64,000 bases of DNA from NCBI GenBank assembly GCA_947490345.1, contig CANLGL010000004.1:71147-135146 (forward strand), read 5' to 3'. Shown here piece by piece: positions 1 through 64,000 of the stretch (position 1 is the stretch's first letter; each line of letters starts with the position of its first letter). This DNA is from Deltaproteobacteria bacterium (GTDB lineage Bacteria; Myxococcota_A; UBA796; SXON01). The notes under the pieces are model-generated. The model did no database searches. It saw only the letters and a program-made list of their open reading frames with translations, and was not told the origin of the DNA. A program made the position numbers and the translations under genes.

Positions 1-1
1 G

Positions 2-562
2 GTCTTCTCAGCGTTTGCGCCTGCGTTCTCGGCGCGGCTCTGGGCGGACCAGCAGGCCAAGGCACTCGCAGCCGAACCGGGCGGCGGGATTCTCCGCGTC
101 CCCTACGAGTCGCTGGTGGCCGAGCCGGAGGCGCAGGTCCGGCGGATCTGCGCGTTCCTCGGCGAGGAGTTCGAGCCAGCGATGCTACGTTGGTTCGAGC
201 GCGAAGAGGCGACGAAGTCGGCTTCCCTTTCAGAGTCTTGGAAGAACACCGCCACGCCCATGCAGACCAGCCGACTCGCCCGCTACCGAAAAGACCTGAG
301 CCCCGAGGACATCGCTGTTGTCGAAGAGATCGCGGGTCCGACGCTCCTGGCGCTGGGCTACCCATTGGACGGTCCAGCGCGCCCGCCGCCGACCGGCATG
401 GCCGCCTGGCTGCGCGAGGTGCGCTGGTCTCTGATCGAGGACTGGTCGCGACTGCGCGTGGAGTGGCGATCGTTGTGGAAGGACAAGAACGTCGGCCGGC
501 GCTGGCGTCGTGCGTGGCTGATGACGACGATCCGGTGGCGGCTGGTGCTTCGTGGGCGCTGA
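2..562 (+). CDS. sulfotransferase family protein, C-terminal part (5' end outside window)
   Basis: Open reading frame entering from the left edge and ending at TGA 560-562; 186 codons are visible. The early part reads ...RVPYESLVAEPEAQVRRI followed by CAFLGEEFEPAML, the typical C-terminal half of PAPS-dependent sulfotransferases (arginine-tyrosine loop, 'E-L-v-x-dPe', then the C-F-L-G helix). The 3'-PB and 5'-PSB loops would lie upstream and cannot be checked. The tail (about residues 130-186) is rich in Trp and Arg and has no recognisable domain. It overlaps the next sulfotransferase by 11 bp, so the two are probably co-transcribed and may modify the same product. The acceptor substrate is unknown. 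Confidence 0.75.
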   Translation, partial: VFSAFAPAFSARLWADQQAKALAAEPGGGILRVPYESLVAEPEAQVRRICAFLGEEFEPAMLRWFEREEATKSASLSESWKNTATPMQTSRLARYRKDLSPEDIAVVEEIAGPTLLALGYPLDGPARPPPTGMAAWLREVRWSLIEDWSRLRVEWRSLWKDKNVGRRWRRAWLMTTIRWRLVLRGR

Positions 563-1814
563 CTTTGCCGCTGTCCGCGAGCGCGTCGCCCGTTTGCGCA
601 GCGGCCTCCCCGCGCTCGACGTGGCCAGTGCCGCGCGCGACGTCGTCGTCATCGCGTCCAGCTCGCGGGGCGGCAGCTCCATCTTCGCGGAGGTGCTGCG
701 TCGGAGCCCATCCCTGCTCCATTTCCGCGCCGAGGTGAATCCGCAGCTGCGCCTTTTCGGCTGTGAGGGCGACGAGGACGACACCGTCCCTGCGGAGTTT
801 CCCATCCCTCCCGGCCTGGGACTCGCGCTCGGCGCCGACTGCGGCCGACCCGCCGATCGGCTCGATGATGACGCTGCCATCGACGCCTTCGCTCGGGAGA
901 TCGCGGCGCGTCTGGTGCTCCAATGGCCGGAGCTGCCCATCGAGCTCGGGCCGGTGCTTGCCGACGTCCGCGCTTGCACCGCGCCCGGACCTTTCGGTGA
1001 CGCCCAGGCCTTCTATGCCAGGTTCTTCGCCCGCCTCGCCGCCCGGTGGCCGAGCTTTCATCCCGGCGCCTACGATCTGGACCGTCGCGGGATTGAGGGA
1101 ATCGGTCCGTCCGTGCCCTTCGTACCCGTGGCGCCCGTCGAAGAGCCCCCCTACGTCCTGCCTTTGCCCTGGCGTCACGCCACCCCCAACGAGCTCGCCA
1201 CCCAGCCGCTGATCATCAAGACGCCGAGCAACGCCTACCGGCTGCCATGGCTGCGTCGGCTCTTTCCCAACGCGCGAGTGCGCGTCTTGCACCTGACGCG
1301 CAACGCCGCCGCCAGCATCAACGGACTCTACGACGGATGGCGTTTTCCCGGCTTTCATAGCCACGAGGTCGGCAATCTCGACATCGGCGGATACTCCGAC
1401 ACCACCCCCGGCGGCGACCGCTGGTGGAAGTTCGACCGGCCCCCGGGCTGGCGCGCCTATAGCCACGCACCGTTAGAGCAGGTTTGCGCTTATCAATGGA
1501 CCTCCGCGCATCGGGCGGTCCTCGCCGAAACGGCCAGCGACTCCTTCTCTCTCCGATTCGAGGACGTTCTCGGGTCGCGACAACGGCAGGAAGATGCGAT
1601 GGGCCGGCTGTCGGATTGGCTGGGCGCGCCCGTTCATGACAAGCTTGCGGGGGTGCTGGCGCAGGGGCTTCCGCTGGTTATGGCGACCGAACAACCCCGC
1701 CATCGTCGCTGGTTTGCTCGGGTGGAGATGCTCGGCCCGGTGTGCGCCCAGCCCGAGGTGCGCGCGGTGCTCGACGCCCTGGGGTACGTCGGCGATCCGA
1801 CCGGGTGGGAGTAG
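552..1814 (+). CDS. sulfotransferase family protein
   Basis: 420 residues from a GTG start overlapping the preceding stop by 11 bp. Residues 33-43 (VIASSSRGGSS) form a P-loop-like 5'-phosphosulfate-binding motif, as in bacterial GSSRSGTS-type sulfotransferases. Around residues 245-260 the segment LHLTRNAAASINGLYDG resembles the 3'-phosphate-binding loop (Arg250 then Ser255), but with a shorter Arg-Ser spacing than usual. The family transfers sulfate from PAPS to hydroxyl or amine groups in the cytoplasm. It belongs to a + strand run with another sulfotransferase and an amidinotransferase-fold enzyme, which hints at assembly of a sulfated small molecule or glycan. Family assignment is fairly secure; the substrate is not. 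Confidence 0.75.
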   Translation: MGADFAAVRERVARLRSGLPALDVASAARDVVVIASSSRGGSSIFAEVLRRSPSLLHFRAEVNPQLRLFGCEGDEDDTVPAEFPIPPGLGLALGADCGRPADRLDDDAAIDAFAREIAARLVLQWPELPIELGPVLADVRACTAPGPFGDAQAFYARFFARLAARWPSFHPGAYDLDRRGIEGIGPSVPFVPVAPVEEPPYVLPLPWRHATPNELATQPLIIKTPSNAYRLPWLRRLFPNARVRVLHLTRNAAASINGLYDGWRFPGFHSHEVGNLDIGGYSDTTPGGDRWWKFDRPPGWRAYSHAPLEQVCAYQWTSAHRAVLAETASDSFSLRFEDVLGSRQRQEDAMGRLSDWLGAPVHDKLAGVLAQGLPLVMATEQPRHRRWFARVEMLGPVCAQPEVRAVLDALGYVGDPTGWE

Positions 1815-1829
1815 GGTTACTCCGCCACC

Positions 1830-2762
1830 ATGCTCCCCTCCACCCTCAAGGGCCCCGGCTGGCGCGACCGCGCCGGCTCCCATGCCGTGGACGTGGCGGC
1901 CGGCTCCCACTGGGCGCCGTTCCGGGTGTCCAGCCCGGTGGGCCGCCTCCGCGCGGTGTTGCTGACCTGGCCCGGCGACGAACTCGCCTACGAGGGTACC
2001 CCCGCCGATTGGTTGATGGCGGCGCGCCCCGACCTCAGGGCCATGCGTGAGGAGGCGAGCGGGATCGCGGCGTTCTACGAGTCCGTCGGCGCACAGGTCC
2101 ACTGGATCCGTCCTGCAGCGCCCGCACCGCCGAACCTCGTCTTCGCGTGCGACCTGTTCGTGATGACGCCGGAAGGTGCCATCCTCGGGCGGATGGGGGC
2201 GGGACAGCGCGCCGGCGAAGAACGCTGGGCCGCCCGTGCGTTGCTGGACGCCGGCGTGCCGATCCTGTCGACGCCGCGGGGAACCGCGACACTGGAAGGC
2301 GCCGACGTCCTGTGGGTGCGTCCGGACCTGGTCCTGGTCGGGCTCGGCAACCGGACCAACGAAGCGGGGTTTCTGACGGTCGGCCGGGTGCTCGCCGACC
2401 AGGGCGTGCGCTGCGTCGGCGTGGAGCTGCCCCCGACCGTGCAACACCTCCTGGGCAGCATCAACTTCGTCGACGACGACCTCTGCGTGGCCTACGATGC
2501 CACCCCGTCAATGCGCGCGGCGCTTGCCGACGCCGGCGTGCGCACCCTCGATTTCGTCGATGTGGCCGAGGTGACCGAGGCACGGGCGCTCAACTTCGTG
2601 GCGGTGAGTCGTCGTGAGATCGTGATGCCGGCGCGGGCGCCACACACCCGCGCCCGACTCGAAGCGGCAGGGGTGCGCTGCCATGAGCTCGTCGTCGATC
2701 AGTACCTTCGTGCCGAGGGCGCTCTGGGCTGCCTCACCGGCATCCTGTCCCGCGACGACTGA
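1830..2762 (+). CDS. amidinotransferase-fold enzyme (DDAH / arginine deiminase-like)
   Basis: 310 residues, ATG start 15 bp after the sulfotransferase stop. The sequence follows the pentein fold of the guanidine-modifying superfamily: an N-terminal 'fRVSSPVGRLRAVLLTWP' strand, the substrate-binding region NLVFACDLFVM, the acidic LEGADVLWV segment, a His in VQHLLGSINFVDDD and a C-terminal nucleophilic Cys301 in GALGCLTGIL. Characterised relatives hydrolyse methylated arginines, deiminate arginine or transfer amidino groups. The Cys-His-acid set appears present, so it is probably active. Sequence alone does not separate hydrolase from transferase. Its position between sulfotransferases and a sulfatase-fold lipoprotein suggests a guanidino-containing substrate, but this is inference. 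Confidence 0.8.
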   Translation: MLPSTLKGPGWRDRAGSHAVDVAAGSHWAPFRVSSPVGRLRAVLLTWPGDELAYEGTPADWLMAARPDLRAMREEASGIAAFYESVGAQVHWIRPAAPAPPNLVFACDLFVMTPEGAILGRMGAGQRAGEERWAARALLDAGVPILSTPRGTATLEGADVLWVRPDLVLVGLGNRTNEAGFLTVGRVLADQGVRCVGVELPPTVQHLLGSINFVDDDLCVAYDATPSMRAALADAGVRTLDFVDVAEVTEARALNFVAVSRREIVMPARAPHTRARLEAAGVRCHELVVDQYLRAEGALGCLTGILSRDD

Positions 2763-2801
2763 GCGCTCGGGACGCGTTAGCTCCGAACGCGAGGCACACC
2801 C

Positions 2802-4208
2802 ATGACCGCCACGCTCTTGTTCGCCCTCGTCGCCTGCAACACGGACGCCACGGCTCCCGAGCTGAAGGCCCCCGTCGCCCCTCCCGCCCCCGTGGGGCCC
2901 AACTTCGACTACTCCTCCGACCATAAAAACCTGAGCATCATCCTGGTGAGCATGGACGCGCTGCGCGCCGACCACACCGGTCTTGGGGGCGGCGCATTCA
3001 CGCCGAACCTCGACGTCTTCCAGAAAGAAGCGGTGGCCTTCAAAAACGCGACCTCGGCGGCCCCATGGACCGTCCCCGCCCACATGGCAATTTTCACCGG
3101 TCGCTGGCCCACCCACCACGGCGTCACCAACAAGCTGATCCCCGACCCCGCGGGCGGAAAGGAGCTGATCTTCGACAAGCTCGAGGACAGCATCCCGCTC
3201 TTGCCCGACACGCTCATCGCGAACGGCTGGGAGGCGGTCGGGTTCACGGGGGGTGCGGGCGTCTCCGGGAAGTTTGGCTACAACCGTGGTTTCACCAGCT
3301 ACCTGGACGACAAGACCTTTGCCGGGATGGACTACAGCGGCCCGCCGGCAATGCAGTGGCTCACCGAGCACAAAGACGGCCACTTCTTCCTGTTCTTCCA
3401 CGGCTACGACGCGCACGGTCAGCACATCGTCGGCAAGACGGCAAAAGAGATCGACCCGGCCTACGCCGGAGCGATGGATGGCAGCATTGAGGAGCAGGCC
3501 AAGCTCCGCGAAGCGGGTCTAGCCAGCATCGTCAATCCGGGCGACCCGCCCAAGGGCGACATCTCTCCTGACGACGCCGCCTTCTTGCTCAAGGTCTACC
3601 AGGAGAAAGTGCGCGAGGCGGACGCCCGCTTGGGCCTGTTCTTCGCCAAGGTCAAGGAGCTCGGCCTCTATGACAAGAGCATCATCGTGGTCCTGGCCGA
3701 CCACGGCGAAGAGTTCATGGAGCACGGCTACCTCGATCACGGCGCCACGCTCTGCGAGCACCAGCTCCACGTGCCGCTGATGATCCGCTTCCCCAAGGGT
3801 GAAGGGGCGCGCGTCGTGGACACCGCCGTTCGGACCATCGACACCTTCCCGACGCTCTTGGACGCGCTTGGGCTCCAGCCGCCCGCCGACATCGACGGCA
3901 AGAGTCTGATCCCACTCTTGCGCGGCGAGGCCGTGGACCTCCCCATTCACGCCGAGTCCGACTACCGGTTGTTCGTGCACCTGCGGTCCAGCCGGGTCGG
4001 CGACAAGAAGCTCGTTCTGGACCTCGAAGACGGGCAGCGCTCCCTCTTCGATCTATCGGTGGACCCCGAGGAGAAAATGGACCTCTCCGCTTCGGATGCC
4101 CGCACCACGTACGAGATCGAGCAGGACGTGCGCGGGTGGATGGGCACGATGAAGAGTGACCCCAATGCCTTCTTGGGCGTGAAGGAAGAACACATCAAGC
4201 TGTTCTGA
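2802..4208 (+). CDS. sulfatase-fold (alkaline phosphatase superfamily) lipoprotein
   Basis: 468 residues. It starts with a short lipoprotein signal with lipobox L9-V-A-C12, followed by an Ala/Pro linker, so it should be exported and lipid-anchored. The catalytic core begins at about residue 44: ILVSMDALRADHTGLGG supplies metal-binding Asp, SAAPWTVPAHMAIFTGRWPTHHG covers the nucleophile site, and VVLADHGEEFMEHG supplies the distal Asp-His metal ligands. The position that carries Cys or Ser (the formylglycine precursor) in true sulfatases is Thr90 here (T-V-P-A-H in place of C-x-P-x-R). A phosphoester or phosphonate hydrolase or transferase with a Thr nucleophile is therefore more likely than a formylglycine sulfatase. 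It follows the amidinotransferase gene by 39 bp, with GCGAGG upstream as a weak ribosome site. Confidence 0.75.
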   Translation: MTATLLFALVACNTDATAPELKAPVAPPAPVGPNFDYSSDHKNLSIILVSMDALRADHTGLGGGAFTPNLDVFQKEAVAFKNATSAAPWTVPAHMAIFTGRWPTHHGVTNKLIPDPAGGKELIFDKLEDSIPLLPDTLIANGWEAVGFTGGAGVSGKFGYNRGFTSYLDDKTFAGMDYSGPPAMQWLTEHKDGHFFLFFHGYDAHGQHIVGKTAKEIDPAYAGAMDGSIEEQAKLREAGLASIVNPGDPPKGDISPDDAAFLLKVYQEKVREADARLGLFFAKVKELGLYDKSIIVVLADHGEEFMEHGYLDHGATLCEHQLHVPLMIRFPKGEGARVVDTAVRTIDTFPTLLDALGLQPPADIDGKSLIPLLRGEAVDLPIHAESDYRLFVHLRSSRVGDKKLVLDLEDGQRSLFDLSVDPEEKMDLSASDARTTYEIEQDVRGWMGTMKSDPNAFLGVKEEHIKLF

Positions 4209-4246
4209 GTGCGATCTGGCTCACAGATCCGAGGCCCCCGACCCGA

Positions 4247-4275
4247 TTGACGGGAAGGCCCCCATCCGGTACCGT
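4247..4275 (+). promoter_or_regulatory. putative sigma-70 promoter for the radical SAM operon
   Basis: TTGACG (4247-4252), a 17-bp spacer and TACCGT (4270-4275) match the housekeeping consensus 5/6 and 3/6. Transcription would start near 4282, shortly before a GAGGA ribosome site (4290-4294) placed 6 bp before the ATG at 4301. The gap after the sulfatase-like gene (92 bp) is wide for this region, consistent with a new transcription unit. Prediction by eye only. Confidence 0.4.
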
Positions 4276-4300
4276 GGGAGTACCCGTCCGAGGACACTAG

Positions 4301-5917
4301 ATGGCGTACACCCCGTCGCTCGATCCCAGCCTGTATGCGGTGGCCAACGGCCGCACCGACCAGGAGTTGATGGACCTGATGGCCCAGCAGGATCGCTCGC
4401 CCGTCACGACGGACTCCCGCAAACCTCGCGTGGCTCTGGTGGTGGGTCCCTCGCCGTTTTCGATGCCCCGCGGCTGGGAGTTCTTCCTCACCTCGCCCTA
4501 CGAAGGCGTCAGCTACATCGCGACGGTGTTGCACAACGCGGGCTACCCGGTGCGCATCATCGATGTGCGCTACGACCCAACGCCGTTGCAGACCGCGCAT
4601 CGGCAGATCCTCGAAGGCTGCGACATCCTCGGGCTGGCCACCTACGAAGACTGCTACCCGTTCCTGGAGCAGCTGATCCGCGAGGTCAAGTCCAGCAAGC
4701 CCAGGCTGCCGATCATCCTCGGCGGCTCGCTCGTCACCTCCGTGCCGCACGTCTTCATGCGCGAGACGCAGGCCGACGTCGCCGTGATCAGCGAGGGCGA
4801 ACTCACGATCCTGGAAGTGATGGAGGCCTTCACCGCTGGCCTGTGGAGCAGCCGGCTCCCCGAGATCAAGGGCATCTGGTACCGGGACGCCAAGGGCGGC
4901 GTCCACGCGACCGCGCCCCGTGGTCAGATGCCGAACCTCGATTCTTTGCCCACGATGAACCTTGATCTCTGGCCTCAGGCTCGCGATCCGCGTGGCCTGC
5001 AGCCCCAGATCATCGCCAGCTACAGCCGCGGTTGCAAGATGGACTGCTCCTTCTGCTACCGGACCACGCCGCAAGAGCGGGTCAAGTCCCCCGAAAAGCT
5101 CGAGCGCGAGCTGACGACCTACAAGCAGAAGTACGGCATCGAGTTCGTCTTCTTCGTTGATCTCACCTTCACCGCGCACAAGAAGCAGACGCTCCAATAC
5201 CTGGACGTCATCCGCGAGCAGGACATCCGCTGGACCTGCCTCACCCGCAACGCTGACGTCGACGCCGAGGTCGGCAAGGCAATGGGCAGCGCGGGCTGCG
5301 ACATCGCGCTGTACGGCGTGGAGACGCTCAGCGCGGCCGCGCTGAAGAGCTCGCGCAAGGGCAGCACGGAGAACCTCGTGTACAAGGCGATGAAGGCCAC
5401 CTGGGACGGAGGGGTCCGATACGGCGGCCTGACCATCGTCGGCCTGCCCGATGAAAGCGGAACTTCGCTGGATCACATGTGCGAATGGGCCGAAGAGAAC
5501 AAACACATCACGCGGGTGAAGTACCTGTCGGCGATGCCCGGCACGACCGTGTACCGGGACTCGCTCAAGAGCGGCGCGATCAAGGACGAAGTCGAGCACT
5601 TGCGCTGGTTGGCGGTCGAGCAGGCGCTCCATCGCGACGAATACATCAACTACAATGTGCTCCCCGACGAGACGATGCGTGGCGCGTACAAGCGGCTCTA
5701 CGACAGCTACCAGCCGGGCCCGGTCATGGAGTTCAATCACTTCCCCGAGCACTTCGCTTATTTCGACCCCGAACCGTCCACCGACTGGCGGGCCGAGTTC
5801 TCCTCCGCGGGTGGCCACATGGACCCCTGCGCGATGGAGTACAAGGGGCTCTACAACGCCGCGGAGGGCGTCACGCTCACGCGCGTGAATCAGGGCGAGT
5901 TCACGGTTCAGGTCTGA
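4301..5917 (+). CDS. cobalamin-binding-type radical SAM enzyme
   Basis: 538 residues with a GAGGA ribosome site 6 bp upstream. Residues about 40-200 resemble a B12-binding Rossmann domain (VALVVGPSPF..., ILEGCDILGLATYEDCY, LPIILGGSLVTSVP). The radical SAM core follows, with the [4Fe-4S] motif C245-K-M-D-C249-S-F-C252 and the downstream FFVDLTFT, YGVETLS and GGLTIVGLPDES segments typical of the family. Class B-type enzymes of this architecture often methylate or rearrange unreactive carbons, but the reaction cannot be read from sequence. The usual DxHxxG B12 motif is not evident, so cobalamin may bind base-off or not at all. First gene of a tight operon with a rubrerythrin-like protein and the GyrB-ATPase/methyltransferase fusion. 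The C-terminal 120 residues (FNHFPEHFAYFDPEP...) are not recognised. Confidence 0.85.
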   Translation: MAYTPSLDPSLYAVANGRTDQELMDLMAQQDRSPVTTDSRKPRVALVVGPSPFSMPRGWEFFLTSPYEGVSYIATVLHNAGYPVRIIDVRYDPTPLQTAHRQILEGCDILGLATYEDCYPFLEQLIREVKSSKPRLPIILGGSLVTSVPHVFMRETQADVAVISEGELTILEVMEAFTAGLWSSRLPEIKGIWYRDAKGGVHATAPRGQMPNLDSLPTMNLDLWPQARDPRGLQPQIIASYSRGCKMDCSFCYRTTPQERVKSPEKLERELTTYKQKYGIEFVFFVDLTFTAHKKQTLQYLDVIREQDIRWTCLTRNADVDAEVGKAMGSAGCDIALYGVETLSAAALKSSRKGSTENLVYKAMKATWDGGVRYGGLTIVGLPDESGTSLDHMCEWAEENKHITRVKYLSAMPGTTVYRDSLKSGAIKDEVEHLRWLAVEQALHRDEYINYNVLPDETMRGAYKRLYDSYQPGPVMEFNHFPEHFAYFDPEPSTDWRAEFSSAGGHMDPCAMEYKGLYNAAEGVTLTRVNQGEFTVQV

Positions 5918-5930
5918 GTTACAGCTGCGC

Positions 5931-6383
5931 GTGGCCGAATCGACCCTCCCGGCAGCGCGGTACACGCCGCCCAAGCTCGACGACACCCTCACGCGGGAAC
6001 ACCTCGAAGCGGCGCTGCGCGACGAAGCCGTCGCCGCGGTCGAGGCGTCCTGGTTCGCCCGCATCGCCGAGATCGAAGGGGAGCCCGAGGCGGCGCGCGC
6101 CCTCCGAGAGATCGCCGAACAACACAACGTCAACGCCCGGGGCACGCTGGACCTGCTGCTGCGCGCGCGGGAGCCGTTGACTGGACGGGTGGTGGGCGCC
6201 ACCGCCCAGAACATCGCCGCGTTGGAGCGCTTCTACGCCGAGGACGCGCTGTCCGAGGCGCGGAGGGCCTCAGCGGCGCGGCGCGAAGGGTTCTCCGACA
6301 TCGGGAGCTGGTTTGAAAGTGTGGGGCGGCTCCGCGCCGCGCACGCCGCCCGGCTCGCGACGATCCGGACTGGGACCGACTGA
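5931..6383 (+). CDS. rubrerythrin-like ferritin-fold protein without rubredoxin domain
   Basis: 150 residues, GTG start 13 bp after the radical SAM gene; its TGA overlaps the next ATG by 1 bp (TGATG). The helical pattern matches rubrerythrins: ALREIAEQHNVNARGTLDLLL corresponds to the 'diAeqEtgHaxghLdfL' helix, PLTGRVVGATAQNIAALERFYAED to the loop and third helix, and ARREGFSDIGSWFESVGRLRAAHAARL to the 'EGFxEIAdWFetLaxAEksHaxrF' helix. Some diiron-ligand positions seem altered: the last helix has R-x-x-H where E-x-x-H is expected. The rubredoxin-like FeS domain is absent. It may be a redox or oxygen-protection partner of the radical SAM enzyme, or a structural protein that has lost full metal binding. 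Confidence 0.6.
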   Translation: MAESTLPAARYTPPKLDDTLTREHLEAALRDEAVAAVEASWFARIAEIEGEPEAARALREIAEQHNVNARGTLDLLLRAREPLTGRVVGATAQNIAALERFYAEDALSEARRASAARREGFSDIGSWFESVGRLRAAHAARLATIRTGTD

Positions 6384-8332
6384 TGGCTGACCCGCGGGAA
6401 CCGGTCACCCGCTACGATGCCGACAGCATCGTGGTTCTGGAGGGGTTGCAGGCGGTGCGGATGCGCCCGGCCATGTACGTCGGCAGCACGGGCTCCGAAG
6501 GCGTGATGCAGTTGGTCGTGGAGGTGCTCCAGAACTCGCTCGACGAAGCGCTGGCGGGCCACGCGTCTCGTATCGACGTTTCGGTGGACGCCGAGGGCCG
6601 TTGGGTCATCGCCGACAATGGCCGCGGTATTCCGGTGGAGACACACAGCTCGGGCCGACCGATTCCCGAGGTGCTGGTCACCGAACTCCATGCGGGGGGG
6701 AAGTTCAAGGAAGGCGCCTACCGGCTGCCGGGTGGGCTCCACGGGGTGGGCCTGACCTGCGTGAACGGCTTGTCGTCCAGCTTCGAGCTCGAGGTGCGTC
6801 GGGATGGCGGACGGTGGGTGGGCCGGTGGGCCGCCGGCGAGGCCGTGGCGCCGTTCCAGCGCGTCGGCGACGCTGCCGACTGTGGCACCACCGTCCGCTT
6901 CACCGCCGACGCGGTCATCTTCGGCGGGGCGGCGGCTGACCCCGACGCGGTGGAGCGCTGGCTCCGCGCCCAGTCCTGGCTCACGTCCGGGCTGTCCTGC
7001 ACCTTCCGCCGGCGCGGGAGCGAAGTTCGATTCTCGTCCGATGAGGGCCTCGGCGGCTTCGCGCGCTGGTTGGGTGAAGCGCAAGAGCTCGTACACGCCG
7101 ACCCGGTGGTGGTGTCGGGAGAGGCCGTCGGCATCCAGGTCGACGCCGCCCTGCTCTGGACCCGCGCGTTCGCCGAGCATGTCGAGTGTTTCGTGAATCA
7201 CGTGCACACCCCGCTCGGCGGCGCGCACACCGACGGCCTCCGCGCGGCCATCGGGCACGCGCTCACCCGCTACGCGCGCGATGCCCGGCTGATCGACGCT
7301 ACCGAGCCGCTGGAAGGAAGCGACACGATGGAGGGCCTGGTCGCGGTGCTGTCGGTGCGGATGCGCGACCCGCACTTCGAGGGTCAGACCAAGACTCGCC
7401 TGTTGGATCCCATCGCGGGCCAGGCCGTCGAAAAGGCCGTTGGCGTCGCGCTCGCTGAGTGGTTGCGCGGGCACCCGGCGGATGCAGCGGCGGTGGTCGG
7501 GCGCGCGATCGAAGCCGGGCGGGCACGGATGGCCTCGCGGCGTGCCAGTGAGCGCGCCCGCTACGAACGCGTCGAGCACCTGGTCGACAAGGACATCTAC
7601 CGCCAGCAGTTCGGCATCCGCAGCAAGAACTGGCACACCTCGGCGGACTGGATCACCAACGCCGGGCTGCTCGGTCTGCATGGCGGCTCCAGCCAACTCG
7701 CGGAAGACGCGGTCGTGCTGGACGTCTGCTGCGGCTCCGGCGTGGTCGGCAACAGCTTCCGTGGAAAAGTTGGGAAGATCATCGGGCTGGACCTGACGCC
7801 TGAGATGGTGGCGCTGGCGCGCACCCGGCTCGACGAGGTCGTGCAGGGTGACGTGTACGACATCCCATTCCCCGACGCGACCTTCGACGGCGTGTGCAAC
7901 CGCGAGGTGCTGCATCTGCTTCCGCAGCCCGAACGCCCACTCTCGGAGATCTTTCGGGTCTTGAAGCCCGGCGGGCAGTTCGTCGTGGGCCAGTGGGTGC
8001 CCTTCTCCGCGATCGACGGCCCGTGGATGTTCCAGGTGGTGAAGAAGAAGCAGCCGCTGTTCGTGAACAACCTCTACGACGAAGACATGCGCGCGCTCCT
8101 TGCCCAGGCCGGCTTCGAACGCCTCACGACGCAGGAGTACCTCCAGTGGGAGGACATCGACAACTGGATCGCCACCTGGGAAACACCCCAGCTCCACCGG
8201 CACCAGATTCGCGACCTGTACCACCACTGCCCGGCTGAAGTGCGCGCGGTGCACCCCTTCGAGATCTCGCCCACCGGCGCCATCCGGGACTGTTGGCGCT
8301 GGGTGATCTACTCGGCGTTCAAGCCGGGATGA
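6383..8332 (+). CDS. GyrB-type ATPase/transducer fused to a SAM-dependent methyltransferase
   Basis: 649 residues in one frame. Residues 1-396 match the N-terminal half of DNA gyrase B: the dimerisation arm and DADSIVVLEGLQAVRMRPAMYVG, ATPase motifs with E47 and N51 (EVLQNSLDEALAGH), D78-N-G-R-G82, HAGGKF and GGLHGVG (117-123), then a complete transducer ending in FEGQTKTRLL. There Q335 and K337 fall at the same residue numbers as the ATP-contacting pair of E. coli GyrB. The TOPRIM and C-terminal parts are missing. Instead, residues about 397-649 form a class I methyltransferase: VLDVCCGSG (445-453), acidic D470 in IIGLDLTPEM, GDVYDIPFPDATFD, REVLHLL and RVLKPGG. Every ATPase residue I can check is intact, so it should bind ATP and probably dimerise. 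It cannot act as a topoisomerase. The methyl acceptor is unknown; the radical SAM and rubrerythrin-like genes are translationally coupled upstream. Confidence 0.85.
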   Translation: MADPREPVTRYDADSIVVLEGLQAVRMRPAMYVGSTGSEGVMQLVVEVLQNSLDEALAGHASRIDVSVDAEGRWVIADNGRGIPVETHSSGRPIPEVLVTELHAGGKFKEGAYRLPGGLHGVGLTCVNGLSSSFELEVRRDGGRWVGRWAAGEAVAPFQRVGDAADCGTTVRFTADAVIFGGAAADPDAVERWLRAQSWLTSGLSCTFRRRGSEVRFSSDEGLGGFARWLGEAQELVHADPVVVSGEAVGIQVDAALLWTRAFAEHVECFVNHVHTPLGGAHTDGLRAAIGHALTRYARDARLIDATEPLEGSDTMEGLVAVLSVRMRDPHFEGQTKTRLLDPIAGQAVEKAVGVALAEWLRGHPADAAAVVGRAIEAGRARMASRRASERARYERVEHLVDKDIYRQQFGIRSKNWHTSADWITNAGLLGLHGGSSQLAEDAVVLDVCCGSGVVGNSFRGKVGKIIGLDLTPEMVALARTRLDEVVQGDVYDIPFPDATFDGVCNREVLHLLPQPERPLSEIFRVLKPGGQFVVGQWVPFSAIDGPWMFQVVKKKQPLFVNNLYDEDMRALLAQAGFERLTTQEYLQWEDIDNWIATWETPQLHRHQIRDLYHHCPAEVRAVHPFEISPTGAIRDCWRWVIYSAFKPG

Positions 8333-9785
8333 TCGGCCTTTCTATCCGCCCGTCGGCGTGGCGTGCGAAGCGTCCTTCGTCCCGCGGATGCACCGGGTCG
8401 GACGCCGGCCACGGCCAGCCACCGAAGTTGGTGCGCCGGTAGTCGGCGAAGGCCTCCTGGATCTCGGCGGCGGTGTTCATCACGAAGGGTCCGTGCTGGG
8501 CCACGGGCTCGCCGATGGGGCGCCCCTGCAGCAAGAGCAACTCACAGGTCGACCCCGCTACGAGCGTGGCGGGAAGCTCACTGCGGAGCTGCAGTGCGTG
8601 ATTTGCTGGCGATGCGATACCGTCGAGCGTGAGCGCGGAGCCCGAGAAGAAGTAGAGCACCCGATTGAGGCCGGCCACCGCCGCCGGGATGGTGAAGGTG
8701 GCGCCAGCGTCGAGGCGGATTGTCCAGATCCAGACGTGATTTGCGGCGTCAGCGGCCCAGGAGTGCGGGGGCGGGGGCGGGGGCTTGGCGTCGACCAGCG
8801 CCCCGGCCACCACGGTCACGGTCGCGCCCTGCCCGGTGGGTCCAGACGCCACCACCGGGATCGACTCGTTCCACAACATCGAGAAGTGGGGCGGCACGCG
8901 CTTGGAGCGGCCCGGAAGATTGATCCAGATCTGGAAGAGCTCGGCGGGGTTGTCGCCATCTTGGCGGACGAGGGGAAACATCTCGCTGTGGACGATGCCG
9001 TCGCCCGCGGTCATCCACTGGGCGTCCCCACGCCCGAAGCGGGCCGCAGCCCCCAGCGAGTCGGAGTGGTCGATGTACCCGCTGCGCGCGACGGTGACGG
9101 TCTCAAACCCGCGATGGGGATGCGAGGGGAAGCCGGGCACGGTTTTCCCGTGGTACATGCTCCATCCGTCCTTGCCGGCGAAGTCCTGGCCCAGTTCCCG
9201 ACCGGCCAGGGACGACGTCGGCCCCATGTGCGCGTTTCCCGGGCCGTAGGCGTCGAGGTGGTGGACGCAGAACAGGAAGGGATCAAGGGTGGGCCAGGGC
9301 GGGGCGCCCAGCGGCACAGTGCGCAGGAGAGGGCTCATCCGCACGCTTAGCGCGCTGGATGGCGAGATGAGCACGGCGCGCCCGCCCGTCTCGACCAGCA
9401 CCGTGCACGCCGGATCGGTGACCCACGCGCGCGCGACCCGCCCGTCCACCCGGAACCAGCCGTACCACCCGAACCCCCCGTTGATGGCGAAGAGGTCCTT
9501 TCCGACGCCGCTGACGGGCGCTTCGGCCAGCCAAGGCACGCTGACGCGTCGCAGACGGGTGACCACCGTCAGCGAGTCGCCATCGCGCTCGTAGCGAAGC
9601 GGCGCGTCAGCGAGGACCCAAAAAAGCGCGGCCCCTACGGCGGTGACGAAGCTGGCCGCGATCCACGGCGGCCGGCCGGCCTGGGCATCGGCCGCCAGCG
9701 CGTAGACCGCGGCGAGCCACAAGAGCACGGCCAGGGTGCCGAGCACACGCGCGCGGAGGGGTAGGCTCGCGGGCAGGCGCGTCAC
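8319..9785 (-). CDS. pirin-family protein with N-terminal membrane PH-like domain
   Basis: 488 residues, convergent with the methyltransferase fusion (14-bp overlap). Residues about 13-33 and 40-60 are two hydrophobic helices. Residues about 62-150 look like a small bacterial PH-like beta domain (RYERDGDSLTVVTRLRRVSVPW, RVARAWVTDPACTVLVETG). From about residue 165 the sequence is a pirin of the cupin superfamily: HHLDAYGPG, FPSHPHRGFETVTVARSGYIDHSDSLG, GDAQWMTAGDGIVHSEMF and PAELFQIWINLPGRSK. The His and Glu residues that bind the iron in pirins are present. Pirins are quercetinase-like or regulatory proteins. The membrane and PH-like extension would tether this one to the inner face of the membrane, an arrangement I do not recognise from known pirins. 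The start at 9785 is supported because both transmembrane helices lie near the N terminus. Confidence 0.75.
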   Translation of the reverse strand: MTRLPASLPLRARVLGTLAVLLWLAAVYALAADAQAGRPPWIAASFVTAVGAALFWVLADAPLRYERDGDSLTVVTRLRRVSVPWLAEAPVSGVGKDLFAINGGFGWYGWFRVDGRVARAWVTDPACTVLVETGGRAVLISPSSALSVRMSPLLRTVPLGAPPWPTLDPFLFCVHHLDAYGPGNAHMGPTSSLAGRELGQDFAGKDGWSMYHGKTVPGFPSHPHRGFETVTVARSGYIDHSDSLGAAARFGRGDAQWMTAGDGIVHSEMFPLVRQDGDNPAELFQIWINLPGRSKRVPPHFSMLWNESIPVVASGPTGQGATVTVVAGALVDAKPPPPPPHSWAADAANHVWIWTIRLDAGATFTIPAAVAGLNRVLYFFSGSALTLDGIASPANHALQLRSELPATLVAGSTCELLLLQGRPIGEPVAQHGPFVMNTAAEIQEAFADYRRTNFGGWPWPASDPVHPRDEGRFARHADGRIERPIIPA

Positions 9786-9859
9786 GGGTCAGGTCCTATT
9801 CAGGCCCGCGGGAGCGGGCAGCGACGAGCGTGAGGGCGCGGGCCACGCGAAGCCAAAAT

Positions 9860-9928
9860 CGGGACACAGCGATCCCGGCCGACCCCCGGGGCAACGACGA
9901 CGACCTAGTCGAAACCTCGATTTTCGAC
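9860..9928. promoter_or_regulatory. inverted repeats upstream of the sigma-54 promoter
   Basis: Two imperfectly spaced dyads lie just upstream of the -24 element: CGGGA (9860-9864) with TCCCG (9873-9877), and GTCGAAA (9908-9914) with TTTCGAC (9922-9928), the latter with 7-bp arms and a 7-bp gap. Such dyads are possible sites for a bacterial enhancer-binding protein or another regulator. There is no direct evidence of binding. Confidence 0.3.
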
Positions 9929-9930
9929 CC

Positions 9931-9945
9931 TGGCACACCCATTGC
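9931..9945 (+). promoter_or_regulatory. sigma-54 (RpoN) promoter
   Basis: TGGCAC at 9931-9936 and TTGC at 9942-9945 (TTGCA with the next base) match the -24/-12 consensus. The invariant GG and GC are separated by exactly 10 nt, as required. A start near 9957 gives a leader of about 30 nt before the ATG at 9987, which has GGAG at 9976-9979. This predicts that the following two-gene unit needs RpoN plus an enhancer-binding ATPase. Confidence 0.7.
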
Positions 9946-9986
9946 ACTACCGTGTGACCAGTTCCCTCGCTACCCTGGAGTTCCCA

Positions 9987-10775
9987 ATGTTCGCCCTGCT
10001 CGCCCTCAGCTCCGCCTTCGCCGACGCCGCCTTCGCTGCCCCTGAGATGTGCATGGCGGCGACGCCGTCGCAGACCGCTCCAGCCAATGGGGCGACCAAC
10101 GTTCCCCTCGACGTGGTCCCGGCGGTGGTCTTCATCGACAACGGCTGCGGCAACAGCGAGTGGGTGCTGACGCTGACCCGCGACGCCGACGGGGAGGTCA
10201 TCGCGACCACCAACGACCCGTCGCAGGACTTCCTCGCCGAGCTGCCGCTCGACGCCGATCTGGACGCGGAGACCGCCTACACCCTCACCATCAGCGGCAC
10301 CCAGGAGTCGGTGGTCAGCTTCACCACCGGCGCCGCGCTGGTGCAGCCGCACGGGCTGGTGCCGGAGGTGCTCGACCTGGGCGCCAGCTGGGACAATGTG
10401 GTCCAGCAGGTGGTGCTCGACGGGACGGTGCACAACGGCGCGGCGGCCGGCCAGGACCTCATCGTGCAATGGCGCAGCGCGTCGTCGGACGGATCAAGCG
10501 AGCTCACCAACACCTTCGTCGATGCCGCCGGCACCGACGCCCAACGCTCCTACGCGGCAGGCAGCTCCATCGGCCTCCCGAGCGAGTGGTGTCTCACCCC
10601 CTCGATCCGCGAAGCCGACGGCACCTGGAACGACGGGGAACAGAGCTGCGGAGCGGTGGAAGACGTCAGCTCCGATCCCATCTTCTCCTGCAGCACCGGC
10701 GGGGGGAGTGCCTCGGGGTTGGCCGCGCTCCTGGCCAGCGCTTCCCTGCTGGCTCGTCGGGCTCGTCGCGTATGA
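9987..10775 (+). CDS. secreted protein with Ig-like domain and MYXO-CTERM-like tail
   Basis: 262 residues. The ATG at 9987 (GGAG 7 bp upstream) is preferred because it puts a signal peptide (MFALLALSSAFADAAFA) at the N terminus; an upstream in-frame GTG would lie inside the sigma-54 promoter. Residues about 25-110 resemble a bacterial Ig-like domain (PANGATNVPLDVVPAVVF, YTLTISGT, VVSFTTG). The C terminus has a Cys, a Gly-rich stretch (CSTGGGSASG), a short hydrophobic helix and RRARRV. This tripartite layout is like the MYXO-CTERM surface-sorting signal of myxobacteria. The gene overlaps the next one by 4 bp (ATGA). Probably a surface-anchored protein of unknown ligand. Confidence 0.7.
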   Translation: MFALLALSSAFADAAFAAPEMCMAATPSQTAPANGATNVPLDVVPAVVFIDNGCGNSEWVLTLTRDADGEVIATTNDPSQDFLAELPLDADLDAETAYTLTISGTQESVVSFTTGAALVQPHGLVPEVLDLGASWDNVVQQVVLDGTVHNGAAAGQDLIVQWRSASSDGSSELTNTFVDAAGTDAQRSYAAGSSIGLPSEWCLTPSIREADGTWNDGEQSCGAVEDVSSDPIFSCSTGGGSASGLAALLASASLLARRARRV

Positions 10776-12856
10776 TTCGGTCGCGACGAGTGGCGGCCGC
10801 GCTCCTTGTCGCGCTCGTCGGCTGTGACGGCACCGAGCCTCCCGCCGACCCCACCACCTGCGACCTCGCCAACGAACGAATGGGCGAGACCGTGTGTGTG
10901 GAGTCGGTCGCGACCCGGAACACATGGGACGAGCTTTCGCTCGACGCCCCTCAGGTCGACATCGCCAATGCCCTGAAGTACCTCGTCCCGGTCGACGACA
11001 GCGCCCCGCTGCCGGCGATGTTCGTCAACTCCCAGCGCTTCAAGCTCCACTACGACTTCCTCCTGGCGGTCTTCCCGGAGCACTACGCCGCGATGACCTG
11101 GGCCCAGTACGTGGCGATGGTGATCAGTCCGCCCGACCGCGTGTACTGGGGCGGCGATGTCTCGGAGTATCTGGAGGCGGGCGGGAAGACCCGCTTCGGC
11201 TTCATCGTCTGGGACGACCCAGCAGACTCGGCCTCGATGCCGAGCTACGAAGACGTGCTCTATGTCTGGCGTGAGCTTCAACCCAGGTTTTCGCTGGGTG
11301 AGCTGATGTTCGTCCCCGCGTCGCAGAACCAGCGGGACGCCGTCGCAGCGTGGACGGAGGCGCCGTTCGCCATCCGCGGTGAGGACCACATCACCTACGA
11401 AGCCTACAACGAGGCGGTTGGATTCGGAACTCTCCGCTTTCAACCTTTGGAGACGCTCGAGGCCGACAGTCTCGCCGGCGCCTTCGGCTATCAGGACCTG
11501 CTGGTGCTCGACGAAGCGCCCATGGACCTCAGCCGCGTCGTCAGCGGCGTCGTGACGGGTACCCGGCAGGCCGCCCTGAGCCACGTCAATGTGAGAATGA
11601 GCACTCGCGGCACCCCCAACTGCTACACCGCCGAACCGTGGACGAAGCTGGCCGGCTGGGAGGGCCAGTTGGTCCGGCTGGAGTGCACCGAGGACGCGCT
11701 CCTGGTCCGCGCCGCCACCCCCGAAGAAGCCCAGGTCTGGTGGACCAGCATCCGCCCCGACCCGGTCACCGTCGAGCCGCCCGACACCGACTGGACCGCC
11801 CTGGTGCCGCTGCTGGACGCCCCCACCGACACCGAGAGCGAGCGGCACCAGAACTTAATGCGCTTCGGCGCCAAGGGCGCCAATCTCGCGACGCTGTACC
11901 AGCGCATCGATCCCGGGACGCAGTTTGACGGGTTCCTGATTCCATTCGCCTTCTACACCCGCTTCCTCGAAAACCGCTGGGCCGCCCCGGTCGGCGACGG
12001 CACCGGGGACCTGAGCTTCGCCGAGACCATCGACTCTTGGCACCAGGAATCGGAGTTCCTGACCAACGCGGCGCTACGTGCAGAGCGCCTGGCCGCGCTT
12101 CGAGCCGCGATGGTCGCCGCGCCCGTGGACGAGGCGGACCTCGCCGCGATCCGAACGATGGTCGAGGTCGAGTTCGGCGGCGGGGACGTCATGGTGCGCT
12201 TTCGCAGCTCGTCCAACGCTGAAGATGGCGTAGCGTTCTCGGGGGCGGGGCTCTACGACAGCGTCAGTGCCTGTGTCGCGGACGACCTCGACGAGGACGC
12301 GACGGGTCCCAGCCGCTGCGACGACGACAAGGACGAAGAGAAGCTCGTCGCGGACGCCTTGCGCGCCGTCTGGGCCAGCGTCTGGAACGGCGGTGCGTGG
12401 GAAGAACGCGCCTGGTACGGCATGGAGCAGGCGGACGTCGCGATGGCGGTGCTGGTCAACGATCAGTCGGAGCGCGAGGAGGCCAACATTGTCGCGTTCA
12501 CCGGCAACCCCACCAACGCCGACACCCGTTGGCTGGTGGAGGCCCAGGCGGGGGACATCGACGTCGTCGCCGCGGAGGCCGGCATCTCGCCCGAGCGCTC
12601 GTTGCTGACGGTGATGTTCGACGCGGTCACTGGGATCGAGCGGGTGGACGGGTCCAGCGAGGTTCCGGAGGGGGAGTTCGTGCTGTCGGACGCCCGGCTC
12701 TACGAGGTGGGCGCCCTGTTGCTGGAAGTGGAGGCGGTCATGCCCCTGGACGGCGACCTCGGTGACGTCTCGTTCATGTGGGACACCGAGCAGAAGCTCC
12801 TCGAGGACGGGAGGCTGGTCATCAAGCAGGTACGGCCGTTCGCAAGGGGGGAGTAG
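10772..12856 (+). CDS. lipoprotein with PEP-synthase/PPDK-type ATP-binding domain
   Basis: 694 residues; the ATG overlaps the upstream TGA. The N terminus is a lipoprotein signal with lipobox L-V-G-C. The first 350 residues are unassigned. From about residue 365 the sequence matches the N-terminal nucleotide-binding domain of pyruvate phosphate dikinase and PEP synthase: LMRFGAKGANLATLY, FDGFLIPFAFYTRFL, VMVRFRSSSNAED (473-485), FSGAGLYDSVSA and the beta-rich segment up to VIKQVRPF. The phosphohistidine and PEP/pyruvate domains are absent. The domain normally uses ATP, yet the signal predicts an extracytoplasmic location. It may bind a different ligand outside the inner membrane or have lost catalysis. 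It is co-expressed with the MYXO-CTERM-like protein from a sigma-54 promoter. Confidence 0.75.
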   Translation: MIRSRRVAAALLVALVGCDGTEPPADPTTCDLANERMGETVCVESVATRNTWDELSLDAPQVDIANALKYLVPVDDSAPLPAMFVNSQRFKLHYDFLLAVFPEHYAAMTWAQYVAMVISPPDRVYWGGDVSEYLEAGGKTRFGFIVWDDPADSASMPSYEDVLYVWRELQPRFSLGELMFVPASQNQRDAVAAWTEAPFAIRGEDHITYEAYNEAVGFGTLRFQPLETLEADSLAGAFGYQDLLVLDEAPMDLSRVVSGVVTGTRQAALSHVNVRMSTRGTPNCYTAEPWTKLAGWEGQLVRLECTEDALLVRAATPEEAQVWWTSIRPDPVTVEPPDTDWTALVPLLDAPTDTESERHQNLMRFGAKGANLATLYQRIDPGTQFDGFLIPFAFYTRFLENRWAAPVGDGTGDLSFAETIDSWHQESEFLTNAALRAERLAALRAAMVAAPVDEADLAAIRTMVEVEFGGGDVMVRFRSSSNAEDGVAFSGAGLYDSVSACVADDLDEDATGPSRCDDDKDEEKLVADALRAVWASVWNGGAWEERAWYGMEQADVAMAVLVNDQSEREEANIVAFTGNPTNADTRWLVEAQAGDIDVVAAEAGISPERSLLTVMFDAVTGIERVDGSSEVPEGEFVLSDARLYEVGALLLEVEAVMPLDGDLGDVSFMWDTEQKLLEDGRLVIKQVRPFARGE

Positions 12857-13339
12857 CTACTCCGCCGGCCAGGCGTACTCGGCGCCCTCCGACAGGTGCC
12901 CATCGTCGTCCATCGCGTAGAGCTGCACGGTTCCGGTGAGCGTGCAGGACTCTTCGTCTTCGGTGGACGTCCAGCTGGCGAGCAGGGCGCCATTGGCGAA
13001 GACCGCCGGCCGCTCGGTTCCCGGGCGGTCGTTCTGGACGATGACGGCGAAGTTGTCCATCACGGTGATGTCGTCCTCGCCCTGCGGGTCGGTGGCGGTC
13101 CCGTTGACGATCCAGGTGGGTTCGGAATCGACGTTCACCGTGCAGGTGACCGAGGTGATCTCGACCACAGGCGCGTTGACGTCCACATCGACGTCCGAGT
13201 CGGAGTCCGCGTCGCTGTCCGCATCGGTGTCGGCGTCGGCATCGGCATCGGCATCGGCGGAATCGTCCAGCGCGACCGGATCACCGAACAGGCCGCAGCC
13301 GCCGAAGAACAGTGGGAGCGAGAGGGAAAGACGAAGCAT
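12857..13339 (-). CDS. small lipoprotein with Asp-Ala/Asp-Ser repeat linker
   Basis: 160 residues. Lipoprotein signal MLRLSLSLPLFFGGC, then a low-complexity linker of alternating Asp with Ala, Thr, Ser or Val (about residues 27-54), then a compact domain beginning PVVEITSVTCTV. This contains two Cys and beta-strand-like text (WIVNGTATDPQGEDDITV, ESCTLTGTVQLYAMDDDG), reminiscent of an Ig or PKD-like fold. It lies 9 bp downstream of the sulfatase-fold gene on the same strand and is probably in its operon. Its stop abuts that of the convergent ATP-binding lipoprotein. Function unknown. Confidence 0.7.
   Translation of the reverse strand: MLRLSLSLPLFFGGCGLFGDPVALDDSADADADADADTDADSDADSDSDVDVDVNAPVVEITSVTCTVNVDSEPTWIVNGTATDPQGEDDITVMDNFAVIVQNDRPGTERPAVFANGALLASWTSTEDEESCTLTGTVQLYAMDDDGHLSEGAEYAWPAE
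13179..13260. repeat. degenerate hexanucleotide repeat encoding the (Asp-Ala/Ser/Val) linker
   Basis: The + strand shows repeated gc(a/g)tcg and g(a/t)gtcc hexamers; the last part has four near-identical gcatcg units. On the coding (-) strand each hexamer specifies an Asp-X dipeptide. Repeats of this kind can change length by slippage, which would alter linker length without a frameshift. Confidence 0.7.
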
Positions 13340-13348
13340 GAGCGACTC

Positions 13349-14707
13349 CTACGAAATGCGAGTGGAGTATGCCTCGAAATCGGTGACGAGGCGACGCAGG
13401 CGAGTGCGGGACTCGGGCTCGTGCGAAAGCTCCTCCACCGGGTCGACGCCGGACGGCAGCTGACGGAATTCCGGCTCACCAGTCAGCGTCGAGACCGGGG
13501 CGCCCAGCCAGTGACCGTCGCGACGGACAAAACGATCGTTGCCGCTCACGAAGGCGAGTTGGTTGTATTTGTAGCGCGGAAGCGTCTTGCCCTGGGAGTC
13601 GTACCAGGCGCTCTCCAGGACACACTCGCTCAGCTCCGGCGCGCGCACGATGCTCGGCGCCACGTCCTCGCCGGCGGCTTCGAGCACGGCGCCGTGTACG
13701 TCGCGGGCGCTGACCGGGCGGTCGACCGTTTTGGCGGCACCGCCGGGGGGAAGCCAGAAGAGCGGCACCCGATTGCCGCCATCGGTGACGTTGTTGAAGT
13801 GGTAGCTCCACCCCATCTCACCGAAGCAGTCGCCATGATCGGAGCCAACCATCACTGTGGTATCGCGACCTTCATGCAGTTCGCGAACGAAGTCGTCCAC
13901 CTGCCCGGCGATGCGCTCCCAGGCGATGCGTTGGCGTGACTTGATGCGCCCCATGGTGCCGGGACCGAAAGGCTGCTTGCCGGTCGTCATGAACGTCTGG
14001 TTGACCAGGTGGTAAAGGGCCACAACCTCGGTGACCGCGTCCAGACCGCGCCCGAGCGGCTCGAAGATCGGGGCGACGTGGTAGGGAAAGTGGGTCTCCA
14101 TCAGGTTGATGAACAAGAAGGTGGGCTGGTTCTTTCGCTCGTTGTGGGCGAGGATGCGCCGGGCCCGATCGAAGATGTCCGCTACCGTGTCCTGGAGCCA
14201 GACCTTGCCGGCCTCGATGTCCTCCGACAGCTTGCCGCGGACCCAATCGGTGGACAGGACCTTTTTGCGGAGGCGCGGCTTGCCGACGAGCACCATCGCC
14301 TCGTGGAGCTTGCGATGCTGCGCCGGCACCTCTTTCCAGATGCGGACCACCTCGTCAAACCCGCGATCGAGGCCGAATATGTCCGTCGTCGCCACGTTGG
14401 CAGTGACCTGATGGGTCGCGTACCCACGCGCGCGCAACCGCTCAGCGAGCGTCGGCACCGAGGGGTCGAGGCCCTGGCGGCTCTGCGTGTCGGCGCCGTG
14501 CTCGTGGGGCAAGAGCCCCGTGAACATCGACGCGGTGGCCGGGAGCGTCCAACACCCCGCGCTTCGCGCCGAGGTGAACTGCGTAGAATGACGCAAAACG
14601 TAGGGCAGTCGCGGACCATCCCCGCCGTAGACGGAGTCCCAGCGCAGGGAATCCGCAACGAGCATGACGATGGCGGCAGGCCGGGACAAGGCCGCGATGG
14701 CTATCAC
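13349..14707 (-). CDS. sulfatase-fold phosphohydrolase-like protein
   Basis: 452 residues from a GTG at 14707. This start is chosen because the sequence upstream is Arg-rich and not protein-like, and it places AAIVMLVADSLRWDS, the first metal-binding segment, near the N terminus. Alkaline-phosphatase-superfamily features are present: GCWTLPATASMFTGLLPHEHGAD around the nucleophile and VGSDHGDCFGEMGW with the distal Asp-His ligands. As in the protein at 2802-4208, the formylglycine position is Thr (T54), and the usual following His/Arg is Thr58. True sulfatase maturation is therefore not possible. No signal peptide is seen, so it may be cytoplasmic. Divergent from the NAGPA-type gene across 77 bp. 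Confidence 0.7.
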   Translation of the reverse strand: MIAIAALSRPAAIVMLVADSLRWDSVYGGDGPRLPYVLRHSTQFTSARSAGCWTLPATASMFTGLLPHEHGADTQSRQGLDPSVPTLAERLRARGYATHQVTANVATTDIFGLDRGFDEVVRIWKEVPAQHRKLHEAMVLVGKPRLRKKVLSTDWVRGKLSEDIEAGKVWLQDTVADIFDRARRILAHNERKNQPTFLFINLMETHFPYHVAPIFEPLGRGLDAVTEVVALYHLVNQTFMTTGKQPFGPGTMGRIKSRQRIAWERIAGQVDDFVRELHEGRDTTVMVGSDHGDCFGEMGWSYHFNNVTDGGNRVPLFWLPPGGAAKTVDRPVSARDVHGAVLEAAGEDVAPSIVRAPELSECVLESAWYDSQGKTLPRYKYNQLAFVSGNDRFVRRDGHWLGAPVSTLTGEPEFRQLPSGVDPVEELSHEPESRTRLRRLVTDFEAYSTRIS

Positions 14708-14784
14708 GCGGTCGTGGGAAAGGGTGCGTCGCCCGCGGCGCTCTCCCCCTCTCCGCCGCCGCTCGCGGCGCCTGTGGGGCGCGG

Positions 14785-15744
14785 GTGAGCGACTCCGCGG
14801 CAGCTGCGCCTCCGCCGCCCCCGTCCGGCCGGTCGCGATGGTTGGGCGTTGGGGCCGCAACCCTTGTCGCTGTCGGCGTGGTGGCCGTGCTCGGCGAGGA
14901 CGTGGCATCCACCGTGGCCGCCCTCCTGCACCGCGCGGTTGGTGGCGGCCGACTCTACTGGAGCCAAGGCGACAGCGCGCTCGTCGAGCTTCCGTTGTCC
15001 CTTCAGTTACGACGCCATTGGGGCCCCACCGACGCGGTCATCCGGCCCGAGTGGAGCCACCCCGCCCCCGGACTCGCGCTGGCAGAGCTGCGCTTCCACC
15101 GGCCCCCCGACCCGCGGGCGGTCACCTTGGTGATCGTGGACGTCGACCCCGCACACTGGCGGTTCCGCGTGTACGGCCGACCCGACTGGCGTCGCGACAG
15201 CGTTGCCGATCTGGCGGACGAGGCGAAGCTTTCCATCGCCATCAACGCCTCGTACTTCGCCGAGGATGGCCCGCTGGGACTGGTGGTCAGCGACGGGACG
15301 GTGCGCAATCGCCAGGGCACGCGGCGCGCGGCGCATTTCTTAGTGGACCGGCCCCTGTCGCCGCCGCGGATCGAGAATGAGCGCAGCGCGGATGTAGCGG
15401 GGGTTGAGCAGGGTTTTCAGGGCTTTCCCGCCATCATGTCCGGCGGCCGCACCTTCGCGTACATGCGCACGGGTGGGCGCGGATTCTCGGTGCGCGAGGT
15501 GGACCGGCGCTCTGCGGCCTGTACCAACAGCCGCGGACACGTGCTCTTTTTCGCCACCGACACCTGGACCAGCGGCCTGTCGTTCAACGACCTGGCGACC
15601 ATCCTCGGTGCCCTCGGCTGCGTCGACGCCATGGCCTTCGACGGCGGTGCGTCGACCTCGATGTGGATCGACGTGGGCGACCTGCGACGCAACGTGGACG
15701 GGCTCGACGGCGTGCCGGTGATCTTGGGGGCGTCGAAGCGCTAG
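14785..15744 (+). CDS. phosphodiester glycosidase (NAGPA) domain membrane protein
   Basis: 319 residues, GTG start. A Pro-rich cytoplasmic segment is followed by one transmembrane helix (about 19-40) and an extracytoplasmic domain. The hallmarks of NAGPA-type phosphodiester alpha-GlcNAcase domains are present: LSIAINASYFAEDGPLG, GTVRNRQG, GFQGFPAIMSGG, HVLFFATDTWTSGLSFNDLATIL and VDAMAFDGGASTSMWI. In known proteins this domain cleaves or exchanges sugar-1-phosphate diesters. It is divergent from a sulfatase-fold gene and may act on envelope glycopolymers. Its stop overlaps that of the convergent tetR-like gene through a shared CTAG. Confidence 0.8.
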   Translation: MSDSAAAAPPPPPSGRSRWLGVGAATLVAVGVVAVLGEDVASTVAALLHRAVGGGRLYWSQGDSALVELPLSLQLRRHWGPTDAVIRPEWSHPAPGLALAELRFHRPPDPRAVTLVIVDVDPAHWRFRVYGRPDWRRDSVADLADEAKLSIAINASYFAEDGPLGLVVSDGTVRNRQGTRRAAHFLVDRPLSPPRIENERSADVAGVEQGFQGFPAIMSGGRTFAYMRTGGRGFSVREVDRRSAACTNSRGHVLFFATDTWTSGLSFNDLATILGALGCVDAMAFDGGASTSMWIDVGDLRRNVDGLDGVPVILGASKR

Positions 15745-16346
15745 GGCGCGGACGCCGCCAGCCCAAACGTGAAAAGCCCAATCAGTTCCAGCGTTGCCGC
15801 CACCGGGTCCCGCGGGGCCTCCCCCTGCAACCACGACCAGGCGAGACGCTCGACGCTGCCAGAGATGGCCAGGGCGACGGTTGCGGTGTCATGCGGCCGG
15901 AGCAGCCCGCGCGCCACCGCGTCCGCCAGGATGTCGGCGGTCAGCGCGTCGACCTGGGCGCTCCACTGCCGCACCGCATCGCCGCCGGGGCCGGCGCCCC
16001 GGAGCTCGCGCAGCACCAGACGCGCCCCGTCCGGGTCGCCGGCGACCGTCGCCGCCAGCGCCGCGCCGAGCGTCTGGTAGATCGTCGGCGGGTCCGCACC
16101 GGCAGTGAGGGCGTCACGCGCCCCAGCGATCGCCTGGATCAGCGGCGTGTAGAAGCGCCCGACCACGTCCGCGAACAGCGCGTGTTTGTCGGCGTAGTAG
16201 AGATAGAAGGTACCCCTCGCGACATCCGCCCGTTCGGCGATGCGCTCCACCGTGGCGGCCGTGTAGCCCGCGGCGAGGAGCTCCTGGAGGCCGGCGGCGT
16301 CGATGCGGCGGCGCTTGTCGAGCTTGTTTTCTTCGCGGCGGCCCAT
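15741..16346 (-). CDS. TetR/AcrR-family transcriptional regulator
   Basis: 201 residues from ATG 16346; nine extra upstream codons are possible but less likely. The N-terminal helix-turn-helix is clear: RRRIDAAGLQELLAAGYTAATVERIAERADVARGTFYLYYADKHALFADVV. The C-terminal ligand-binding part (about residues 70-201) is helical and not specific. It is divergent from a small membrane protein gene and close to the hydroxylase gene at 16839, whose promoter carries a dyad. It could control either or itself. Confidence 0.9.
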   Translation of the reverse strand: MGRREENKLDKRRRIDAAGLQELLAAGYTAATVERIAERADVARGTFYLYYADKHALFADVVGRFYTPLIQAIAGARDALTAGADPPTIYQTLGAALAATVAGDPDGARLVLRELRGAGPGGDAVRQWSAQVDALTADILADAVARGLLRPHDTATVALAISGSVERLAWSWLQGEAPRDPVAATLELIGLFTFGLAASAP

Positions 16347-16442
16347 GACGGGGCGCGTATCCGAGCCGCGCACGGCAAAGGGCGGCGCCCCACTTCCCTT
16401 CGACGTCTAGAAGTTGTAAACTGGCACGACCCCGAGGGTCTG

Positions 16443-16796
16443 ATGTCTCGACTGGATGAAGCAAAGTCCGTTGGTCTCCCCTACGTCGCCGAAAGAACCA
16501 CCGCGGCCAGCCCCGCGGACCTGGAGGAGTTCCACGAGCGTCACGCGAAAGACACCTGGTGGTACCGGGTGTCCCTGATGACCCTCATCTTCGGGATGCT
16601 GGCGGTCAACCTGTGGATGACGTCGCGCAGCTACACCGCGATGATGATCGACGTGGACACCTCCCGCATCACGGCCTCCGCCATCGACGATCAAACGACC
16701 GCCCGCCTTGACGAGATTACCCGCCGCTTGGAGCGGATCGAGGCCCGGCTTCCGCCCGCGCCCGACAAGACTGGGGTAGTTGCCTCCGCCGAGTAG
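16443..16796 (+). CDS. small single-pass membrane protein with coiled coil
   Basis: 117 residues starting at ATG 16443. An acidic N-terminal segment is followed by one transmembrane helix (WYRVSLMTLIFGMLAVNLW, about 41-60) and a heptad-like C-terminal helix (ITASAIDDQTTARLDEITRRLERIEARL). Not recognised as a known family; the layout resembles small division or envelope scaffold proteins. It lies between the divergent tetR-like gene and the hydroxylase gene. Confidence 0.65.
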   Translation: MSRLDEAKSVGLPYVAERTTAASPADLEEFHERHAKDTWWYRVSLMTLIFGMLAVNLWMTSRSYTAMMIDVDTSRITASAIDDQTTARLDEITRRLERIEARLPPAPDKTGVVASAE

Positions 16797-16804
16797 CCCC
16801 GAGC

Positions 16805-16833
16805 TTGACATTTATGACGAGCGTGTCATTATT
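16805..16833 (+). promoter_or_regulatory. promoter with overlapping dyad operator for the hydroxylase gene
   Basis: TTGACA (16805-16810, perfect -35) is followed after 16 bp by CATTAT (16827-16832). The dyad ATGAC (16814-16818) / GTCAT (16825-16829) fills the spacer and touches the -10. A start about 7 nt after the -10 would coincide with the A of the ATG at 16839, predicting a leaderless transcript. The adjacent TetR-family regulator is the obvious candidate repressor. Confidence 0.5.
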
Positions 16834-16838
16834 CGCCC

Positions 16839-17357
16839 ATGCTCGGCATCCCCCTCGCTTTGGTCACCGCTGGCGCCTTCGAATGGTGGGCGCACAAGTA
16901 CGTCCTCCACCAGCAGGGACGCCGCCGCGGCAACTTCTGGTCCTTCCACTACCACGAGCACCACTCACATAGTCGTCGCGACGAAATGCGCGATGTCGAC
17001 TATGCACGCTCGCCGTTGCAGTGGAACGCCCAGGGGAAAGAGCTCGCGGCGTTGGGGGCAATGGCCCTGCCCATCGTCGCGGTGAGCCCCTGGATACCCT
17101 GGTGGTCGCTCACCAGCCTGGCCTGCCTCGTGAACTACTACCGCGTGCACAAACGCGCCCACCTGGACCCTGAGTGGGCCCGCACGCACCTGCCTTGGCA
17201 CTACGACCACCACATGGGCCCCGACCAGGACCAGAATTGGGGAGTGACCTGGCCGTGGATGGACTGGCTGATGCGCACGCGCGTCCCGTACGCCGGCACC
17301 GACAAGGAGCTGGCGGACCGCGCCCGTCGCGCCAAGGCGATAGCTCCCGCGGCGTGA
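16839..17357 (+). CDS. fatty acid hydroxylase-superfamily membrane protein (beta-carotene hydroxylase-like)
   Basis: 172 residues. The His clusters of membrane diiron hydroxylases and desaturases are present in order: EWWAHKYVLH (H-x4-H), FHYHEHHSH, then HKRAHLD and LPWHYDHHMG. Hydrophobic segments at about 1-15 and 70-105 fit an integral membrane enzyme. Relatives hydroxylate carotenoids, sterols or fatty acids. The length is close to bacterial CrtZ-like enzymes, but the substrate cannot be assigned. Expression is probably controlled by the overlapping dyad in the promoter. Its TGA overlaps the GTG of the TrmH gene. Confidence 0.75.
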   Translation: MLGIPLALVTAGAFEWWAHKYVLHQQGRRRGNFWSFHYHEHHSHSRRDEMRDVDYARSPLQWNAQGKELAALGAMALPIVAVSPWIPWWSLTSLACLVNYYRVHKRAHLDPEWARTHLPWHYDHHMGPDQDQNWGVTWPWMDWLMRTRVPYAGTDKELADRARRAKAIAPAA

Positions 17358-17986
17358 GCGACGTCTTCGTCAACCCCGAGCGTGTGGCGCGTGTGGCGGC
17401 CGCGCTTGACCAGCGCGTCGGGAGCGTCGTCGCGGTGTGCGAGGCGCTCAACCGTCGCCACAACGTCAGCGCCGTCCTGCGCAGCTGCGAGGCCTTCGGC
17501 ATCCACGAGGTGCACCTGATCACGCCGAGCTTCCGGCCCGCCTACGGAACCGCGCGCGGGGCCGAACGCTGGGTGGTGCGCACCCGCTTTGAGCACGTCG
17601 CCGACTCGTTCGCAGCGCTTCGCGCCCGTGGGTTCCGCGTGTTCGCCGCCGATCTGGACGCCGATGCCGTCACACCGGAAGCGGTGCCGGTCGACACGCC
17701 CGTGGCGGTGCTCTTCGGCAGCGAGATGCTGGGCGTCAGCGCCGAGGCGCGCGCCCTGTGCGATGGCGTGATCCGCGTGCCGATGGTGGGCCTGACCGGC
17801 TCTCTCAACGTCAGCGTCAGCGCCGCCATCATCCTCCGCGTGCTGGCCGAGCGGCGCCGGGCTCTGGTGGGGGCGGACCTCGCCCCCGAGGAAAAAGCAC
17901 GCTTTTTGAAGGAGTGGCTGGACGCCGAGGAGCGGGCGGTCCGGGGGGAGGCGGCGAGGACGGCCGCGGTTCACCGCGAAACGTAA
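17354..17986 (+). CDS. trmH: tRNA (guanosine-2'-O-)-methyltransferase, TrmH type (SpoU family)
   Basis: 210 residues; GTG at 17354 overlaps the preceding TGA (GTGA). The SpoU/SPOUT motifs are clear: motif 1 HNVSAVLRSCEAFGI, motif 2 PVAVLFGSEMLGVS and motif 3 IRVPMVGLTGSLNVSVSAAI. TrmH methylates the 2'-O of G18 in the tRNA D-loop, or C/U34 in TrmL-like variants. Length and order fit TrmH. The 3' end overlaps the convergent glucan phosphorylase gene by 16 bp. Confidence 0.85.
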   Translation: MSDVFVNPERVARVAAALDQRVGSVVAVCEALNRRHNVSAVLRSCEAFGIHEVHLITPSFRPAYGTARGAERWVVRTRFEHVADSFAALRARGFRVFAADLDADAVTPEAVPVDTPVAVLFGSEMLGVSAEARALCDGVIRVPMVGLTGSLNVSVSAAIILRVLAERRRALVGADLAPEEKARFLKEWLDAEERAVRGEAARTAAVHRET

Positions 17987-19962
17987 AACCGCGTCGCATA
18001 CTCCCCGACCATGCGATCGGTGTGGAAGGCCTGGAGGCAGGTTTCTAGGCTGCGGCGCATGCGCTTGAGCCACAGGCGGGGAATTCCGTGGGCGTCACGG
18101 TCGAAGAACTCTGGCACCACCTGATCTTCGAGGATCGAGAACAGGCTCTCGGCGTCGGCGGCGTCCTGTTCGTCGGCGCTGGCGTACTCGCGGGCTTCGC
18201 CCACCGCAAAGCCGTTGGTGCCGTCGTAGGCCTCGGGCCACCAGCCATCGAGCACACTGGCGTTGACCCCGAGGTTGAGCGGCACCTTCATGCCGCTGGT
18301 GCCGCTGGCCTCACGGGGGCGCCGCGGAAGGTTCAGCCAGAGATCGACGCCCTGGGTGAGACGACGGCCCAACTCCATGTCGTAGTCGGGTAGAAAGACC
18401 ACCCGGCCGCGGAAACGTTCGTCACGCGTCCACGAGAGAACCTCGCGGATGATGGCCTGTCCGGCGCCGTCCCGAGGGTGCGCCTTCCCCGCGAAGAACA
18501 GGTGGATCGGGTGGCGGAAGAGCAGCCGCGCGAGCCGATCGGGATTGGAGAAGAGCAGGTTGCCCCGCTTGTAGGGCGCGAAGCGCCGGGCGAATCCCAT
18601 GCACAAGGACTGGCTCACCAGCGTCTTGTGTCCGGTACGGCTGCGGGCGTAGCCCACCAGCTCGAAACGGAGGTCGTTGCGCAGCCCCCACAGCTCGTGA
18701 TCCGAGATGTCGGCCAGCGACACCGCGCCGCCTCGCCGCCACTCCGGACTCGCCCGATCCAACATCTCGGCGATCCGCGGGTGAATCCAACTCGGGACGT
18801 GCACGCCATTGGTGACGTGCTGGATCGGCACGTCGTCCTCGGCCAGCTCGGGCCACAGCCCCTGCCACATCGCGCGGCTGACCTTGCCGTGCAGCGCGGC
18901 GACCCCGTTGGCGGTGCGGGAGCCCCGCAGCGCCAGCACCGTCATGCACAGGGTCTCGCTCATGTCGCCGGGCTTGACCCGGCCCAGGTCCATGATCGCC
19001 CCTTCCGGAAGTCCCATCGAGATCCGCATGCCCGCGAGCGCCTCGTTCTTCAGCTCCCACCCGAAGCGGTCATGGCCGGCAGCCACCGGCGTATGCGTCG
19101 TGAATACACAACGCTTGCGTGCCGCTGCGAGCGCAGCGTCACGCTTCAGACCGGCCTCGATGCCCTCGCGCCAAAGCTCCAAGACCGCAAAGGCGCAGTG
19201 GCCCTCGTTCATGTGCACGACCGCCGGATCGACGCCGAGGGCGCGCAACAGCCGCAGGCCGCCGATGCCGAGCAACACCTCCTGGCGGATGCGCATGACC
19301 TCGTCCCCGCCGTAGAGCTGTCGACTCAACTGGCGATGCTCGGGCGGATTCTCAGGCAGGTCGCTGTCGAGCAACAGCAGGCGCACCCGACCGACGTCGA
19401 CCTCCCAGGCGGTGGCCAGATAGTACCCTCGGCCGTGGGGAACGCGGATGGTGACGTCCAGCCGCCGCATCGGCATCAGCTCCAGCGGCACCTTGGGGTA
19501 GGCGCTGACCTGGCCTCCGTACTCGATCACCTGCTTGAAGTAGCCCTCACGATACAACAGGCCGACCGCCACGAAAGGCAGCCCGAGGTCGGAAGCGGAC
19601 TTGACATGGTCGCCGGCGAGCACGCCGAGACCCCCCGAATAGATCGGCAACGACTCGTGGAGCGCGAACTCCATCGAGAAATACGCCACCGGGGCGCGCA
19701 GCTCGGGCACGTGCTGCGCCGCCCAGGTGTCACCGGTCTCCATATAGGAACGGAAGTGGTGTTCGACGGCTTCGAGGCGAAGAAGCTGCGTGCGTGCGGT
19801 GAGCGTCTCATCGGAGAGCTCGGCGAGCAGGTGCACCGGGTTGTGGTGCAGCTCGGCCCAACGTTCCGGGTCCAAGCGGCGGAAGATCGCGCCTGCTTCG
19901 GGATTCCAACACCACCACAGGTTGTTGGCAAGAGCGTCGAGGCGGGCGCGGATGGGAGTCAT
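17971..19962 (-). CDS. glgP: alpha-glucan phosphorylase, short bacterial form (GT35)
   Basis: 663 residues from ATG 19962. The N terminus (LDALANNLWWCWNPEAGAIFRRLDPERWAELHHNPVHLL) is the DUF3417-type segment of the short glucan phosphorylases. Further landmarks: YFSMEFALHESLPIYSGGLGVLAGDH, VHMNEGHCAF, FTTHTPVAAGHDRF, VTNGVHVPSWI, RRFAPYKR, FAGKAHPRDGAGQ, and the phosphate/PLP region PRRPREASGTSGMKVPLNLGVN, where the Lys of GMK is the PLP Schiff-base residue. It releases glucose-1-phosphate from glycogen or maltodextrins in the cytoplasm. Other glycogen genes are absent nearby. Convergent with trmH. Confidence 0.9.
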   Translation of the reverse strand: MTPIRARLDALANNLWWCWNPEAGAIFRRLDPERWAELHHNPVHLLAELSDETLTARTQLLRLEAVEHHFRSYMETGDTWAAQHVPELRAPVAYFSMEFALHESLPIYSGGLGVLAGDHVKSASDLGLPFVAVGLLYREGYFKQVIEYGGQVSAYPKVPLELMPMRRLDVTIRVPHGRGYYLATAWEVDVGRVRLLLLDSDLPENPPEHRQLSRQLYGGDEVMRIRQEVLLGIGGLRLLRALGVDPAVVHMNEGHCAFAVLELWREGIEAGLKRDAALAAARKRCVFTTHTPVAAGHDRFGWELKNEALAGMRISMGLPEGAIMDLGRVKPGDMSETLCMTVLALRGSRTANGVAALHGKVSRAMWQGLWPELAEDDVPIQHVTNGVHVPSWIHPRIAEMLDRASPEWRRGGAVSLADISDHELWGLRNDLRFELVGYARSRTGHKTLVSQSLCMGFARRFAPYKRGNLLFSNPDRLARLLFRHPIHLFFAGKAHPRDGAGQAIIREVLSWTRDERFRGRVVFLPDYDMELGRRLTQGVDLWLNLPRRPREASGTSGMKVPLNLGVNASVLDGWWPEAYDGTNGFAVGEAREYASADEQDAADAESLFSILEDQVVPEFFDRDAHGIPRLWLKRMRRSLETCLQAFHTDRMVGEYATRFYVSR

Positions 19963-20147
19963 GCTGCAGCAAGGTGGCGCGGCGCGGGCTTGGCGGCAAG
20001 CTAGCGCGACGATCGGGGATCGCGATCCGGGTCGATGGGAGAGGCGCGCCACCGACGAAAAGGCTACCCATGTTTGGTATTGTGAGTTACATTATTCTGC
20101 CTCTGCCTCTGCCTCTATCGCGACGCGATCGCTGCTACTATCGCGAC

Positions 20148-20804
20148 ATGATCAGGCGGTTCCTCCCTGCGCTCGCCATCCACGCCGTTCCGGTGATGCT
20201 GGCGCTCGGTTGCGACGTCGACTCAAGTCTGCCGGCCACCGACGAGCTGGCCTTCTATGTGCGTGAGTCCCACGCGATTTTCACCGGAAGACTCGCGTCG
20301 TCGGAAGTCGGCTGGGCGCAGGACTCCTGGGTGGTCACGCTCCACCACTTCGAAGGCGTGGAATGGCTCAAGGGAGGTGACGGCGCCGCGGACTACATCG
20401 TGGCCGTGGAAGGGGGTACCATCGGCACCCAGGTGACTCGAGTCGCCGCCTTTCCGGATCCGGAGTCCGGCGCGAGATACCTTGCTTTTCTTTGGAACAA
20501 CGGCAGGACCGGCGTGCCCTTTGTGGGCGGAGCCGCAGGCCTGGTTGAGCTGGCCACGGACAGCTCGGGTGCTTGCGATGGCAGCGGGGGAGTGTGGCAT
20601 CGCACCGCAGCCGGATTCGAACGCCGACTCCTGCCCGGTGGGGTCGGACCCGCCGGCTCCCTCTCGGCGCGGCTCAGGGCGCAGCGCGGCGCCGCGCCAG
20701 CAGGGGATCTCTTCGATGCCGTTGTCGGCCGCGCGGAATACTCCCCGACGACCGCCATCCTCACCATTACGCCCGGTGGTTTCGATGCGTTCACGATTGA
20801 GTAG
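20148..20804 (+). CDS. lipoprotein of unknown function
   Basis: 218 residues. The start at ATG 20148 gives a lipoprotein signal (MIRRFLPALAIHAVPVMLALGC). The mature part begins with a segment like secreted beta-rich proteins (ESHAIFTGRLASSEVG, WVVTLHHFEGVEWLKGG), then RYLAFLW and ITPGGFDAFTIE. It vaguely resembles proteins that follow 'ghost' metalloprotease-associated domains, but I do not recognise a family. The 3' end overlaps the matrixin gene by 20 bp. Just upstream (20110-20147) CTATCGCGAC occurs twice with a TCGCGACGCGA palindrome, and TGCCTC is repeated three times. Confidence 0.65.
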   Translation: MIRRFLPALAIHAVPVMLALGCDVDSSLPATDELAFYVRESHAIFTGRLASSEVGWAQDSWVVTLHHFEGVEWLKGGDGAADYIVAVEGGTIGTQVTRVAAFPDPESGARYLAFLWNNGRTGVPFVGGAAGLVELATDSSGACDGSGGVWHRTAAGFERRLLPGGVGPAGSLSARLRAQRGAAPAGDLFDAVVGRAEYSPTTAILTITPGGFDAFTIE

Positions 20805-21864
20805 GCTGCGCCTGGCTGTGCGGGTCGCCGCAGTGTTCGCTCTGCTCGCGATCCCGCGGCCCGCATTCGCGTGGACCGTCCAGGGCTCCAGTTGCGGCGG
20901 CGCGTTCTGGCCGGGCGGGACATTTACCCACCGCACGTCGATCACCCACTTTCCCGCCGGCGGCGGCCCGCACGCGGCCATCGAATCGGCGGCGGCGATG
21001 TGGAACGCAGGCGCCGGCCAGGCGATCCGCGGGGCCTCGGTGACAATCGTGCATGGCAGTCATACGACGACTACCGCGCGCAGCGCCACCGACGGGATGA
21101 ATACCATCACGCAGGAGACCCTGTCCCCGGGAGAGTTCGGACGGACGGTGTCGAACTGGAACACCACTACATGCGAGTTCAACTACGCCGACATCATGCT
21201 CAACGACCTGATCACGTACCAGACTTGGCCCGAGCTGGACAACAACGATGTTTCCTACTCCACGACGATGCTGCACGAAGTCGGCCATGCCCTCGGCTTC
21301 GCGCACGAGGACGACTACGCCGATACGATGAACACCAACCCGCACGGCTCGGCCCTGATCGGCTTTTGGGATCGGGTGGGCGAGAATGCACGCGTAGGAC
21401 TCCGCGCCCAGTACGGCGACAACAGCACCGGTGTCGACCTTGCCGTGGCCAGGTTCCGCTACACCGGCACAGCGGGTTCCACGGAGGCAATCCCGGACAA
21501 TACGGGCTGTGGCACGTTCGAAAACGGCGTCGAAAAACGGAACGGGGTCGTGGACCAGACGATCTGGCGATGTTTCTGCATCCACGACCTCGGGACCACC
21601 ACCGAGTCCGGCGTCACGATGAAGCTCTACTTCTCCGGCGACGACAGTTTCATCGAAACGACGGATACCGTCGCCGCGACTTGGAGCTCGATCATGGTCG
21701 CTCCCAACCAGCCCCACTGTGCGGCCCGCTCGTTCAATGTGCCCAACCTCGCGCCGGGACCCTACCGGATCGGGGTGATCATCGACCCCGCCGACACCCT
21801 GGCGGAGTACGACGAGACCAACAACATCGCGTCTGACTGGACGAACTTCTCGATCATCCCATAG
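20785..21864 (+). CDS. secreted matrixin-type zinc metalloprotease
   Basis: 359 residues. ATG 20785 gives an Arg-rich signal peptide ending ALLAIPRPAFA. Residues about 30-215 form a metzincin domain with H164-E-V-G-H168-x5-H174 (HEVGHALGFAH), the three zinc ligands and catalytic Glu of matrixins, followed by YADTMNTN in the Met-turn area. The C-terminal 100 residues (LDVARFRYTG..., YRIGVIIDPADTLAEYDETNN) resemble a CARDB-like beta domain often attached to secreted proteases. It probably degrades extracellular protein. It overlaps the upstream lipoprotein gene by 20 bp and is followed 8 bp later by another lipoprotein gene. Confidence 0.85.
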   Translation: MRSRLSRLRLAVRVAAVFALLAIPRPAFAWTVQGSSCGGAFWPGGTFTHRTSITHFPAGGGPHAAIESAAAMWNAGAGQAIRGASVTIVHGSHTTTTARSATDGMNTITQETLSPGEFGRTVSNWNTTTCEFNYADIMLNDLITYQTWPELDNNDVSYSTTMLHEVGHALGFAHEDDYADTMNTNPHGSALIGFWDRVGENARVGLRAQYGDNSTGVDLAVARFRYTGTAGSTEAIPDNTGCGTFENGVEKRNGVVDQTIWRCFCIHDLGTTTESGVTMKLYFSGDDSFIETTDTVAATWSSIMVAPNQPHCAARSFNVPNLAPGPYRIGVIIDPADTLAEYDETNNIASDWTNFSIIP

Positions 21865-21872
21865 GAGTTCCC

Positions 21873-22538
21873 ATGACCCCGTTCCTGCTCACCCTGGCCG
21901 CCTGCGCCGCCCCGACGTCCACCACCGCCGACGAAGAATCGGTCTTGACCGCCGTGCCCGAGACGATCTGGGAAGAGTGGGACCTCGGCAACGGCATGGT
22001 CATCGACGCGCCCGCGAACTGGGCGCTGGGCTATTCTACGCTGGCCGACGAGTGTTCGGGAGGCATGCAATCTCAGGGCCCTGGCGACGCTCCGGACGAC
22101 AACACCATCTCGATTTCCCTGCACTGGCTAGACACACCGGTCGGAGACTTCGACCTCGACAACGAGGGGTACGAGGGGACTGACGCCGCAGGGGGCACCT
22201 ATTATTACCGCGACGACGTTGCCCTGGGGGAAGGCGAGGAGCTCTACTACTCCGGCCGCGAGGGCATCGTCTCGGTGAGCATCGATCGCGCCTTGGAGAA
22301 CGCGACCGTCACCTTGCGTGACGTGGTCCTGACCGGCCTCGCCAACGGCGACCGGTTCACGCTGAACGCCTCCCACGAGTTTCCACTCATGGTGGCGTGC
22401 CACGTGCCGTACTCGGGGGGCGAAGGCGACGGCGACGAATCCGGCATGGAGTGCTCGGGCGAGACCGACTACTTCCCGTACGAAAATGCCGAATGCGACG
22501 AGCTGACCGGGGAGTACCCCGACTCCGTCAAGCGCTGA
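21873..22538 (+). CDS. acidic lipoprotein of unknown function
   Basis: 221 residues, with AGGAG just before the ATG. Lipoprotein signal MTPFLLTLAAC followed by an acidic, Gly-rich mature domain with six further Cys residues, several clustered near the C terminus (MVACHVPYSG, SGMECSGETDYFPYENAECDE). No family recognised. It is the last gene of a unit with the matrixin protease and could be a surface partner or substrate-binding accessory. Confidence 0.65.
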   Translation: MTPFLLTLAACAAPTSTTADEESVLTAVPETIWEEWDLGNGMVIDAPANWALGYSTLADECSGGMQSQGPGDAPDDNTISISLHWLDTPVGDFDLDNEGYEGTDAAGGTYYYRDDVALGEGEELYYSGREGIVSVSIDRALENATVTLRDVVLTGLANGDRFTLNASHEFPLMVACHVPYSGGEGDGDESGMECSGETDYFPYENAECDELTGEYPDSVKR

Positions 22539-22550
22539 CGTTCGGCAAGC

Positions 22551-23129
22551 TCAACGCGCGTCCGGGCCCCCGCCGAACGCCACCCCGGCGCTGACCACGG
22601 CGCGAAAGGTGGAGGCCGTCCAATACCAACTCAGCGAGCCGTCCGGGAGCAGGATGTCGCCCGACGCGCTGGCGAGGGAGCCGACCGAATCGGTGCGAAA
22701 GGCGACGACGCCCGCGAGCGGCCCCCGGCCGAAGGTCACGCCGACCGCGCCATGTCCGCTGACCCCGAAAACCGCGACGGCATCGGCGTAGTCGGGGAGT
22801 CCGAGCCGGCCACTGACGCCCAGCCCCAGCTCCGCAAAGCCGCGCACGGCCCCGTCGCCGATGGTCCACGCCGGTCCCAGCTCGGCCAACAGGTCCCAGG
22901 TGGCGCCGTCGAAGCTGAGTCCGGGGGCCTCGTAGCGCAAACTCTGGAGGCCCCCGCCGGTGTAAAGGCGCAAGTCCAGGCGCCGAAAGCGGTGTACGGG
23001 CGCATCGGCGTAGAGCGCGAACGACCCCGCGGCGACCTCCTCGCCCAGCTCGTTGAACTGGGTGTCGTAGGCCGAGGCGCGGAAGCCGCCGACATCGACC
23101 AGCGGCAGGCCGACCAGGAGGTGGATCAT
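22551..23129 (-). CDS. putative outer-membrane beta-barrel-like protein
   Basis: 192 residues; ATG 23129 overlaps the stop of the DUF2330 gene by 4 bp. The sequence alternates polar and hydrophobic residues in many short strands rich in Gly and aromatic residues (LYTGGGLQSLRYEAPG, AVGVTFGRGPLAGVVAFRTD, SLSWYWTASTFRAVVSAGVAFGGG), as expected for a small barrel. There is no convincing cleavable signal peptide; MIHLLVGLPLVDVGGFRA may act as one weakly. Function unknown; probably co-expressed with the upstream DUF2330 protein. Confidence 0.5.
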   Translation of the reverse strand: MIHLLVGLPLVDVGGFRASAYDTQFNELGEEVAAGSFALYADAPVHRFRRLDLRLYTGGGLQSLRYEAPGLSFDGATWDLLAELGPAWTIGDGAVRGFAELGLGVSGRLGLPDYADAVAVFGVSGHGAVGVTFGRGPLAGVVAFRTDSVGSLASASGDILLPDGSLSWYWTASTFRAVVSAGVAFGGGPDAR

Positions 23130-24385
23130 GCGCGACGGCGCCGGAGCGCGGCAAGCAGCGTCAGCCCGCCCAGGAGCCCTGCCGGAGCCCACGCCGCGCC
23201 GACCGCTGCGATGCCCGTGACGCTGGCCCGATCGGGCGTGAGGCAGGTGCCCGCCGGCTCGGCCACGAAGCCTTCGCCACAAACCGGGAAGGTCCCTTCC
23301 AGCACGTCGGCGTGCTGGATGTAGCGGATCTGCTCGGCCTGGCCCAGCACCCCGGAGCCGTACATCGCCACGTCCTGCGTGGCCTGCTCGGCCGTGTAGC
23401 GCAGCCGCATTCGCGACAGGTGCCCGTGGTAGTCGTCGAGGCCCAAAGCTGCGAGCTCGTCGGGGGTGAGCCCGGTGGCCGCGGTGCAGGGGTCACAGTT
23501 GGCAGTCAGGTCCCAGCTGTACTCCATGACCCAGCCCGCCTCCGAAACCAAGGCCGCATCGAGTTGATCGGCGTAGTAGGCACCCAGATCCTCTGTGGCT
23601 GGGCGCATGCATTCGTCCTCGACGCTGACCTCGGGGTAGTTGGAGATGCTGACCTCTCCCTGCGAAGAATTGCCCAGGGCGAAAACCGTGACCTCCTGCG
23701 GGCCGTCGGCCGAGATGGTGCCGATGCGGATGGGGAGGGCCCAGCTGGTGCTGGCGTAGCGGAGCTGGATGGGCGGCAACCACTGCCCGTCGGTGGGCGC
23801 CGCGTCGAGCGCCACCTTGGCGGCCAGGAAGTAGGAGCCGCTGTCGATGTACTCCTGCAGGATGGCGTCGCCGCCGGCCGGGAGCGCGTAGCCGTTGGCG
23901 TCGAGCCAGCCTTGCAGCCCGGAGGACTCTTCCGCGCTGAGCACCACGAAGGTGTACCCGGCCTGGGAGAAGGTGGATTCTACGGTGACCGAGCCCTCGG
24001 CGGAGTCGGTCCCGCCGCCGACCATCGTGTAGTTAGAGTCGTCGCAGCCCATCACCGCGCCGCAGCCGCCGACATTGTAACTGACACTCACGACGTCTTC
24101 GCAGGTGTAGGCGACCTCGCGGGGCACCGACCACTCGTCGATGCGGGTGATCAGCGCCTGGTCCACTGCGCTCACCGATTCGGCGGTGAGGATTTCCGGG
24201 ACGGGCAGGATCAGCGCGAAGTCCGCCGCGTCCCCCCGGTAGTCCATCGCCAGGGTGAGCGTCGTGTGGGTCCCGTCATTGGCCAGGACCACCCGACTCT
24301 CGGTGTTGGCGAGCAGCGCGCCGTCGCCACCGACGAAGGTTCCACAGAAGGCCTGGGCCTCGGCAGCGAAGAGGAAGAAGATCAT
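23126..24385 (-). CDS. DUF2330 domain secreted protein with MYXO-CTERM-like tail
   Basis: 419 residues from ATG 24385. Signal peptide MIFFLFAAEAQAFCGTFV, then a DUF2330-type domain: ANTESRVVLANDGTHTTLTLAMDYRGDAADFALILPVP is the hallmark opening, and the Cys-containing strands and LPIRIGTISADGPQEVTVFALG continue it. After several conserved Cys pairs the C terminus has CLTPDRASVTG, a hydrophobic helix (AWAPAGLLGGLTLLAAL) and RRRRA, a sorting-type anchor. DUF2330 proteins are common in myxobacteria and planctomycetes and have no assigned biochemical role. It overlaps the beta-barrel-like gene downstream. Confidence 0.8.
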   Translation of the reverse strand: MIFFLFAAEAQAFCGTFVGGDGALLANTESRVVLANDGTHTTLTLAMDYRGDAADFALILPVPEILTAESVSAVDQALITRIDEWSVPREVAYTCEDVVSVSYNVGGCGAVMGCDDSNYTMVGGGTDSAEGSVTVESTFSQAGYTFVVLSAEESSGLQGWLDANGYALPAGGDAILQEYIDSGSYFLAAKVALDAAPTDGQWLPPIQLRYASTSWALPIRIGTISADGPQEVTVFALGNSSQGEVSISNYPEVSVEDECMRPATEDLGAYYADQLDAALVSEAGWVMEYSWDLTANCDPCTAATGLTPDELAALGLDDYHGHLSRMRLRYTAEQATQDVAMYGSGVLGQAEQIRYIQHADVLEGTFPVCGEGFVAEPAGTCLTPDRASVTGIAAVGAAWAPAGLLGGLTLLAALRRRRA

Positions 24386-24440
24386 GGTTGCCTCAGGTGG
24401 AGAACGGCGGTCGCGCCGCGGGTGTGACAGCCGCGCACGG

Positions 24441-24794
24441 TCAACTCCCCTGGCGCGGCGCGCGCAACATCGCCCCGACCGCAGCGACAAAGGTCACCGA
24501 CAGCGCGCCGAGTCCAACGATCGGCACCTCCATCGCGGCGGAGATTCCCCGCGAGAGCGTCGCCGCCTTGGTCGCGGGGTCGACCGTCGCGACCTCGCGG
24601 AATGCGGTGGACATCGCCAGCGCGTAACCGATGCCGGTGGCGATCAACGGCAGCGAGGAAAGCAGGAGCACTGCCACGACGGCGCGCTTTCGCACCGCGG
24701 CGGCGACTGGGGCAAACGCCAGGCGAGCGCTGGTGCCAAGCGACAGCATTGTCGCGACGATCACTGGAATGTGGTCAACGAAAGAAGAGGTCAT
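24441..24794 (-). CDS. small membrane protein, possibly MotA/TolQ/ExbB-related
   Basis: 117 residues; ATG 24794 overlaps the esterase stop (TGATG). Three hydrophobic helices are visible (about 7-27, 33-55 and 80-108). The segment STAFREVATVDPATKAATLSRGISAAMEVPIVGLGALSV is similar in pattern to the GISeAL-TAxGL region of ExbB/TolQ proton-channel subunits, but the protein is shorter and the similarity is weak. Translational coupling to the esterase suggests shared expression, not necessarily shared function. Confidence 0.5.
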   Translation of the reverse strand: MTSSFVDHIPVIVATMLSLGTSARLAFAPVAAAVRKRAVVAVLLLSSLPLIATGIGYALAMSTAFREVATVDPATKAATLSRGISAAMEVPIVGLGALSVTFVAAVGAMLRAPRQGS

Positions 24795-25801
24795 CGCGGT
24801 ACCGCAAGCTCCCGAAACAGCCACGGTAGCGACACGTCCATCCGATAGTCGATGTCCGAGTGGTCATCGTCGAACTCCTCGTAGACGTGATCGACGCCGT
24901 AGCGGGTCAGGCGCTCCTGGAGCATCCTCGCGCCATACAGGAGCATGTACTGGTCCTTTCGCCCGCAGTCGACGAAAAGGCCGCGCCTTGGGAGGTTCGC
25001 TCCGCGCGCGTCGAGCATCCGCACCGGATCGTGTTTGAGCCACGCCGCCCAACGTTCGGGTCTCAGCTCGCCGGTCCGCGCGTCGAACGGGAGGTGGAAA
25101 CGGCCCGGAGCCGCGTCGACAGGATCGTAGGTCGCCGCCATCCCCAAGAGCATGATCCCCATGATCTCGTCGTGGACGAGCTTCTCCTTCTTGTGCAGCG
25201 CCGCCAGGTAGCGCTCGGGATCGCCGTCGTGGGGAGCGAGCTGCCGGAGCAGGATGGGGAAGTCGCGCTGGTAGACGTACTCGAAGTAGGCGTCGCCGGA
25301 GTGACAGACGGCCGCGCTCCAGACATCCGGTCGCGACATCCAGTGCACGATCGCACCGTAGCCGCCGCTGGACTTGCCGAAGACCCCGCGCCGACCGGTG
25401 CTCGGGAATCGCGACTCGACCAGGGGCACGACCTCGTCGCACAAGAAATCCATGTACCGACCCACCGCGCTGCTGTTGACGTACTGGTTTCCGCCGAACC
25501 GGGTGAAACAGTCGGGCAGGACCACGATCACATCCCCGATGGCGCCTCGCTGATGGAGGCAGGCCAAGCGATCGGGAATATTGAGACCAAACGGCTTCCA
25601 GTTGAGATGACTGTGCCCGGTGCCGGTGTAGCCGACCAGGTCACACATGAGCGGGAGCGGCGTGAGGCCGTCCCAACCGGGCGGCGTCCAAACCGCGATC
25701 TCGCGCACCGAAGCATCCCCCGCGGCGTTTCCACGCAAGGTCTCGAACTCGTGGCGGATCTTGTGGATCGCCCCTTCCGGGACGTCGGCGGCGCGGCGCA
25801 C
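24791..25801 (-). CDS. esterase of the alpha/beta-hydrolase (esterase D/feruloyl-esterase-like) family
   Basis: 336 residues if the GTG at 25801 is used; this removes a non-protein-like Arg-rich extension and begins VRRAADVPEGAIHKIRHEFETLRGNA. The fold is clear: oxyanion region LPLMCDLVGYTGTG, DVIVVLPDCFTRFGGNQYVNSSAVG, nucleophile elbow GKSSGGYGAIVHW, acid in VDCGRKDQYML and His in FDDDHSDIDYR. Esterase-D relatives hydrolyse acyl esters such as feruloyl sugars, enterobactin or S-formylglutathione. No signal peptide, so cytoplasmic. The start codon is the main uncertainty. Divergent from the epimerase gene. Confidence 0.75.
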   Translation of the reverse strand: MRRAADVPEGAIHKIRHEFETLRGNAAGDASVREIAVWTPPGWDGLTPLPLMCDLVGYTGTGHSHLNWKPFGLNIPDRLACLHQRGAIGDVIVVLPDCFTRFGGNQYVNSSAVGRYMDFLCDEVVPLVESRFPSTGRRGVFGKSSGGYGAIVHWMSRPDVWSAAVCHSGDAYFEYVYQRDFPILLRQLAPHDGDPERYLAALHKKEKLVHDEIMGIMLLGMAATYDPVDAAPGRFHLPFDARTGELRPERWAAWLKHDPVRMLDARGANLPRRGLFVDCGRKDQYMLLYGARMLQERLTRYGVDHVYEEFDDDHSDIDYRMDVSLPWLFRELAVPR

Positions 25802-25911
25802 TAGTGCCGACGCCCTTCGAATCGGTGGGCAATTTCCATGATCCGCTCTGGGGTGTCGGAGTGTACTACGCGACGGCATCGAGCCGGACCCAGGCGCGAT
25901 AGGACCGCGCG

Positions 25912-26325
25912 ATGATCCGGCGCCTCGACCACATCGCCATCGCCGTTCCCGACCTCGCGCGGGCCCTCCGACTCTACGCCGAGGACCTCGGCTTGACACT
26001 GGCCGGCACCGAGGATGTACCCACTGAAAGTACCAGCACTGCATTCTTCCCCATCGAAGGGACGCGGATCGAGCTGGTGCACCCGATGGGCGGCCAGGGC
26101 CCAATCGCGAAGTACCTGGACAAGCGGGGGGGCGGCCTGCACCACCTCTGTTTCGAGACCGACGACCTGGACGCCGACGTCGCGCGGCTCAAAGAGAAAG
26201 GCTGGACGTTCCTGAGCGAATCCGCCAGGCCCGGGGCGCACGGCAGCCGAGTGATCTTCGCCCATCCGCGCTCCTGCGAGGGCGTCCTGATCGAGCTTTC
26301 CGAGCATGCCAAGGATCACCCGTGA
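25912..26325 (+). CDS. mce: methylmalonyl-CoA epimerase
   Basis: 137 residues, the normal family length. Vicinal-oxygen-chelate fold with metal ligands in RLDHIAIAVPDL (His7), the central Glu/Gln in FPIEGTRIELVHP, GGGLHHLCFETDDL (His) and the final Glu in GVLIELSEH. It interconverts (S)- and (R)-methylmalonyl-CoA in propionate and odd-chain fatty acid metabolism. Its stop overlaps the GTG of the GH3 gene by 4 bp, so they are co-translated, although the functions are unrelated. Confidence 0.85.
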   Translation: MIRRLDHIAIAVPDLARALRLYAEDLGLTLAGTEDVPTESTSTAFFPIEGTRIELVHPMGGQGPIAKYLDKRGGGLHHLCFETDDLDADVARLKEKGWTFLSESARPGAHGSRVIFAHPRSCEGVLIELSEHAKDHP

Positions 26326-27431
26326 AGGTCGTCGGGCTCACGACCAGCACCGCCGATCGGAAGCGCCGCGCCGGCCAGCGCCTCGTGATCGGGCTCGCGG
26401 GCGCCTCGATCAGCGAGGAGGAGCGAGCGTTCATCCGCGAGGTGCGCCCGGGTGGATTCATCCTGTTCGGACGGAACGTGGAGGACGCGGCGCAGGTGCG
26501 GGAGCTGAACCGGGAGCTGCGCAGTTGTCTGCCCGAAGAGCTGCCGCCGATCCGCACGGTCGACCAGGAGGGCGGGCGGGTCCAGCGGGTCAAGGCGCCG
26601 GCGACCCTGTGGCCGCCGATGCGTCATCTGGGGAACATCGCCGATCGCGAGCTGACCCGTCAGGTGGGCGCCGCGCTCGGTCGCGAAGTGCGCGCCTGTG
26701 GGTTCGACCTTGATTTTGCCCCGGTCGCCGACGTCGACAGCAACCCCAAGAACCCGGTCATCGGCGACCGCGCGTTCTCTGCAAAACCGCGGGACACCGC
26801 CCACCATGTCGCTTCGTTCATCGACGGGATGCAGGGTGAAGGCTGCATCGCCTGCGCCAAGCACTTTCCCGGCCACGGCGACACCACCGTCGACAGCCAC
26901 CTGGACCTGCCCGTGGTCGAAAAGGACCCTCCCGATCTTGATCAGGTGGAACTTCCCCCGTTCGCCGCCGCCGTCCGGGCCCGCGTCGGGACGGTGATGA
27001 CCGCACACGTGGTGTACCCCGGGTGGGACGAGCACCGCCCGGCCACGATGTCGGCGCGCATCGTCCGCGGACAACTCCGCGACAGGCTGCGCTACGACGG
27101 CGTCGTCTTCTCCGACGACATGGAGATGAAGGCGGTTCGCGGCCGCTATCCGCTTGACATGCAGCTACGAGAAGCGACAGCCGCGTCTGTGGACGTGTTC
27201 TTGATGTGCAAGGAACTGCAGTTGGCCCACGAAGCTTGGGAGCTCCTGGTGCGAATGCAGGAGGACGACAAGGCCCACGAGGACGCTGCGATCGACAGCG
27301 TCAAGCGATGGAACCTGCTTCGGGAGCGCTTCTTCATCGATGCCTCGCCCCAGCCCGGCTTGGATGTTCTGGGCTGCCCCGACCACCAACTGCTGGCCGC
27401 ACGCATTCGGGCGCAAGGAGGCCAATCGTGA
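26322..27431 (+). CDS. nagZ: glycoside hydrolase family 3, beta-N-acetylhexosaminidase (NagZ-like)
   Basis: 369 residues from GTG 26322. GH3 landmarks: VRPGGFILFGRNVEDAAQV, IRTVDQEGGRVQRVKAPATLWPPM, GFDLDFAPVADVD, IGDRAFS, then the NagZ-specific KHFPGHGDTTVDSHLDLP loop with its Asp-His acid/base dyad, and the nucleophile Asp in VVFSDDMEMKAV. Single-domain GH3 enzymes with the KHFPGHGdT loop release GlcNAc from anhydromuropeptides in peptidoglycan recycling. No signal peptide, consistent with a cytoplasmic NagZ. Overlaps the genes on both sides. Confidence 0.85.
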   Translation: MKVVGLTTSTADRKRRAGQRLVIGLAGASISEEERAFIREVRPGGFILFGRNVEDAAQVRELNRELRSCLPEELPPIRTVDQEGGRVQRVKAPATLWPPMRHLGNIADRELTRQVGAALGREVRACGFDLDFAPVADVDSNPKNPVIGDRAFSAKPRDTAHHVASFIDGMQGEGCIACAKHFPGHGDTTVDSHLDLPVVEKDPPDLDQVELPPFAAAVRARVGTVMTAHVVYPGWDEHRPATMSARIVRGQLRDRLRYDGVVFSDDMEMKAVRGRYPLDMQLREATAASVDVFLMCKELQLAHEAWELLVRMQEDDKAHEDAAIDSVKRWNLLRERFFIDASPQPGLDVLGCPDHQLLAARIRAQGGQS

Positions 27432-27961
27432 TGCGGCTCCTCGCTGTGATCCTGATGGCATCGGTGTTTCGGGGGGTCGGCCACGCGTGCGAGCCCGTCG
27501 CCGAAGTCCCCGACGCGCTCCAGGTGGCGTGGGTCAGCAAGGTCCCCGCCACCGCCTCGAACCAGACCTGGCTGCCGGTGGTGCAGCTCGGCGAACTGCG
27601 ATCGCTCATCTCCCGATCGACGCGCGACAGTGGCACTGTCTTGCGCGCCCTGGGTCTACTCGGACGGGTCCAGAAGCCGCGCGCCGCGTACAAGGTCACG
27701 GTTTTCGAGGTGCCGCGCAGCACCCTGTGCCGGCCGATGCACGGCGTGCCGGGCACGGTCGTAGCGGGCGTGCCGATCTGCGACACCCCGGAGCAGCGCG
27801 CCGGAGCCGGAGTCAGGGCGGGGTCCTATTCTTCGTGCGGCTACGGCACCGATCTCGGCGCCGGTGTTCGTGGACTCGACGTTTTCCGCATCCGCTGGGC
27901 GGATGCGGTGACCAAGGGGTTCTGCGTGCTTCCGTGGGAACGCATGCTCGCCGAGGGTTGA
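27431..27961 (+). CDS. secreted protein of unknown function
   Basis: 176 residues; ATG 27431 overlaps the nagZ-like stop (TGATG). Signal peptide MRLLAVILMASVFRGVGHA precedes a mature domain with Cys residues at ACEPVAEV, LCRPMHGV, VPICDTPEQ, SSCGYG and GFCVLPW. No family recognised. It terminates convergently to a beta-barrel-like gene with a 3-bp gap. Confidence 0.6.
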   Translation: MRLLAVILMASVFRGVGHACEPVAEVPDALQVAWVSKVPATASNQTWLPVVQLGELRSLISRSTRDSGTVLRALGLLGRVQKPRAAYKVTVFEVPRSTLCRPMHGVPGTVVAGVPICDTPEQRAGAGVRAGSYSSCGYGTDLGAGVRGLDVFRIRWADAVTKGFCVLPWERMLAEG

Positions 27962-27964
27962 GCG

Positions 27965-28615
27965 CTAGTCCTCGTTCCCACTGCCAAAGCTGGCGCCGAC
28001 TTGGACCATCATGCCCCAGGTGACGATGTCCTCGTCGTTGAGCACGTCCGCGCCAAAACCCCGATACCCGCTCGCCTCGACGGCGAAAAAACCCCGCGTT
28101 CCGGCGTCCAACGGAGGTCGCCAGGAGATGCCGCCGCCGTACTGGAGCCAGGGATACAGGCGATCGCCAGGGTTGTACACCGGGTTCACGGTCACGCCGG
28201 CGTACGGCCGGAGGTTGGCGCCGATGTTGCGCGACACGACCGCGCCACCGTGGACCCCGAACATCAGGCTTTCCCCCTGCGCCTGCCCGTACGCATCGAC
28301 GCCGCCCCGCACGCTGAGCGTCACCGGGGCTTCGCGTAGGACGCGCCCCTGCACCTCGATCTCGATGACACCGGTGGGATCACTGTCGAGCGACGCCACC
28401 GCGAGTCCGCCGGACAGCTGGACCGCCACGTCGCGTCCGATTCGTTGGCGACCTTGGAGGCCCACGCCCGTGGTGTCGAGCAGCGAGAGCTCGTCCGAGG
28501 CTGCCCCCGGGAACGCCGCGCCGACGGCCGACAACTCAGTGGTCATCGGCATGGATCCGTCGAACCGCAGTCCGTAGACGGCCGCGGGAACACAGGCCAG
28601 AAGCAGCAGGAACAT
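27965..28615 (-). CDS. outer-membrane beta-barrel-like lipoprotein
   Basis: 216 residues. N-terminal signal with lipobox-like L-L-A-C (MFLLLLACVPAAVYG). The mature part has many short amphipathic strands separated by Gly/Asp turns (VAVQLSGGLAVASLD, ESLMFGVHGGAVVSRNIGANLRPYAGVTVN, LQYGGGISWRPP, WGMMVQVGASFGSG), and aromatic residues recur at expected girdle positions. Function unknown. Divergent from the gene at 28692. Confidence 0.6.
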   Translation of the reverse strand: MFLLLLACVPAAVYGLRFDGSMPMTTELSAVGAAFPGAASDELSLLDTTGVGLQGRQRIGRDVAVQLSGGLAVASLDSDPTGVIEIEVQGRVLREAPVTLSVRGGVDAYGQAQGESLMFGVHGGAVVSRNIGANLRPYAGVTVNPVYNPGDRLYPWLQYGGGISWRPPLDAGTRGFFAVEASGYRGFGADVLNDEDIVTWGMMVQVGASFGSGNED

Positions 28616-28691
28616 GCCTGTGACGACTAACCAACTGGCGCTCGCCCGAAAGGATGCGTAAGCTCAGCGGTCGCGCCCACGTACATCGTCG

Positions 28692-29732
28692 ATGCTCCTC
28701 CTCTCGCCCGCTCTCGCTGCCACTCTCGCCGTGCTCCCGCTCGACGGGCGGGGGGTCACCGCAGAGGCGGCGGACGAAGCCACTGAGCTGCTCCGAGACG
28801 CGCTTGCCGCCGATGGACGCTTCGATGTGCCCCGCGGCACGGCCATCGGCACCGCCCTCGCCGTGGGGCACGAGACGGAGCTGCGACACGCACGCGAAAA
28901 GGCGGCCGCTGGTCGAGCGCTGCTCACCAAAGGCGACGCACGCGGCGCCCTGACGGCGCTCGAAGAGGCCGTCAGCCTTCACATCCCGACGGGATCGGCC
29001 TGGTCCCGCCGCAGCGAACTTGCGGATGTGGCGTGGGCCATGGCCGACGCCCACATTCGGCTCGGTGACTCCCAGGCCGCGCGTGAGGACCTCATGGCGC
29101 TCGCGCAGCTTTGGCCTGGCTACACCCGGTCTCGCGCCCAGACCAAAGGCGCCGCCGCAAAAATGTCCGCGGAGATCGAGCTCGGCGCCGCGAAAGCGCC
29201 GTGGGAGCCTCCGGGCGAAGGACAGGTCGCCGCTCTTTTCGCGGCGCTGGGCAGCGACCATCTGCTCTTCGGCGCGCTGGATGAGGGTGGGACGCTGCGG
29301 CTTTCCCTCTACGATGGCGACGGCGACGTCGAGAACCTGAGCACCACCGTGACCCTTCCGGTCGACGCGCTCTCGGACGAATGGACGAACCTCGCGAGCG
29401 AGGTCGCCCAACTGGCCGGCGGGCGCCGACGGGCCCCAACGGGCGCGGCCACCGAAGCCGCCGATGACGAACTGGAGGAGGTGGATCTTGACGGCCCCTC
29501 GGTGATCCGGCCGGCCACGCCGGCCCAGGCACCGCGGCCGGTGAAAATTCGCGAGGGCGGTGGCGGTTTACGCTACGACCAGGGCCCCATCACCTCAAAG
29601 TGGTGGTTTTGGCTGGCGATGGTGGGCGTCGTCGGCGGAGGCACGACGGCGGCGATCGTCGCCGCCCAACCTGCCGAGGTCGTGACCACGTACGAAGCTC
29701 CGGTTTGGAGCGTCACGGTCGTGCCCCCGTGA
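28692..29732 (+). CDS. membrane-anchored protein with TPR-like helical domain
   Basis: 346 residues. It starts with a short export-signal-like segment (MLLLSPALAATLAVLPLDGRG). Residues about 50-150 are helical with a TPR-like pattern (AAAGRALLTKGDARGALTALEEAV, ADVAWAMADAHIRLGDSQAAREDLMALAQLWPGY). A beta-rich part follows (DHLLFGALDEGGTLRLSLYDGDG). Near the C terminus a transmembrane helix (about 305-328, WWFWLAMVGVVGGGTTAAIVAA) leaves a short tail. Myxobacterial proteins with this N-TPR/C-TM layout are common but uncharacterised. Confidence 0.65.
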   Translation: MLLLSPALAATLAVLPLDGRGVTAEAADEATELLRDALAADGRFDVPRGTAIGTALAVGHETELRHAREKAAAGRALLTKGDARGALTALEEAVSLHIPTGSAWSRRSELADVAWAMADAHIRLGDSQAAREDLMALAQLWPGYTRSRAQTKGAAAKMSAEIELGAAKAPWEPPGEGQVAALFAALGSDHLLFGALDEGGTLRLSLYDGDGDVENLSTTVTLPVDALSDEWTNLASEVAQLAGGRRRAPTGAATEAADDELEEVDLDGPSVIRPATPAQAPRPVKIREGGGGLRYDQGPITSKWWFWLAMVGVVGGGTTAAIVAAQPAEVVTTYEAPVWSVTVVPP

Positions 29733-29745
29733 CCGGATTGTCACC

Positions 29746-29938
29746 CATGGCGCGTTCCGCGCCTCCCAGCCCCATGAAACGCCCGGGCGCCATGGGGGAC
29801 GGCGGTGAGGGGGAGAGGCCCACGCCGACCGCGTTAGCAACGCGATCGGCGCCGCAGGCCAGCGGCTTGCCGATGGCCGGAGGGCATGGGCCGGTAGGGG
29901 GAGAGGGCGGCGAGCCCTCTCCCCCCCGTTGCTTGATT
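29746..29938 (+). repeat. intergenic repeat, copy 1
   Basis: This 190-bp stretch between two genes is alignable by eye with 39017-39216: shared blocks include cgggcgccat, gtgaggg, agcggctt/aaggttgg-type segments, ggccggaggg, atgg-gc-ggtagggggagag and cccccngttgc. Each copy ends in a strong hairpin. The copies differ by many substitutions, so they are not recent duplicates. A third, shorter, inverted relative lies at 60360-60420. Confidence 0.65.
29897..29925 (+). terminator. GC-rich hairpin, probable transcription terminator
   Basis: Perfect 12-bp stem GGGGGAGAGGGC (29897-29908) / GCCCTCTCCCCC (29914-29925) with a 5-nt loop GGCGA. There is no run of T after it (cccgttgcttg), so a classical intrinsic terminator is not certain. 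Position at the end of the repeat and before the next promoter (29941) fits a terminator or RNA 3'-end stabiliser. Confidence 0.55.
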
Positions 29939-29940
29939 GA

Positions 29941-29969
29941 TTGACAAAACAACGCCGAACCCGTAGGTT
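29941..29969 (+). promoter_or_regulatory. putative sigma-70 promoter with overlapping dyad
   Basis: TTGACA (29941-29946), a 17-bp spacer and TAGGTT (29964-29969). The -10 is overlapped by the dyad GAACC (29957-29961) / GGTTC (29966-29970). The predicted start near 29976 leaves a leader of about 16 nt before ATG 29992. The dyad may be a repressor site. Confidence 0.45.
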
Positions 29970-29991
29970 CGGCACCTCCGGGACAACGATC

Positions 29992-31464
29992 ATGCGCGTC
30001 GTCTGCGATAACTGTGGTGCTTCCTATAAAATTCCAGACTCCAAGCTCACCCAGAAGGTGAACAAGGCCACTTGTCGGAAGTGCGGGAACCCGATCATCA
30101 TCAGCCGGCCCGACGCGGCGCCGGCGCCCGGGCCCGCAACGGACGAACTCGCCGATGAGCGAACGCTCATCACCACACCGGCCGACCTTGAGCGCCAGGC
30201 CCGCAGCCGAACCGCAGTGCCTGTCGATGACGGGAGCGCCGATCCGCGGCCTACCCAGGTATCGCCCGACAACACCGGCGCGGAGATGACGGTTCCCCGC
30301 GAGGCAGCGTCGGTGTTGCACGAGCCGGCGCCCCCTTCCGGTGATGCGCCTACCATCGCCTCAGTAGAGCCGGCGCCCCCGCCACCGTACACGCCCGCTC
30401 CCGCGGTGCCCGCCATCGAGCCGTCGCGGCAGATGCCCGGAACGCTCCCCCCGCCGGGCGCGGCGCCGCCGCCACCTCCCCCGTCGGCGACCCCGCAGCG
30501 CGTCGCCGCCGCCTACGATGCCGCGGCGGCCGGCCCGCCGCCCCCGCCCCCGCCGCGCGCCGCCGACAAGGCGCCCTACGATCCGCGCGGTGACTTGACC
30601 TTCGCGGCGCTCTTGGCGCTCTTGGGGATGGGCGGCGCGCTCCTGAACCTCGTGGCCGCAGCCTTGGCCTTCTCCGCGATCGCGGCCGTGGGCACCTTCA
30701 TCACGGTCTTTGGCTCCGCCGGCGCCGCCCTGGTCATCCTCACCGGCGGTCGCGGCACCCGCCCTGCCAGCATCGTACTGGGCGGGGCCGGCGGCTTCTT
30801 CCTGGCAACGATCCTAGGTATTGGGCACTTTCTCGCCGGTGGCGGTCTCGAGGGGCTCACCCCGGAGGCACCGGCGGCGCTGGCACGCACCACCCCGACG
30901 CCCGTCGCTCCCCCCCCACCCGCACCGGTGCCGGTACCGGTTCCGGTTCCCGTCGTTCCCCCGGTGGAACCGGTTCCGCCCGTCGAAGCCGTCACGCCCA
31001 CCCCCGTGGCGCCGCCGGCCGCACCGATCGCGCCGATCGCACCCAAGCCGGCCGAACCCAAGCCCGCCGAGCCGAAGCCGATCGCGCCGAAGCCCGCCGA
31101 GCCCAAGGCCACGCCCGAACGCATCCCGCCGAAGCCGACCGAGACCGCCAAGGCGAAGCCTCCCCCGGCTGAAGAGGGCGGCAGGACCCTGCCCGTCAGC
31201 GTCATCGACACCATGATGAAGAGCAACAAGGGCGTGAAGATCTGCTACATCAAGGAGAACAAAGCCAGCGGCGAGATGCCCGGCAATGTCAAGCTGAAGA
31301 TGACGATCCAACCGTCGGGTTCGGTGTCGTCGGCGCGGATTCCGTCCGGCGACTGGAAGGGCACCGACTTCGACGCTTGCCTCTCGGCCGCAGCGCAGGC
31401 CATCGACTTCCCAGAGTTCGACGGCGAGGCCCTGAGCATGACGTACGCCTTCCCGAACTTCTAG
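29992..31464 (+). CDS. AgmX/PglI-type TonB-like membrane protein with N-terminal zinc ribbon
   Basis: 490 residues. The N terminus is an MJ0042-type zinc ribbon (VVCDNCGASYKIPDSKL then CRKCGNPIII; four Cys). A long Pro/Ala-rich region (about 50-200) precedes three hydrophobic helices (about 204-285) and a second Pro/Lys-rich linker of repeated PAEPKP. The C terminus (about 400-490) carries an AgmX/PglI-type domain: VKICYIKENKASGEMPGNVKLKMTIQPSGSVSSA and FDACLSAAAQAIDFPEFDG. In Myxococcus such proteins belong to the Glt/Agl gliding and spore-coat machinery. The organisation suggests a periplasm-spanning TonB-like energy or force transducer. No Agl or Glt partners are adjacent. Confidence 0.8.
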   Translation: MRVVCDNCGASYKIPDSKLTQKVNKATCRKCGNPIIISRPDAAPAPGPATDELADERTLITTPADLERQARSRTAVPVDDGSADPRPTQVSPDNTGAEMTVPREAASVLHEPAPPSGDAPTIASVEPAPPPPYTPAPAVPAIEPSRQMPGTLPPPGAAPPPPPPSATPQRVAAAYDAAAAGPPPPPPPRAADKAPYDPRGDLTFAALLALLGMGGALLNLVAAALAFSAIAAVGTFITVFGSAGAALVILTGGRGTRPASIVLGGAGGFFLATILGIGHFLAGGGLEGLTPEAPAALARTTPTPVAPPPPAPVPVPVPVPVVPPVEPVPPVEAVTPTPVAPPAAPIAPIAPKPAEPKPAEPKPIAPKPAEPKATPERIPPKPTETAKAKPPPAEEGGRTLPVSVIDTMMKSNKGVKICYIKENKASGEMPGNVKLKMTIQPSGSVSSARIPSGDWKGTDFDACLSAAAQAIDFPEFDGEALSMTYAFPNF

Positions 31465-31532
31465 CCAGTTCTTCGCGCCATGGTTGCGCGCAGGCTCGCC
31501 CCGGGTGAGACCGCGCCCCCTTTGGAGCTGCC

Positions 31533-33341
31533 GTGAACTTGCGCAACCTCGCCATCATCGCCCACGTCGACCATGGCAAGACCACCCTGGTGGACTTTCT
31601 GCTCAAGCAGGGCGGCACCTTTCGCGCCAACGAACACGTCGCCGACCGAGTCATGGACTCGATGGACCTTGAGCGTGAGCGCGGCATCACCATCATGGCC
31701 AAGGTGGCGTCCATCCACTTCGGCGACACCAAGATCAACATTGTTGATACCCCCGGCCACGCTGACTTCGGTGGCGAGGTCGAGCGGACGCTGAAGATGG
31801 TCGATGCGGCCATGCTCCTTGTCGACGCAAGCGAAGGCCCGCTGCCCCAGACGCGCTTTGTGCTCCGAAAGGCGCTGGAACAGGGTCTGGCGATCCTGGT
31901 TTGCGTCAACAAGATCGACCGGCCCGATGCCCGCGTCCAGGAAGTCGTCAACGAGGTGTACGACCTGTTCATCGACCTGGGCGCCGACGAAAAACAGATC
32001 GAGTTCCCGCTGATGTACGCCGTGGCGCGCGACGGCTGGTGCACCACCACGTACGGCGAAAAAACCGACAGCCTCCTCCCCATGTTCGAGGCCATCGTCA
32101 AACACGTGCCGCCGCCCAAGGTCACGGTCGATGGTGACCTGCAGGCGATGGTGAACCAGCTCGACTACGACAACTACGTCGGCCGGCTCGCGATCGTCCG
32201 TGTCGCGACGGGCGCGATCCGCGAAAAGACCGATGTGGCGCTGGTTGGGGCTGACGGCATTCCCAAGAAGGTACGCGTTTCTTCGCTCTTTCAGTTCGAG
32301 GGCATGAAGCGGGTCCCCGCAACCGAGCTGACCGCAGGAGACATCGGCGCGATCGCCGGCATCCCCGACGTCAACGTCGGCGACAGCTTCTGCGCGTTGG
32401 AAGACCCCAAGCCGCTGCCCCGTTTGAAGGTGGACGAGCCCACGATCGGCATGACGTTCTCGGCCAACACCTCCGGTCTGGCCGGCCGCGAAGGCAAGTA
32501 CATCACCGCGCGCCAGATTCGCGAGCGGCTCGAGAAAGAGATGATGATGAACCCGGCCCTCAAGATGGAGGAGACCGGAGCTGTCGAAGCCATGCGCATC
32601 TTCGGCCGCGGCGAGCTCCAACTCGGCATCCTGATCGAGACCATGCGGCGCGAGGGCTTCGAACTGTCGGTCTCGCGTCCCGAGGTCAAGATGATCCAGG
32701 AGGACGGGGTCCAGAAGGAGCCCTACGAGGTCGCGCAGCTGGACTTCCCCGAGCAGTTCATGGGCGTCGTGACCCAGAAAATGGCCACCCGAAAGGGGCG
32801 CATGACCGAGATGAAAATGGATGGCAGCGCCCGCGTGCGTTTGTTCTTCCGCATCCCCTCGCGTGGTCTGATCGGCTTCCGCGGCGAATACCTCAACGAC
32901 ACCCGCGGTCAGGGCCTGCTCAACACGCTCTTCGATGGCTACGACGTGCACGCCGGCTTCATCCAGAGCCGCAACAACGGCTCGCTCATCTCCGATCGCA
33001 CCGGGGAAGCCACCACCTACGCGCTTTTCCACCTTCAGCCGCGTGGGCGAATGTTCATCCACCCTCAGACTCTGGTCTACGAGGGGATGATCGTCGGCGA
33101 AAATAGCCGCGACAACGACCTGAACATCGACTGCACCCGGGAAAAGCAGCTCAACAACATCCGGAGCGCCGGCGCCGATGAGAAGCAGATTCTCGTCCCG
33201 CCGATCCAGATGAGCCTCGAAAAGGCGCTTGAGTACATCGCCGAAGACGAGCTGGTCGAGATCACGCCGAGCGCGATTCGGCTGCGGAAGAAAGAACTGC
33301 GCAAGAACATGCGCAGCGTCGTTCGGGGCGAGCGCGACTAG
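31533..33341 (+). CDS. typA: ribosome-binding GTPase BipA/TypA
   Basis: 602 residues from GTG 31533, with GGAG upstream. Translational GTPase motifs: G1 AHVDHGKTTL (10-19), G2 ERERGITI, G3 VDTPGHADF, G4 VNKIDRPD. Domain order and landmarks (FGRGELQLGILIETMRREGFE, RGLIGFRGEYL, VGENSRDNDLNIDCTREKQLNNIRSAGADEK) are those of BipA. It assists 50S assembly and stress adaptation. Length is normal. The ABC-F gene follows after 2 bp, so the two ribosome-associated factors probably form one unit. Confidence 0.95.
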   Translation: MNLRNLAIIAHVDHGKTTLVDFLLKQGGTFRANEHVADRVMDSMDLERERGITIMAKVASIHFGDTKINIVDTPGHADFGGEVERTLKMVDAAMLLVDASEGPLPQTRFVLRKALEQGLAILVCVNKIDRPDARVQEVVNEVYDLFIDLGADEKQIEFPLMYAVARDGWCTTTYGEKTDSLLPMFEAIVKHVPPPKVTVDGDLQAMVNQLDYDNYVGRLAIVRVATGAIREKTDVALVGADGIPKKVRVSSLFQFEGMKRVPATELTAGDIGAIAGIPDVNVGDSFCALEDPKPLPRLKVDEPTIGMTFSANTSGLAGREGKYITARQIRERLEKEMMMNPALKMEETGAVEAMRIFGRGELQLGILIETMRREGFELSVSRPEVKMIQEDGVQKEPYEVAQLDFPEQFMGVVTQKMATRKGRMTEMKMDGSARVRLFFRIPSRGLIGFRGEYLNDTRGQGLLNTLFDGYDVHAGFIQSRNNGSLISDRTGEATTYALFHLQPRGRMFIHPQTLVYEGMIVGENSRDNDLNIDCTREKQLNNIRSAGADEKQILVPPIQMSLEKALEYIAEDELVEITPSAIRLRKKELRKNMRSVVRGERD

Positions 33342-33343
33342 CC

Positions 33344-34924
33344 ATGATCGTCGTCGACAACGTCTCGAAGAGCTTCGCAGGTAAAAAGCTCTTTGACGAG
33401 GTGACCACCTCGTTCGGACCGGGCAAGCGTTTCGGCCTGACCGGGCCCAACGGCGCGGGCAAGTCGACGTTCATGAAGATCCTGATCGGGGACCTCGACG
33501 CCGACACCGGCCGCATCTCAAAACCCAAGCGTCTCGGTGTCCTGCGGCAGGACCACACCATCTACGACCACATGCGGGTGATTGACGTGGTCATCGCCGG
33601 TAACCCTCGGCTGTGGGAGGCGATGCAGCGCAAAGACGTGCTGCTCGCCCAGGACGAGCAGACCGAGGACGAGGGCATGGAGCTGGGTGAGCTCGAGTGT
33701 GTCGTCGCCGAGGAGGATGGGTACAGCGCCGAGGCCGATGCCGCCGTGCTCCTGGAGGGGCTGGGCATCGTTCAGGGCAGCCAGGACAAGCCCCTGTCCG
33801 AGCTCAAGGGCGGCTTCAAACTCCGGGTGCTCCTGGCTCAAGCGCTCTTCGGCCGGCCCCAGGCGCTGCTCTTGGACGAGCCGACCAATCACCTGGACCT
33901 CGAGTCCATCGAGTGGTTGGAGGACTTTCTCCTGTCCTTCAGTGGGGTGCTAGTGGTGATCAGCCACGACCGGCACTTTCTCAATGCGGTGTGCACCCAC
34001 ATCGCCGACATCGACTACGAGTCCATTCTCCAGTACACCGGAAACTACGACGACATGGTGCGGGCCAAGGCCCAGGTGCGTGGCCAGGTCGAGTCCTCCA
34101 ACGCCAAGAAGATGGAGAAGGTCAAGCAGCTGCAGGACTTCATCCAGCGCTTCGCCGCCGGCACCCGCTCGACCCAGGCTGCCAGCCGCAAGAAGGAGCT
34201 GCAGCGCCTGCGCCCGGACGAGATCAAACGCAGCAACATCGCGCGGCCGTTCATCAAGTTCGAGTTCGACAAGCCCGGTGGGCGCGACGTCCTGGAGGTC
34301 CACAAGCTCGCCTGTGGATACGACGGCACCCCGATCTTCCGCGGTCTCCACCTTTCGCTTTCCCGCGGCGACAAGGTCGCGGTGATCGGCCGAAACGGGG
34401 TCGGAAAGACCACGCTCATCGAGACGCTGATCGGGAAACTACCGGCGATCCAAGGCAACATCAAGTGGGGACACGAGGTCGACGTCGGCTACTTCCCTCA
34501 GGAGCACGAGGGACTGATCCCGCCGGGACACAAGATCTTCGACTGGATGTTCGAGCAGAAGCCCTCGGCCGGCAAGGAGGGCGTTCGCAGCGTGCTCGGA
34601 CGCATGCTCTTCTCGGGTGATGACGGCGAAAAGCCCACCACCACGCTTTCCGGCGGCGAGCGGGTGCGCGCCATTCTGTCGCGACTGATGTTGCTCCGCC
34701 ACAACACGCTGATCCTCGACGAGCCGACCAACCACATGGACCTGGAGTCGATCTCGTCCTTGCGCGACGGCATCTCCGGCTTCGCCGGCACCTGTGTTTT
34801 CGTCACCCACGATCGCGATCTCGTCGAAGGTGTGGCCAACAAGATCATCGCCATCGAGGACGGTCGCATCGACGTGTTCCCCGGGGGCTGGTCGGAGTAC
34901 CGACGGGCGAAGGCCAAAGCCTGA
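33344..34924 (+). CDS. ABC-F family ATPase (YbiT-type translation factor)
   Basis: 526 residues with two ABC cassettes and no membrane domain. Cassette 1: Walker A GPNGAGKSTF, signature LSELKGGFKLRVLLAQALF, Walker B LLLDEPTNHLDL. Cassette 2: GRNGVGKTTL, TLSGGERVRAILSRLM, LILDEPTNHMDL. The interdomain linker carries the Lys/Arg-rich P-site tRNA-interaction motif region (NAKKMEKVKQLQDFIQRFAAGTRSTQAASRKKELQRLRPDEIKRSNIARPFIKF). The signature LKGGF in cassette 1 rather than LSGGQ is a recognised YbiT-like feature. It acts on stalled ribosomes, consistent with the typA neighbour. Confidence 0.9.
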   Translation: MIVVDNVSKSFAGKKLFDEVTTSFGPGKRFGLTGPNGAGKSTFMKILIGDLDADTGRISKPKRLGVLRQDHTIYDHMRVIDVVIAGNPRLWEAMQRKDVLLAQDEQTEDEGMELGELECVVAEEDGYSAEADAAVLLEGLGIVQGSQDKPLSELKGGFKLRVLLAQALFGRPQALLLDEPTNHLDLESIEWLEDFLLSFSGVLVVISHDRHFLNAVCTHIADIDYESILQYTGNYDDMVRAKAQVRGQVESSNAKKMEKVKQLQDFIQRFAAGTRSTQAASRKKELQRLRPDEIKRSNIARPFIKFEFDKPGGRDVLEVHKLACGYDGTPIFRGLHLSLSRGDKVAVIGRNGVGKTTLIETLIGKLPAIQGNIKWGHEVDVGYFPQEHEGLIPPGHKIFDWMFEQKPSAGKEGVRSVLGRMLFSGDDGEKPTTTLSGGERVRAILSRLMLLRHNTLILDEPTNHMDLESISSLRDGISGFAGTCVFVTHDRDLVEGVANKIIAIEDGRIDVFPGGWSEYRRAKAKA

Positions 34925-34930
34925 GAGAAC

Positions 34931-34946
34931 GGGGCATCGATGCCCC
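34931..34946 (+). terminator. GC-rich hairpin after the ABC-F gene
   Basis: Perfect 16-nt palindrome GGGGCATCGATGCCCC 7 bp after the ABC-F stop, forming a 6-bp stem with a TCGA loop. No T tract follows. It may end the typA unit or act as a protein-binding palindrome. Confidence 0.35.
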
Positions 34947-34987
34947 ACCTGGGACATGCGCGCCCCGATCGAAGTGCGCGGATTTCC

Positions 34988-35016
34988 TTGTGAAATCGAC
35001 ACAGTTGGGGTACCAT
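34988..35016 (+). promoter_or_regulatory. putative sigma-70 promoter for the VWA lipoprotein operon
   Basis: TTGTGA (34988-34993), a 17-bp spacer and TACCAT (35011-35016). The start would be near 35023, which excludes the upstream in-frame ATG at 34990 and supports the GTG at 35038. The -10 context GGTACCRT recurs in the promoter at 4247-4275. Confidence 0.4.
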
Positions 35017-35037
35017 CCCACGCTCGGTGAGGTGCGC

Positions 35038-37035
35038 GTGCGTGGTTCCATTGTCGTTTGGTTGGTCCTGACAGGGTGTGGCTTCGGCGGAACCGAGGGC
35101 GGAAGCGACGATCCCAACCAGCTGGTGTCGTGGAAAGACGAGGACGGGGACACCATCCTCGACCTCGACGAAGGCTATGTCGACCCCGCGGACGTGGACT
35201 CGGCTGACGAGGAGTCCGGCATCTCCACCGATAGCGACGAGGACGAGACGCCCGACTACCAGGACCTGGACAGCGACGACGACGGCATCGACGACGACGT
35301 CGAAGCGGGCGATGCGGAGGTCATCACCCTGCCGTGGGACAGCGACCTCGACGGCACCCCCGACTTCCGCGACCTCGACAGCGACGACAACTGCATCGAC
35401 GACGAGGACGAAGGCAGCAAGGACGGGGACGACGACGACATCCGCAACTACGCCGACCTGGACGACGATGGCGACGGCATCCTCGACACCATCGAGATCG
35501 GCGCCGACTGTGCCGTGCTCGATTCTGACGGCGACGGCGACCCCGACTACCGAGACGAGGACAGCGACAACGACGGCGCCAGCGACGCGATCGAGGCGGG
35601 CACCAGCGCGTGGGAAAGCCAGCCCCGCGACCTCGATGGCGATGGCACCGCCGACTACCTCGACCAGGACAGCGACGGCGACGGCTTCTCCGACAGCGAC
35701 GAGGCCGGCGGCGGCGACACTGCGCGCGACACGGACGGGGACGGCATGTGGGACGGCGCCGACACCGACGCCGACGGCGACGGGATTCCCGACGCGGAAG
35801 AAGCTGCGCATGGCACCGACCGGCTCAACTCCGATAGCGACGGAGACGGGTTCACGGACGGCGCAGAGGTTTCTGCCGGGACCAATCCGGCCGACGCCGG
35901 CAGCGTCATCGTCGGCATCTACGTGACTGTCCCCGAGCGCACCAACGTCGAGGAGACCTTCGAATTCACGCTGAGCGTCAGCCAGGGCGACATCGGCTTC
36001 CTGCTCGACACCACCTGCTCGATGTCGGGCACCCTCAACTCCATGGCGGCCGAGTTTTCGACGATTGTCACCCAGGTCTCGGCGAACGTTCCTGACGCTC
36101 AGTACGCGGTCGCCACCTTCGACGACTACAACTACGGCAGCTACGGCACCAGCGGCGACCTGATCTACTCGCTCGTCCAGCCCATCACCACCAGCACCTC
36201 GCGGGTGCAGAGCGCGCTGTCCAGCCTGAGCGTTCACAACGGCGTGGACGGCCCTGAGGGCTCGATGGAGGCTGTCTACCAGGCGCTGAGCGGCGCCGGC
36301 TACGACATGAACTGCAACAACAGCTTCGACTCGTCCAAAGACGCGCGCCCCTTCATCGCCAGCGGCGGCGACCCGTTCAACGGCGGCGGCGGACAGAACT
36401 ACGACGCCGGAATTCCCGGCATCGGTACCGGCGGCGGCATGGGCTTCCGCCCGTACGCGCTCCCGGTACTGGTCTACGTGACCGACAATTACATGCGAGA
36501 CCCCGAAAACGGGTACGGAAGCCCAGGCGGCTGCCCAGGCGACGCCGGCCAGAGCGACGTCGTCGCCGCCGCGGGCGCACTCAACTCAACCCTGATCGGC
36601 ATCGCCGTCTCTGGCTCGTTGCCGCTGGCACAGATGAACTCGCTGGCGACGCGTACCAGCAGCTACGCCGACACCGACGGCGACGGCGCCGCGGATGACG
36701 CGCTGGTCTTCCAGTGGTCGGGCAGCTCTGCCACGCTGCGCACCACGATCGTCGATGCGATCAGCGATCTCGTCGACAGCGTGCAGTTTTCCGAGGTCAC
36801 CTTGGAGGTTGCCGGCGACGAGTACGGGTTCGTGAAGTCGATCGATCCCGAGACCGTCACCCTCTCCTCGAGCGCGAACGGGCAGGTGCTGGAGTTCGAC
36901 CTGGTGTTCCGCGGTGCTGTCGCCGCGGCCGAGGCCGACCAGACCTACAAGCTGACCCTCAACGTGCTCGGCGACGGCACCGTTTTGCTCGACACCCTCG
37001 ACATCTTCGTCGTCGTTCCGGGAAGGACCTACTGA
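35038..37035 (+). CDS. lipoprotein with Asp-rich calcium-binding repeats and VWA-like domain
   Basis: 665 residues from GTG 35038, chosen because GGTGAGG (35026-35032) lies 5 bp upstream and the product begins with a proper lipoprotein signal (VRGSIVVWLVLTGC). Residues about 25-290 are thrombospondin-type-3-like repeats (DSDGDG, DTDGDGMWDGADTDADGDG), expected to bind calcium. From about 315 a von Willebrand A/integrin-beta-like domain follows: GFLLDTTCSMSGTLNSM supplies the MIDAS D-x-T-x-S-x-S pattern with an unusual Cys, plus ATFDDY and VYVTDNY. A C-terminal beta domain ends the protein. Probably a surface adhesion or matrix protein. The next lipoprotein overlaps by 1 bp (TGATG). Confidence 0.8.
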   Translation: MRGSIVVWLVLTGCGFGGTEGGSDDPNQLVSWKDEDGDTILDLDEGYVDPADVDSADEESGISTDSDEDETPDYQDLDSDDDGIDDDVEAGDAEVITLPWDSDLDGTPDFRDLDSDDNCIDDEDEGSKDGDDDDIRNYADLDDDGDGILDTIEIGADCAVLDSDGDGDPDYRDEDSDNDGASDAIEAGTSAWESQPRDLDGDGTADYLDQDSDGDGFSDSDEAGGGDTARDTDGDGMWDGADTDADGDGIPDAEEAAHGTDRLNSDSDGDGFTDGAEVSAGTNPADAGSVIVGIYVTVPERTNVEETFEFTLSVSQGDIGFLLDTTCSMSGTLNSMAAEFSTIVTQVSANVPDAQYAVATFDDYNYGSYGTSGDLIYSLVQPITTSTSRVQSALSSLSVHNGVDGPEGSMEAVYQALSGAGYDMNCNNSFDSSKDARPFIASGGDPFNGGGGQNYDAGIPGIGTGGGMGFRPYALPVLVYVTDNYMRDPENGYGSPGGCPGDAGQSDVVAAAGALNSTLIGIAVSGSLPLAQMNSLATRTSSYADTDGDGAADDALVFQWSGSSATLRTTIVDAISDLVDSVQFSEVTLEVAGDEYGFVKSIDPETVTLSSSANGQVLEFDLVFRGAVAAAEADQTYKLTLNVLGDGTVLLDTLDIFVVVPGRTY

Positions 37036-38099
37036 TGCGCACCCTTGCTCCTGGCCTGCTGCTCGCCCTTTTCGCCTGCGAGACCGAAAGCAACCTCGCC
37101 CGCGTGCCCGACATCTACGGACATGGAGACGGCTCCATCGTCGGCCGGGTCTGTGACCCGGAGCGCTTCGTGTGGCTGGAAGGTGCGACGGTGTACACCC
37201 ACGTCATCGACTCCACCGGCGAGCTCCGCGACACGCGCACCACCGAGTCGGATGAGGACGGAAGCTGGGCTCTGGACGATCTGGCCGACGGAACCTACAC
37301 CGTCTACGTCCAGTACGGCTCGACCACGGTCGACATGTTCGACGCCAAGGTGTTCAACGGCCGCGAAACCGAGGTCCCGCAGGGAAGTTGCTCGGGTTCG
37401 GCCGACGTCGAGGTGGCGGTCATCACCGGCGACTTCGATGACTTCGACACGGTACTCAAGGCCGCCGGCGTCGGCGGCGCTCACGAGGTCAACGGGCAGG
37501 TCGGGGCGGAGCTGCTTCAGTTCTTGGAGAATCCGGACGAAATGGAGGCCTACGACGCCATCTTCTTCGCTGGCGGTCACCTGGAGGAGGGCATCTTCTA
37601 CTCCAACGACGGCTCCGCGGCCGAAACCGTCCAACTGGTGCTCGACAACCTGAAGGCCTACGTCGATGACGGCGGCATCGTTTTCGCCAGCGACTGGAGC
37701 TACGACGTCATCGAGGAGACGTGGCCACAGCAGATCACCTTCCTCGGTAGCGGCGCCCCGGAGACCGCGCAAATCGGCGAGCCCGAGCTGCTGAAGTGCG
37801 ACGTCAACAACGGCGACCTCGAAGACGAGCTCGGGAAGGCGACGGTCAACGTGGACCTGGACCTCGACGCCTGGCCCGTCGTCGACTCTGTCGGCGACGA
37901 GGCGAAGGTTTTCCTGTCAGGGGACGCAACGTGGCGCAAGGGCATGGAGACGGGGAAGGAAGAGAACTCGCCGATGCTGATTGAGTTCGAGATGGGCAAA
38001 GGGGCGGTGGTGTTTACGCCGTGGCGCATGAGCGCCAACATCGACGACGCCCGGCTCAAAGTGGTGCGGTGGATCATCGGCCGCGAGCTCGGCGAATAA
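37035..38099 (+). CDS. lipoprotein with carboxypeptidase-regulatory-like domain
   Basis: 354 residues; ATG overlaps the upstream TGA. Lipoprotein signal MRTLAPGLLLALFAC. Residues about 32-115 fit a CarboxypepD_reg-like beta sandwich (GSIVGRVCDPERFVWLEGATVYTHV, SDEDGSWALDDLADGTYTVYVQYG). The second half (VAVITGDFDDFDTVLKAAG, YDAIFFAGGHLEEGIF, LKAYVDDGGIVFASDWSYDVI, GKGAVVFTPWRMSANIDD) has the strand-turn pattern of a class I glutamine amidotransferase-like fold, as in ThuA-type proteins, without a clear catalytic Cys. Surface partner of the VWA lipoprotein. Confidence 0.7.
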   Translation: MRTLAPGLLLALFACETESNLARVPDIYGHGDGSIVGRVCDPERFVWLEGATVYTHVIDSTGELRDTRTTESDEDGSWALDDLADGTYTVYVQYGSTTVDMFDAKVFNGRETEVPQGSCSGSADVEVAVITGDFDDFDTVLKAAGVGGAHEVNGQVGAELLQFLENPDEMEAYDAIFFAGGHLEEGIFYSNDGSAAETVQLVLDNLKAYVDDGGIVFASDWSYDVIEETWPQQITFLGSGAPETAQIGEPELLKCDVNNGDLEDELGKATVNVDLDLDAWPVVDSVGDEAKVFLSGDATWRKGMETGKEENSPMLIEFEMGKGAVVFTPWRMSANIDDARLKVVRWIIGRELGE

Positions 38100-38109
38100 G
38101 CTCCCCACG

Positions 38110-38991
38110 GTGGGCACCGGCCTTCTGGAGCTGTTTTCTGGCATCGGCGCTGCGGGCATCGCCTGGGGTGGACCGGTGGTGGGCGCCATCGACCAGAACT
38201 CGCACGCCAACACGACGTACCTGGAGAACCACGACCTGGCACCGCGCTCGTGGAACCTCGCCGGGGTCACGGCGGCCCAGCTCGGCGCCTTCTCAGCGGA
38301 GCGCTGGTGGTTGTCGCCCCCCTGCCAACCGTTCACCGTACGCGGCGCGCGGCGCGACCTGGACGACCCTCGTGTGAAGCCGCTCTTGCGCGTCCTCGCC
38401 ATCCTGTGCGAGCTGCGCCCACGCGTCGTCGCCATGGAAAACGTGCCCGGATTCGTCGCGTCCGCCACCCGCGGAGAGCTGCGCGCTGCCTTGATCACAG
38501 CGGGGTACACCCTCGACGAACGACTCCTGTGCCCGACGTCGTTGGGGGTGCCGATGCGGCGGCAGCGCTACTACCTCGTCGCCCGCCTTGGGCAAGGCCA
38601 GGGCCATCGGTCGCGATTCGAGACGCCGGTGCCCGTCTCTCCCACGCGCCCGCTCTCCAGCTTTGTCGACGCCGAGCCTGATCCAGCGCTGTACCTGAGC
38701 GAGGCGGTGATCGCGACCTGGGGGCACTCCGTCAATATTCTGGACAGCGAGGACCCAGCCGCGGTCGCGACGTGCTTCACCTCGGCCTACGGCCGCTCGC
38801 CCGTTCGATCCGGCAGCTACCTCCGCGATGGGGGCGGTGTCCGCTACTTCGCACCCGAGGAGATCCTTCGCCTGTTGGGCTTTCCCGACACCTTCCGCTT
38901 TCCAGAGCCGCTGGCCCGTCCCGTTCGGTGGGACCTCGCCGGCAACAGTCTCAGCGTGGACGCGGTTCGGGCGCTGCGTCTGGAAACTTGA
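38110..38991 (+). CDS. Dnmt2 (TRDMT1)-type cytosine-C5 methyltransferase, probable tRNA methyltransferase
   Basis: 293 residues, GTG start 10 bp after the lipoprotein gene. C5-methyltransferase motifs: I LLELFSGIGAAGIAWGG, IV SPPCQPFT with catalytic Cys72, VI MENVPGF (Glu110), VIII RRQRYYLVA and X GNSLSVDAV. Details beyond the general family match eukaryotic Dnmt2: SPPCQPFTxxGxxxDxxDxR, ENVxGFxxSxTR, PTSLGVPxxRxRYYLVA, the Dnmt2-signature C222-F-T followed by a Tyr (CFTSAYG), and RYFAPEEILRLLGFPDTFRFPE before motif X. Dnmt2 enzymes methylate C38 of tRNA-Asp or, in Geobacter, tRNA-Glu. No restriction endonuclease is adjacent, which argues against a restriction-modification role. Confidence 0.85.
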   Translation: MGTGLLELFSGIGAAGIAWGGPVVGAIDQNSHANTTYLENHDLAPRSWNLAGVTAAQLGAFSAERWWLSPPCQPFTVRGARRDLDDPRVKPLLRVLAILCELRPRVVAMENVPGFVASATRGELRAALITAGYTLDERLLCPTSLGVPMRRQRYYLVARLGQGQGHRSRFETPVPVSPTRPLSSFVDAEPDPALYLSEAVIATWGHSVNILDSEDPAAVATCFTSAYGRSPVRSGSYLRDGGGVRYFAPEEILRLLGFPDTFRFPEPLARPVRWDLAGNSLSVDAVRALRLET

Positions 38992-39016
38992 CGATCGGCC
39001 TGTACTCGGGAGTTCC

Positions 39017-39216
39017 GATGGCGGATTTGGCTCCGCCAAGGCCAGAAAGCGCTCGGGCGCCATCGGGACTGCAGTGAGGGGAGAGCGTCCGCGCGAAGCG
39101 GGCGCGCTACCAGCGCGACGGGCGCCGTAGGCCGGAAACCGAAGGTTGGCGGCCGGAGGGAATGGCGCGGTAGGGGGGAGAGGCCCGCGTGGCCTTTCCC
39201 CCTGTTGCGTGATAGC
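39017..39216 (+). repeat. intergenic repeat, copy 2
   Basis: Aligned by eye with 29746-29938, same orientation relative to the downstream gene, both ending 20-60 bp before a start codon of an envelope protein gene. It starts with gatggcggatttggctccgcc, which can itself fold (GGCGGA/TCCGCC). It is located between the Dnmt2-type gene and the foldase gene. Confidence 0.65.
39174..39202 (+). terminator. GC-rich hairpin, counterpart of 29897-29925
   Basis: Stem GGGGGAGAGGCC (39174-39185) / GGCCTTTCCCCC (39191-39202), 12 bp with one G-U pair, loop CGCGT. The innermost pairs differ from copy 1 on both arms (GC/GC versus CC/GG), so pairing is kept despite change. No T run follows. Confidence 0.55.
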
Positions 39217-39238
39217 ACGGCGCCGCTCTGAGGCTCCC

Positions 39239-40126
39239 ATGTTGTCGCTCGTCGCTTTCCTCCTCGTCGCCTGCGAACCGATCCCCGGCACGATCGAACG
39301 CAATGGGGCGGTGGTCAAGGTCGTCAACGGCCAGAACGTCACCCAGGGCATGATCGACGCCCAGCTTGAACAACTGCCGGCGAATGTTCGTGACGGGCTC
39401 GTCGCCCGTGGCCAACTCGACAAGGTCAAGGACCAGGTCATCATCGGCGAGCTGCTCTATCAGGAAGCCCTGAAGAAGAAGCTGCACGAGGATCCCAAGG
39501 TGAAGGCCGGTATCGGCTTTGCCGAGCGCAATGCTCTTGCAACCGCCCTCATCGAGCGCACCATCACCGAGCGCAGCACCGACGACGCGATCAAGAAGTA
39601 CTACGACGATCACGCCGTGGCCTTCGCCCGCCCGCAGGTCAAGGCGCGCCACATCCTCGTCAAGGACAAGGCCGAGGCCGAAAAGCTCATGGCCGAAGTC
39701 AAGGCCGACCCCAGCAAGTTCTCGGCCATCGCGACTGAAAAGAGCGTCGACAAGGGCTCCGCCAAGGAAGGCGGCGAGCTGGGCTGGTTCGAGAAGGGCC
39801 GTATGGTCGCCGAGTTCGCCGATGCCGCCTTCGCGGCGAACCAGGGCGACATCGTCGGTCCGATCGAGACCAAGTTCGGCTTCCACGTCATCGAAGTGGA
39901 GGACAAGCGCGAGTCCGTCCCGGTGGACGAGGTCAAGGACAAGATCAAGGAGCAGCTTCGCAATGAGGTCATCGAGGCCTACATCGAAGAGCTGAAGAAG
40001 GCGGCGACCATGACCGACCCGGCGGGCGCCACCGGCGGCGCCACGGTCACCCCGCCCGCGGGTGGCGCTGCCCCCGCTGCACCGGACGCGCCGGCCACCG
40101 AAACCACCCCGCCGCCGGCACACTAG
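39239..40126 (+). CDS. PrsA/SurA-like parvulin peptidyl-prolyl isomerase lipoprotein
   Basis: 295 residues from ATG 39239. Lipoprotein signal MLSLVAFLLVAC. A helical N-terminal chaperone part (NGQNVTQGMIDAQLEQLP, KDQVIIGELLYQEALKKKLHEDPKV) is followed by a parvulin domain at about 130-225: VKARHILVKDKAEAEKLMAEVKADPSKFSAIATEKSVDKGSAKEGGELGWFEKGRMVAEFADAAFA and IVGPIETKFGFHVIEVED (the rotamase landmarks RHIL, GGELGWF and GFHVI). The tail is Pro/Ala-rich. It should assist folding of exported proteins. The FabL-like gene follows after 6 bp. Confidence 0.9.
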   Translation: MLSLVAFLLVACEPIPGTIERNGAVVKVVNGQNVTQGMIDAQLEQLPANVRDGLVARGQLDKVKDQVIIGELLYQEALKKKLHEDPKVKAGIGFAERNALATALIERTITERSTDDAIKKYYDDHAVAFARPQVKARHILVKDKAEAEKLMAEVKADPSKFSAIATEKSVDKGSAKEGGELGWFEKGRMVAEFADAAFAANQGDIVGPIETKFGFHVIEVEDKRESVPVDEVKDKIKEQLRNEVIEAYIEELKKAATMTDPAGATGGATVTPPAGGAAPAAPDAPATETTPPPAH

Positions 40127-40132
40127 GCCCCG

Positions 40133-40900
40133 ATGGCCGCCGTCGTCATCCTCGGCGCCTCCTCCGGATTCGGCGCCGCGGCGGCACGCGCCTTCGCCAA
40201 CGCGGGCTTCGACATCGTCGGGGTCCACCTCGACCGGCGCGGTACACAGCCCGCCGTGGACGCGGTCATCGCGGACATCGTCGCCGCGGGACGCGTCGCC
40301 CACTTCTTCAACCAGAATGCGGCGGACGACGGCGGCCGCGCGCAGATCGTGGCTGCCCTTCGGGAGCGCTACGCGGCGGGCGAGGTCCGCGGCCTGTTGC
40401 ATTCGCTGGCGTTCGGGTCGTTGGCGCCCTTCGTGGGGACCAAGCAGGCCACCCGCAAGCAGATGGAGATGACCCTCGACGTGATGGGCACCTCCCTGGT
40501 CTACTGGGCTCAGGACCTCGTCGCGAGCGGACTGCTCGGCGAGGGAGGCCGCATCTGGGCAATGACCAGCGCCGGCTCTCACATGGTCTGGCCCGGATAC
40601 GGACCGGTCAGCGCCGCCAAAGCCGTGCTCGAGGCCGCGTGCCGCCAACTTGCTGTCGAGTTGGCGCCCCAGGGCATCACCACCAACGCCATTCTGGCCG
40701 GCGTCACCGACACCGCTGCACTCCGAAAGATCCCGGGTTCAGACCAGCTCATCGCGAAAGCGACTGCACGCAACCCCTCCCGCCGGCTCACGACGCCCGA
40801 AGACGTGGCGGATGCACTGGTTCTGCTTTCAGGGCCCGGCGCGCGCTGGATCAACGGGAACGTGCTGCGCATCGACGGCGGCGAAGACATCGCCGGCTAG
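40133..40900 (+). CDS. FabL-like enoyl-ACP reductase (SDR superfamily)
   Basis: 255 residues. The N-terminal cofactor site is ILGASSGFGAAAARAF. The active-site Tyr and Lys are spaced Y-x6-K (YGPVSAAKAVLEA), as in enoyl-ACP reductases, not Y-x3-K as in ordinary SDRs. The region TNAILAGVTDTAALRKIPGSDQLIAKATARNPSRRL closely follows the substrate loop of Bacillus FabL. It would catalyse the last step of each fatty acid elongation cycle using NAD(P)H. Alternative: another SDR acting on an enoyl thioester. The 3' end overlaps the convergent RpiB-family gene by 72 bp. Confidence 0.75.
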   Translation: MAAVVILGASSGFGAAAARAFANAGFDIVGVHLDRRGTQPAVDAVIADIVAAGRVAHFFNQNAADDGGRAQIVAALRERYAAGEVRGLLHSLAFGSLAPFVGTKQATRKQMEMTLDVMGTSLVYWAQDLVASGLLGEGGRIWAMTSAGSHMVWPGYGPVSAAKAVLEAACRQLAVELAPQGITTNAILAGVTDTAALRKIPGSDQLIAKATARNPSRRLTTPEDVADALVLLSGPGARWINGNVLRIDGGEDIAG

Positions 40901-41335
40901 CGTCCGCTCCAGCTCAACGAGCCGGGCCACGCCGTCCGAGCCCGCCGTTGTGGGTTGGGTCTCGAACCAGGCAGCGAGGATCTCGCGGGCCAGGTCGTCG
41001 CTCAAGGTGCGATGGCTCAAGCAGAGTACGTTGGCATGGTTCCAGACGCGCGCTGCTGACGCGGTCGCGGCGTCGGAGCAGAGCGCAGCGCGCACGCCGT
41101 GCACCTTGTTGGCGGCGATGCTCACCCCGGTCCCGGACCAACACAGGACGATGGCCTCGTCACACCGCCGGGCCGCTACCGCCTGGGCCGCACCGACCGC
41201 GAGGGCCGCCCACGGGTGCTCGGCACCGTCCGCTACAGCCCCCATCGCCACCACGTCGTGTCCTCGCCGCCCGAGTTCGGCCCGAAGCACCAGATGGACT
41301 GGGTATGGCTCGTCGGCGGCAAGGGCGATGCGCAT
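40829..41335 (-). CDS. RpiB/LacA/LacB-family sugar-phosphate isomerase
   Basis: 168 residues. Family landmarks: MRIALAADEPYPVHLVLRAELGRRGHDVVAMG at the N terminus, DEAIVLCWSGTGVSIAANKVHGVRAALCSD (catalytic Cys in LCWSGTG, where RpiB usually has CGTGIG) and HANVLCLSHRTLSDDLAREILAAWFET. RpiB interconverts ribose-5-phosphate and ribulose-5-phosphate. The first loop lacks the usual DHAG and reads DEPY, so the substrate may differ. The last 24 codons overlap the FabL-like gene on the other strand. Confidence 0.75.
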   Translation of the reverse strand: MRIALAADEPYPVHLVLRAELGRRGHDVVAMGAVADGAEHPWAALAVGAAQAVAARRCDEAIVLCWSGTGVSIAANKVHGVRAALCSDAATASAARVWNHANVLCLSHRTLSDDLAREILAAWFETQPTTAGSDGVARLVELERTLAGDVFAAVDAQHVPVDPARAGP

Positions 41336-41366
41336 CGTTGGCGGCGGAGCGTATTAGGTTCCGCTC

Positions 41367-42575
41367 ATGAACGTCTTGTTCCTGGCCCCGAACTACCCCC
41401 CCGAGATGCAGGACTTCACGCGCGGCCTCAGCCAGGTGGGCGCCCGCGTCTACGGCATCGGGGACGGTCCCGTAGGGCTCTTGTCCCCGAAGGTGCAAGC
41501 GGCGCTGGCCGGATACCGCCCTGGTCGCCTCCACGATCGCGACGAAACGCTCCGGGCGGCCCGGAGCTTCGGCGTGGCCTTCGACCGCGTAGAGTGCCTC
41601 TGGGAGCCCTTCGTTGAGCTGGCCGCCGACCTTCGAGAGTGCTTCGGCATTGCCGGAATGCCGCTCGACGTCGCGCGCGGGTTTCGTGACAAGGAGTTGA
41701 TGAAGGAACGAGTGGAGGCGGCCGGGCTCCGGGTTCCTCATCACGCACGTGCGCGCACTGCCGACGAGGTGCGCGCCGCAGCCGCAAAGATCGGCTTCCC
41801 GGTCATCGTCAAGCCCATCGCGGGCGCCGGGAGCGCGGACACCTTCCGATGCGACGACCAGGGCGCCCTGGAAGCCGCGCTCCAGGTGACGCAGCATGTC
41901 GACGAGATGAGCGTCGAGGAGTTCGTCGACGGCGAGGAGTTCACCTACGACACCATCTCGATCGATGGCCGCCCCGCGTTCGAAAACGTGGCCTGGTACC
42001 GCCCGCGCCCGCTGATTGCGCGCAGCAACGAGTGGGTGAGTCCCCAGGTCGTGGTGCTCCGAAACATAGACCAGCCCGAGCTCGCAGAGGGCGTCGCCTT
42101 GGGGCGTCGTGTGCTCGGCGCGCTCGGAATGGGCACCGGCTACACCCACATGGAGTGGTATCGGAAGGCCAACGGCGAAGTTGTTTTCGGCGAGATCGGC
42201 GCGCGCTCACCCGGCGGGCATCTTGTGGATCAGATGAACTTCTCCAGCGACGTGGACCTGTTCCGCGAGTGGGCGCGCGCGGTCTGTTGGAAGAGCTTCG
42301 AGGGCCGGATCACCCGCGACTACAACGTGGCGATCATCTTCAAACGCGCTCAAGGAAAGGGCCGAATCACCCGAATCGACGGACTGGACGAGTTCCTGCG
42401 CAAGTACGGCCCCCACGTCGCGACCGAGCAGTTGCTCCGTCCCGGGACCCGTCGCCGCGATTGGAAACAGACGCTCCTGAGCGACGGCTTCGTCGTCATC
42501 CGACACCCCGACCTCGCCGCCACGCTTGCGATGGCTGATGAGTTCGGCGCGAAGGTCCAGCTCTTTGCCGGGTGA
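41367..42575 (+). CDS. ATP-grasp enzyme (carbamoyl-phosphate-synthase-like fold)
   Basis: 402 residues. N-terminal Rossmann-like segment (NVLFLAPNYPPEMQDFTRGLSQVGARVYGIGD), then an ATP-grasp domain: RDKELMKERVEAAGLRVPHHARARTADEVRAAAAKIGFPVIVKPIAGAGSADTFRC (adenine-binding Lys and P-loop-like GAGS), EMSVEEFVDGEEFTYDTISIDG and the metal-binding VVFGEIGARSPGGHL. Such enzymes join a carboxylate to an amine or thiol through an acyl phosphate. The C-terminal 100 residues are not recognised. The start is 31 bp from that of the divergent RpiB-family gene. The substrate is unknown. Confidence 0.8.
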   Translation: MNVLFLAPNYPPEMQDFTRGLSQVGARVYGIGDGPVGLLSPKVQAALAGYRPGRLHDRDETLRAARSFGVAFDRVECLWEPFVELAADLRECFGIAGMPLDVARGFRDKELMKERVEAAGLRVPHHARARTADEVRAAAAKIGFPVIVKPIAGAGSADTFRCDDQGALEAALQVTQHVDEMSVEEFVDGEEFTYDTISIDGRPAFENVAWYRPRPLIARSNEWVSPQVVVLRNIDQPELAEGVALGRRVLGALGMGTGYTHMEWYRKANGEVVFGEIGARSPGGHLVDQMNFSSDVDLFREWARAVCWKSFEGRITRDYNVAIIFKRAQGKGRITRIDGLDEFLRKYGPHVATEQLLRPGTRRRDWKQTLLSDGFVVIRHPDLAATLAMADEFGAKVQLFAG

Positions 42576-42592
42576 TACGCCGCCGCGCAAAC

Positions 42593-44242
42593 TCAGTCGC
42601 CGCGCTCCATCTTCTTGACCGCCATCTGGACGTACTTCCTGATGTTTGGAATCTCCGGGTCCAGCGCGTAGGCACGCTGGAGATCCTGGAATGCCTGCCG
42701 GTAGTTCTTCCGGTAGTAATGGCTGATTCCACGCCGGCAACGCGCCATGGCGTGGCTGCCGTCAAGCTCGACAGCCTGATCGTAGAACTCGATTGCCCGT
42801 CGATACTCCTTCCGAGCGAAGTACAGGTCGCCCATCGCGACGTGGGGATCGGGCCGGTCGGGATGGAGGTCTTCGGCGCGTTGAAAGTCACTCATCGCCG
42901 AGCTGTAGTCGCCCAATTCCAAGTAGCATCGCCCCCGGCCGATCGACGCGTCACTCCGGTCGTGACGGAGGTCGAGCACGTCGGTGAAGCACTGGATCGA
43001 CTTCTGCAGATCCCCGCGCCCCGCGGCGGCCACCGCGTCGTCCATCAGCTGAGCCACACGCGCGTCATCGCCGGCGGGACGGATGCTCGGTGTCTGCGAC
43101 TGGGTGACCGACGGAGCCTCGTCGGCGTCGTCAGTCAGGCGAGGCGCAGCGTCCTCCTGGGTTCGCGCGCGCCGCCCGCGGGCGGCGCCACTGCCACCCA
43201 GACGGATCCCGCCGCCCGGAGCGGCGACGCCCACGGCGTCAAGCGCGTCCTCATCGTCCCCGTCAGACGTCGCGGTGACATCCTCATCGACGATTGCCGG
43301 GCCAGCGGCACGCACACCCACCGGCGCCACCGCGCGCCGCGCCGGAGCCAGCGCCTCGGGGGTGATCGTCAGCGCTTCGACCTCCTCGTCCCCCGAACCC
43401 ACCGCGGACACGGCCGCGACCGCGCGCGGAGGCGCAGCCGCCCGCGTCGGAAGCGGGGCTGGGGGCGGGGGCGGGGCGACTTCGGCGGCGAGAGGCGATG
43501 CCGCGGCCTCCTCAGCAGCGGGCACAACCAATTCCTCGTCGAGGATCTCGCCGAGGTCACCAATCTCCTCGTCGTCGCCGGCCGGGGCGACGGAGAGGAC
43601 CAGTTCCGGGGCGGGCGGGACGGAGGCCTCCGACACAGGCGCTTCGGGCGCCGCGGCCGCCGACACCGGCGCTTCGGGCGCCACGGCCGCCGACACCGGC
43701 GCTTCGGGCGCCACGGCCGCCGACACCGGCGCTTCGGGCGCCGCGGCCGCCGCGGCCGCCGATACAACGGGCACGACCACTGCTTCAGGCTCGGGCGCGC
43801 GCTCAGGCTCCGGGGCGAGGGTGGCCCCTGCGGCGAGGCCGCGTCGTTCGTTCGGACGCGGGGCCGGCGGCACCGAGGCCAGCTCGCGGACACGCCCCAT
43901 GGCCATGTGGCGCTGCAGCCGAGACGGGGACGCCGCCTGGCTGGCCTCGCTCGGTGCGCTGGACGCCGCCGCCGGAATCGTGTTGGCATCCCGCGGGGTC
44001 GCGTCGTCGTCGGTGCGCTCGATGGGAGGCCGCCCCAGACGGGCACGCAGAACGTCGATACGACGGTCGAGCACCCGCTGGGCCTCGCCGATGCGCAGGG
44101 CATCATCGTTCACTGCAATGGAAACCGCGGTGAGGCCCGAAAAAGACAGGTGATCGGTGGCAAGCCGCAGCACAGCCGCCCGACCCGCACCGAGAGTTGC
44201 CAAGAGCCGCTCCGCGGCCTGGAGCGTGGTGGGTTCGGCCAT
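42593..44242 (-). CDS. Ala-rich TPR protein with tandem repeat linker
   Basis: 549 residues. An N-terminal helical region (about 1-75) is followed by a long Ala/Pro/Glu-rich, probably unstructured region (about 80-370) containing four copies of a 10-residue repeat (APEAPVSAA-type). The C terminus (about 400-545) has about four TPR units (KSIQCFTDVLDLRHDRSDASIGRGRCYLELGDYSSAMSDFQRAEDLHPDRPDPHVAMGDLYFARKEYRRAIEFYDQAVELD...). No signal peptide. It sits 6 bp downstream of a coiled-coil gene, and the two may form a cytoplasmic scaffold. Confidence 0.75.
   Translation of the reverse strand: MAEPTTLQAAERLLATLGAGRAAVLRLATDHLSFSGLTAVSIAVNDDALRIGEAQRVLDRRIDVLRARLGRPPIERTDDDATPRDANTIPAAASSAPSEASQAASPSRLQRHMAMGRVRELASVPPAPRPNERRGLAAGATLAPEPERAPEPEAVVVPVVSAAAAAAAPEAPVSAAVAPEAPVSAAVAPEAPVSAAAAPEAPVSEASVPPAPELVLSVAPAGDDEEIGDLGEILDEELVVPAAEEAAASPLAAEVAPPPPPAPLPTRAAAPPRAVAAVSAVGSGDEEVEALTITPEALAPARRAVAPVGVRAAGPAIVDEDVTATSDGDDEDALDAVGVAAPGGGIRLGGSGAARGRRARTQEDAAPRLTDDADEAPSVTQSQTPSIRPAGDDARVAQLMDDAVAAAGRGDLQKSIQCFTDVLDLRHDRSDASIGRGRCYLELGDYSSAMSDFQRAEDLHPDRPDPHVAMGDLYFARKEYRRAIEFYDQAVELDGSHAMARCRRGISHYYRKNYRQAFQDLQRAYALDPEIPNIRKYVQMAVKKMERGD
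43631..43750. repeat. four 30-bp tandem repeats inside the TPR gene
   Basis: Units begin at 43631, 43661, 43691 and 43721 and are nearly identical (cgacaccggcgcttcgggcg core; variation cagg/ccgg and ccgcgg/ccacgg). In frame, each codes for a 10-residue Ala/Pro/Glu/Val/Ser unit on the - strand. Unit number is likely to vary between strains. Confidence 0.85.
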
Positions 44243-44248
44243 GGGCGA

Positions 44249-44755
44249 TCAGTCCTTTAGACCGAGCGCGGCCATTTTCGCCTTGAGTTCCGCCTTGAGC
44301 TTGTGGACCTTCTCCACTTCATCCTCTTGCGACTGGATCTTCGCGCGGAGCCCGTCATTGTCGCGGCGCTTGCCTTCAACCTCGCCGTCGAGGGCACGAG
44401 CCCGGGCGCGAAGGCGGTCGGACTCGCCACTGCCGTCGCGGGCCTCGCCTTCGAGCCGGGCCACGTCGGCCCGAAGCTTGTCGCGCTCCCCGACGAGGCC
44501 GGAGTGCGCGGTGCTGACCTCGTCGGCCCGGACGCGAAGCGCTGCAGACTCCTGCTTGATCTCCGCGGCCTCGCCGTTGAGGGACTGCTGCAACTGCTTG
44601 TACCGGGAAATCTCCAACTCCGCGGAAATGATCTGGCGGGTGACCGCCTCCGTCGCGCGCATCGCCGCGCCGAGCTCGGTCAGCCGAGCCTCAAGGATTC
44701 CGTTGAGCTCCGCAGTGATGGAACTGATTCGTTCTGCATCGTTCGACATGGGCAT
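44249..44755 (-). CDS. coiled-coil protein
   Basis: 168 residues, almost entirely one long amphipathic helix with heptad pattern (RISSITAELNGILEARLTELGAAMRAT..., GLVGERDKLRADVARLEGEARDGSGESDRLRARARALDGEVEGKRRDNDGLRAKIQSQEDEVEKVHKLKAELKAKM). The Met3 start (44749) is equally possible. No other domain. Gene order with the TPR protein suggests a common complex. Function unknown. Confidence 0.65.
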   Translation of the reverse strand: MPMSNDAERISSITAELNGILEARLTELGAAMRATEAVTRQIISAELEISRYKQLQQSLNGEAAEIKQESAALRVRADEVSTAHSGLVGERDKLRADVARLEGEARDGSGESDRLRARARALDGEVEGKRRDNDGLRAKIQSQEDEVEKVHKLKAELKAKMAALGLKD

Positions 44756-44800
44756 CCGGGGCTGGACTCCCCGCTAACGCCCTCGCCGGGCTAAGCCAAG

Positions 44801-45256
44801 ATGATGCCCGCGCTCCGCCGCCGGTTGCTACTTGTCGATCCCGACCTCGCCTTCCGCCTCAGGGCCGTCGCGACGCTCTCCGTGGGCTTCGACGTGACCG
44901 TACCTGCGGCGGGCGACGACGTTGTCCGGCTCGCCCGCGCCACGCGCCCCGAGCTGGCCCTCTTCGCCTCGGGAGGCCGCCTTCGGGTAGATGCGATGCG
45001 GGTCGCGCGCGTGCTCAAGACGGACGTCCGCATCGTTCCCACGATCGCTTTCTACTCCCGACGGGGCGAGTCGGCGCCTCCACGTGCGGGCCTGACGGCG
45101 GTACTCGTCGACGCCTACTTGCCGGACGCCGGGGCCGACGACCTCTGCCCCTTCGCCGAAGCGCTCGTTCGCGGTGAGCGGCCGATGCCGGAACCATGGC
45201 CGCCGGACGAAACCGGCCCCTTCCGGCGAGCGCTCACCCGGGTCTTGGGCCGCTGA
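44801..45256 (+). CDS. degenerate receiver-like protein
   Basis: 151 residues. The N terminus (RRLLLVDPDLAFRLRAVATLSVGFDVTVPAAGDDVVRLARATRPELALF) has the beta1 acidic cluster and strand/helix order of a response-regulator receiver domain. The phosphoacceptor Asp expected after PELALF is replaced (ASGG), and the Lys near the end is not evident, so phosphorylation is unlikely. It ends 4 bp before the histidine kinase gene and may be a pseudo-receiver partner. Confidence 0.55.
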   Translation: MMPALRRRLLLVDPDLAFRLRAVATLSVGFDVTVPAAGDDVVRLARATRPELALFASGGRLRVDAMRVARVLKTDVRIVPTIAFYSRRGESAPPRAGLTAVLVDAYLPDAGADDLCPFAEALVRGERPMPEPWPPDETGPFRRALTRVLGR

Positions 45257-45260
45257 ACCG

Positions 45261-46646
45261 ATGGTCCCTGTGGCAAATGCGCACGCTTCAGATAGAGCGG
45301 CGACCGTGAGCAAACCGGCTTTCCCCGCTGCGAGCGCGTTGCTGCCGAAGCTGGACCGGGCGCTCATGCTGCTCACGGCCGACGCGACGGTTCGGGTAGC
45401 CCGCGTACTCCGCGGGGACTCGGTCGTCATCGCACAGGCAGGTCCAGTGAGTGGCGAAGCGGACCGTACGCAGCGGCTGGCGCTCGGAGAGCTTGATTGG
45501 TGGTTGGAGGCAGAGGTTCGAGACCCTGGCCCGCCGGCCCTGGTCTGGAACTCCACCTGTTCCTGGCTGGCCGACGTGGTGCACGGCCACGAGGCGGCCG
45601 AGGCGTGGCGAGGCCTCGTGGGCGCGCTGCCGGAGGGAGTGGCGCTGTTCGATGGCGAGGGACGGGTGGTCGAGCTCAATCGGGCCGCCGAGGTGACTCT
45701 CGGCCTCACACGGCAGGAGGTGCTCGCAGAAGGCCCACAGCTCCCCAAGCTCCAGGCGGCGTTGAATGCGGACCTTCAGCCCATGGGCGAGTTTCCAAGC
45801 CGCACCGTGCGCCGCACGGGGAAGGCCGAAAACTCCACCGTCATCGGACTCCCGGCACCCGACGGCACCGTGCGCTGGCTGCTGACCACGGCAGTGCCCC
45901 TCGGCGACGGCCTCGTGCTCTGCTCCATGCGCGACTACACCAGCATCCGAAATGAAGCGGAAGAGCTGGACCGGCGCACCGACCAGTTCATTCGCACACT
46001 GAGCCATGAGCTGCGAACCCCGCTGACCTCGCTGGACGGCGCGCTGTCGCTCGCGCAGCATGGCGTCGGCGGCCCCATGGCGCCGGAGACGCGGGACCTC
46101 ATCGACATCGCCCGACGCAGCACTTCGCGGCTGGTCCGGTTGGTCAACGACGTCCTGGACCTCGAGCGTATCCGGGCGGGAAGCATTTCCCTTCGCATCG
46201 CGCGCCACGAGGTCGGGCACATGGCCGCGGCTGCGGTCCGCGCGGCGTCACCGTTCGCAGGACAGCGCGGCGTCCAGATCACTTGCCTCTCGGACACCCC
46301 GCTGCTCCTCCTGACGGATTCGGACCGAATCGAGCAGATCCTTTCCAATTTTTTAGTCAATGCAGTAGGGCACTGTCGCCGCGGCGGGCGCATCGATGTC
46401 TCGGTCGAACGCGTCGGCGAAAGGGCTCGAATCACCGTCACCGACAACGGAACCGGCGTTCCGAGCTCCTTCGTTCCCAAGTTGTTCACGCGCTTCGCGC
46501 AGGCCGACCCTTCCCGGCAAGGCGCAGGACTCGGGCTCTCAATCTGCCGCGCGCTCGCCACATCACTCGGTGGCGAGGTAGGATTCGATCAACCGGGCCC
46601 TGGAGGCGCGGCGTTCTGGCTTGAGCTCCCCCTCGGAGAGGAATGA
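45261..46646 (+). CDS. PAS-domain sensor histidine kinase
   Basis: 461 residues from ATG 45261; a GTG at 45306 is possible. No transmembrane helix, so cytoplasmic. A unique N-terminal domain (about 15-115) is followed by a PAS domain (about 120-225, LVGALPEGVALFDGEGRVVELNRAAEVTLGLTRQEV), a HisKA helix with His249 (IRTLSHELRTPLTSLDGAL) and HATPase_c: N-box LSNFLVNAVGHCRRGG, G1 ITVTDNGTGVP, F-box LFTRFAQ, G2 GAGLGLSICRALATSLGG. The N-box has NAVGH where NAxKF/Y is usual. Overlaps the response regulator by 4 bp, so they probably form a two-component pair. Confidence 0.85.
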   Translation: MVPVANAHASDRAATVSKPAFPAASALLPKLDRALMLLTADATVRVARVLRGDSVVIAQAGPVSGEADRTQRLALGELDWWLEAEVRDPGPPALVWNSTCSWLADVVHGHEAAEAWRGLVGALPEGVALFDGEGRVVELNRAAEVTLGLTRQEVLAEGPQLPKLQAALNADLQPMGEFPSRTVRRTGKAENSTVIGLPAPDGTVRWLLTTAVPLGDGLVLCSMRDYTSIRNEAEELDRRTDQFIRTLSHELRTPLTSLDGALSLAQHGVGGPMAPETRDLIDIARRSTSRLVRLVNDVLDLERIRAGSISLRIARHEVGHMAAAAVRAASPFAGQRGVQITCLSDTPLLLLTDSDRIEQILSNFLVNAVGHCRRGGRIDVSVERVGERARITVTDNGTGVPSSFVPKLFTRFAQADPSRQGAGLGLSICRALATSLGGEVGFDQPGPGGAAFWLELPLGEE

Positions 46647-47032
46647 CCCGCCCCCTCACTACTGTGCTCTGTGTCGACGATGACGCCGACATCCTCGCGG
46701 TCGTCTCACTCGCACTCCGCACGCTCGGGGGGCTCACCGTGCATGCAGCAGGCTCCGGGGCAGAGGCGCTGGCGTTGCTCAAGCGAGAGCGTGTGGACCT
46801 CGTGCTGCTGGACGTGATGATGCCGGAGATGGACGGGTTGGAAGCCCTGGCCGTGATGCGCCAGGATCCGACGCTCGCCCACGTCATGGTGGTCCTGATG
46901 ACCGCGCGCGTGCAGTTGTACGAGCGCGCCCGGCCGCCGGACGGCGTTCAGGCGGTGATCGCCAAGCCGTTCGACCCGGTCTCACTCCCGAACCGCCTCC
47001 AGACCATCTGGGCGCGCGCTGACGCCGGATAG
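46643..47032 (+). CDS. single-domain response regulator
   Basis: 129 residues overlapping the kinase gene by 4 bp. A receiver domain with acidic pocket VDDDAD (about 11-16), phosphoacceptor Asp57 in VDLVLLDVMMPEMDG, Thr in VVLMTAR and Lys in VIAKPFDP. No output domain, so it acts by protein contact, as in CheY-like or Frz-type regulators. The kinase upstream is the likely phosphodonor. Confidence 0.9.
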   Translation: MTRPLTTVLCVDDDADILAVVSLALRTLGGLTVHAAGSGAEALALLKRERVDLVLLDVMMPEMDGLEALAVMRQDPTLAHVMVVLMTARVQLYERARPPDGVQAVIAKPFDPVSLPNRLQTIWARADAG

Positions 47033-47072
47033 GTCCGAAGTAGCGGCGACGCCTCGGTGGCGCCGATGGCTG

Positions 47073-48689
47073 GTGGTCGACAGTGCCGCAGCCATCTCGC
47101 TGGCCGCCCTGCCGCTGTTTGCGTGGACGCGGGAGGGCGTCGAGCGTGCCGAGGGACAGCCTTGGTGGGTACTCGACTCGGACCAGTACCTTTTCGGTCC
47201 CGACGCGGCGGCCTGGGCACAGAATGCGCTTTCGCTCAACCAGGGTCGCCTGGCCGACCTGGACCCCCACCGGCTGCCGACCTGGACACTGTTCACGTCC
47301 TGGGCGATGAACCTGGGCGGCTGGGACGTCGCGTTGGCGGGCCACCTCGTCAATCGGTTGGAGCACGTATTGTTGGGACCCGTCTTGTACCTGCTGGGTC
47401 GGGCGCTGGGCCTGGGACCCTTCGCGTTTGCGGCGGCGGCGCTCGCCGCGATGCAGCCCGCGCTTTTGGCCGCCGCCTGCCACTTCGGCATCGACCCGAC
47501 CGTGACGTTCTTGCTGTGTTTGATGCTCCTGGCCAGTTGGGCGGCCGGGCGTCGATGGTGGTTCGCGCCCGTCGCGGGCGCCATCGCCGCGCTGACGATG
47601 GTTTCTCACCTGACCGCGCTGGCCTTCCCGTTGTGCGGACTCGGAGTGTGCCTGACCAGCGGAAAAGGGGTGGTGCGCCGGGTCTTGGGGGTGCTGCTCT
47701 ACGCCGGGGCGGGCGTGCTCGTCTTCCGGCAGGTCTTCAACGTCTTTCCGATGTTGCCGCAGGACTTCTTCGCGAACGCCCTCGCGGAGGGCGTCACGCC
47801 CACCGAAGGCGGGATGTTGTCGCCAGCGGCGTCGCAAGAGGCGGTAGTAAGCGTGGTCCGCGGGAACGCCGGCGCCGCCCTCGACGGCGCGCTCCGTTTC
47901 ATCGCAGAGGCGTTTCAGCCCATCGGGTGGCCCTGGCAGGCCACGATCGTGCTCATCTGGCTGGGCGTTGTCGGTCCGAAGGCGTTTCGGCGCCCGCCAG
48001 GAGAAGAGCCCCGGCGTGGCCCGGCCGTGCGCCGCGTGCTGCATTCACTTGCTGAGGGCTTCTTCCTCGCCTCTACCTGCGCGCCCCTGCTTGCGTTTGC
48101 CGCGGCGAAGTCACCGGAACGGTACAGCGAAAACCTCCTGCCGGTCGCGGCGCTGCTCATCTGCCGAGGCGCCGCCACCTTGGTTTCGGCGGGGGGTTGG
48201 CTCACGGAGTACCTTCCGGCGCTGCGCCCGCGGCGATGGCACCTCGAGAATGCGGTCGCCGCCGCGCTCGTCGGCGGTTGGGTCGTCGGCGAGTGGCGCG
48301 AGCCGCATCAGCGCGCCGGGGTGCTGGCGCCGGCGTGGGAAAAAAACGCCCTGCTCATCGGCCGCGCGCTCACCGAACATTTCCCGGCCGGGGGTGGGGG
48401 CGCCAGCGCCCTACGGGAGGCCCTGCCCTATGCCGGGCTGTTGTACTGCCCGTCCACCGTCTGCCCATTCGCCGACAGCGTCCCAAGCTTCCAGCAGTGC
48501 GTGTCCGTGATTCGCGAGGAGTGCGCCGGCGCTGGCGCCATCCCCTTGGTCGTCACTGACGGACTTACCCTCGAACAACGGCCCTTGCTTCGAGGGCAGT
48601 TCGAGGCGTGGGTGGAGACACAGCTGACACCGGTCGCGACCATTGGAGGTTCGCGCATCTACTCCATTCCGCGCACTGGGGACCTCTGA
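47073..48689 (+). CDS. polytopic membrane protein, GT39-like (mannosyltransferase/ArnT type)
   Basis: 538 residues from a GTG. About ten hydrophobic helices, e.g. 82-105, 112-135, 152-180, 183-215. The first periplasmic loop has WVLDSDQYLFGPDAAAWAQNALSLNQGRLADLDPHRLPTWTLF, which resembles the acidic first loop of GT-C fold glycosyltransferases. A soluble C-terminal domain of about 100 residues has several Cys (LLYCPSTVCPF, QQCVSV, EECAGAG). GT-C enzymes transfer sugars from polyprenyl phosphates on the periplasmic face. Family assignment is moderate. Confidence 0.6.
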   Translation: MVDSAAAISLAALPLFAWTREGVERAEGQPWWVLDSDQYLFGPDAAAWAQNALSLNQGRLADLDPHRLPTWTLFTSWAMNLGGWDVALAGHLVNRLEHVLLGPVLYLLGRALGLGPFAFAAAALAAMQPALLAAACHFGIDPTVTFLLCLMLLASWAAGRRWWFAPVAGAIAALTMVSHLTALAFPLCGLGVCLTSGKGVVRRVLGVLLYAGAGVLVFRQVFNVFPMLPQDFFANALAEGVTPTEGGMLSPAASQEAVVSVVRGNAGAALDGALRFIAEAFQPIGWPWQATIVLIWLGVVGPKAFRRPPGEEPRRGPAVRRVLHSLAEGFFLASTCAPLLAFAAAKSPERYSENLLPVAALLICRGAATLVSAGGWLTEYLPALRPRRWHLENAVAAALVGGWVVGEWREPHQRAGVLAPAWEKNALLIGRALTEHFPAGGGGASALREALPYAGLLYCPSTVCPFADSVPSFQQCVSVIREECAGAGAIPLVVTDGLTLEQRPLLRGQFEAWVETQLTPVATIGGSRIYSIPRTGDL

Positions 48690-48711
48690 TCGGGCCGGGT
48701 TAGGCAAGCTC

Positions 48712-50052
48712 ATGCCGCTGACCGCCGTCGTCCTCGCTGCCGGACTCGGAACCCGGATGCGCTCCCCACTCGCCAAGGTGCTGCATCCCCTGCTCGGGCG
48801 GCCGATGGTCGGCTGGATTGTGCAAGCGCTCCAAGACCTCGGTGCGGACGTCATCGTCGTCGTGCACCACCATGAAGAGGCGGTCCGGGAAGCGTTGGCT
48901 CCCTGGGGCGTCCGGTTCGCGCGACAGGAGTCGCCCCGCGGCACGGGCGACGCGGTGGGGTCGGCGGTCTCGCTACTGCCAGCGAGCGGTCCCGTCATCG
49001 TCACCGCGGGCGATACGCCGCTCTTGACGGCGGTGAGCATTCGCCGGCTGGTCGACGCTCATCGCGGTTCGTGCACAGTCGCCGCGTTCAAGGCGCCTGA
49101 CCCCACGGGGTACGGCCGTATGGTACCCGGGGTGGGCATCGTCGAGGATGCGGCCTGCACCCCGGACCAACGTCGTATCCAGAGTGTGAACAGTGGCCTC
49201 TATCTATTCGACGCTGCCTATCTGAGGGCGGAGCTCCCCGGCCTGCGGCCTCACGCTCCCAAGGACGAACTCTGGCTCACTGACCTCGTCGGTCCCACCA
49301 GCCAGGTGCTCGCGGAGTTCTCCCCCGACGAGTTCCTCGGCGTCAACGACAAAGCGCAGCTTGCGGAAGCGCGGGCGATCCTGCGTCGACGCGTGAATCG
49401 GGCGTGGGCGGCCGCGGGCGTCGATTTCGCGGAGCTGGACGGCATCTCCGTGGACGCGACCGTGATCCTTCACCCCGGCGCGTCCTTGGCGTCCGGGGTG
49501 ATCGTGACCGGGCGCAGCTCGGTCCATGGCGACGTCGGGCCCCACTGCGTCCTCCACGACACGGTCATCCACCCCGGTGCCCGGGTCAACGCCGGAAGCG
49601 TCTGTGACGGCGCCGAGGTCCACGCGGGCGCGGTCGTAGGGCCGCTCGCCCGCTTACGGCCGGGCGCCGACATCCGTGCCGGGGCGCACGTCGGCAACTT
49701 CTGTGAAGTCAAGAACACCATCCTCCACGAGGGCGCCAAGGCCAATCACCTGACCTACCTGGGCGACGCCGACATCGGCGCCGGCGCCAACATCGGAGCG
49801 GGGACGATCACCTGCAACTATGACGGGGTCCGCAAGCACCGGACGACGATCGGCGCCGGGGCATTCATCGGCAGCAACACCGCGCTCGTCGCCCCGATTA
49901 CCGTCGGCGACGGCGCCATCGTCGGGGCCGGCAGCACCCTCACGCAGGATGTGCCCGCGGACGCCATCGCCGTCGAGCGCGCGCCGGCCAAACTCACCCT
50001 TGCCAGCGCCGACCGGCTGCGCAGTGTGTACCGGCGCCGGAGCGGGAAGTGA
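48712..50052 (+). CDS. glmU: bifunctional GlmU: UDP-GlcNAc pyrophosphorylase / glucosamine-1-P acetyltransferase
   Basis: 446 residues. N-terminal uridyltransferase: AVVLAAGLGTRMRSPLAKVLHPLLGRPMVGWI, ESPRGTGDAV, TAGDTPLL and ELWLTDLV. The C-terminal left-handed beta-helix comprises hexapeptide repeats with the acetyltransferase signature GNFCEVKNTILHEGAKANHLTYLGDADIGAGANIGAGTITCNYDG(V)RKHRT. It makes UDP-GlcNAc for peptidoglycan and LPS. The length matches the family. Start 48712 is the Met just before the first strand. Confidence 0.9.
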   Translation: MPLTAVVLAAGLGTRMRSPLAKVLHPLLGRPMVGWIVQALQDLGADVIVVVHHHEEAVREALAPWGVRFARQESPRGTGDAVGSAVSLLPASGPVIVTAGDTPLLTAVSIRRLVDAHRGSCTVAAFKAPDPTGYGRMVPGVGIVEDAACTPDQRRIQSVNSGLYLFDAAYLRAELPGLRPHAPKDELWLTDLVGPTSQVLAEFSPDEFLGVNDKAQLAEARAILRRRVNRAWAAAGVDFAELDGISVDATVILHPGASLASGVIVTGRSSVHGDVGPHCVLHDTVIHPGARVNAGSVCDGAEVHAGAVVGPLARLRPGADIRAGAHVGNFCEVKNTILHEGAKANHLTYLGDADIGAGANIGAGTITCNYDGVRKHRTTIGAGAFIGSNTALVAPITVGDGAIVGAGSTLTQDVPADAIAVERAPAKLTLASADRLRSVYRRRSGK

Positions 50053-50153
50053 GCGTGCCCTGTGCGCTCCCCCACCAATCCCCCACGATCCGGGGCCGCG
50101 CCCTTGCGATCATGGCCCCTGACGCGCGAAACTGACCTGTCGAGGTTTGTTTC

Positions 50154-51557
50154 ATGCGCGTAATGCTCATCCGCCCGCCCGCACGGCACAGCGTCGAGAG
50201 CGAGGTGCCTGAGGCTGTCTCGGCGGAAAACCTCAGCTATCCGCCTCTGGCCCTGATGTGCATCGCCCAATTCCTCAAGGAGCAAGGCACCCATGAGGTG
50301 CTCATCCTCGACGCGCAGCTCGACGACCTCGACTACGAGGTGATGGCCCAGAAGATCCGGGCCTACCAGCCGGACGTCGTGGGCGTCACCGCGTTCACCG
50401 TGCAGCTCGTCGATGTGCTCAAGACGGTCAAGACGGCGAAGGCCGCAGGGGTCAAATACGCCGTGGTCGGTGGCCCGCACGTCAGCGACTTCCCGCGCGA
50501 GTGCGTGGGCCTGCCCGGCGTGGACGCCGTCGTGAAGGGCGAAGGGCAGAAGCCCATGTTGGACCTGTGTGATGCCTGGGCACGCGGAGAAACGCCGAAG
50601 GGCATTCCCGGCACGATGTGCCACCCCGACGATCCGATCCCCGAACAGGACGTCTACTTCAGCAACAACCTTGATGATTACCCGATCGTCGATCGCAAGA
50701 TGGTCGACTACAAGCGCTACTACGACGTCATGGGGAAGGGTGGGATTTTCACCACGCTCATCTCCAGTCGGGGCTGTCCGTATCGCTGCACCTTCTGTAA
50801 CACGCCGCGCCACCGTTACCGCGTGATGAGCCCAGGGCGCGTGTGCGAGGAGATCAAGGCCTGCCTCGACCTCGGCATCGAGGAGTTCTACTTCGTCGAC
50901 GACACCTTCAACATCACCAACCAGCGCGTCATCGACCTTTGTGACGAGATCATCAAGCGCGGGCTCAAGCTCCGTTGGACGGTCCGCTTTCGCGTGAAGG
51001 GCGCCACCCGGGAGCTGCTCGAAAAGATGAAGGCGGCGGGGTGCCACCGCATCCAATTCGGCGTCGAGCAGGGCACCGAAGAGGGCCTCCTGAGGCTCAA
51101 GAAGGACGTGACCGTCCGCGAGATCGAGAGTGCGTTCCGGCTTTGCCGCGAGGTGGGCATCAACACCGTCGCCTACTTCATGATCGGGACACCGGTCGAG
51201 CGCTCTCGCGACGACGTGCTCGACACCATCGCCTACAGCATCAAGCTCGACCCCGACTTCGTGATGTTCAATGTGCTCACTCCGTTTCCGGGCACCACGC
51301 TGTACGACGAGGGCGAGCGCGACGGCGTGCTTGACGTCACGCCGTGGATGGAGTTCATGCGCAATCCGCGCGAAGACTTCAAGGCCCAGGTCTGGGACGA
51401 ACACTTCACGCGTGCCGAATTGCGCGAGATGCTCGATCTTGCGTACCGACGTTTCTACTGGCGGCCGAAGTTCGTCATGCGCAACGTCACCCAGATTCAA
51501 AGCCCGAAAGATTTCATGCGCAAGGCCACCGCCGGCCTGCGCATGCTCACTGCATAG
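50154..51557 (+). CDS. cobalamin-binding-type radical SAM enzyme
   Basis: 467 residues. B12-binding-like domain about 1-135 (RVMLIRPPARHSVESEVPEAVSAENLSYPPLALMCIAQFLKEQG, PDVVGVTAFTVQLVDVLKTVKTAK, YAVVGGPHVSDFP). Radical SAM core with C208-P-Y-R-C212-T-F-C215, FVDDTFNI, QFGVEQG, AYFMIGTPVE. The architecture is that of many enzymes in hopanoid, phosphonate and antibiotic pathways; the exact reaction is not readable. It is followed 11 bp later by another enzyme of the same architecture, so the two probably work on the same pathway. Confidence 0.85.
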   Translation: MRVMLIRPPARHSVESEVPEAVSAENLSYPPLALMCIAQFLKEQGTHEVLILDAQLDDLDYEVMAQKIRAYQPDVVGVTAFTVQLVDVLKTVKTAKAAGVKYAVVGGPHVSDFPRECVGLPGVDAVVKGEGQKPMLDLCDAWARGETPKGIPGTMCHPDDPIPEQDVYFSNNLDDYPIVDRKMVDYKRYYDVMGKGGIFTTLISSRGCPYRCTFCNTPRHRYRVMSPGRVCEEIKACLDLGIEEFYFVDDTFNITNQRVIDLCDEIIKRGLKLRWTVRFRVKGATRELLEKMKAAGCHRIQFGVEQGTEEGLLRLKKDVTVREIESAFRLCREVGINTVAYFMIGTPVERSRDDVLDTIAYSIKLDPDFVMFNVLTPFPGTTLYDEGERDGVLDVTPWMEFMRNPREDFKAQVWDEHFTRAELREMLDLAYRRFYWRPKFVMRNVTQIQSPKDFMRKATAGLRMLTA

Positions 51558-51568
51558 AGGTACCCGGA

Positions 51569-53134
51569 ATGGCTGAGACTCCCCGAGCCACCAAACGGTT
51601 CTCCGTTGTGCTCCTGACCATCTATTCGGTGGAAAACGCCGGAATTCGTTACGTTTCGGCAGCCCTTGACCGCGAGGGCTTCGACACCACCATCATCTTC
51701 CTGCGCGACTGGCGTCACAACGCGCTCGACATGCCGACGGAGAAAGAAATCCAGCTTGCTCTCGGCGTCATCCGCGAGAAGAAGGCCGATCTCGTCGGCC
51801 TTGGTTTCATGTCGTCGCTGCTCCCGATGGCCATGGAGGTCACCAAGCGCATTCAGGCGGCCTTCCCGAAAACCCCGATCGTCTGGGGCGGCATCCATCC
51901 CACGAGCTGCCCAGAAGAGTGCATTCCCCATGTGAATTACCTCGTCGTGGGCGAGGGCGAGGTGGCGGCAATCGATCTATGCGTGGCGCTGCGTGACGGC
52001 GCCGACACCACCAAGATCCCCAATGTCTACGCCCGGATCGACGGAAAGATTCACGTCAACAAGCCCCGGCCGCTCATCCAGGACATGGACTGGCTGCCCT
52101 ACCCCGACGTGCGCGACGAGAACAAGTACTACATCGAAGCTGACAAGATGACGGTGGAGGAGCCCTGGAAGCGGGGTGCGGAGTACCGCATCTACTTCAG
52201 CCGCGGCTGTCCCTACAACTGCAGCTACTGCTACGTCTCCATCCTTCGCGACGTCTACGACGAAAAGGGCAAGGACTTCTACCGGGCGCGCTCGGTCGAA
52301 CACATCCTCGGCGAGCTCGAATTGATGAAGAAGACCTTCCCCAAGGTCGCACGCATCAAGGTCGACGACGACACGAGCTTCGCGTTCGGGCAGGCGTGGA
52401 TGGACGAATTCCTCGAAAAGTACCCTGCGCGCATCGGCATTCCCTTCGAATGCCTGCTCATCCCGCCCATGTTGCGCGAGGACATGCTCATCAAACTCAA
52501 GGCGGCCGGACTGATCCGCGTGCAGACCGGCATCGAGTCGGGTTCGTCCAAAGAATCCAAGGAGATCCACAATCGTTCTCCAGGAAACGCCGCGATCCTC
52601 AAGTTCGGCGAGTTCAACAAGACGCTGCAGATGGACATCGTGTACGACGTCATCATCGACAACCCGTATGCGACGGAGGAGATGAAGCTCGAAACTGCTG
52701 AGTTCCTACTCGAAGTTCCGCGGCCGTACAGCATCTACTTCTACAGCCTCAACTACTTCCCGCACACGACGCTCACCCGCAAGATGCTTGCCGACGGCCT
52801 CCTCGACCCCAATGAGGTCGAAGGTCGTGCCACCAAGAGTTGGAAGCAGTTCCGGGTGTCGATGGACTGGCCCCGCAGCGATGAAGATAGGTTCTACCTG
52901 GCTGTTTACTGCCTTGCCTCGAAGAACTTCGTGCCCAAGAGCTTCATCCGCAAGCTCATCGACGAGCGCGAGTACTGGAAGCGCCCGGAGAACCTCGAAA
53001 AGGTCTTCTACCTTGCCTGGGGCGCCAACTACGTGCGCATGGCCCACGTCGGGTTCCAATACTGGCGCCGCGGCGAACTGACCTGGTTCAAGGTCAAGCA
53101 GTACAGCAATCTGAAGAAGCTGATCTCGCAGTAG
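51569..53134 (+). CDS. cobalamin-binding-type radical SAM enzyme
   Basis: 521 residues; AGAGG 8 bp before the ATG. B12-binding-like domain (FSVVLLTIYSVENAGIRYVSAALDREGFD, KKADLVGLGFMSSLLP, PIVWGGIHPTSCPEECIPHVNYLVVGEGE) then radical SAM motif C214-P-Y-N-C218-S-Y-C221 and the core strands IKVDDDTSF and QTGIESGSSKE. A C-terminal extension of about 150 residues (YSIYFYSLNYFPHTTLTRKML...) is shared in style with the upstream enzyme only in part. It is less than half identical to 50154-51557 by inspection. Likely same transcript. Confidence 0.85.
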   Translation: MAETPRATKRFSVVLLTIYSVENAGIRYVSAALDREGFDTTIIFLRDWRHNALDMPTEKEIQLALGVIREKKADLVGLGFMSSLLPMAMEVTKRIQAAFPKTPIVWGGIHPTSCPEECIPHVNYLVVGEGEVAAIDLCVALRDGADTTKIPNVYARIDGKIHVNKPRPLIQDMDWLPYPDVRDENKYYIEADKMTVEEPWKRGAEYRIYFSRGCPYNCSYCYVSILRDVYDEKGKDFYRARSVEHILGELELMKKTFPKVARIKVDDDTSFAFGQAWMDEFLEKYPARIGIPFECLLIPPMLREDMLIKLKAAGLIRVQTGIESGSSKESKEIHNRSPGNAAILKFGEFNKTLQMDIVYDVIIDNPYATEEMKLETAEFLLEVPRPYSIYFYSLNYFPHTTLTRKMLADGLLDPNEVEGRATKSWKQFRVSMDWPRSDEDRFYLAVYCLASKNFVPKSFIRKLIDEREYWKRPENLEKVFYLAWGANYVRMAHVGFQYWRRGELTWFKVKQYSNLKKLISQ

Positions 53135-53216
53135 GCTGGGCGATGCGGCAGCTCGCCGCACTTCGCGGCCTGGCCGTCCTTTTCGCGGCACGGCGCTGGA
53201 TCGCATCGCGGCGGTA

Positions 53217-53411
53217 TCAGGTCGGCTTCGCTTCGGCCTCGCGCGCGCCGCGGATGGCGAGCACCAGTCCGACCGCCAGAACCGCATAGATCAGCGCAAA
53301 GCTGGCCTTCTGCAGGTCCTTCTGCACCTCGACGGCGAGCTGGAACCACCCGTAGGTACCCGCGCCGGCCAGGGCGGCCAGCACGACGACTGTGGCAATC
53401 GTGCGCCTCAT
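53217..53411 (-). CDS. small two-helix membrane protein
   Basis: 64 residues. Two transmembrane helices (about 5-24, TIATVVVLAALAGAGTYGWF; and about 38-53, ALIYAVLAVGLVLAI) with a short polar loop (EVQKDLQKAS). Not a recognised family. Codon usage and hydropathy suggest a real small protein. Divergent from the gene at 53454. Confidence 0.5.
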   Translation of the reverse strand: MRRTIATVVVLAALAGAGTYGWFQLAVEVQKDLQKASFALIYAVLAVGLVLAIRGAREAEAKPT

Positions 53412-53453
53412 CGGCCCGGCCTAACCGGTTAAGAAGGCTCCACGAGGTGCTCC

Positions 53454-53720
53454 ATGGGCTTGCGTGACCTGGCAAAGCGGGCGATCGGTCGCGCCATCAG
53501 CGGCGGTGCCGCGCCTTCGTCTCCTCCGCCCGCTCGCTCCCCCGCCGCCACCGCGGCGCCCCCTCCCCCTCAGAAGGCCGCGGCCGCGACGCCTCCGCCC
53601 TCCGATGGCGAGACCGACCGCGCCGCAAAACCGTGGTTCCTCCAAGATACGGGGGATGTCGATGGCTGGGACGAGACCAATCCCGGGCAGGAACCAGGGC
53701 AGAAGAACCTTCGGCGCTAG
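53454..53720 (+). CDS. small Pro/Ala-rich hypothetical protein
   Basis: 88 residues. A basic N-terminal helix (MGLRDLAKRAIGRAISGG) is followed by an Ala/Pro-rich disordered stretch and a polar tail with WFLQDTGDVDGWDETNPGQ. GAGG lies shortly upstream of the ATG. No known family. It could be a small regulatory or surface protein. Confidence 0.45.
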   Translation: MGLRDLAKRAIGRAISGGAAPSSPPPARSPAATAAPPPPQKAAAATPPPSDGETDRAAKPWFLQDTGDVDGWDETNPGQEPGQKNLRR

Positions 53721-53755
53721 TTTTTTACCATGTCGCGTGCGGCGTTTCCGACTGG

Positions 53756-54151
53756 CTAGAGTCCGTTTACCGCCACAAAGGCGGCGACTCTCGATCCAAC
53801 CTCGTCCCTGATCTCGCGCACCCGGTCCATGGGCTGGCCCTTGGGATCCGGGAGCGGCCAGTCCTCCCGCGCGACGCTGGGCGCGGTGGGGCACGCGTCG
53901 CCACAGCCCATGGTGATCAACCAGCCCGCGCCTTCCAGCAGCGCCGAACTGAGCTTCTGCGGCCGCGCCGCCGATAGGTCGATTCCCACCTCGGCCATCG
54001 CGGCGACCACCTCGGGATGGACTCGGGCCCCGGGCTCGCTCCCCGCCGAGATCGCCGTCGCGCGGGCCGGGTCGCACCGCTGATTGAAGAACGCTGCCGC
54101 CATCTGTGAGCGACCCGCGTTGTGGACGCATGCGAACACGACTGTGGTCAC
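53756..54151 (-). CDS. arsC: arsenate reductase, thioredoxin-coupled LMW-phosphatase type
   Basis: 131 residues; GTG 54151 overlaps the aquaporin stop. P-loop FACVHNAGRSQMAAAF with Cys8 (the C-x4-x-R-S phosphate loop), Asp-containing PSVAREDWPLPDPKG, and the Cys pair in MGCGDACPTAP that shuttles the disulfide to thioredoxin. It reduces arsenate to arsenite. Operon with an aquaglyceroporin suggests the route arsenate reduction then arsenite efflux through the channel. Confidence 0.85.
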   Translation of the reverse strand: MTTVVFACVHNAGRSQMAAAFFNQRCDPARATAISAGSEPGARVHPEVVAAMAEVGIDLSAARPQKLSSALLEGAGWLITMGCGDACPTAPSVAREDWPLPDPKGQPMDRVREIRDEVGSRVAAFVAVNGL

Positions 54152-54828
54152 GACGATCGCCTTTCGGCCAGCAGCCACCGCCTTCCCAGAAGCGCCAACC
54201 CACCGCCCAGGAACTGGACGACCACAAACGCCGGCGCATCCCCGAGGCGGATGCCAGCGAAGGTGTCCGTGAACGCGCGCGCCAGCGTCAACGCCGGGTT
54301 CGCGAAAGAGGTCGAGGAGGTGAACCAATAGGCGGCCACGATCCAGGCCGCGACGGCGTAGGGCGTGGCGGCGGGGGTGCGGCGGGAGACGACGCCGATC
54401 GTGCCGACAAGCCCTGCGGTGGCGACGAGCTCCGCCAGCCACTGGCCGGGGCCCGTCCGGGGGTGACCAGACAGCGAAATCAGCGGGAGCTTGAACATCC
54501 CGTGGGCGAGAACGACCCCGCCCACGCCGCCACAGATCTGGGCCAACAGATAGGCGGGGACGTGCTTCCAGCGCAGATCACCGTCAAGAGCGCTCACGAC
54601 GGTGACCACGGGGTTGAAGTGCGCGCCGGACACCGGCCCGAAGGTGAGAATGAGCGCCACGAGTCCCGCCCCGGTTGCGAGCGCGTTGCACAAGAGCGCA
54701 AGCGCCTCGATCGGCCCCGCAAGGCGTTGGGCCATGATGCCGGAGCCGACGACAATGGCCGCCAGGAGCCCCGTGCCTACGAGCTCCGCGACGGCGGGGC
54801 GAAGCGGACTCGGGGCGGGAGCGTCCAC
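54148..54828 (-). CDS. aqpS: MIP-family channel, probable arsenite-conducting aquaglyceroporin (AqpS-like)
   Basis: 226 residues if the GTG at 54828 is used; longer versions would run into the divergent arsM start. Six hydrophobic helices and two half-helices with GAHFNPVVTVV (NPV instead of the usual NPA) and SFANPALTLARAF (NPA, with the Arg of the selectivity filter). AqpS in rhizobia lets arsenite leave the cell downhill after ArsC action, and the arsC gene is translationally coupled. The altered first motif may affect selectivity. Confidence 0.75.
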   Translation of the reverse strand: MDAPAPSPLRPAVAELVGTGLLAAIVVGSGIMAQRLAGPIEALALLCNALATGAGLVALILTFGPVSGAHFNPVVTVVSALDGDLRWKHVPAYLLAQICGGVGGVVLAHGMFKLPLISLSGHPRTGPGQWLAELVATAGLVGTIGVVSRRTPAATPYAVAAWIVAAYWFTSSTSFANPALTLARAFTDTFAGIRLGDAPAFVVVQFLGGGLALLGRRWLLAERRSS

Positions 54829-54895
54829 GACGTCGCAGGTAATTCGGTGTGCATCCTTTTGCGCTCCCTCCCGTCTGTAGGGGTGGAGACTGACC

Positions 54896-55678
54896 ATGCA
54901 ACCGAACCCCGACACCATTCGCCAAACCGTCCGTGATCAATACGGCGCGATCGCCCGCGAGGGCACGAGTTGCTGCGCGCCGTCCTGCTGCACGCCCGGC
55001 GCCAGCGCCTCGCCGAAGGGCCAGCTTCTGGGCTATTCGGCCGCGGAGGAAGCCGCCGCGCCTGCCGGAAGCAACCTCGGCCTGGGCTGCGGCAACCCCC
55101 AGGCCATCGCCAGCCTCCAGCTCGGCGAGACCGTGCTCGACCTGGGCAGCGGCGCTGGCTTCGACTGCTTCCTCGCCGCGCGAGCGGTGGGGCCCAACGG
55201 CCAGATCATCGGCGTCGACATGACGCCGGACATGCTCGCCCGCGCCAGGACCAACGCCCACAAAGCATCCGTCGCCAACGTCGAATTTCGCCTCGGCGAG
55301 ATCGAGCGGCTCCCCGTCCGCGATGGCGAGGTAGACGTGGTCATCTCGAACTGTGTGGTGAACCTGTCGCCCGACAAGCCGGCCGTCTACCGTGAGGCGT
55401 TCAGAGCGCTCCGGCCGGGCGGTCGTCTCGCGATCGCGGACGTCGTCGCGCGGGAGCCGCTTGCGCCCGAGTTCCAGGCCGATCTCGCGCTGCTCGTGGG
55501 CTGCGTCGCCGGCGCGGCCACGGTGGCGGAAGTGGGGGAGGCGCTCCGGACGACTGGGTTTGTCGACATCCGGATTGAGGAGAAGGCCGGCAGCCGAGAG
55601 CTGGTCGAGAGCTGGGCGCCGGGACACCCCGCCGCCAACCTCGTGATGTCCGCCACCATCCAGGCGCGCAAGCCGTGA
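54896..55678 (+). CDS. arsM: arsenite S-adenosylmethionine methyltransferase
   Basis: 260 residues. SAM-binding VLDLGSGAGFDCFLAA, acidic IGVDMTPDML, GEIERLPVRDGEVDVVISNCVVNLSPDKPAVYREAFRALRPGGRLAIADVV. ArsM Cys signature: N-terminal double pair C26-C27/C31-C32, GLGCGNP, ISNCVVNL and LLVGCVAGA, which supply the As(III)-binding thiols. It converts arsenite to methylated, partly volatile species. Divergent from aqpS-arsC across 67 bp and overlapping the sigma-factor gene by 4 bp. Confidence 0.9.
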   Translation: MQPNPDTIRQTVRDQYGAIAREGTSCCAPSCCTPGASASPKGQLLGYSAAEEAAAPAGSNLGLGCGNPQAIASLQLGETVLDLGSGAGFDCFLAARAVGPNGQIIGVDMTPDMLARARTNAHKASVANVEFRLGEIERLPVRDGEVDVVISNCVVNLSPDKPAVYREAFRALRPGGRLAIADVVAREPLAPEFQADLALLVGCVAGAATVAEVGEALRTTGFVDIRIEEKAGSRELVESWAPGHPAANLVMSATIQARKP

Positions 55679-56250
55679 TCGCCGCGCCGACCGTCGCCGC
55701 CATCCTCATCGCCCCGGGCGAAGCAGCGGTCGTGCGCTTTCACGCCGAGCTGCGCCGTTTCATTGCGCGCCGCGTGTCGGGACCCGATGCGGACGACGTC
55801 TTGCAAGAGACGCTGCTTCGCATCCACCTCGGTGCCGGCGCGCTTCGCGCGCAAGACGCCCTTGCGCCATGGGTTTTTCGGATCGCCCGGAACAGCATCG
55901 CCGACCACCACCGGAAGGGCTTCTCTGACGTCGGAAGCGCACCCGATACGGAGATCGTGGAGGACCGCGACGATGCGGCTTCAGGCGTCCGCGAGATCTT
56001 CGCCGCCTGCGTTGAGCCGTTCCTGGGCGCGATCCCTCCCCTCCAGTCAGAGGCGGTTCGGCTCTGCGAGCTCGATGGACTCACGCAAATCGAGGCCGCG
56101 GCCCACGCTGGAGTCCCACTGGCGACGATGAAGTCGAGGGTACAGCGCGGGCGGCGCGCTCTCAGGTTGGCCTTCGACGCATGCTGCGACACCCTCCAGG
56201 ACCGCCGGGGTGCCGTCGTCGAGGCTACGCCTCGTTGCGGCTGTGCCTAG
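55675..56250 (+). CDS. ECF-type RNA polymerase sigma factor (SigZ-like)
   Basis: 191 residues, GTG start overlapping arsM by 4 bp. Sigma region 2 (FHAELRRFIARRVSGPDADDVLQETLLRIHLGAGALRAQDALAPWVFRIARNSIADHHRK) and region 4 (LDGLTQIEAAAHAGVPLATMKSRVQRGRRALRLAFDACCDTL) are clear. The C-terminal extension ends in ATPRCGCA, so the last 30 residues hold four Cys (CC in region 4 end, CGC tail). Such Cys could sense arsenite directly. No anti-sigma factor or ArsR repressor is seen near. It is co-transcribed with arsM. Confidence 0.8.
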   Translation: MIAAPTVAAILIAPGEAAVVRFHAELRRFIARRVSGPDADDVLQETLLRIHLGAGALRAQDALAPWVFRIARNSIADHHRKGFSDVGSAPDTEIVEDRDDAASGVREIFAACVEPFLGAIPPLQSEAVRLCELDGLTQIEAAAHAGVPLATMKSRVQRGRRALRLAFDACCDTLQDRRGAVVEATPRCGCA

Positions 56251-56870
56251 CCAACCCGAACGCGACCGTCGGCGATCTCCCAACGTTCCGCTGAAAATGG
56301 CTCCAGGTCCCGCTCGTCGTGGGTCACAAGCAAGGTGGGAATACGCCGATCGGCGCACCAGGCCGCCACCTGACCCGCGAGGCGAGCGCGAAGCGAGCGA
56401 TCCAGCGCGGCGAACGGCTCATCCAGCAGCAGCAACGTTGGCCGGGACAAAAGTGCCCTACCCAACGCTACTCTTTGCCGCTCTCCGCCCGAGAGGTTGC
56501 GGGGTGCTCGGGTCAACAGCGCCGACACGCCCAAGAGCTCCGCGACCTCGTCGAGGCCGTCGGCTTGGGCATAGGCCAGGTTCTCCCTTACGCTCAGGTG
56601 GGGGAAGAGCGCCGCGTCCTGCGGAACCCACCCGACGCGACGATGCCAGGGGGCCACAAATACCCCGGGTCCCTGCCAGGTGACACCGAGCGCCTTCACG
56701 GTGCCCGCGGCCCGCCGCTCCACTCCGGCCAAGACCCGTAAAAGCGTGGTTTTTCCTCCACCCGACGGGCCAACCACCCCCACGGCGGCAGCCGACGTGG
56801 CCAGCGACACCTCCAGCGCGAGCGCCCCCAGCGGTACCCGCAGCGCCACGTCGAGCCACGGCTCAGCCAT
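56247..56870 (-). CDS. modC: ABC transporter ATP-binding protein, ModC-like
   Basis: 207 residues. Walker A GPSGGGKTT, Q-loop WVPQDAALFPHLSVREN, signature NLSGGERQRVALGRAL, Walker B LLLLDEPFAALD, H-loop LLVTHDERD. The C-terminal TOBE/Mop regulatory domain of standard ModC (about 350 residues) is absent, so molybdate feedback in that domain cannot occur. It overlaps modB by 8 bp and shares its stop region with the sigma-factor gene on the other strand. Confidence 0.8.
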   Translation of the reverse strand: MAEPWLDVALRVPLGALALEVSLATSAAAVGVVGPSGGGKTTLLRVLAGVERRAAGTVKALGVTWQGPGVFVAPWHRRVGWVPQDAALFPHLSVRENLAYAQADGLDEVAELLGVSALLTRAPRNLSGGERQRVALGRALLSRPTLLLLDEPFAALDRSLRARLAGQVAAWCADRRIPTLLVTHDERDLEPFSAERWEIADGRVRVG

Positions 56871-57552
56871 CCGTCAGCTCCAGGCGGCGTCGCTGCCACC
56901 GATTGAGCAACTCGAAGCCCACCAGCGCGATCACCGAAAGGCCCACGCTGACGACGAGAAGCAGGGTGAGCGCCGACTTGCCATCGGGCGCCTCCAAGAG
57001 CGCATACACGGCCAGGGCGATGGTGCGGGTGCGGCCCTCGATGTTCCCGGCGATCACGGCGGTGGCGCCGAACTCACCCAGCCCCCGCGCGAAGGCCAAC
57101 ACCATTCCCCCCGCGACTCCCGGCAGGGCCAGCGGCAGCGTCACCCGGAAAAAGGTCCGACTCGGCGTCGCTCCCAGGGTCGCCGACACCTCCTCCAAGC
57201 GAGGGTCCACCGCCTCAAACGCACCCCGAATCGCGCTGACGTACAGCGGAAAGCCGACGACTGCCGCTGCGATCGTCGCACCAGTGAGCGAGAATGGCAC
57301 GGGCCAGCCCACCGCCTCCAGCCAGCGACCCACCGGCGACGCGCGGCCGAGCAGCGTCAAGAGCAGCAGGCCGGTGACGACTGGCGGGAGCACCAGCGGC
57401 GTGAGGACCAGCGCCGACAGGACCGAGCGCCCGAAAAAGCGTTTCCGGGCCAACACCCACGCCGTCGCAACCGCAACCGGCAGGGTCGCCACTGTCGAGG
57501 CGGCTCCGACCACGACCGAGAGACCGACCGCGCTCCAAGGATCGGGGGTCAT
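56863..57552 (-). CDS. modB: molybdate ABC transporter permease
   Basis: 229 residues from ATG 57552, which overlaps the modA stop. Five to six hydrophobic helices and the inner-membrane-transporter EAA loop EEVSATLGATPSRTFFRVTLPLALPGVAGG (contact with the ATPase), then GLGEFGATAVIAGN, the ModB-type signature following the EAA motif. The permease couples to modC downstream and modA upstream. Confidence 0.85.
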   Translation of the reverse strand: MTPDPWSAVGLSVVVGAASTVATLPVAVATAWVLARKRFFGRSVLSALVLTPLVLPPVVTGLLLLTLLGRASPVGRWLEAVGWPVPFSLTGATIAAAVVGFPLYVSAIRGAFEAVDPRLEEVSATLGATPSRTFFRVTLPLALPGVAGGMVLAFARGLGEFGATAVIAGNIEGRTRTIALAVYALLEAPDGKSALTLLLVVSVGLSVIALVGFELLNRWQRRRLELTDG

Positions 57553-58256
57553 GGCGTCGGCAGGACGAAGCCGGCGGCGGCGAAGATGGAGCCCGCTTCT
57601 ACCGACCGGCAGTAGCCCAGGAATGCGGCGGCGTCCGCTGCGTGCGCGGCGCCCAGCACCACCGCGGCCGGGTACTCGATCGCGGGGTGGCTGCCGGAGG
57701 GGAACACGAAGGCCGTCCGCACCCTCGGCTCGATCAAGGCGTCCGTGGCGTAGACGATGCCGGCGTCGACCTCGCCGGAGGCCACCCAACCGAGCACAGT
57801 CCGGACGTTGTCGCCGCTGAGCACCCGCTCGCCGATCCGCGGCCACAGTCCGAGCGTCGTCAGCGCGGTGCGCGCGTATCGTCCGGCGGGAACGTTCTCA
57901 CCGGCAAGACCGAGCCGCTTGATCGCCGCGGCGGCCAGGTCCGCCGCCGTCGTGACCCGGAGCATCGATGTGGACGGCACCACCGCTACAAGCGTGTTCC
58001 CGACGAGGTCGAAGCGGGTCGCGGGCTCAATGAGGCCCCCCGCTTCCAACTGGTCCATCCACGCGCCGTCGGCCGAGATGAAGGCGTCCGCGGGCGCGCC
58101 TTGCTCGATCTGCCGCGCCAGCCGCGACGAGGCGTCGAAGCTGAATTCCACGCGGGGGTGGCCTTGCGCCGTCCACTTCTGGGCGACCGCCGGCAGGGTC
58201 TCGGTGAGACTTGAGGCCGCCAGCACCAGGACGGCGGCCACGGCGGCGATGGTCAT
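57549..58256 (-). CDS. modA: molybdate-binding periplasmic protein
   Basis: 235 residues. Signal-like MTIAAVAAVLVLAASS, then ASSLTETLPAVAQKW, FSFDASSRLARQIEQGAPADAFISAD, the ligand-binding pattern of ModA (Ser/Ala oxyanion contacts and D-A-F-I-S-A-D) and GDNVRTVLGWVASGEVDAGIVYATDA near the C terminus. Captures molybdate or tungstate for ModBC. First gene of the modABC operon. The lipobox is absent, so it is probably soluble in the periplasm. Confidence 0.85.
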   Translation of the reverse strand: MTIAAVAAVLVLAASSLTETLPAVAQKWTAQGHPRVEFSFDASSRLARQIEQGAPADAFISADGAWMDQLEAGGLIEPATRFDLVGNTLVAVVPSTSMLRVTTAADLAAAAIKRLGLAGENVPAGRYARTALTTLGLWPRIGERVLSGDNVRTVLGWVASGEVDAGIVYATDALIEPRVRTAFVFPSGSHPAIEYPAAVVLGAAHAADAAAFLGYCRSVEAGSIFAAAGFVLPTP

Positions 58257-58274
58257 GCTTCCAACTATCGCCTC

Positions 58275-60353
58275 GTGCTACGCGGGGGCATGCAATCCCG
58301 CTGGTTCCATCGCCCACGGCTGCACGTGGCCAGCCAGGGAGCTGGCAAGCGGGTCTCGTGGCTCGAACTGTTCTACGACCTGGTGTTCGTGGCCGGCATC
58401 ATTCAGCTCGGCGACGGTCTTCAGGGCGAAGGGTTCGCGATGTTCGCGCTCCATTTCGTCCCGCTGTGGATCGCATGGACGGGATTTTCGTTCTACGCCA
58501 ACCGGTACAACATCGACGACCTCAGCCACCGGCTCGGCGTGCTCGCCAACATGTTCGTCGTCGGCGCCATGGCCATCGCCGCCTTGCCGTCGATGCGGGG
58601 CGAACCGGCCGCCTTCGCGGTCGCGTTCGCCGTGTCGCAGTTCATCATCGCGGGCTTCAACGTCCGGGCCTGGAAACACCTCCCGGAAGCGCGCGACTAC
58701 GCGGCCTACTGGGGTGGCGTCTTCGCGGCCTCGGGCTTGCTTTTCGCCGCCTCCGCGCTGGTCCCGGTGCCATGGACCTACCTGCTCTGGACCGCCGGCA
58801 TCGGCATCATCCTCTTGGCACCGCTGTCGCAAGCCGCGCGCGCGCTCCAGGAGCGCTATCCCATCGATCAGGAGCACCTTTCAGAGCGATACGGGCTGTT
58901 GACGATCATCGTGCTCGGCGAGTCGTTCGTCAAGGTGCTCTCGCTTCTGGCCTCAACCGATGCGGGACTCGACGCCCAGCTTCGCGGCTTCTTCAACCTG
59001 ACCATCACCTGCAGCGTCTGGTGGATCTACTTCGACGACATCGCCGGCGCCGAGGTGCGGAAGGAGCGCGGAAGCTGGCTGGTCTGGCTGTTGTCCCATC
59101 TTCCGCTGACCCTGGGGATCACGTCGCTGGGTGTCGCGGTGAAGAAGGCCGCGCTCTTGGAGGCGGGCGCGCCGGCCCCCGAAGGCGTTCGTTGGCTGCT
59201 CGCCGGAAGCCTCGTGCTGATCTTCATCTCGATCGCCGCGCTGGACTCCGCGACCGAGCGCGCCGACGTACAGGTCTCGGAGCGTACGCGCATCTTCAGC
59301 CGCGTCGCGGGCGCGGTTTTGCTCGCCATCCTCGCGAAGGCCGGTGCGGGCATGACCGGCGACGCATTCCTCGGCGTCGCGGCCGCGCTGTGTGTGGCAC
59401 AAGTCGTGGTGGACCTCATGATCGCGCCGACCACCACGGCGAACACCCTCGCGGAGAGCGTTCCTACCGCGCAGATCGCGGCCGAGAAACGGGACGGCAC
59501 CCCGGTGGCCCCGTTGCGCCGCGCCATCGGGCAAGCGGTCCGTGTCGGGGCCCCGCCGGAGTTCAGGCGCGACCTGTACTTCTTCTTCCTCGAAGGCGGA
59601 TGGGCGAGGCTCTTCCTCAGTTTCATCGCCGTGTACCTGCTCCTGAATCTCTTCTTCGCGGGCCTGTTCATGCTCGAACCGGCGGGGGTGGGCGGCGCGG
59701 AGAGCGCCGACTTCGCCGACGCGTTTTTCCTGTCGGTTCAGACCCTCGGCACCATCGGCTACGGCGTCCTTCACCCGAAGTCGGAGTGGGCCAATCTCGT
59801 CGTCACTGCCGAGGCCGCGGTAGGCATGCTGTTCGCCGCGCTTGCGACGGGTACCGTGTTGGCCAAGGCGGCGCGCCCCCGGTCGGCCGTCCTCTTCGCC
59901 CGGGTCGCGGTCGTGACCCAACGAAACGGGGTGCGCACCCTGCAGATGCGGATGGCCAATGCCCGGGGCAACGAGGTGGTCGAAGCCAGCGTGAGCGTGG
60001 CCGCCGTCATCGATGAGATCAGCAGCGAGGGCCGCCACATGCGGCGAATCGTCGACCTCGACCTTCAGCGGAATCGCCAGCCGATGTTCGGGCTCAGCTG
60101 GACGCTGATCCACCCCTTGGATGACAAGAGTCCCCTTTCGAAGATTGATCTTCACGATCAGAACGCCTGGCTCGGCGTGGTGGTGACGCTGATGGGGCAC
60201 GACGCGACGTACGGCCAGACCACGCACGCCCGCCATGTGTACAGCCCCGACAATCTGAAGTTCGACCATCACTACGTCGACGTCATGGGGCAGCTCCCCG
60301 ACGGCCGGCTGGTCTTGGACCTGACCCGGTTCCACGAGACGGAGCCGGACTGA
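58275..60353 (+). CDS. LtrA-family membrane protein fused to a Kir-type potassium channel
   Basis: 692 residues from GTG 58275; Met6 (ATG 58290) is an alternative. Residues about 20-410 match LtrA (low-temperature-requirement protein A): GKRVSWLELFYDLVFVAGIIQLGDGL at the start, then about ten transmembrane helices. From about 430 an inward-rectifier K+ channel follows: outer helix (LFLSFIAVYLLLNLFFAGLFML), pore helix and selectivity filter SVQTLGTIGYG (T493-I-G-Y-G497), inner helix and the cytoplasmic beta domain with Kir landmarks (AARPRSAVLFARVAVVTQRNGVRTLQMRMANARGNEVVEASV, LDLQRNRQPMFGLSWTLIHPLDDKSPL). All filter residues are intact. A single-chain LtrA-Kir protein is not one I know. Divergent from modA across 18 bp. 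Confidence 0.85.
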   Translation: MLRGGMQSRWFHRPRLHVASQGAGKRVSWLELFYDLVFVAGIIQLGDGLQGEGFAMFALHFVPLWIAWTGFSFYANRYNIDDLSHRLGVLANMFVVGAMAIAALPSMRGEPAAFAVAFAVSQFIIAGFNVRAWKHLPEARDYAAYWGGVFAASGLLFAASALVPVPWTYLLWTAGIGIILLAPLSQAARALQERYPIDQEHLSERYGLLTIIVLGESFVKVLSLLASTDAGLDAQLRGFFNLTITCSVWWIYFDDIAGAEVRKERGSWLVWLLSHLPLTLGITSLGVAVKKAALLEAGAPAPEGVRWLLAGSLVLIFISIAALDSATERADVQVSERTRIFSRVAGAVLLAILAKAGAGMTGDAFLGVAAALCVAQVVVDLMIAPTTTANTLAESVPTAQIAAEKRDGTPVAPLRRAIGQAVRVGAPPEFRRDLYFFFLEGGWARLFLSFIAVYLLLNLFFAGLFMLEPAGVGGAESADFADAFFLSVQTLGTIGYGVLHPKSEWANLVVTAEAAVGMLFAALATGTVLAKAARPRSAVLFARVAVVTQRNGVRTLQMRMANARGNEVVEASVSVAAVIDEISSEGRHMRRIVDLDLQRNRQPMFGLSWTLIHPLDDKSPLSKIDLHDQNAWLGVVVTLMGHDATYGQTTHARHVYSPDNLKFDHHYVDVMGQLPDGRLVLDLTRFHETEPD

Positions 60354-60359
60354 CCTTAC

Positions 60360-60420
60360 GGGGGAAGAGGGCGCCGCCCTCTCCGCCGGACATCGCGCCC
60401 CGGGCGCCCCTCTCCCCCTT
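60360..60420. terminator. GC-rich hairpin region between convergent genes, inverted copy 3 of the repeat
   Basis: AGAGGGC (60366-60372) and GCCCTCT (60376-60382) form a 7-bp stem. An alternative long stem pairs GGGGG (60360-60364) and following bases with the cgccCCTCTCCCCC block ending at 60418, with two bulges. The reverse complement resembles the hairpin ends at 29897 and 39174. Lying between convergent genes, it could terminate both. Confidence 0.45.
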
Positions 60421-60445
60421 CCGGATGGTCCCCGACGCCGGGTGG

Positions 60446-60904
60446 CTACATCGCGCCCGAGTGCGCCCCCACCAGCGCAATCTGCTCGACGCCAGCCGCC
60501 TGCGCGGTGCCGAGCACCCGCTGGAGCCGCCGCCAGGGCACCGAGGCGTCCGCATGAATCTCCGCGCGCGTCTTCGGTCGCGACTGTAACAGCATCTGGT
60601 AGAGCGGATCGATAGATCCATCCTCGCCGATATGCGCCCAGGCAGCGATGCGCTGCCCGTTGACGTGCACCGCCTCGCCGGTGACCAGGATCTCGATTCC
60701 GCCCCGACGGGCATCTTCGGAGTGGGTGCCGGCCAGCTCGAAGGGACCGTCCGCCGGGGCCGGCGCCAGGTCGGTAGAGTAGGTGCGGAGCAGGAAGACC
60801 AACAACAAGGTCATCATGTCGACCATCGGGGCCAGCGCCCCCACATCGAGGCCCACGCCCGCCGCTTCGGGAGAACGTCGAAACAGTCCGCGCCGGCGCC
60901 TCAT
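60446..60904 (-). CDS. ExbD/TolR-family protein
   Basis: 152 residues. One N-terminal transmembrane helix (LDVGALAPMVDMMTLLLVFLLRTY) with the Asp of the ExbD proton path (APMVDMM), then a periplasmic domain (IEILVTGEAVHVNGQRIAAW..., RAEIHADASVPWRRLQRVLGTAQAAGVEQIALVGA). It is the last gene of an ExbB/ExbD/ExbD operon and overlaps the next ExbD gene by 4 bp. Couples proton flow to an outer-membrane or periplasmic partner. Confidence 0.8.
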   Translation of the reverse strand: MRRRRGLFRRSPEAAGVGLDVGALAPMVDMMTLLLVFLLRTYSTDLAPAPADGPFELAGTHSEDARRGGIEILVTGEAVHVNGQRIAAWAHIGEDGSIDPLYQMLLQSRPKTRAEIHADASVPWRRLQRVLGTAQAAGVEQIALVGAHSGAM

Positions 60905-61395
60905 CGGAGGCTGACCTTGGGAAAGCGGGCAGCGTCCGCCGGACCGCGCACAATGTCGATCACCGAAAGCAGCGTGGCGGTGGTGACGTCCGGTCCGGGC
61001 ACAACCTCCGCCTGCTCCTGCGACCGGTCGATCGCGTGCACCGTCGCCATGGCCTCGCTCAGCGCGACGCCGTCCAGCGCCTCCCCTCGCTCCGGAACCT
61101 CGATTCGGCGCAGCTCACGGGTGGTGGCGGAGGCGCCGATGTCCGTCGTAGCGACTTCGAACTCTACCGCGGCGGCGCGCTCGCTCAGCGACACCCGGAC
61201 CGACTTCACCAGGCCCGAGTGAGGCAGCGGTGGCGCCTGACCCGGCGCGGCCAGCCTCAAGTCGACCACGCCCAGGCGCTGCCCGGAGCTGGTGGACATC
61301 AGGAAGAACAACAGCAGGAAAAGCAGCGTGACCACGCCGAGCAACGTCGGCCGCACGTCAGCCTCCACCATCGCTTCCTCGCGAAACAAACGCAT
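60901..61395 (-). CDS. second ExbD/TolR-family protein
   Basis: 164 residues. Transmembrane helix LLGVVTLLFLLLFFLMSTSS; the usual membrane Asp is not found at the expected position (VTLLFLLLFF), so this subunit may not carry protons itself. The periplasmic part (RVSLSERAAAVEFEVATTDIG, ELRRIEVPERGEALDG, DVTTATLLSVIDIVRGPADAARFPKVSLR) keeps the ExbD end motif. Two different ExbD-type subunits in one operon suggest a heteromeric complex. Shares a base with the ExbB stop. Confidence 0.7.
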   Translation of the reverse strand: MRLFREEAMVEADVRPTLLGVVTLLFLLLFFLMSTSSGQRLGVVDLRLAAPGQAPPLPHSGLVKSVRVSLSERAAAVEFEVATTDIGASATTRELRRIEVPERGEALDGVALSEAMATVHAIDRSQEQAEVVPGPDVTTATLLSVIDIVRGPADAARFPKVSLR

Positions 61396-61997
61396 CAGCG
61401 AGATGCGCCGCGGCGCAGGACGTGCACCTTCCCCGCCGTCGCTTCGATCTCGGCGAGCAGACCGCGCGCCTGGGCCTCAAGCGCGGAGTGCGCCGCTAGC
61501 GCCGGGATCGCCACGAACAAGCCGAACGCAGTCGCCGCCATGGCGGTGCTGCTGCCCTCCGACAGGCGGGCCGCCCGCTCGGCCGCCGCGACGCCGCCCA
61601 TGGCTCCGAACGCCTGGATCAGGCCGTACACCGTACCGAAGAGTCCAACCATCGTCGCGATGGAGGCAACCGCCGCCAGATACGGAATCCGCCGCCGCAC
61701 CCGCTGCTCGGCGTCCACGGCGGCCGCCTGCATCGCCTCCCAGCCCAGCTCGGGATCCGCCTGGGCAAACCCGGCCTCCAGCACCGTTTCGAGGGGGGTG
61801 GTCCCCCACGACGGGGTAACGCCCTCGCGCACGGCCGCTTCGGCGCGACGCAGCACGCCCGCCACCTCCACGCGGCACGCCATCAGCGTGATCGTCCGCT
61901 CGATGCTGACCGCCGTCGCAAACGCGAGGATGGCGAGCAGCGCGTACATGAAGGGGGCCGCGGGGCCGCCGAAGGCGTCGAGCAGGTAACGGAGCAT
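61395..61997 (-). CDS. MotA/TolQ/ExbB proton-channel family protein
   Basis: 200 residues. Three transmembrane helices (about 13-35, 108-132 and 150-172). The family segment IPYLAAVASIATMVGLFGTVYGLIQAFGAM... AARLSEGSSTAMAATAFGLFVAIPALAAHSAL carries GLFGTVxGLIxaF and the Thr-Ala-x-G-L helix of ExbB/TolQ. With the two ExbD-type proteins it should form a proton-driven engine. The first helix is N-terminal without a signal peptide. Confidence 0.85.
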   Translation of the reverse strand: MLRYLLDAFGGPAAPFMYALLAILAFATAVSIERTITLMACRVEVAGVLRRAEAAVREGVTPSWGTTPLETVLEAGFAQADPELGWEAMQAAAVDAEQRVRRRIPYLAAVASIATMVGLFGTVYGLIQAFGAMGGVAAAERAARLSEGSSTAMAATAFGLFVAIPALAAHSALEAQARGLLAEIEATAGKVHVLRRGASR

Positions 61998-62003
61998 CGG
62001 GGC

Positions 62004-62939
62004 CTACTGGGTGACAAAGGCCAGGCACTTGGTGCGGGCCTCGGAGTTCTGGAGCGCTTCGCAGATGGCGAGCTGCCGGGTGGGATCAAACCGTTTGAGC
62101 TGGTTGGCGACGCCGTGCCGGCAGTTGTCGGCGTACTCACCGAAGCTCGCGCACGAGGCCAGCGCCTGGTCGACGTCGCGTTCGGCACCGCCCCAGCCCA
62201 CCCCGTGGAAACACAGGGGCTGCCACGACGACGTGGCCTGCGAGCAGGACGCCGCCGCCTCGCTCATGTCGCGACGTGCAAGATACTTGCCCATGCCATG
62301 CCAGCAGGTCTTCCGGGTGAGGGTGTCCCCCTCTTCACGGGCGCAGATCTCGACCGCAGCCGGGAGGTTCACCATCGCCATCTCCCCGATGACGTCGTGC
62401 CGACAGAAGGTCCTGAACGCTTCTGCATCCTGACACCGAGCGATGGCGTACTCCGGATCCGTTTCGGCTAGCGCCAACCCGATGCCGAAGTGGCACTGCC
62501 CCCGCCACTTGACCACCGGGATGCCTTTGCAGAGCTCCTCGGCGAGGGCTCGGCTGGCGGGCGCGACCGCCTCCGCGACGTCGGCCTGGCACTCGTAGGA
62601 CAGCTCTGCGCTTCCGAGGCGCGCACAGATCCGCAGCGCCTCCTCGGGGTCGGCCGCCGCCGTCTGCCGGGCCAGAGCCTGCCAGCAGGTGTCCTGCAAT
62701 TGGCTCGACATCGCCTCGCAGATCGAGGTCGTCAATGCCGCGTCACCTGCCCCGCTTCCGGCGCCGGCCGGCGCGAGCCCTCCCGGCTTGGGCGGCACCG
62801 CCATCGCCGAGCTGGCCTCGTTCGGCGCTTCCATCGAATCCGCGAGCGTCGCCGGCAAGCCCAGCTCCAGCCCGAAGCGCAGCCCCAGCAGGCCGGTGAG
62901 ACAGGCAAGCACGAGGAGGCTGAAGGGGAAGGACGCCAC
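62004..62939 (-). CDS. membrane-anchored protein with eight Cys-paired helical repeats
   Basis: 311 residues. One N-terminal hydrophobic helix (FPFSLLVLACLTGLLGLRFGL) anchors it, with the body in the periplasm after a Pro/Ala linker. From about residue 72 to the end, eight repeats of 30-33 residues each hold two Cys 10-14 apart, with a consensus like I-C-x7-11-C-h-x-G-x-A... A-x-x-D-P-x-x-A-L-x. Examples are ICEAMSSQLQDTCW, RCQDAEAFRTFCRH, SCSQATSSWQPLCF and ICEALQNSEARTKC. The paired Cys probably form disulfides in each helical hairpin, like a Sel1/TPR-type solenoid held by cystines. I do not recognise the family. It lies 6 bp upstream of the ExbB gene and may be its periplasmic partner. Confidence 0.75.
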   Translation of the reverse strand: MASFPFSLLVLACLTGLLGLRFGLELGLPATLADSMEAPNEASSAMAVPPKPGGLAPAGAGSGAGDAALTTSICEAMSSQLQDTCWQALARQTAAADPEEALRICARLGSAELSYECQADVAEAVAPASRALAEELCKGIPVVKWRGQCHFGIGLALAETDPEYAIARCQDAEAFRTFCRHDVIGEMAMVNLPAAVEICAREEGDTLTRKTCWHGMGKYLARRDMSEAAASCSQATSSWQPLCFHGVGWGGAERDVDQALASCASFGEYADNCRHGVANQLKRFDPTRQLAICEALQNSEARTKCLAFVTQ

Positions 62940-62950
62940 GAGGCTGGGGG

Positions 62951-63133
62951 TCAGTCGACGTAGCCGAGCGTGCGCATCCAGTCCTCACGTTCTTTCTCGG
63001 TCATCTGCTCGAAGGTGCGCTCGTCCAACGGGACCACCGGCGGCGGCGGCGGCGGCTGGAGGGCCTGCCAGGTGGCGACGCCGGCGAAGGCCATCGCCAG
63101 AATTGCGGCACCGGCAAGGACCATTCGACGCAT
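62951..63133 (-). CDS. small single-pass membrane protein
   Basis: 60 residues. One N-terminal transmembrane helix (MVLAGAAILAMAFAGVATWQAL) then PPPPPPVVPLDERTFEQMTEKEREDWMRTLGYVD, a Pro linker and short polar helix. It lies 11 bp before the Cys-repeat gene and is probably the first gene of the ExbB/ExbD operon. Function unknown. Confidence 0.55.
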   Translation of the reverse strand: MRRMVLAGAAILAMAFAGVATWQALQPPPPPPVVPLDERTFEQMTEKEREDWMRTLGYVD

Positions 63134-63202
63134 GACAGCAACTTTATCGCGGGCCGGTGCGCCTCGCGATAGACTCTACGGTCTGTGACAAAGGGGTCTC
63201 TC

Positions 63203-64000
63203 ATGCGCTTCCTCCGCCCGGTCCTCGCCGCCGCTCTCGTGGTCGGGGGCGTCGCCCTCGCAACCGAGGCTACCGCGGACACGCCTCCCCGTGCCGACAT
63301 GAAGCTCGAGCTCCGCGACGTGAAGGTCGTGATGTCGGACTTCAGCTTCCCCAGCGGGCTCCGCGTGATCTTCCAAGAGGATCACAGCCAGCCGGTCGTG
63401 GCGCTCACGATGATGATCGACCACGGCAGCCAGGACGACCCGGAGGGTCGCGAGGGCATCGCCCACTTGATCGAGCACCTGTGGTTCCGCTCGGTCCACA
63501 CGGGCACCGACGGCAAAGACCTGCCGAAGATCATGGACTTCATCAAGCAGATGGGGGCTTCGTTCAACGCCACCACCGCGCCGGATCGCACCAACTACCT
63601 CACCATCGTCCGGGCCCCGCTGCTCGAGACAGCCATGAAGCTCGAGGCCCTTCGCCTACGCGACGCGGTGCGTAAGGTCACCAACGAAAATGTACTCATC
63701 GAACGTGAGGTTGTCCGTAATGAGCTCAGGCTCAGCTACGAAAATGGCGGCGCCGCCGCGCTGGGCTTTCTCTTCGACAAGCTGTGGCCGGTCGGCCATC
63801 CCTACCACCACCTCACCATCGGCACCCACGACTCGCTCAACGCGGTCACGCTCAAGGACATCCAAGACTATGTCAAGAAGTACTACGTCCCCAGCGAGAC
63901 GACCCTGGTCGTCTCAGGCGACCTGAACCTCGCCGACTCCAGCAAGTATCTGCAGGTCTTCGGGATCGACCAACTGGCCGCGCCCGACGATCCGGAAGGC
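63203..64000 (+). CDS. M16-family zinc metallopeptidase (3' end outside window)
   Basis: 266 codons from ATG 63203 to the edge, no stop reached. Signal peptide MRFLRPVLAAALVVGGVALATEATA. The inverted zinc motif H-L-I-E-H (GIAHLIEHLWF) and the downstream third ligand Glu in VLIEREVVRNELRL are the M16 signature. SFPSGLRVIFQEDHSQPVVALTMMIDHGSQDDPEGREG is the usual N-terminal strand, and HPYHHLTIGTHDSLNAVTLKDIQDYVKKYYVPSETTLVVSGDL completes the first subdomain. Probably an exported processing peptidase. Divergent from the small membrane protein gene. Confidence 0.9.
   Translation, partial: MRFLRPVLAAALVVGGVALATEATADTPPRADMKLELRDVKVVMSDFSFPSGLRVIFQEDHSQPVVALTMMIDHGSQDDPEGREGIAHLIEHLWFRSVHTGTDGKDLPKIMDFIKQMGASFNATTAPDRTNYLTIVRAPLLETAMKLEALRLRDAVRKVTNENVLIEREVVRNELRLSYENGGAAALGFLFDKLWPVGHPYHHLTIGTHDSLNAVTLKDIQDYVKKYYVPSETTLVVSGDLNLADSSKYLQVFGIDQLAAPDDPEG

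Follow-up and report, generated by a model that had tools for sequence, protein, structure and literature searches.

Clamps made of a GHKL ATPase domain and a transducer domain are DNA machines. Among the described systems closest to the gene reported here are GyrB and ParE, and in a ParE structure with trapped DNA the cavity residues include K291, R321, K346, R353, R396 and R400; strand passage falls strongly when K291, R321, K346 or R353 is altered and drops about twofold when R396 or R400 is altered (PMC6030046). With the N-terminal fragment of GyrB and ParE our gene product shares the GHKL domain, the arm, the QTK lysine and the ATP-site residues listed below. Unlike them, it has neither a TOPRIM domain nor the C-terminal region, has largely lost the basic residues of the cavity, bears a methyltransferase and sits in a metabolic gene cluster.

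The second part of the protein resembles class I enzymes of the UbiE/Methyltransf_11 type in being a complete domain with motif I and with Pfam and NCBIfam matches, and differs from them in the GyrB ATPase that precedes it in frame and in scores far below the NCBIfam cut-offs (among the best 25 of 32 matches). An ATPase linked with methylation is also seen in the MORC/paraMORC GHKL-S5 ATPases, where the DNA methylases are separate neighbours found together with helicases and nucleases (PMC2292703). In our case, by contrast, the methyltransferase is fused, looks like a small-molecule enzyme and lies in a metabolic cluster, and no helicase, nuclease or DNA methylase was found among the recurrent annotated neighbours. 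A truncated GyrB-like protein has been deposited as 'DNA gyrase, B subunit, truncated' (PDB 3cwv); it scores 74.6 bits against the fusion and, at 369 aa, has no space for a methyltransferase. We found no description of a GyrB–methyltransferase fusion in the open-access literature, and if ATP gating of non-DNA methylation holds, it would be a categorically new use of the GHKL-transducer clamp.

Layout and distribution of the fusion

The gene lies in a window of 64,000 nucleotides (the whole stretch of DNA that was analysed), and its features are collected in the table. A preliminary description of this DNA had read it as one 649-residue frame joining the N-terminal half of GyrB to a class I methyltransferase, with TOPRIM missing, and frame, Pfam and homologues bear this reading out; the GyrB residues it named (E47, N51, D78, GGLHGVG, Q335 and K337) are present, as is the methyltransferase motif LDVCCGSG at 446-453. 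The HATPase_c, DNA_gyraseB and Methyltransf_11 matches all exceed the Pfam gathering score, the last of them (residues 446-535, E 1.1e-22) with 80.9 bits over a cut-off of 21.2, and with motif I this places the second part among class I SAM methyltransferases. No TOPRIM match was found in Pfam at E<=0.001, and the methyltransferase occupies the TOPRIM place. The fusion scores 356 bits with the NCBIfam gyrB equivalog, below its cut-off of 882.4, and no Pfam model, and no NCBIfam model among the best 25 of 32 matches, spans the architecture. Among solved structures, GyrB matches the first part with E 5.7e-86, and 1vl5, a small methyltransferase, matches the second with E 2.7e-13. The host genome also encodes a full-length GyrB (815 aa by our custom gene caller, in a frame of 841) and a ParE-like protein (637-aa frame).

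The GyrB half (residues 1-395) and the methyltransferase half (396-649) are joined without a linker: the sequence '..RRASERARY', which closes the transducer helix, passes directly into the methyltransferase, and there is no alignment gap at the junction in any of the 22 sequences that reach it. We take the methyltransferase part to be complete because its length equals that of unfused paralogues (247-255 aa). AlphaFold models much of the ATPase-transducer half of the whole fusion well and draws a single helix (365-400) across the junction, with pLDDT below 50 from residue 390 on; the methyltransferase half modelled alone has low confidence (mean 34.3). The highest scores of this half are for small-molecule families (arsenite, UbiE and BioC among the best 25 of 32 NCBIfam matches). 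An identity as arsenite methyltransferase was considered and rejected, the best NCBIfam methyltransferase matches being of ArsM type and far below the cut-off (among the best 25 of 32).

Table. Features of the fusion gene and of the genes upstream of it, in positions of the window.
Feature	Position	Strand	Basis or remark
Sulfotransferase (Sulfotransfer_3), cut by window start	2..562	+	whole gene G000:C4:70692-71708
Sulfotransferase-like protein	552..1814	+	Pfam match below gathering score; co-inherited with the fusion
DDAH/arginine-deiminase-like enzyme	1830..2762	+	domain match; co-inherited with the fusion
Sulfatase-like protein, alkaline phosphatase superfamily	2802..4208	+	domain match
B12-binding radical SAM enzyme, 538 aa	4301..5917	+	domain match; co-inherited with the fusion
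Rubrerythrin-like 150-aa protein, degenerate metal site	5931..6383	+	match and ligand count
Whole fusion gene (GyrB ATPase/transducer and SAM methyltransferase), 649 aa	6383..8332	+	uninterrupted 649-codon frame from ATG (6383) to stop (8332); Pfam; homologues
HATPase_c (GHKL) domain, residues 39-175	6497..6907	+	Pfam, E 1.5e-11
DNA_gyraseB (GyrB transducer), residues 222-390	7046..7552	+	Pfam, E 6.9e-40
QTK loop Q335-T336-K337	7385..7393	+	sequence and alignment
Class I SAM methyltransferase, whole, residues 396-649	7568..8329	+	Pfam core 446-535; extent from unfused paralogues
SAM motif I LDVCCGSG, residues 446-453	7718..7741	+	sequence and alignment

Homologous fusions are known within one order of little-known bacteria. 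A search for the same architecture found 22 genomes besides the host, so that homologues are not all separate proteins; the fusion is present in 23 of the 63 genomes of the order, in 17 of the 22 of the host's family and in none of the 21 of another family (f3). The 22 other fusions are 47-94% identical to the host's and 20 of them are whole in one frame (21 of 23 with the host's). The exceptions are G037, truncated where its contig stops, and G008, whose halves sit at the ends of two contigs; in G011 a stop codon precedes the chosen start. Outside the order no fusion was found at E<=1e-110 among 71 genomes of the class or in a phylum sample of 377; the phylum search scored three candidates per genome, and remote fusions or short fragments would escape this threshold. 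In plasmid and phage collections no record matched the fusion query over 80% or more of its length at one place. A scan of public genomes with six short peptide patterns led to 17 loci, of which 11 (L029-L039) are fusions, though apparently not cases beyond the genomes of the order; five (L040-L044, L042 being cut) are GyrB-type proteins with a TOPRIM region, and L045 is a degenerate GyrB-like frame.

In a tree of 22 fusion GyrB halves, 24 GyrBs and 16 ParEs, GyrB and ParE each form one group and the fusions stand apart from the well-supported ParE group. The fusions require two changes on this tree, though a single one is still allowed, and G038 falls beside GyrB with weak support. The fused methyltransferase halves form one tight group, separate from the unfused paralogues and with the cut-off half of G008 inside it. 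The fusion is old.

Genes inherited with the fusion

One partner is the radical-SAM gene, which ends 431-609 bases ahead of the fusion in 16 of 22 loci. In the phylum sample the fusion and the radical-SAM gene are each found in 23 of 377 genomes, 22 of them in common, and the association gives Fisher p-values of 2e-33 over these genomes and 1e-14 over the 63 of the order, values that ignore relatedness and therefore overstate independence. Only G037 has the fusion without the radical-SAM gene and only G001 the reverse, its radical-SAM locus being cut by a contig end. In four genomes (G014, G015, G019 and G043) the two genes lie on separate contigs, so close linkage alone is insufficient to explain their co-inheritance.

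The DDAH-like and sulfotransferase-like genes behave in the same way. Among 42 genomes of the order (those outside family f3, whose 21 genomes are without the fusion), both occur in the same 25, namely all 23 fusion genomes together with G001 and G045, that is in 23/23 fusion genomes and 2/19 others. A control, the third gene downstream, does not track the fusion (18/23 against 12/19), and a QueG-like neighbour tracks it loosely (19/23 against 8/19). In genus g6, G015 and G019 carry the fusion and the radical-SAM, DDAH-like and sulfotransferase-like genes and G017, which is 93% complete, carries none of the four, which looks like their joint loss in G017. The types of the partner genes (radical-SAM, DDAH-like, sulfotransferase-like and sulfatase-like) suggest a pathway that tailors a small molecule or a lipid. 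The fusion marks an unexplored co-inherited set of B12 radical-SAM, sulfotransferase-like, DDAH-like and GyrB-methyltransferase genes. Unfused methyltransferase paralogues adjoin some fusions. All genes were called with a simple custom script.

The gene next to the fusion encodes a rubrerythrin-like protein, and the stop codon of the one overlaps the ATG of the other by one base. Of the 22 fusion loci with sequence on the upstream side, 21 have this gene immediately before the fusion and in the same orientation; at the remaining locus, in G038, neither adjacency nor a profile search of the locus revealed it. Compared with the ordinary rubrerythrin of the same genome, the 21 proteins keep 0-4 of the seven residues that we take to be the diiron ligands, a count in which three of them begin past the first ligand in our custom gene calls, and the full set of seven is thus not found in this protein.

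ATP site and DNA cavity of the clamp

The preliminary description had also stated that the ATP-site residues line up well with E. coli GyrB, and across the family they do. In E. coli GyrB numbering, which we assume here together with the residue roles, the equivalents of E42, N46, D73, G77, P79, K103, H116-G117-V118-G119, R136, T165, Q335 and K337 are kept in all 22 fusions aligned (all but G037). The equivalent of the arm tyrosine Y5 is kept in 20 of the 20 fusions that cover it and that of R76 in 21 of 22. Differences are found at the D45 equivalent, which is Q in 20 of 22 fusions and D in 43 of 44 cellular GyrBs (X in the other), and at that of V120 (L in 16/22); the G102 equivalent is altered in 2/22 and that of K110 is variable. 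The equivalents of E42, Y5, Q335 and K337 are presumably residues of hydrolysis and dimerisation rather than drug contacts, and those of D73, R136 and T165 we take to be contacts of GyrB inhibitors. SAM motif I is present in 22/22. The fusions therefore have the GHKL ATP-site residues and the QTK lysine of the GyrB/ParE class, with differing D45, V120 and K110 sites, and judged by these residues the GyrB half retains the ATP engine.

The DNA-binding cavity is a different matter. By spacing, rather than by residue-by-residue alignment with the ParE of the structure, K291, R321, K346, R353, R396 and R400 map to fusion residues 287, 316, 339, 346, 389 and 393. At these six sites cellular GyrBs have six basic residues in 43 of 44 cases and five in the other, and all 16 ParEs have five; the fusions have two to four in the 21 sequences counted, that is, without G008, which is cut, and G037, which was aligned separately and has three. 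Sites 346 (G, T or A in 21/22 fusions) and 389 (S, G or A in 21/21) are the most affected of the six, and site 316 is basic in only 8/22 and site 339 in 14/22. K or R persists at site 287 in 19/22 and R at site 393 in 21/21, and the ParEs of these genomes likewise have no basic residue at site 389; some nucleic-acid contact is consequently possible and may be kept by the fusions. The array of basic residues that lines the clamp of GyrB and ParE is nevertheless not found in the fusions. By this mapping the DNA-gripping residues are largely lost, and because of this loss the clamp has probably ceased to hold DNA.

Proposed role and competing explanations

A kept ATPase, a lost DNA grip and a metabolic gene cluster together point to a clamp that now serves the methyltransferase. 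The reading that we favour, with a rough probability of 45%, is that the fusion acts as an ATP-operated dimer clamp that no longer holds DNA and that regulates or places its methyltransferase, a tailoring enzyme of a pathway specific to this lineage. Two subunits would bind ATP in their GHKL domains, the N-terminal arms would swap and the clamp would shut, with the transducer helices drawing the two C-terminal methyltransferase domains together at the position that TOPRIM has in gyrase. The closed clamp might then admit or hold a substrate or partner other than DNA, possibly brought by the upstream rubrerythrin-like protein, until ATP hydrolysis, sensed via the QTK loop, reopens it. From gene order and co-inheritance we infer that the B12 radical-SAM, DDAH-like and sulfotransferase-like proteins would share this one lineage-specific pathway. 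A more specific form of the proposal, which we put forward tentatively, is that a type IIA topoisomerase clamp has left DNA and closes on a biosynthetic intermediate or on the rubrerythrin-like protein as its carrier, timing SAM-dependent methylation, so that it would be an ATP-gated methyltransferase of a new natural-product pathway which also uses a B12 radical-SAM enzyme. If the favoured reading is true, a conserved family has kept the ATP engine while shedding the DNA grip, which would mean that the motor is transferable to metabolism and would provide a natural test of the role of the ATP cycle apart from DNA.

A simpler role for the GyrB half would be that of a mere dimerisation scaffold, in which ATP is structural and gates nothing. 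In all of the 190 genome pairs (190 of 190) the methyltransferase half is the better conserved of the two, which would suit a scaffold, but the E42, Q335 and K337 equivalents kept in every one of the 22 fusions would be unexpected in a passive dimer, and we regard the scaffold as doubtful.

The preliminary description had offered a decoy for GyrB inhibitors as an alternative, and this suggestion comes out weakened. In such a self-resistance or drug-capture role, an inhibitor of the GyrB ATP site, either a product of the pathway or one that the cell encounters, would be bound by the GyrB half and modified by the fused methyltransferase. The invariant inhibitor-contact residues (22/22) and a gene cluster that resembles small-molecule tailoring would suit it, as would the case of clorobiocin, a GyrB inhibitor whose pathway uses a suspected B12 radical-SAM methylase, CloN6 (PMC8992657). 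However, the hydrolysis and dimerisation residues (E42, Y5, Q335 and K337 equivalents) are invariant wherever covered, no known inhibitor-assembly enzyme is found among the annotated genes of the cluster, and the core pocket of the cellular GyrB is alike in 21 carriers and 23 non-carriers of the fusion. The V167 site of that pocket differs mildly (V in 21/21 carriers; V in 17 and I in 6 non-carriers), the I94 site is V or A in both groups, and neither an altered drug pocket nor a distinct GyrB in the carriers was seen. With hydrolysis residues kept and no clear difference between cellular pockets, a decoy is unlikely; if the fusion does bind GyrB-site ligands, it would point instead to an undescribed gyrase inhibitor.

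The fusion could also be a nucleic-acid methyltransferase whose clamp closes round DNA or RNA. The fold traps DNA in topoisomerases (PMC6030046), and GHKL-S5 ATPases adjoin DNA methylases in restriction systems (PMC2292703); two of the six cavity sites are still mostly basic, and the mean net charge of the GHKL part is slightly less negative than in GyrB (-4.5 against -6.8 and -6.7). Against this, most of the basic residues at the remaining cavity sites are gone, the transducer is more acidic than that of GyrB (mean net charge -3.0 against 0.7 and 0.3), the best methyltransferase matches are to small-molecule families (all below cut-off, among the best 25 of 32) and the recurrent annotated neighbours are metabolic. 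We consider it quite unlikely that DNA or RNA is what the clamp encloses.

That the fusion is an artefact or a decaying chance fusion has next to no probability, since nothing was found in its favour beyond the G008 halves on two contigs, both of which sit at contig ends, and the gene is whole in one frame in nearly all carriers with low dN/dS. Between the two nearest genomes (NG86), the GyrB half has dN 0.057 and dS 0.70 (dN/dS about 0.08) and the methyltransferase half dN 0.005 and dS 0.26 (about 0.02), low ratios which show purifying selection and indicate that the frame is neither decaying nor made by assembly. An assembly join or frameshift at the junction, which the preliminary description had raised, is ruled out by these ratios and by the 22 other fusion genomes, and it is nearly certain that the fusion is a real, selected protein. 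In the same comparison the radical-SAM gene has dN 0.020 and dS 0.57, and the rubrerythrin-like gene dN 0.003 and dS 0.45. Over the 190 genome pairs, the fused GyrB half has a mean pairwise identity of 0.56, as against 0.69 for the cellular GyrB and 0.72 for the methyltransferase half, and the fused GyrB half is less identical than the cellular GyrB in 162 of them. Despite this faster overall divergence, the ATP-site residues of the fused GyrB half are conserved.

GyrB-like frames in other genomes

An order member, G023, carries a frame with the GyrB ATPase-transducer that is too short to hold TOPRIM and that reads RTR where the QTK loop of the fusion's transducer (Q335-T336-K337) would be expected. 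A degenerate GyrB-like frame, drawn from L045, a locus found in a pattern scan of public genomes, lacks the ATP-site motif GGLHGVG.

Rubrerythrin-like and pirin genes

The gene paired with the fusion encodes a product of the rubrerythrin fold from which most diiron ligands are gone, and an ordinary rubrerythrin is also present in the source genome. The pirin of the window carries an N-terminal extension; in G009, another genome of the order, our own gene caller split this region and placed two genes there, one of 339 aa and one of 128 aa.

Further frames of the window

One methyltransferase frame, Cys-rich close to its start, shows 36% to the fusion's methyltransferase across its core. A further frame resembles a cytosine-C5 DNA methyltransferase, judging by the start of the frame. 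A small lipoprotein-like frame contains a repeat rich in Asp-Ala, Asp-Ser and Asp-Val.

Coordinates of the frames and genes discussed
Feature	Location	Coordinates	Codons
GyrB ATPase-transducer frame	G023	L161:2360-3829	490
Degenerate GyrB-like frame	delta-proteobacterial contig	L045:1366-1884	214
Rubrerythrin-like gene	window	5931-6383	
Ordinary rubrerythrin	source genome	L134:583-996	
Pirin	window	8319-9785	
Repeat frame	window	12857-13339	
Cytosine-C5 methyltransferase-like frame	window	38110-38991	
Methyltransferase frame	window	54896-55678
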